Positions 1 to 11,798 of a stretch of 11,798 nucleotides of DNA are shown piece after piece. Position 1 is the first letter of the stretch. The number at the start of each line of letters is the position of its first letter. The stretch is from Chloroflexota bacterium. Lineage in GTDB: Bacteria; Chloroflexota; Anaerolineae; B4-G1. Location: the NCBI GenBank assembly GCA_003648085.1, contig QMOC01000021.1, positions 1 through 11,798 on the forward strand, given 5' to 3'. The notes under the pieces are model-generated. The model ran no database searches. It saw only the letters and a list, made by a program, of their open reading frames with translations, and was not told where the DNA came from. Position numbers and translations under genes: made by a program.

Positions 1-468
1 CCCCCATGCCTGGCGTCCCATCCCCATGCCGCGGCCCATACCCATGCCGCGGCCCATGCCCATGCCACGGCCCATACCCATGCCACGGCCCATACCCATG
101 CCGCGGCCCATGCCCATACCGGCCTGGACATTGGCTCCGGCGACGGATTGGAGTTTCCCTGCCTTGTACGCCTCGACCGCCTCTCGCACCGTCCCGCCCC
201 CGAAGAGGTAAACGGGAACACCCGCGGCCTGGAAGACGTTGAAGGCATTGGGGCCTACGCTTCCGCTCACCACGGCCTGCGCGCCCCGCTCGATGACGAA
301 CTGGGCCGCCTGGATGCCAGCCCCACCCCCGGCGGTGACGGCAGGGTTCTCCGCAGCCTCGAATTGCATGGTCTCCGTGTCAACGAAAATATAGGCTGGA
401 CAGCGCCCGAAGACCGGGCTGGCCGGCGCGTCAAGGTCTGCGCCGTTGGCTGTGACGACGATTTTCAT
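1..468 (-). CDS. NifX/NifB-family Fe-Mo cofactor-binding protein with MGMGRG repeat tail (partial, 3' end off window)
   Basis: This is a member of the dinitrogenase iron-molybdenum cofactor family (NifX/NafY/NifB C-terminal type, about 110-120 residues). These small RNase H-like proteins bind Fe-S or Fe-Mo cluster precursors. Seen: the N-terminus MKIVVTANG, SPVFGRCPAYIFVD at about 17-30, GGGAGIQAAQFVIERGAQAV at about 47-66, and GPNAFNVFQAAGVPVY at about 72-87. From about residue 117 the usual fold ends and a tail of five MGMGRG units plus MGMGRQAWG follows, still open at base 1. The start at 468 is chosen over the in-frame ATG at 474 because GGAGGA (480-475) then sits 6 nt away; the 474 ATG would touch it. 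It is the last visible gene of the minus-strand metal-themed cluster. No nif structural genes are seen, so a role in nitrogenase itself is not implied. The family call is firm; the cofactor is unknown. Confidence 0.88.
   Translation of the reverse strand, partial: MKIVVTANGADLDAPASPVFGRCPAYIFVDTETMQFEAAENPAVTAGGGAGIQAAQFVIERGAQAVVSGSVGPNAFNVFQAAGVPVYLFGGGTVREAVEAYKAGKLQSVAGANVQAGMGMGRGMGMGRGMGMGRGMGMGRGMGMGRGMGMGRQAWG
19..117. repeat. 18-bp tandem repeat encoding MGMGRG
   Basis: On the minus strand an 18-base unit (ATG GGY ATG GGC CGY GGC) occurs five times, plus a diverged sixth unit closer to the left edge. Copies differ only at third positions (GGC/GGT, CGC/CGT), so the protein repeat is kept while the DNA drifts. 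It encodes the tail of the NifX-like protein. Confidence 0.9.
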
Positions 469-474
469 TTGCAT

Positions 475-480
475 TCCTCC
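475..480 (-). promoter_or_regulatory. Shine-Dalgarno site deciding the NifX-like start
   Basis: GGAGGA on the minus strand lies 6 nt before the ATG at 468 and directly abuts the ATG at 474. This spacing favours 468 as the initiation codon. Confidence 0.75.
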
Positions 481-504
481 TGACAAAAGGTTATAATAAT
501 CTTG

Positions 505-533
505 GGTAGGGCAAGATGGCATCTTGCCCTACC
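505..533. repeat. Perfect 13-bp inverted repeat with 3-nt loop
   Basis: The arms GGTAGGGCAAGAT (505-517) and ATCTTGCCCTACC (521-533) are exact complements around GGC. The hairpin lies in the 138-bp gap between the long DUF5320 gene and the NifX-like gene and would form in their shared minus-strand transcript. Neither side has a run of T, so a plain intrinsic terminator is not supported. It could be an attenuator, an RNA processing or stability hairpin, or a copy of a dispersed intergenic palindrome. Confidence 0.85.
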
Positions 534-543
534 GGTGGGGCCC

Positions 544-584
544 CGGGGCGGGTGGCGGAGTGTACGGCGACGTCACCCGCCCCG
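544..584. repeat. Perfect 11-bp GC-rich inverted repeat with 19-nt loop
   Basis: CGGGGCGGGTG (544-554) pairs exactly with CACCCGCCCCG (574-584). It stands between the end of the long DUF5320 gene and the 13-bp hairpin at 505-533. On the minus transcript the two hairpins follow one another within 80 nt, downstream of one gene and upstream of the next. It has no T tract. A role in mRNA stability or in setting the ratio of the two flanking proteins is possible but unproven. Confidence 0.75.
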
Positions 585-606
585 ATGCGTCCCCCTGTGA
601 GCGCGG

Positions 607-990
607 CTACTTCTCCTGCTCGAGTTCCGCGATGCGCTGGCTGATGGCGTCCAGTTGCTCCTTCAGCCACTCAGACTGCGCTTTGAGGAACTCGGCTTCC
701 TGCTCCCGGGTCGGCGGCGCGTAAGGGCCATAGGGTGCGACCGGCGGAGGCCCCCAGGCCGGCGCGTAGCCGAAGCGCGCCCAACCGGGCAGGCCAGTGG
801 CGTAATACCAATGGCGCCAACGCCAGCCACGGCCCCAACCGCCGCCCCAGCCCCGGCCCCAACCCAGGCCGAAGCCGCGCCCGGGGATTGGGTTCGCGTA
901 GCCCGGCACACCATAGCCGGCGCAATAGCCAGCCGCGCGCCCGGTCATCGGCCCCAATCCCATCGGTCCGGTTCCATCTCCACGTGGCAT
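607..990 (-). CDS. DUF5320-family protein (long form, with coiled-coil C-terminus)
   Basis: This 127-residue protein matches the DUF5320 pattern as I know it. It has a conserved N-terminus MPRGDGTGP-x-G-x-GPMTGR, GYCAGY at about 22-27, a central low-complexity stretch rich in Gly, Arg, Trp and Phe (about 36-60), a proline/tyrosine hinge, and a charged C-terminal helix (about 95-126, containing QSEWLKEQLDAISQRIAELE) that looks like a coiled coil. No enzymatic motif is visible. The function of the family is unknown; from experience its genes often sit beside NifX-like proteins and Mrp ATPases, as here. The ATG at 990 has GGAGG at 8 nt; an in-frame GTG nine bases upstream overlaps that site and was not used. 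The neighbouring gene at 1030-1323 is a shorter paralogue, 39 bp away. Confidence 0.85.
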   Translation of the reverse strand: MPRGDGTGPMGLGPMTGRAAGYCAGYGVPGYANPIPGRGFGLGWGRGWGGGWGRGWRWRHWYYATGLPGWARFGYAPAWGPPPVAPYGPYAPPTREQEAEFLKAQSEWLKEQLDAISQRIAELEQEK

Positions 991-998
991 CTCACTCA

Positions 999-1003
999 CC
1001 TCC
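999..1003 (-). promoter_or_regulatory. Shine-Dalgarno site of long DUF5320 gene
   Basis: GGAGG on the minus strand, 8 nt before the ATG at 990. The same GGAGG-8 nt-ATG layout precedes the paralogue at 1323, and in both an in-frame GTG overlaps the site. It rules out the upstream GTG start. Confidence 0.7.
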
Positions 1004-1029
1004 TTTCCATTCCAGGATATGGATTCGCT

Positions 1030-1323
1030 CTACCATCTGCGGGCATAGAACCGTCGGCCCCGTCCCCTGCCCACGCCACGGCCTCGCCCGCGTGCGAACA
1101 TACGCCCCGGTCGCGCCATCGGATGCGACCAACCGGCGAAGCGAGCCCCGGGCACGGGCGGAGCGGCCGACGTCCCCAGGCGCACAGGCGTGCCCTGTAG
1201 CCCGGCGTAACCGTAGGGCGACTCTCCTGTCCCTGGCGGGGGAAGTACCAACGCGCAGTACCCCTCACCGCGCCCGGTCATCGGACCCTGGCCTCGTGGC
1301 CCTGTTCCATCGAACCTTGGCAT
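1030..1323 (-). CDS. DUF5320-family protein (short form)
   Basis: This 97-residue paralogue of the gene at 607-990 shares MPR-x-DGTGP-x-G-x-GPMTGR-x-x-GYCA at the N-terminus. After that it diverges: a proline/glycine-rich middle (about 27-60) and a strongly basic Gly/Arg C-terminus (GRGRGVGRGRGRR, about 82-94) ending YARRW. It lacks the coiled-coil tail of the long form, so the two could be non-equivalent partners. The start ATG has GGAGG (1336-1332) at 8 nt. It lies 39 bp upstream of the long DUF5320 gene and 68 bp downstream of the DUF89 gene, in one minus-strand train. Function unknown. The middle is unusual for the family, so a partly decayed copy cannot be excluded, but frame and start are intact. 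Confidence 0.78.
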   Translation of the reverse strand: MPRFDGTGPRGQGPMTGRGEGYCALVLPPPGTGESPYGYAGLQGTPVRLGTSAAPPVPGARFAGWSHPMARPGRMFARGRGRGVGRGRGRRFYARRW

Positions 1324-1345
1324 CTCGTTCACCTCCCTTCTCTAA

Positions 1346-1402
1346 TCTCTAATCCCCGCTCTCTACTCTCCACTTCTCTAATCCCTGCTCTCTACTCTCC
1401 AC
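1346..1402. repeat. 29-bp-period tandem repeat, two copies, spanning the DUF89 stop codon
   Basis: Two 28-base copies, 1346-1373 and 1375-1402, differ only at 1357 (C) versus 1386 (T). Each is a pyrimidine-rich string of CTCTAATCC and GCTCTCTACTCTCCAC. The copy at 1375-1402 includes the stop codon (1392-1394) and last codons of the DUF89 gene; the other lies in the gap before the short DUF5320 gene. The minus-strand transcript is purine-rich here. It looks like slippage-prone or dispersed intergenic sequence that has grown into the gene end. Confidence 0.85.
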
Positions 1403-2237
1403 CCTGCTTGAGCACGATGCTCCCGACCGGCACGCCCACGTCACGGGCGATGACCGGACACTTCGTCTGTAGCAGGAAAAACGCCTTCGGTCCCTCTTCG
1501 CTCAACGCCTCGTAATTGGCCTGCCCCTTGGCAATGACCAGTTCGGCCTCGTCGTACAGATGCCGGAACTCCTCCGAGCAGCGGCTCAGAATCGTGCCCG
1601 GAGCATCGGAGCCGGTGCTGACGACCTCTGCCACCCGATCCACCCCTGCGGCCAGCGCGTCCTCCATCGTTGCATCGTTCAGGATAGGGCCTCCCTTCAC
1701 CGCGTAGATGACCGGCACGTCGAGCGTCTCGATCAACACCCGGTCGAAGACCGTCTCGCCGGCGTTATCGGCCAGGTAGAGCACCCACCCGGCCCTGAAG
1801 AGCGCTTCGCGAAAGGCCGCCCTAGCGTCAATGGCAAAGGGCTGCGTCAGCACCCGTTCTGCCGCCTCCTCCAGGTCGTATTCCCGGTTTCGGGCCAAGT
1901 CAATGATGTTGCCGGCGATGCTCAGCCGCACGGCCACCTCCAGCGGATCGTCCGCCTCCGCCAGCCGTGCCTTCAGCCGGGGATAGAGGGCCAGCGCCTG
2001 GCGGGTGCAAGCCTCTTTGGCTGCCCGGTACGGGTCGCTGTTCCCGACCTCCCGGCGCACGATGCGATGTACCCGCTCGCCGATCTCCGGCGGCGTGCTC
2101 GACGGCTCGATCTGCCTGAGCACGTCGAGCACGCGGTCGAGCACGGCCCGCTGCTGCCGCTCGTCGGCCCCAGCCATCCGTGCCGCCTCCAGCGCCTGGC
2201 GCAGGAAGCAGGGGTAGCAGTCCAGATAGGTCCTCAT
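1392..2237 (-). CDS. DUF89 / ARMT1-like metal-dependent phosphatase family protein
   Basis: This 281-residue DUF89 protein belongs to the family of metal-dependent damage-control phosphatases and ARMT1-like enzymes, which act on phosphorylated metabolites with a divalent metal. Seen: the N-terminal Y-x-x-CYPCFLRQAL with paired Cys7/Cys10, a helical N-terminal part, IAGNIID at about 107-113, the signature LADNAGETVFD at 155-165 (Asp157, Asn158), KGGPILNDAT at 181-190, and AKGQANYE at 236-243. These are the positions expected for metal and substrate binding. The ATG at 2237 is the only reasonable start, since an in-frame stop lies 15 nt upstream; its ribosome site is weak, with AGGAGT about 19 nt away next to the mrp stop. 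It follows mrp by 22 bp. Substrate unknown; the family call is firm. Confidence 0.92.
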   Translation of the reverse strand: MRTYLDCYPCFLRQALEAARMAGADERQQRAVLDRVLDVLRQIEPSSTPPEIGERVHRIVRREVGNSDPYRAAKEACTRQALALYPRLKARLAEADDPLEVAVRLSIAGNIIDLARNREYDLEEAAERVLTQPFAIDARAAFREALFRAGWVLYLADNAGETVFDRVLIETLDVPVIYAVKGGPILNDATMEDALAAGVDRVAEVVSTGSDAPGTILSRCSEEFRHLYDEAELVIAKGQANYEALSEEGPKAFFLLQTKCPVIARDVGVPVGSIVLKQGGE

Positions 2238-2259
2238 CGCAGATACGATTCAATCACTC

Positions 2260-3330
2260 CTATGGAAAGATCGGCGTCGTTTTTCTCACCGGCACCCGCT
2301 CCATCACCTGCTTGGCGATCGGCTCGAACACCTCCGTCGGGTAATCCTCGACCTCCCCCGCATCGCAGCGGCGGGATAGTTCGGGGTCCAGCGGGAGTTG
2401 CCCTAGCAATGGCACATTGAGACGCAACGCAGTGTGAAATGCCCGACTGGGGCCGAAGATCTCGATCTTCTCCCCACATTTGGGACAGGTGACGTAACTC
2501 ATGTTCTCAACCAGCCCCAGGATGGGTGCTCCCATGTGCTGGGCCATGCGGGCCGCCTTGCGCACCACCATCCCCGCCAGGTCCTGCGGCGAGGTGACCA
2601 GCACCACCCCGCTGAGGGGTATGGACTGCATCACCGTCAGCGAAGCATCGGAGGTGCCGGGGGGCAGGTCCACGATCAGGCAATCCAATTCGCCCCAGAA
2701 GACTTCATTCCAGAACTGTTTGATGGCGCTGCTGATGAGCGGGCCACGCCAGATGACAGCCTCATCCTCGCTGGGCAGCAGCAGATTGATGGACATCACC
2801 TTGATGCCACCAGGAGTTTCGGCGGGGAGGATGCCCGTCGGACTCATCAATGGCGGCTCGTGGAGGCCGAACATTTTGGGGATGCTGGGGCCGGTGATGT
2901 CGGCGTCGAGCACGCCCACTCGCTTCCCCTGCCGTCGCAGCGCCACCGCCAGCAGTGCCGCCACCGACGATTTACCGACGCCCCCCTTCCCGCTCAGCAC
3001 GGCCACCACGTGGGTAATCTTGTTCGCAGACTGCGCCGGCTTAGGGCCGCCCTCGGCCATACCCATGAACGCGGCGCGCTCCTTCTGGCTCATCTCGGTC
3101 AAATTGACTTCAACCTGCAAGTTTGCGTCTAACTTCGTGATCACCCCTTTGACCATACGCACCAAGTCGTCTTTGATTGGGACTTCCGCGAAAGGCAGTG
3201 CCAGCGTAAGCGAGACTTTCTCATCCTGGATGCTTACGTCTTTGATCATCCCCAGTTCGACCAGATTGTGCTTGATCTCGGGGTGCATCACCCCACGCAA
3301 GGCGTCAAGAATCTGTTTGTCCGTTATCAT
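2260..3330 (-). CDS. mrp: Mrp/NBP35-type Fe-S cluster carrier ATPase with N-terminal MIP18 domain
   Basis: This 356-residue P-loop ATPase of the Mrp/ApbC/NBP35 group carries and delivers Fe-S clusters in the cytosol. The N-terminal MIP18 (DUF59) domain covers about 1-80 (GVMHPEIKHNLVELGMI). The ATPase starts near 106: deviant Walker A SGKGGVGKSS at 113-122 with signature Lys115, DADITGPS at 142-149, the Mrp hallmark WRGPLIS at 194-200, Walker B-like LIVDLPPGTSD at 218-228, and CPKCGE with Cys282/Cys285, the pair that bridges a cluster between subunits in this family. Length and order are normal. GGAGG lies 3 nt before the ATG. The first 26 bases overlap the end of the small upstream gene, so coupling is likely. 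In this cluster it is the obvious candidate to load or pass Fe-S clusters to partner proteins. Confidence 0.95.
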   Translation of the reverse strand: MITDKQILDALRGVMHPEIKHNLVELGMIKDVSIQDEKVSLTLALPFAEVPIKDDLVRMVKGVITKLDANLQVEVNLTEMSQKERAAFMGMAEGGPKPAQSANKITHVVAVLSGKGGVGKSSVAALLAVALRRQGKRVGVLDADITGPSIPKMFGLHEPPLMSPTGILPAETPGGIKVMSINLLLPSEDEAVIWRGPLISSAIKQFWNEVFWGELDCLIVDLPPGTSDASLTVMQSIPLSGVVLVTSPQDLAGMVVRKAARMAQHMGAPILGLVENMSYVTCPKCGEKIEIFGPSRAFHTALRLNVPLLGQLPLDPELSRRCDAGEVEDYPTEVFEPIAKQVMERVPVRKTTPIFP

Positions 3331-3496
3331 TTTCCTCCCTCGGTAAGATTGTGTTCTCCTCGCCCTCGGCTCGGCTCTCGGGCGGATGTATTAAAGTGCG
3401 AATTTCGGTCCGAAATCGCTCTTCGTCGTAGGACGGCAGGCCGTACATGGATTCCAGAAAGGCACGCACCTTGGCCACTCCTCGCCTCCAGTTCAT
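3305..3496 (-). CDS. Small conserved-looking protein of unknown function (63 aa)
   Basis: The predicted product is a 63-residue charged protein (MNWRRGVAKVRAFLESMYGLPSYDEERFRTEIRTLI at the start; keep to its features: a basic amphipathic N-terminal helix, a central Asp/Glu-rich turn, an acidic tail). It has no cysteine, membrane segment or family motif that I recognise. Support for it being real: GGAGG lies 7 nt before its ATG, its ATG overlaps the TGA of the DUF364 gene as ATGA, and its own stop lies 26 bases inside mrp in another frame. It therefore fills the whole gap between two genes of the train. It may act as a small accessory to the DUF364 protein or the Mrp ATPase, or serve to couple translation. 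A longer in-frame extension upstream lies inside the DUF364 gene and is not used. Confidence 0.65.
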   Translation of the reverse strand: MNWRRGVAKVRAFLESMYGLPSYDEERFRTEIRTLIHPPESRAEGEENTILPREENDNGQTDS

Positions 3497-4236
3497 GATC
3501 GTTCCTCCCGCATCATCGTCAGCAGCCGCTTGCCCGGTATCTGGGGGAAGGTGGCCCCCTGGCTTACGGCCCGCAGCACGGCCGGCACGTCCACCACCAA
3601 CGTCCCGGCGACCGCGTCCACGCGGTAATCGAACAGCACCGGCGTAAGCGGCGCACTGCCGCCGAGGAGGATGACGAAAGCGTCGGGCCGGCACAGGCCG
3701 ATCAAGTCGTCAAACGTGTGGTTGGTGAGCGACGTGCCGGTTAGAGCGACCACGTCCGCCTGGGGCAGCACCTCGGCCGCCCGCTCGGCGGGGATGTCCC
3801 CAAGGCGGGGATGCTGTTCCACCACCCAGCAGGTCGCCGCCGCCCGCCGCACCCGCTCCACGAACGGGAAGTGACCCACGATGGCCACCCGCCGTCCGGC
3901 TCCTCGCTCCACGATGACTTCCTCGGCGTTGACCTCGGTGCAGGCGGCCTCGTCCACATCCAGCAAAGCGTTGAACGCTGCCATACCGATGCTTGCCTCC
4001 AGCGTGCTGGAGGAGCGAAGCAGCATCGCCAGTTCTCGTCCGCTGCGTTTCAGGAGACGCCCGGCGTCGGGAACCGGCGGGCCTTCATCGTGCGTCTCTC
4101 CGCGCAGCGCGGAGGCCAGGCCACAGCGGGGCGGGTCGGTGTCCAGCACTACCGCCGTCCAGAAAGCCCCCACCAGCACCTGGGCTACCCTCGCGTCGCC
4201 CTGCAGGCTCCCCAACAGCGCCTCAATGGTATTCAC
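3493..4236 (-). CDS. DUF4213/DUF364 family protein (putative heavy-metal chelation)
   Basis: This 247-residue protein has an N-terminal DUF4213 part (about 1-95; VLVGAFWTAVVL at 20-31, STLEASIGMAAFNALL at 77-92) and a C-terminal DUF364 Rossmann-like part (about 105-240; VAIVGHFPFVERVR at 117-130, ALTGTSLTNHTFDDLI at 164-179, GGSAPLTPVLFDY at 192-204, AGTLVVD at 210-216). The family is annotated as putative heavy-metal chelation and has been linked to metal-cofactor handling; its chemistry is not established. The start is taken as GTG at 4236, since homologues begin just before an x-x-LL-x-x-L helix and GGAGG lies about 9 nt upstream; the ATG at 4284 would add 16 residues that only mirror the PadR reading frame. 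The gene overlaps padR by 14 bases and the next small gene by 4. Confidence 0.88.
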   Translation of the reverse strand: MNTIEALLGSLQGDARVAQVLVGAFWTAVVLDTDPPRCGLASALRGETHDEGPPVPDAGRLLKRSGRELAMLLRSSSTLEASIGMAAFNALLDVDEAACTEVNAEEVIVERGAGRRVAIVGHFPFVERVRRAAATCWVVEQHPRLGDIPAERAAEVLPQADVVALTGTSLTNHTFDDLIGLCRPDAFVILLGGSAPLTPVLFDYRVDAVAGTLVVDVPAVLRAVSQGATFPQIPGKRLLTMMREERS

Positions 4237-4612
4237 CCTTGCCTTCCTCCATGTGCCGGCTGTAGGCACCCAGGACGTGATCAATCAGCCTGCGCGTCTC
4301 CTGCAAGTCCTGCGTCCACAGGCTCAGCGCCTCGTTCCCCAGCGCGGTGAGATGATAAACCCGCCGGGGCGGCCCCTGCGTCTGCTCTGTATCCCAGGTG
4401 GAGGTGACCCACCCCCGGCCCTCCATATCTCGCAGCGCCCGGTAGACCACACTGGGATTCAATCCCCCCAGGCCGAACTCTCCCAATCGCTCCAGGAGGG
4501 TATAGCCGTGGGCCGGTCCGTAGTGCAAGAGCAGGAGCAGCGTCGGTTCCAGGAACCGCACTGCCCGGCGGGAACAGCCCCGCCAGCGCCACCTCCCACC
4601 CTGTCCTCGCAT
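4223..4612 (-). CDS. PadR-family transcriptional regulator
   Basis: This 129-residue regulator has the PadR winged-helix fold: RFLEPTLLLLLHYGPAHGYTLLERL at about 19-43 is the typical first helices with the HGY turn, LNPSVVYRALRDMEGRGWV at 51-69 is the recognition helix region, and GPPRRVYHLTALGNEAL at 80-96 is the wing and following helix. The C-terminal helix (about 97-120) is the dimerisation part. A basic, Trp/Arg-rich N-terminus (1-18) precedes it. PadR proteins are usually repressors released by a small ligand or stress signal, and often control their own operon. It is the first gene of the minus train, about 43 nt from the predicted transcription start. GAGGT lies before the ATG. The near-palindrome over the -10 (4659-4672) is the best candidate operator. 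The family is clear; the ligand is unknown. Confidence 0.93.
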   Translation of the reverse strand: MRGQGGRWRWRGCSRRAVRFLEPTLLLLLHYGPAHGYTLLERLGEFGLGGLNPSVVYRALRDMEGRGWVTSTWDTEQTQGPPRRVYHLTALGNEALSLWTQDLQETRRLIDHVLGAYSRHMEEGKGEYH

Positions 4613-4658
4613 CTCTCTTACCTCGCAGTACCGTCTGCCAGACCCTATCTCAAGCGGC

Positions 4659-4672
4659 TGTAGTATACCACA
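4659..4672. promoter_or_regulatory. Candidate PadR operator: near-palindrome over the padR -10
   Basis: TGTAGTATACCACA matches its own reverse complement at 12 of 14 positions and covers the whole -10 box of the padR promoter. A second, looser symmetric pair, ACTAT (4672-4676) and ATAGT (4690-4694), flanks the spacer. CAAATTG is also repeated directly at 4680-4686 and 4695-4701. Autoregulation by PadR is inferred. Confidence 0.5.
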
Positions 4673-4690
4673 CTATGTGCAAATTGTCAA
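4662..4690 (-). promoter_or_regulatory. Sigma-70 type promoter of the padR-to-nifX-like train
   Basis: On the minus strand, TTGACA (4690-4685, a perfect -35) is followed by 17 bases and TATACT (4667-4662, five of six). The predicted transcription start is near 4655, giving a leader of about 43 nt before padR. It is the best promoter match in the window. The only other gaps in this train (39-138 bp) show no comparable signal, so it likely drives all eight genes. Confidence 0.85.
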
Positions 4691-4752
4691 TAGTCAAATT
4701 GCAAAGAGATGGTACTTTTTACCCACTCTTAAGCATACGAAGGTCCGTGCAT

Positions 4753-4781
4753 TTGAACCAGACGTGCAATTGTGGTACAAT
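4753..4781 (+). promoter_or_regulatory. Sigma-70 type promoter of the hsp20-lon operon
   Basis: TTGAAC (4753-4758) and TACAAT (4776-4781, five of six) are separated by 17 bases. The predicted start is near 4788, about 27 nt before the chosen hsp20 ATG; this also argues against the GTG at 4794, which would leave almost no leader. No CIRCE (HrcA) inverted repeat is seen. Confidence 0.78.
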
Positions 4782-4782
4782 T
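4768..4782. promoter_or_regulatory. Perfect palindrome AATTGT-GGT-ACAATT over the hsp20 -10
   Basis: Six-base arms, exactly complementary around GGT, cover the -10 box of the hsp20 promoter. A repressor bound here would block transcription. The word TGTGGTA within it recurs at the padR -10 on the other strand, so the same regulator could see both. Confidence 0.5.
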
Positions 4783-4814
4783 AAGCAGCGAATGTGACTT
4801 TGCAGGAGAGTGGT

Positions 4815-5234
4815 ATGACGGACAGGTGGACAGGTATATGGATGGGGATAACACACAGCTACGCCGAGGTCGAACGGTTGATGGGCGAAGGATGGATTAT
4901 CTGCCGGCACACCGGCACCTGGCAGCCCCCCACGGACATCTACGAAAGCGACGATGGGTTGGTGGTGCAAATTGAGGTCGCGGGGATGCGAAGCGAGGAT
5001 TTCTCCATCTCACTGGCGGGACAGACGCTGGTCATCGCCGGTGTGCGCACGGATGTGACGCCCAAGCGGACGTATTATCAGATGGAAATTCGCTTTGGTG
5101 AGTTCCGCGCTGAGATTACTCTGCCCTGGCCGGTGAAGCCGGAGAATGTGGAGGCCAGTTACGAGGATGGGTTTCTGAAAGTCCGTCTTCCGTGTCCCCA
5201 GCCGCAGCGTGTGCCGGTCATTGGAACGAGGTAA
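4815..5234 (+). CDS. hsp20: Small heat-shock protein, Hsp20/alpha-crystallin family
   Basis: This 139-residue cytosolic chaperone holds unfolding proteins without ATP. The alpha-crystallin domain spans about 37-127: [23 protein letters not shown] at 36-58, [15 protein letters not shown] at 64-78, then the segment [33 protein letters not shown] at 94-126, whose GFL-x-V-x-LP ending is the family hallmark. The C-terminus RVPVIGT carries a V-x-V motif of the I/V-x-I/V type that links oligomers. The N-terminal arm is short and begins MTDRWTG. The start at 4815 has AGGAG at 6 nt; the upstream GTG at 4794 has no such site. It is the first gene after the plus-strand promoter, and lon begins 20 bp after its stop, which fits joint heat or damage induction. 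Confidence 0.95.
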
Positions 5235-5254
5235 TGGGAGGATTGAAGGAGCGA

Positions 5255-7771
5255 ATGTCGAATAAAGAGAGAAGAAAAACAAGCGGGTGGTTGAGTGTGC
5301 TAGGTCGTCCGGCGGTCACGAAGAAGCACGCCGGTTTGTCGGAGGAGGAAGGAAGTGAGGTGCTCCACATCCCTTCCCACCTTCCGATTTTGCCGTTACG
5401 GGGATTGGTCGTCTTTCCACTGACGGCAGTGCCAATCCGCGTTGGTCAGCCGCGCTCCATCCGTCTGATTGACGACGCCGTGCTCGGAAAGCGGCTCATC
5501 GGGCTCGTGGCCAGTCGAGATCCAGAACTGGAGACGCCGGGGCCAGACGATGTTTATCGCATCGGAACCATCGCAGCAGTTCACCGTCTGTTCAAAGCGC
5601 CGGATGGGACGATCACGCTGATCATGCAGGGGTTGATGCGCATTCGGGTGGAGGAATTCGTCAGCGAGTCGCCCTATCTGACGGCGCGTGTGTCTGTGGT
5701 CCCGGAGAAAGTCGAGACGTCGGTAGAGGTCGAGGCCCTGCAGCGGAGCATCGCGGAGGGCTTTCACCGCCTGACCGAGTTAGTGCCTGCAGTGCCCGAG
5801 GAAATGAGTACGATGATCGTCAACGTGGACGATCCGCTGCAACTCGTCTACGCAGTGGCCAATCTGATGAAGATTGACCTGGAGGACGCGCAGCGGCTCC
5901 TGGAACTGGATAGCCTCACCGACAAGTTACGCTTGCTGCTGAGTCTGCTGACGAAGGAACTGGAGGTACTCGAACTGGGGCACAAGATCCGCAGCGAGGC
6001 TCAGTCGGAGATGGAGAAGACGCAGCGTGAGTACTTCCTGCGCGAGCAACTCAAGGCTATCAAGAGGGAACTGGGCGAGGCCGACGAGCAGCAGATGGAA
6101 GTGGAGGAATTCCGCAAGAAAATCGAGACGGCGGGGATGCCGGAGGAGGCGGAGAAGGAGGCGCGCCGCGAATTGGACCGGCTGAGCAAACTCCCCACTG
6201 CTGCGGCTGAGTACAGCGTCATTCGCACGTACCTGGATTGGTTGACCAGTCTGCCGTGGAACGTGCAAACCGAGGACAATCTGGACATCGCACACGCCCG
6301 CCAGGTGCTTGATGAGGACCACTACGATCTGGAAGAGATCAAGGAGCGCATCCTGGAATACCTGGCCGTGCGTAAATTGCGGGAGGAACGCAAAGAGGAG
6401 TTCGAGCAGGAGGAGCCGGCCGACCTCATCCGGCGCGAGCGGGAAGGGGTCATTCTCTGTTTCGTGGGGCCACCTGGCACGGGCAAGACCAGTCTGGGAC
6501 GCTCCATCGCGCGGGCACTGGGCCGTAAGTTCATCCGCCAATCGTTGGGCGGCGTGCGCGACGAGGCGGAGATCCGCGGTCACCGCCGCACCTACATCGG
6601 TGCGCTGCCAGGCCGGATCATCCAGGCACTGCGGCGGGTGGGATCGAAGAACCCGGTCTTCATGCTCGACGAGGTTGACAAACTGGGGACGGATTTCCGG
6701 GGTGACCCGGCGGCTGCACTGCTGGAGGTATTGGACCCGGAGCAGAACCGCGAGTTCCGCGATCATTACCTGGACGTGCCCTTCGATCTCTCTCAGGTGA
6801 TGTTTATCACCACAGCCAACTGGCTCGATCCTATCCCGGCACCCCTGCGAGACCGGATGGAGATTTTGGAACTTTCGGGCTACACTGAGACGGAGAAGGT
6901 GCGCATCGCCCAGGGATACCTCATCCCCCGCCAACTGCGGGAGAACGGCCTGCGGCCCGAGGAGTTGAGTTTCACCGATGGTGCGCTGCGTAAGATCATC
7001 CGCGACTACACCCGCGAGGCCGGGGTGCGTAACCTGGAGCGAGAGATCGGGCGGGTCTGCCGCAAGGTAGTGACCCGCATCGCCGAGGGGAACACGGAGC
7101 CGGTGCGTGTGACAGCGCACGACGTGCCCAAGTTCCTGGGGAAGCCACGCTACTTCCCGGAGACGGCGTTGCGCACTCAGTTGCCCGGTGTGGCCACGGG
7201 TCTGGGCGTCACAGCCGCCGGTGGGGATTTGCTGTTCTGCGAAGCCACCAAGATGCCCGGCAGTAAGGGATTTATGGTCACCGGGCAGTTGGGCGAAGTG
7301 ATGAAGGAATCGGCACAGGCAGCGCTCAGTTACGTGCGTTCCAAGGCCAAGGAACTGGGCATCTCGGAGGACATCTTTGAAAAAACCGACATTCACTTGC
7401 ACGTGCCGGCGGGCGCGGTGCCCAAAGATGGCCCCTCGGCCGGAGTCACTATGGCCACCGCCCTGGCCTCCCTGCTGACCGGTCGCCGGGTGCGCGATGA
7501 CGTGGGGATGACGGGGGAGATCACGTTACGCGGGCAGGTGCTGCCCGTGGGTGGCATCAAAGAGAAGGTTCTGGCAGCCCATCGGGCCGGTCTCAACGTT
7601 GTCATCCTGCCCAAGCAGAACGAAAAAGACCTCGATGACATACCTGAGGAAGTGCGCAAGAGCCTCAAGTTCATTCTGGCCGAGCGGGTGGACGACGTAT
7701 TTGAGGCTGCATTGGTGTCGGATGGGCGAGAGCAGCACGATTCCACAAAGGAGAGAAAGGCTGAGCAGTGA
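5255..7771 (+). CDS. lon: ATP-dependent protease Lon (LonA)
   Basis: This 838-residue LonA protease unfolds and degrades damaged and regulatory proteins in the cytosol. A charged leader of about 40 residues precedes the LON substrate-binding domain (about 42-240, [20 protein letters not shown]), then a long coiled coil (about 240-340). The AAA+ module follows, with Walker [10 protein letters not shown] at 405-413 and Walker [10 protein letters not shown] at 468-476. The protease domain carries catalytic Ser728 in PKDGPSAG and Lys771 in GGIKEK, the normal Ser-Lys dyad at the spacing seen in E. coli Lon. The ATG at 5255 has AAGGAG just upstream; ATG 5234, overlapping the hsp20 stop, would add 7 residues and has a poorer site. 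The stop overlaps the receiver GTG by 4 bases (GTGA). The coding sequence appears intact. Confidence 0.97.
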
Positions 7772-8139
7772 ACACCGTTCTCGTAGTAGATGACGACAAA
7801 GTCTTCAGTGGGCTTCTCAAAACGATATTTGAGTTGGAAGGGTACCGGGCGGTGATCGTGCTTCGCCCAGATGAAGTGGTGCCTACGGCCCGTCGGGTGA
7901 AGCCCGTGCTGGTGCTGATGGATTTGCACCTCTCACGTGGAGATACGCTAAGCGTGCTGCGGGAACTGCGGGCGGACGAGACGTTGAAGGCGGTGCCGGT
8001 GCTGATGACCTCGGGTATGGACCGTTCCGGGGAATGCCTGGCCGCCGGGGCCGATGCCTTCATTCTCAAGCCTTTCCGCCCGGCCCAGTTATTGGCAATG
8101 GTTGCAGATTTAGTTGAGGGACAGGACACAGATACATGA
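7768..8139 (+). CDS. Stand-alone response-regulator receiver (CheY-like)
   Basis: This 123-residue receiver domain has no output domain. Seen: the acidic pocket VVDDD at 6-10, phosphoacceptor Asp52 in LVLMDLHL, a Thr81/Ser82 switch position in VPVLMTSG, and Lys101 in AFILKPF, so it should be phosphorylatable. No histidine kinase is encoded in the window, so its partner lies elsewhere. The start is the GTG that overlaps the lon stop (GTGA), with AAGG 7 nt upstream. The end overlaps the start of the PHP gene (ATGA). Receivers without output act by binding a protein partner; the tight coupling to lon and the PHP-AlbA gene makes either product a candidate target, which is inference. Confidence 0.93.
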
Positions 8140-9842
8140 GAAAGCGAAGGAAAGGACGAGGTAAACTTCAGTGGAGGCGGGTTGATCTGCACCTGCATAC
8201 CCCCGCCTCCACTGACTATCTTGAACCAGGGGTTTCATACCTGGACATTTTACGAGAGGCCGAGCGCAAGGGGCTCGACATTATCGCCTTCACCGACCAC
8301 AACACGGTGGCCGGTTATCGAGCGATGCTGGAGGAGATCGAAGCCCTCGAGTTGCTCGAGCACCTGGGGCGGCTGCGGCCGGAGGAGAAGCAGCGGCTCA
8401 AGGAGTACCGCCGCCTGCGAGAGAAGTTGTTGGTGCTACCGGGGTTCGAGTTCACCGCCACTCTGGGCTTTCACATCCTCGGCATCTTCTCGCCTGAGAC
8501 AGACGTGCGGGAACTGGAGTTCATCCTGCGTCGGCTTAATATCCCGCTGGATAAACTCGACGCCGGCAGCAGCGAGGTGGGGGCGACGACCGACGTGCTG
8601 ACTGCTTATCGGGTCATTGACGAGGCTAGTGGTATCGTCATCGCGGCCCACGCCAATTCTGCTCACGGTGTGGCAATGCGGAGGTTGGGATTCGGCGGGC
8701 AGACGCGCATTGCCTACACCCAGGATCCTCACCTCCACGCGCTGGAGGTGACTGATCTTGAGAAGAAAGGACGGCACACGACGGCGCGCTTCTTCGACGG
8801 CTCGCGTCCGGAGTATCCGCGCCCTATGCGTTGCATTCAGGGTTCCGATGCCCATCGGCTCACCCGGGACCCCAGGGATGCCAAGCACTTGGGCGTGGGG
8901 GATCGGGTGACGGAGGTGCTTCTGCCTGAGATCAGTTTCGCCGCGCTGCGGGAGGTGTTCGTGGGCAACGACCTGGCCCGCACACGGCCCTACCGGGCGG
9001 CCAAAGCACCGCTGGATCATATCCAGGCAGCGCGGGAAGAGGGGCCCACGATTGTGCAGGACTTCCACGTCGGTTACACCCGCCGGGGCGGGCGGCTTTA
9101 TGCCATCTTGGCCGATGTCTGCGCCTTCGCCAACACCAACGGGGGCACCATCTACGTCGGTGTCAGCGCCGACCCCGAGGAGCGGCCGGCTGGAGTGAGC
9201 AATCCCTCACGGGTGGTCAAGACACTGCAAGCCGAGATCGAACGCCGTATCACGCCTCCCCTCGACGTCACGGTGGACGTGCAGAAGACGCAGGGGGTGA
9301 AGGTGGTGCGGGTGGTAGTGCCTCGGGGCGACGATCCACCTTACGCCATTGACGATAACAAGATTTATGTGCGCAGCGAGACGGAGACCAACCTGGCGGT
9401 GCGGGATGAGATCGTGAATCTGGTCAAGCGGGCCCAGGCGGGGCCTGCGATCGTGCCGGTGGCGGAACCCGTAGGCCGCATTGAGCCACCCCGAACGGGG
9501 GTGGAGATTGTGGAGACACAGGAGCGCAAGGGCACGCTTTATCACACGATGCGCGATCTGCGCAACGGCAACGTGGTCAAGAACGTCACCCGACAGTCGG
9601 CACGGCGGCTATGGCATTACGCTATCACTCAGGCCGAGGAGCATCCGGCAGACCCCAGCAAGGTCGAGTGGCACGGGGACATCGGCCTGCTCAAGCGACG
9701 GGAGCACGCCGGTCAGGCGCGTTACGATCTGGTGCAGCGAGAGGACGGCAAACTGCGCGTCTACTACGGGGTGACGGAGGACGGCATTCACGGGGAGTGG
9801 GCGCGAGTGGTCGGACTGGCGCCAGAGGGGATAGAAGATTAG
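8136..9842 (+). CDS. PHP phosphoesterase fused to AlbA_2 (Schlafen-like) domain, with unrecognised C-terminal region
   Basis: This 568-residue three-part protein starts with a PHP domain (about 12-285) carrying the full trinuclear metal set: DLHLHT (His19, His21), FTDHN (Asp54, His55), GFEF (Glu105), GFHILGIF (His113), AAHAN (His172), and GSDAH (Asp238, His240). PHP domains hydrolyse phosphoesters in nucleotides, DNA ends or sugars. An AlbA_2 domain (about 292-432) follows, with ADVCAFANTNGGTIYVGV at 326-343 and NKIYVRSETETNLA at 408-421, a fold found in Schlafen-like and nucleic-acid-linked proteins. The last 110 residues (about 455-568; LWHYAITQAEEHP at 492-504, VEWHGDIGLLK at 510-520, RVYYGVTEDGIHGEW at 541-555) match no family I can name. 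A basic N-terminus precedes the PHP domain. The start overlaps the receiver stop (ATGA). A role in nucleic-acid repair, RNA turnover or defence is possible; none is shown. Confidence 0.88.
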   Translation: MRKRRKGRGKLQWRRVDLHLHTPASTDYLEPGVSYLDILREAERKGLDIIAFTDHNTVAGYRAMLEEIEALELLEHLGRLRPEEKQRLKEYRRLREKLLVLPGFEFTATLGFHILGIFSPETDVRELEFILRRLNIPLDKLDAGSSEVGATTDVLTAYRVIDEASGIVIAAHANSAHGVAMRRLGFGGQTRIAYTQDPHLHALEVTDLEKKGRHTTARFFDGSRPEYPRPMRCIQGSDAHRLTRDPRDAKHLGVGDRVTEVLLPEISFAALREVFVGNDLARTRPYRAAKAPLDHIQAAREEGPTIVQDFHVGYTRRGGRLYAILADVCAFANTNGGTIYVGVSADPEERPAGVSNPSRVVKTLQAEIERRITPPLDVTVDVQKTQGVKVVRVVVPRGDDPPYAIDDNKIYVRSETETNLAVRDEIVNLVKRAQAGPAIVPVAEPVGRIEPPRTGVEIVETQERKGTLYHTMRDLRNGNVVKNVTRQSARRLWHYAITQAEEHPADPSKVEWHGDIGLLKRREHAGQARYDLVQREDGKLRVYYGVTEDGIHGEWARVVGLAPEGIED

Positions 9843-9875
9843 CGAAGAAGCCGAGTGGTGCGCGAAGGAGGGCCT

Positions 9876-11183
9876 ATGAAGTCCCGCTATCGTTGGTTCG
9901 TCGTGTGCGTGTTCTTCCTGTTTATGCTCCTCCACCAAGCCGACAAGTTGCTCATCGGCCCGCTTACCACGTCCATCATAGAGACGTTTGGCATCAGCAA
10001 GGCACAAATGGGGGCGGTGTTCACCGGCGCATTGGTGGTCGGAGCAGTGTTTTACCCGCTTTGGGGCTACCTGTACGACCGCTACGCGCGCTCGAAACTG
10101 CTGGCGGCGGCCTCGTTTATCTGGGGCTCGACCACGTGGCTCAGCGCCATCGTACCCACCTATCCGGCTTTCCTTGCCACGCGCGCTTCGACGGGCATTG
10201 ATGACTCCAGTTATCCCGGCCTTTACAGCCTGATCTCCGACTACTTCGGGCCACGGGTGCGCGGCCGGATTTACGGGCTGCTCCAGGTCGCTATGCCTCT
10301 GGGCTATATCACGGGGATGGTTCTGGCCTCCACGTTGAGCGGTGTGGTGGGCTGGCGCGGCGTGTTTTATATCACCGGATCTGTCGGCGTACTACTCTCC
10401 ATCCTGATCTTCTTCGGTGTGCGCGAGGTTCCGCGCGGCAAAGGCGAGCCCGAACTGGCAGACCTGGAGCGGATCAGTGTCTACCGTTTCGATTGGAAGA
10501 CCGCCCGGGGGCTGTTTCGTAGGCGCAGCCTGCGCCTCCTGTTCGTCCAGGGGTTCTTTGGCGTCTTCCCGTGGAACGTCATCACCTACTGGTTTTTCCA
10601 CTACCTGGAAACCGAGCGGGGCTATTCCTCAGACGCCGTGCTGATGACGATGGTGGTGGCAGTGCTGGTGTTGGCCTCTGGCTACTTTATCGGCGGAATG
10701 GTAGGAGATTTCTTCTTCAAGCGCACGCCGCGCGGCCGGTTGCTTGTCTGTACGGCGGCCGTGCTGCTGGGGGCCATCCTGCTGGCGATAACCCTCAACA
10801 TCCCGCCGGGAAATCGGGGCCTCTTCCTGATGCTGCTCAGCCTCACGGCCCTGTTCATCCCCTTCGCCTCGCCCAACGTGACCTCAACGATCTCCGACGT
10901 CACCCTGCCGGAGGTACGCAGCACGGCAATGGCGGTGCAATACTTCATCGAGTCGGCTGGTGCGGCGCTGGCCCCCCTGCTGGCCGGCCTGATCGCCGAC
11001 CGTTCGTCCCTGGGGAACGCCATCCTGCTTATCTGCGTCTCTGCGTGGGTACTTTGCTCGCTTTTCTTCGCCTTCGCTGCCTACCTGGTGCCGCGCGACA
11101 TCGAGGCCCTGCGCCGGGCGATGCGGGAGCGGGCGGAGCGGGAGCGAGCAGAAAAGGGGACGACGTCTATTTCCTTGGGCTGA
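9876..11183 (+). CDS. MFS transporter, Spinster-like
   Basis: This 435-residue major facilitator protein of the inner membrane shows about twelve hydrophobic segments, for example 8-20, 47-63, 76-93, 161-181, 255-273, 289-307, 316-331 and 383-404. Motif A appears as GYLYDRYARSK after segment 2 (64-74), with a second-half echo GMVGDFFFKRTPRG at 274-287. The first-half stretch ending DDSSYPGLYSLISDYFGP and RGRIYGLL resembles the Spinster/organic-anion type of MFS protein. The C-terminus (410-428) is an Arg/Glu-rich cytosolic tail. The ATG at 9876 has AAGGAGG just upstream; the GTG at 9855 would put the ribosome site inside the gene. It starts 33 bp after the PHP-AlbA gene, so it may share the operon, but its substrate and link to proteostasis are unknown. 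Confidence 0.9.
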   Translation: MKSRYRWFVVCVFFLFMLLHQADKLLIGPLTTSIIETFGISKAQMGAVFTGALVVGAVFYPLWGYLYDRYARSKLLAAASFIWGSTTWLSAIVPTYPAFLATRASTGIDDSSYPGLYSLISDYFGPRVRGRIYGLLQVAMPLGYITGMVLASTLSGVVGWRGVFYITGSVGVLLSILIFFGVREVPRGKGEPELADLERISVYRFDWKTARGLFRRRSLRLLFVQGFFGVFPWNVITYWFFHYLETERGYSSDAVLMTMVVAVLVLASGYFIGGMVGDFFFKRTPRGRLLVCTAAVLLGAILLAITLNIPPGNRGLFLMLLSLTALFIPFASPNVTSTISDVTLPEVRSTAMAVQYFIESAGAALAPLLAGLIADRSSLGNAILLICVSAWVLCSLFFAFAAYLVPRDIEALRRAMRERAERERAEKGTTSISLG

Positions 11184-11190
11184 TGTGCCG

Positions 11191-11798
11191 ATGACAATGC
11201 CCAGAGCCAAAAGCCCAAGGGCCAAAAATCAGCACTCGCTGGAGTTGTTAGTCTCGGGCGCTCGCGAATTGAATATCACGCTCACCGAGCGCCACCTCAC
11301 CGCCTTCGAGACCTATTACCAGGAGTTGGTGGCCTGGAACCGGCGCTTCAACTTGACCGCCATCACCGATTGGGAGGGGGTGCTGGTACGTCATTTTCTC
11401 GATTCCCTCTCCTGTCTTAAGGCGCTGCCCCGGGCCGAACTGGCGGCCGGGGCGCGGGTGATTGACGTGGGCACAGGGGCAGGGTTTCCGGGATTGCCGC
11501 TCAAAATTGTCTGCCCGGGGATACGATTGACGCTGCTGGAGGCGACGGGCAAGAAAGTGACCTTTCTGGAACACATCGTGCGTGTACTGGGACTGAGGGG
11601 GGTGCGGGCGATCAAGGGACGGGCGGAGGAACTGGGACGCAGCCCGGCCCACCGCGAGCGGTACGATTGGGCGCTGGCCCGCGCCGTGGCGGAGATGCCG
11701 ACGTTGGCGGAATATCTGCTGCCGCTGGTGCGGGTGGGGGGCGCGGTGCTGGCACAGAAAGGTGAGGAGGCCGCCGCCGAGGTGCACGGAGCCGACGC
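11191..11798 (+). CDS. rsmG: 16S rRNA (guanine-527-N7) methyltransferase RsmG (partial, 3' end off window)
   Basis: RsmG (GidB) methylates G527 of 16S rRNA with S-adenosylmethionine. The 202 residues visible include L-x-AFETYYQELVAWNRRFNLTAI at about 36-58, HFLDSL at 68-73, the SAM-binding loop DVGTGAGFPGLPLKI at 92-106, LLEATGKKVTFLE at 115-127, ARAVAEMPTL at 163-172 and AQKG at 188-191. All are usual for the family, which is about 210-240 residues long, so only the end is missing. The start is uncertain: ATG 11191, ATG 11197 and GTG 11185 are in frame, none with a clear ribosome site, and translation may simply reinitiate after the MFS stop 7 nt upstream. The first 13 residues include a repeated PRAKS/PRAKN and may not be conserved. 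Confidence 0.93.
   Translation, partial: MTMPRAKSPRAKNQHSLELLVSGARELNITLTERHLTAFETYYQELVAWNRRFNLTAITDWEGVLVRHFLDSLSCLKALPRAELAAGARVIDVGTGAGFPGLPLKIVCPGIRLTLLEATGKKVTFLEHIVRVLGLRGVRAIKGRAEELGRSPAHRERYDWALARAVAEMPTLAEYLLPLVRVGGAVLAQKGEEAAAEVHGAD
11200..11229. repeat. 15-bp imperfect tandem repeat encoding PRAKS-PRAKN
   Basis: CCCAGAGCCAAAAGC (11200-11214) is followed at once by CCAAGGGCCAAAAAT (11215-11229). In the rsmG frame they read PRAKS and PRAKN. The base composition resembles intergenic filler rather than an rsmG N-terminus, which suggests the gene start took over spacer sequence. Confidence 0.7.

Follow-up and report, generated by a model that had tools for sequence, protein, structure and literature searches.

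What might a PadR-family regulator, an Mrp/NBP35 carrier ATPase, a NifX-like DIM protein and two DUF5320 proteins do together in one stretch of bacterial DNA? The question bears on the storage of iron and sulfur in strict anaerobes, and within the literature found the one thioferrate store described is IssA, going by the accessible part of its paper (PMC5524996). For the storage question, the analysis below defines a widespread set of genes that includes a partner family, DUF5320; it offers a common helix for mutation and a promoter-operator for assay, and places DUF5320, DUF364 and one PadR subfamily in a testable biological setting.

Gene arrangement

The window, that is, the whole stretch of DNA analysed, is the entire contig C21 (11,798 bp) of an assembly that is 83% complete. 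Its open reading frames place eight minus-strand genes in series at 1..4612, with padR first and the NifX-like DIM gene last, just where a preliminary description had put them. A Pfam search of the window, covering these eight module genes, backs with E-values every family name given earlier and leaves the 63-residue protein without a family, as had been said. The PadR-family regulator (4223..4612; PF03551, 1.7e-16) carries an Arg/Gly-rich N-terminal extension, seen on comparison with the N-termini of relatives. It is followed by a DUF4213-DUF364 protein (3493..4236; PF04016, 3e-38, and PF13938, 1.3e-15; structures 3l5o and 3npg), whose start, judged by homology, is most likely the GTG at 4236, by the poorly conserved 63-residue protein (3305..3496), and by an Mrp/NBP35 Fe-S carrier ATPase (2260..3330; PF10609, 2.7e-93, and PF01883, 5.4e-14) with a FeS_assembly_P domain, a P-loop and a CPKC motif; its best NCBIfam model is NF041136, at a score of 319, below the cut-off of 450. 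Next come a DUF89/ARMT1-like protein of the metal-dependent phosphatase family (1392..2237; PF01937, 3e-69; structures 2g8l and 2ffj), a short, strongly cationic DUF5320 protein (1030..1332; pI 11.8), and a second DUF5320 protein (607..999) in which a Gly/Arg/aromatic part precedes a 32-residue C-terminal helix predicted by AlphaFold; PF17253 matches the two DUF5320 proteins with E-values of 1.5e-27 and 1.4e-9. The DIM gene (1..468, starting at 468) is cut by the contig end and is thus incomplete. An apparent link between DUF89 and iron storage (PMC5126674) was a false lead, since the text, in the part available, concerns DUF892.

Overlaps among the first four genes, also proposed earlier, amount to 14 nt (PadR/DUF364), 4 nt (DUF364/63-residue protein, ATGA) and 26 nt (63-residue protein/Mrp), stop codons counted. 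The gap between the second DUF5320 gene and the DIM gene is 138 nt long and holds a palindrome found elsewhere in the same genome and a weak promoter-like match (9/12), so that a single transcript over all eight genes stays putative. No RNA family or tRNA scored above threshold in the window.

Conservation of the gene set

Co-location was surveyed in 199 genomes of the host's class, two genes being counted as linked when within 7 kb of each other, with the genomes holding both as denominator. DIM was linked to PadR in 53 of 62 genomes, to DUF5320 in 33 of 41 and to Mrp in 33 of 49, as against 17 of 46 for DUF364 and 5 of 22 for DUF89. The gene set is thus real and widely conserved, with a constant core of PadR, Mrp/NBP35, DUF5320 and DIM genes making up about half of the eight, and with DUF364 and DUF89 as accessories. 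The check for co-conservation had been set beforehand and the core withstood it; the counts reject a loose neighbourhood as the whole explanation of the core. The earlier reading of all eight genes as one unit has to be narrowed to the four core families, as DUF364 and DUF89 come and go, the 63-residue protein is matched in only one of the 80 fetched loci (L070, where both of its ends match a longer reading frame), and relatives carry further genes downstream. The carriers are probably oxygen-avoiding microbes.

The further genes after the module are a second DIM protein and, in some relatives, MinD-Fer4 ATPases, which were recognised by motif in 8 of 27 module loci, five of them with two or more. 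The window itself has DIM and Mrp in one locus and ends inside the DIM gene; MinD-Fer4 is seen in relatives only. Also near the module in relatives are genes for NifU_N, ferredoxin, MobB/FeS, CooT and radical SAM proteins, and one relative's second DIM protein matches the DIM part of MrpORP (NF041136, 5e-16). A role in the assembly or storage of a metal or Fe-S cluster, as first suggested, gains support from Mrp, the tailed DIM proteins and the relatives' NifU_N, ferredoxin and MinD-Fer4 neighbours. That no nitrogenase is present likewise held, PF00148 having no match in the host's own assembly (83% complete), and nitrogenase maturation is rejected for this genome, where a NifD/K-type client (PF00148) would have to be served. 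No client enzyme was recognised among the 17 families found in at least 3 of the 27 module loci, some of which were searched against the family library.

Promoter and operator

The strong promoter of the preliminary description is TTGACA-N17-TATACT (4662..4690, minus strand), which lies ahead of padR and matches 11 of 12 hexamer positions. Relatives of this promoter stand upstream of 18 other padR genes: among the 19 regions compared, 18 agree with the hexamers at 11-12 of 12 positions (in one case with a 16-nt spacer) and one agrees at 9. Inside the spacer lies an inverted repeat, GCACATAGTGTG (4669..4680, minus strand), a putative PadR operator that occupies the same position in nearer relatives. 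The whole operator pattern is exact in six of the 19 upstream regions, has one mismatch in two and at least five mismatches in six, and is thus kept in nearer relatives (8/19 with 0-1 mismatch) and not in all. Across the 199 genomes, each of the eight sites with 0-1 mismatch has a PadR homologue immediately downstream. The promoter-operator common to relatives, together with these eight sites, makes autoregulation of the module by PadR at the putative operator likely, and in this respect the PadR control proposed earlier is supported.

The host genome has one further match, with three mismatches (C52:7749-7775). In the fetched stretch L149 a called reading frame of 447 residues follows it on the same strand after about 60 nt, so that the site may be a second PadR target. 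A wider PadR regulon was not borne out, as most of the weaker sites (6/10 with two mismatches, 41/49 with three) have no listed PadR match next to them.

The DIM and DUF5320 proteins

The DIM protein joins an orange-protein/IssA-type domain at its N-terminus (PF02579/IPR003731, 1.9e-22) to a Gly/Met/Arg tail with MGMGRG repeats. The nearest solved relatives of the domain are MTH1175, ORP and TM1290. By phmmer MTH1175 is nearest and ORP second-best, whilst Foldseek, given the model of a relative's DIM protein, places apo-ORP 2wfb first (E 9.7e-10, 42% identity). MTH1175 served as a model of IssA in the IssA paper, where the portion available names it an IssA-type protein (PMC5524996).

The 44 visible residues of the window's tail have a pI of 12.0, a Gly fraction of 0.43 and an Arg+Lys fraction of 0.14; aromatics, taken as F, W, Y and H, make up 0.02, against 0.11-0.19 in the DUF5320 proteins. 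Tails of nine relatives were compared and lower basicity was seen in two, with pI values of 7.2 and 10.7; AlphaFold gives a relative's tail low pLDDT. The DUF5320 proteins resemble stand-alone tails in sequence and, outside the helix, have no confident fold in AlphaFold (mean pLDDT 53.6).

The DUF5320 protein, the tailed DIM protein and the second DIM protein end in similar helices in most of the complete relatives; the window's own DIM protein reaches the contig end before any such helix. AlphaFold models the helix as a separate 32-residue element in both the window's DUF5320 protein and a relative's DIM protein. A profile of 29 DUF5320 C-termini (E <= 0.01) matches 17 of 21 and 10 of 11 C-termini of the two DIM types. 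Among 1039 other called proteins it matches only 3, each of them a DUF5320 end left unlabelled by the gene caller. This caller was composition-scored and forced by homology; its boundaries are rough and some DUF5320 genes are cut short. Of four DIM proteins missed by the profile, two (L092 and L100) are without such a terminal helix. Among the homologues listed for a relative's tailed DIM protein, 116 of 120 carry both PF17253 (DUF5320) and PF02579.

Discussion

The module appears, by its sequences, to be of the IssA/ORP kind in a new form, with PadR, Mrp, DUF5320 and a common helix. IssA (PF2025 of Pyrococcus furiosus) and IssX share with the window protein a DIM domain followed by a cationic glycine-rich tail. 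IssX was an uncharacterised clade with glycine-rich high-pI tails in 2017, and for IssA homologues Fe-S storage has been proposed, possibly also in bacteria (PMC5524996, in the sections available). IssA is taken here from its published description and the module from its genes, with a thioferrate conjectured. In contrast to the aromatic-rich tail described for IssA, the window tail has Met/Gly/Arg repeats with few aromatics; a helix ends the tail in most complete relatives, aromatic-rich tails stand on separate DUF5320 proteins, and the frequent partners of the DIM protein are PadR and Mrp. The Desulfovibrio ORP complex is alike in its DIM fold (2wfb), in an Mrp-type ATPase and, in some relatives, in MinD-Fer4 ATPases resembling Orp3/Orp4; its description, in the text available, has two divergent sigma54-dependent operons in place of PadR, and DUF5320, a cationic tail and PadR do not figure in it (PMC6345978). 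MrpORP, a fusion of Mrp to DIM, likewise has these functions together, but in the module they are separate genes and the DIM protein is tailed.

The explanation we favour, while giving it somewhat less than an even chance, is a PadR-autoregulated anaerobic module for the storage and assembly of iron sulfide, as thioferrate-like Fe-S, with iron as its presumed metal. DIM domains would nucleate an anionic metal-sulfide, which the cationic tails would wrap, whilst the common helices would co-assemble the DUF5320, tailed DIM and second DIM proteins into larger particles. Mrp, with ATP, would load clusters on or take them off so that they reach apo-enzymes. Bound to the inverted repeat between the -35 and -10 elements, PadR would hold the operon down until released by the Fe-S load or a related signal, and DUF364 and DUF89 may be optional enzymes handling a metal-chelating or phosphorylated small molecule. 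A quite unlikely elaboration is that DIM nucleators and DUF5320 co-polymerise via the 32-residue helix in an organelle-like particle, the Arg/Gly-rich arm of PadR sensing the metal-sulfide polymer and so measuring the store directly. Points for storage are the core co-location, promoter and operator, DIM relatives, IssA-like tail, the DUF5320 match in nearly all listed homologues of a relative's tailed DIM protein, the common helix, and the NifU_N, ferredoxin, MinD-Fer4, MobB/FeS and CooT neighbours in relatives. Counting against it are the best fold match, ORP, whose cluster is a Mo-Cu sulfide and not thioferrate (PMC6345978, part seen); the MobB/FeS and CooT neighbours, which suggest Mo and Ni as much as Fe; the few aromatics in the window tail and the less basic tails of two relatives; and the six upstream regions with a diverged operator and the two DIM proteins without the helix.

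An ORP-like alternative, in which DIM carries a discrete Mo-Cu or similar heterometal-sulfide cluster in a complex with Mrp and MinD-Fer4 and the tails serve assembly only, is possible if rather unlikely. It draws on the 2wfb match, on the MinD-Fer4 ATPases, on the MrpORP-like second DIM protein and on the MobB/FeS neighbours; but the 2wfb chain, at 120 residues, has no room for such a tail, Orp9 is without the cationic IssA tail according to the available text of the MrpORP paper (PMC6345978), regulation there is sigma54-dependent, and the Pfam search of the eight module genes showed no Mo transport gene in the window. Delivery in place of storage, with DIM and DUF5320 as carriers between NifU/Mrp and a CODH, hydrogenase or molybdoenzyme and with DUF364 and DUF89 making a metal ligand, would suit the NifU_N, MobB/FeS, CooT, radical SAM and ferredoxin genes, as well as the metal-chelation role for which the DUF364 structure paper argues in the part seen (PMC2954201). 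We consider it unlikely, since no client was recognised in the families examined, and cationic tails and a common helix would be more in keeping with a polymer or particle than with a carrier.

It is improbable, finally, that the unit is PadR, Mrp, DUF5320 and DIM with DUF364, the 63-residue protein and DUF89 as chance passengers. Such a loose neighbourhood would agree with the low linkage of DUF364 and DUF89 and with the DUF364 tree, on which the label 'module' needs 14 changes, a single origin of module-linked DUF364 not being found. However, this is lower than in any of 500 shuffles (mean 22.9), linkage of the two genes is far above chance (a simple estimate gives well under 1% for a 7-kb distance and a genome of 4 Mb), and of 18 relatives with an adjacent PadR, 14 likewise have, by homology, an 11-nt PadR/DUF364 overlap. 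The neighbours of DUF364 in 54 loci outside the module are mixed, giving no functional answer. Dhaf4260 (3l5o) belongs to the same family as the window's DUF364 protein (profile E 1.3e-30), which, unlike Dhaf4260, sits in an Fe-S module; in the available part of their paper, its authors list PadR among the genome-context partners of Dhaf4260 (PMC2954201).

Conservation of the module core

The module was first described as eight minus-strand genes in series, and this layout stands: from 4612 down to 1 lie the genes for PadR, a DUF4213-DUF364 protein, a 63-residue protein, Mrp/NBP35, a DUF89/ARMT1-like protein, two DUF5320 proteins and the DIM protein ('NifX-like', with a dinitrogenase iron-molybdenum cofactor domain); successive overlaps of 14, 4 and 26 nt link the first four. 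The host assembly comprises 559 contigs at 83.1% completeness, and the window is its contig C21 entire. The DIM gene (minus strand, start at 468) is truncated by the contig end; its reading frame breaks off after five MGMGRG repeats and an altered sixth, and the C-terminus is absent.

Linkage was surveyed in 199 genomes of the class, the window's own among them, with DUF364, DUF89, PF17253, PF02579, PadR and Mrp as queries. The stronger matches were used: 65 for DUF364 (to E of about 1e-40, with a G054 fragment counted in), 26 for DUF89 (weak matches and second fragments excluded), 45 for DUF5320 (about one per locus, excluding weak matches and those inside DIM reading frames), at least 144 for DIM, 97 for PadR (E to about 1e-16) and 67 for Mrp (E to about 6e-109). 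Counted as genomes with at least one pair within 7 kb over genomes holding both families in these lists, linkage was 53/62 for DIM-PadR, 34/42 for PadR-DUF5320, 33/41 for DIM-DUF5320, 33/49 for DIM-Mrp and 32/52 for PadR-Mrp; in a 4-Mb genome a simple estimate puts chance linkage of two single genes far below 1%. DUF364 was linked to PadR in 18/43 genomes, to DIM in 17/46 and to Mrp in 13/31, and DUF89 to DIM in 5/22.

A second survey, not independent of the first since some contigs are common to both, took the best 80 of 308 DUF364-relative loci from named GTDB genomes, together with the window. A DIM or Mrp homologue lay within 6 kb of DUF364 in 27 of the 81, the module loci. These held DIM (23), an 'Mrp cluster' that mixes Mrp with related P-loop ATPases (20), DUF5320 (17), PadR (16), a NifU_N protein (9) and DUF89 (6), several contigs being too short for all genes. 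The order PadR-DUF364-Mrp-(DUF89)-DUF5320-DUF5320-DIM-DIM recurs in loci L039, L042, L043 and L050, and with extra genes interspersed in L057; the host of L050 is Candidatus Zipacnadia (Armatimonadota), the others being Chloroflexota. Of 18 relatives in which PadR adjoins DUF364, 14 show by homology an 11-nt overlap of the two genes, which overlap in the window too.

Because of these pair linkages and locus counts, PadR, Mrp, DUF5320 and DIM are the core of the module and DUF364 and DUF89 accessories. The eight-gene module proposed in the preliminary description thus narrows to a core of these four, leaving out DUF364, DUF89 and the 63-residue protein, which has one further match.

Promoter and candidate operator

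A sigma-70-type promoter lies upstream of PadR in 19 of 19 loci, including the window (TTGACA-N17-TATACT, 4690-4662, minus strand). It matches the hexamers at 11-12 of 12 positions in 18 loci (spacer 17 nt in 17, 16 nt in one) and at 9 in one. Between the -35 and -10 is an inverted repeat, CACA-TAG-TGTG, and the pattern TTGACA-N4-GCACATAGTGTG-N-TATA was scored in the 19 regions. There were no mismatches in six (the window and five relatives), one in two, three in four, four in one, five in two, six in one and eight or nine in three; among 1,900 letter-shuffled versions the lowest was six, once, though shuffling of this kind does not correct for the presence of a promoter. The nearer loci thus keep the operator part; in the farther ones it has changed or disappeared. 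Across the 199 genomes, at up to three mismatches, there were 67 listed matches against 2 for a reversed control. All eight sites with at most one mismatch lay just upstream of a PadR match on the same strand, and sites beside a PadR match made up 4 of 10 at two mismatches and 8 of 49 at three. The position of the low-mismatch sites makes it likely that the inverted repeat is the PadR operator and that PadR represses its own operon. The control by PadR that had been suggested is supported, at the level of sequence, in the nearer loci though not in all.

An Arg/Gly-rich N-terminal extension, often with Cys, is present in most of 34 listed PadR N-termini (some from the same contigs); that it acts as a sensor would be speculative. 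This arm (4560-4612 in the window, and in relatives) resembles the RG tails of the proteins that PadR would control. On contig C52 of the same genome (L149:1346-2776), a three-mismatch copy of the promoter-operator lies about 60 nt upstream of a 447-aa reading frame; it may mark another target of PadR or simply be a promoter.

Cationic tails and a common C-terminal helix

By sequence, the solved structures nearest the DIM domain are MTH1175 (1eo1, 5.6e-19), the orange protein ORP (2wfb, 3.8e-17) and TM1290 (1rdu, 4.7e-17). For a complete relative, from locus L156, AlphaFold gave a model with a mean pLDDT of 79.3 (mostly 95-97 in the DIM part), whose nearest fold is apo-ORP (E 9.7e-10, 42% identity), then TM1290. 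The 44 tail residues that lie in the window have a pI of 12.0, G 0.43, R+K 0.14, M 0.27 and no acidic residues; among nine relatives' tails the pI is 12.0 in seven, and 10.7 and 7.2 in the others. The window's tail shares its glycine content and high pI with the tails of the IssX clade, named in 2017, and its glycine and cationic character with that of IssA. The IssA tail is described as rich in aromatics too; it is predicted to lack structure, and anionic thioferrate is its proposed ligand (PMC5524996). The long DUF5320 protein (residues 1-98: pI 10.2, G 0.27, aromatics including His 0.19) and the short one (pI 11.8, aromatics including His 0.11) look like stand-alone versions of such IssA/IssX-like tails. 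When 37 homologues close to the long protein (74-92% identical to it) are aligned, one Cys, W58-R59, A64-T65-G66 and P68-G69-W70 are invariant.

Similar ends of about 32 residues are found on the tailed DIM, second DIM and long DUF5320 proteins of most complete relatives. A profile built on the ends of 29 DUF5320 proteins, among them short ones that lack the helix, matched (E <= 0.01) 17 of 21 first-type DIM ends, 10 of 11 second-type ends and 3 of 1039 other called proteins, these three being DUF5320 ends cut off by the gene caller. Four ends of the first type were missed: those of L043 and L046, which still resemble the rest, that of L092, where the tail finishes in glycine repeats, and that of L100, where the protein is a different one. 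Mean best ungapped identity between families over 28 residues was 0.33-0.36, against 0.20-0.21 when shuffled. AlphaFold predicts a helix at 95-126 in the window's long DUF5320 protein (core pLDDT 94-97; residues 1-88 nearly all below 50) and another in the DIM protein of L156, at 173-204; that of the window's DIM protein would fall past the contig end. Independently of the profile, Pfam DUF5320 and PF02579 occur together in 116 of 120 listed homologues of the L156 protein (the best 120 of 6,699), so the joint architecture is already in the precomputed Pfam matches; no paper on it was found in the open-access library searched, judged by listing and title.

Proposed mechanism and metal load

DIM domains would nucleate a metal-sulfide, which the DIM and DUF5320 proteins would wrap with their cationic tails; the C-terminal helices would co-assemble the tailed proteins, Mrp would exchange clusters, and PadR would keep the operon down until need rises. 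The basis for this scheme is the gene content, the linkage of the core, the promoter-operator in nearer relatives, the cationic tails and the helix in most complete relatives. That the hosts are strict anaerobes is an assumption, made from the types of organism and gene involved.

The metal is the weakest step. The tail favours thioferrate of the IssA type, the apo-ORP fold match and the MobB neighbours in relatives an ORP-type Mo/Cu cluster. Pfam assigned nine of ten neighbour proteins, as radical SAM, ferredoxin, metallo-beta-lactamase fold, CooT, MinD-type ATPase with Fer4, C_GCAxxG_C_C, NifU_N, MobB/FeS and DsbD-like proteins; ten, partly overlapping these, were also scanned against NCBIfam. 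Such neighbours are those that accompany the handling of Fe-S and heterometal cofactors. MinD-Fer4 ATPases were found by motif in 8 of the 27 module loci (two or more in 5) and in 6 of 15 further stretches, some of them longer pieces of the same contigs. The neighbours, these ATPases included, recall the Desulfovibrio ORP complex, described as containing Orp3 and Orp4 (two Fer4 motifs each), Orp8 and MrpORP (PMC6345978). No client enzyme was recognised among the 17 gene families, part of them library-searched, present in at least 3 of the 27 loci. At L156:5443-6689, downstream of the DIM genes, a NifU_N scaffold gene adjoins a MobB-FeS gene.

We class the module with the IssA and ORP systems. 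The individual parts were known already, and so was the tailed IssX clade (PMC5524996); new, in our view, are the grouping of PadR, Mrp, DUF5320 and DIM into one core with a candidate operator, DUF5320 as a detached tail of IssA/IssX-like proteins, and the helix common to DUF5320 and DIM proteins.

Accessory genes and flanking sequence

The 138 nt between DUF5320 and the DIM gene contain a palindrome, GGTAGGGCAAGATGGCATCTTGCCCTACC (505-533). The genome has near-copies of it on contigs C278, C431, C207 and C173, which makes it a dispersed repeat; it may be a terminator or resemble a REP element, and the eight genes may therefore not all share a transcript. Divergent from the module, the plus strand (4842-11796) encodes, as named from translations, a small heat-shock-like protein, Lon protease, a response-regulator receiver protein, a PHP-domain protein, an MFS transporter and, truncated where the contig stops, an RsmG-like methyltransferase.

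The 63-residue protein has its one further match in L070 (3527-3985), in a longer frame that lies between the DUF364 and Mrp genes; its two ends align there, as if it were a shortened form of that frame. DUF89 proteins are reported to be metal-dependent phosphatases (PMC8669784). The authors of the DUF364 structure 3l5o propose that it makes or hydrolyses a metal-chelating molecule (PMC2954201), and by analogy it may do so here. DUF364 also lies near other genes without the module and therefore has other settings: in the 54 non-module loci (of the best 80 of 308), the neighbours, named by eye, include radical SAM (7 loci), methyltransferase-like (10 and 8 loci) and zinc-finger-like (7 loci) proteins.
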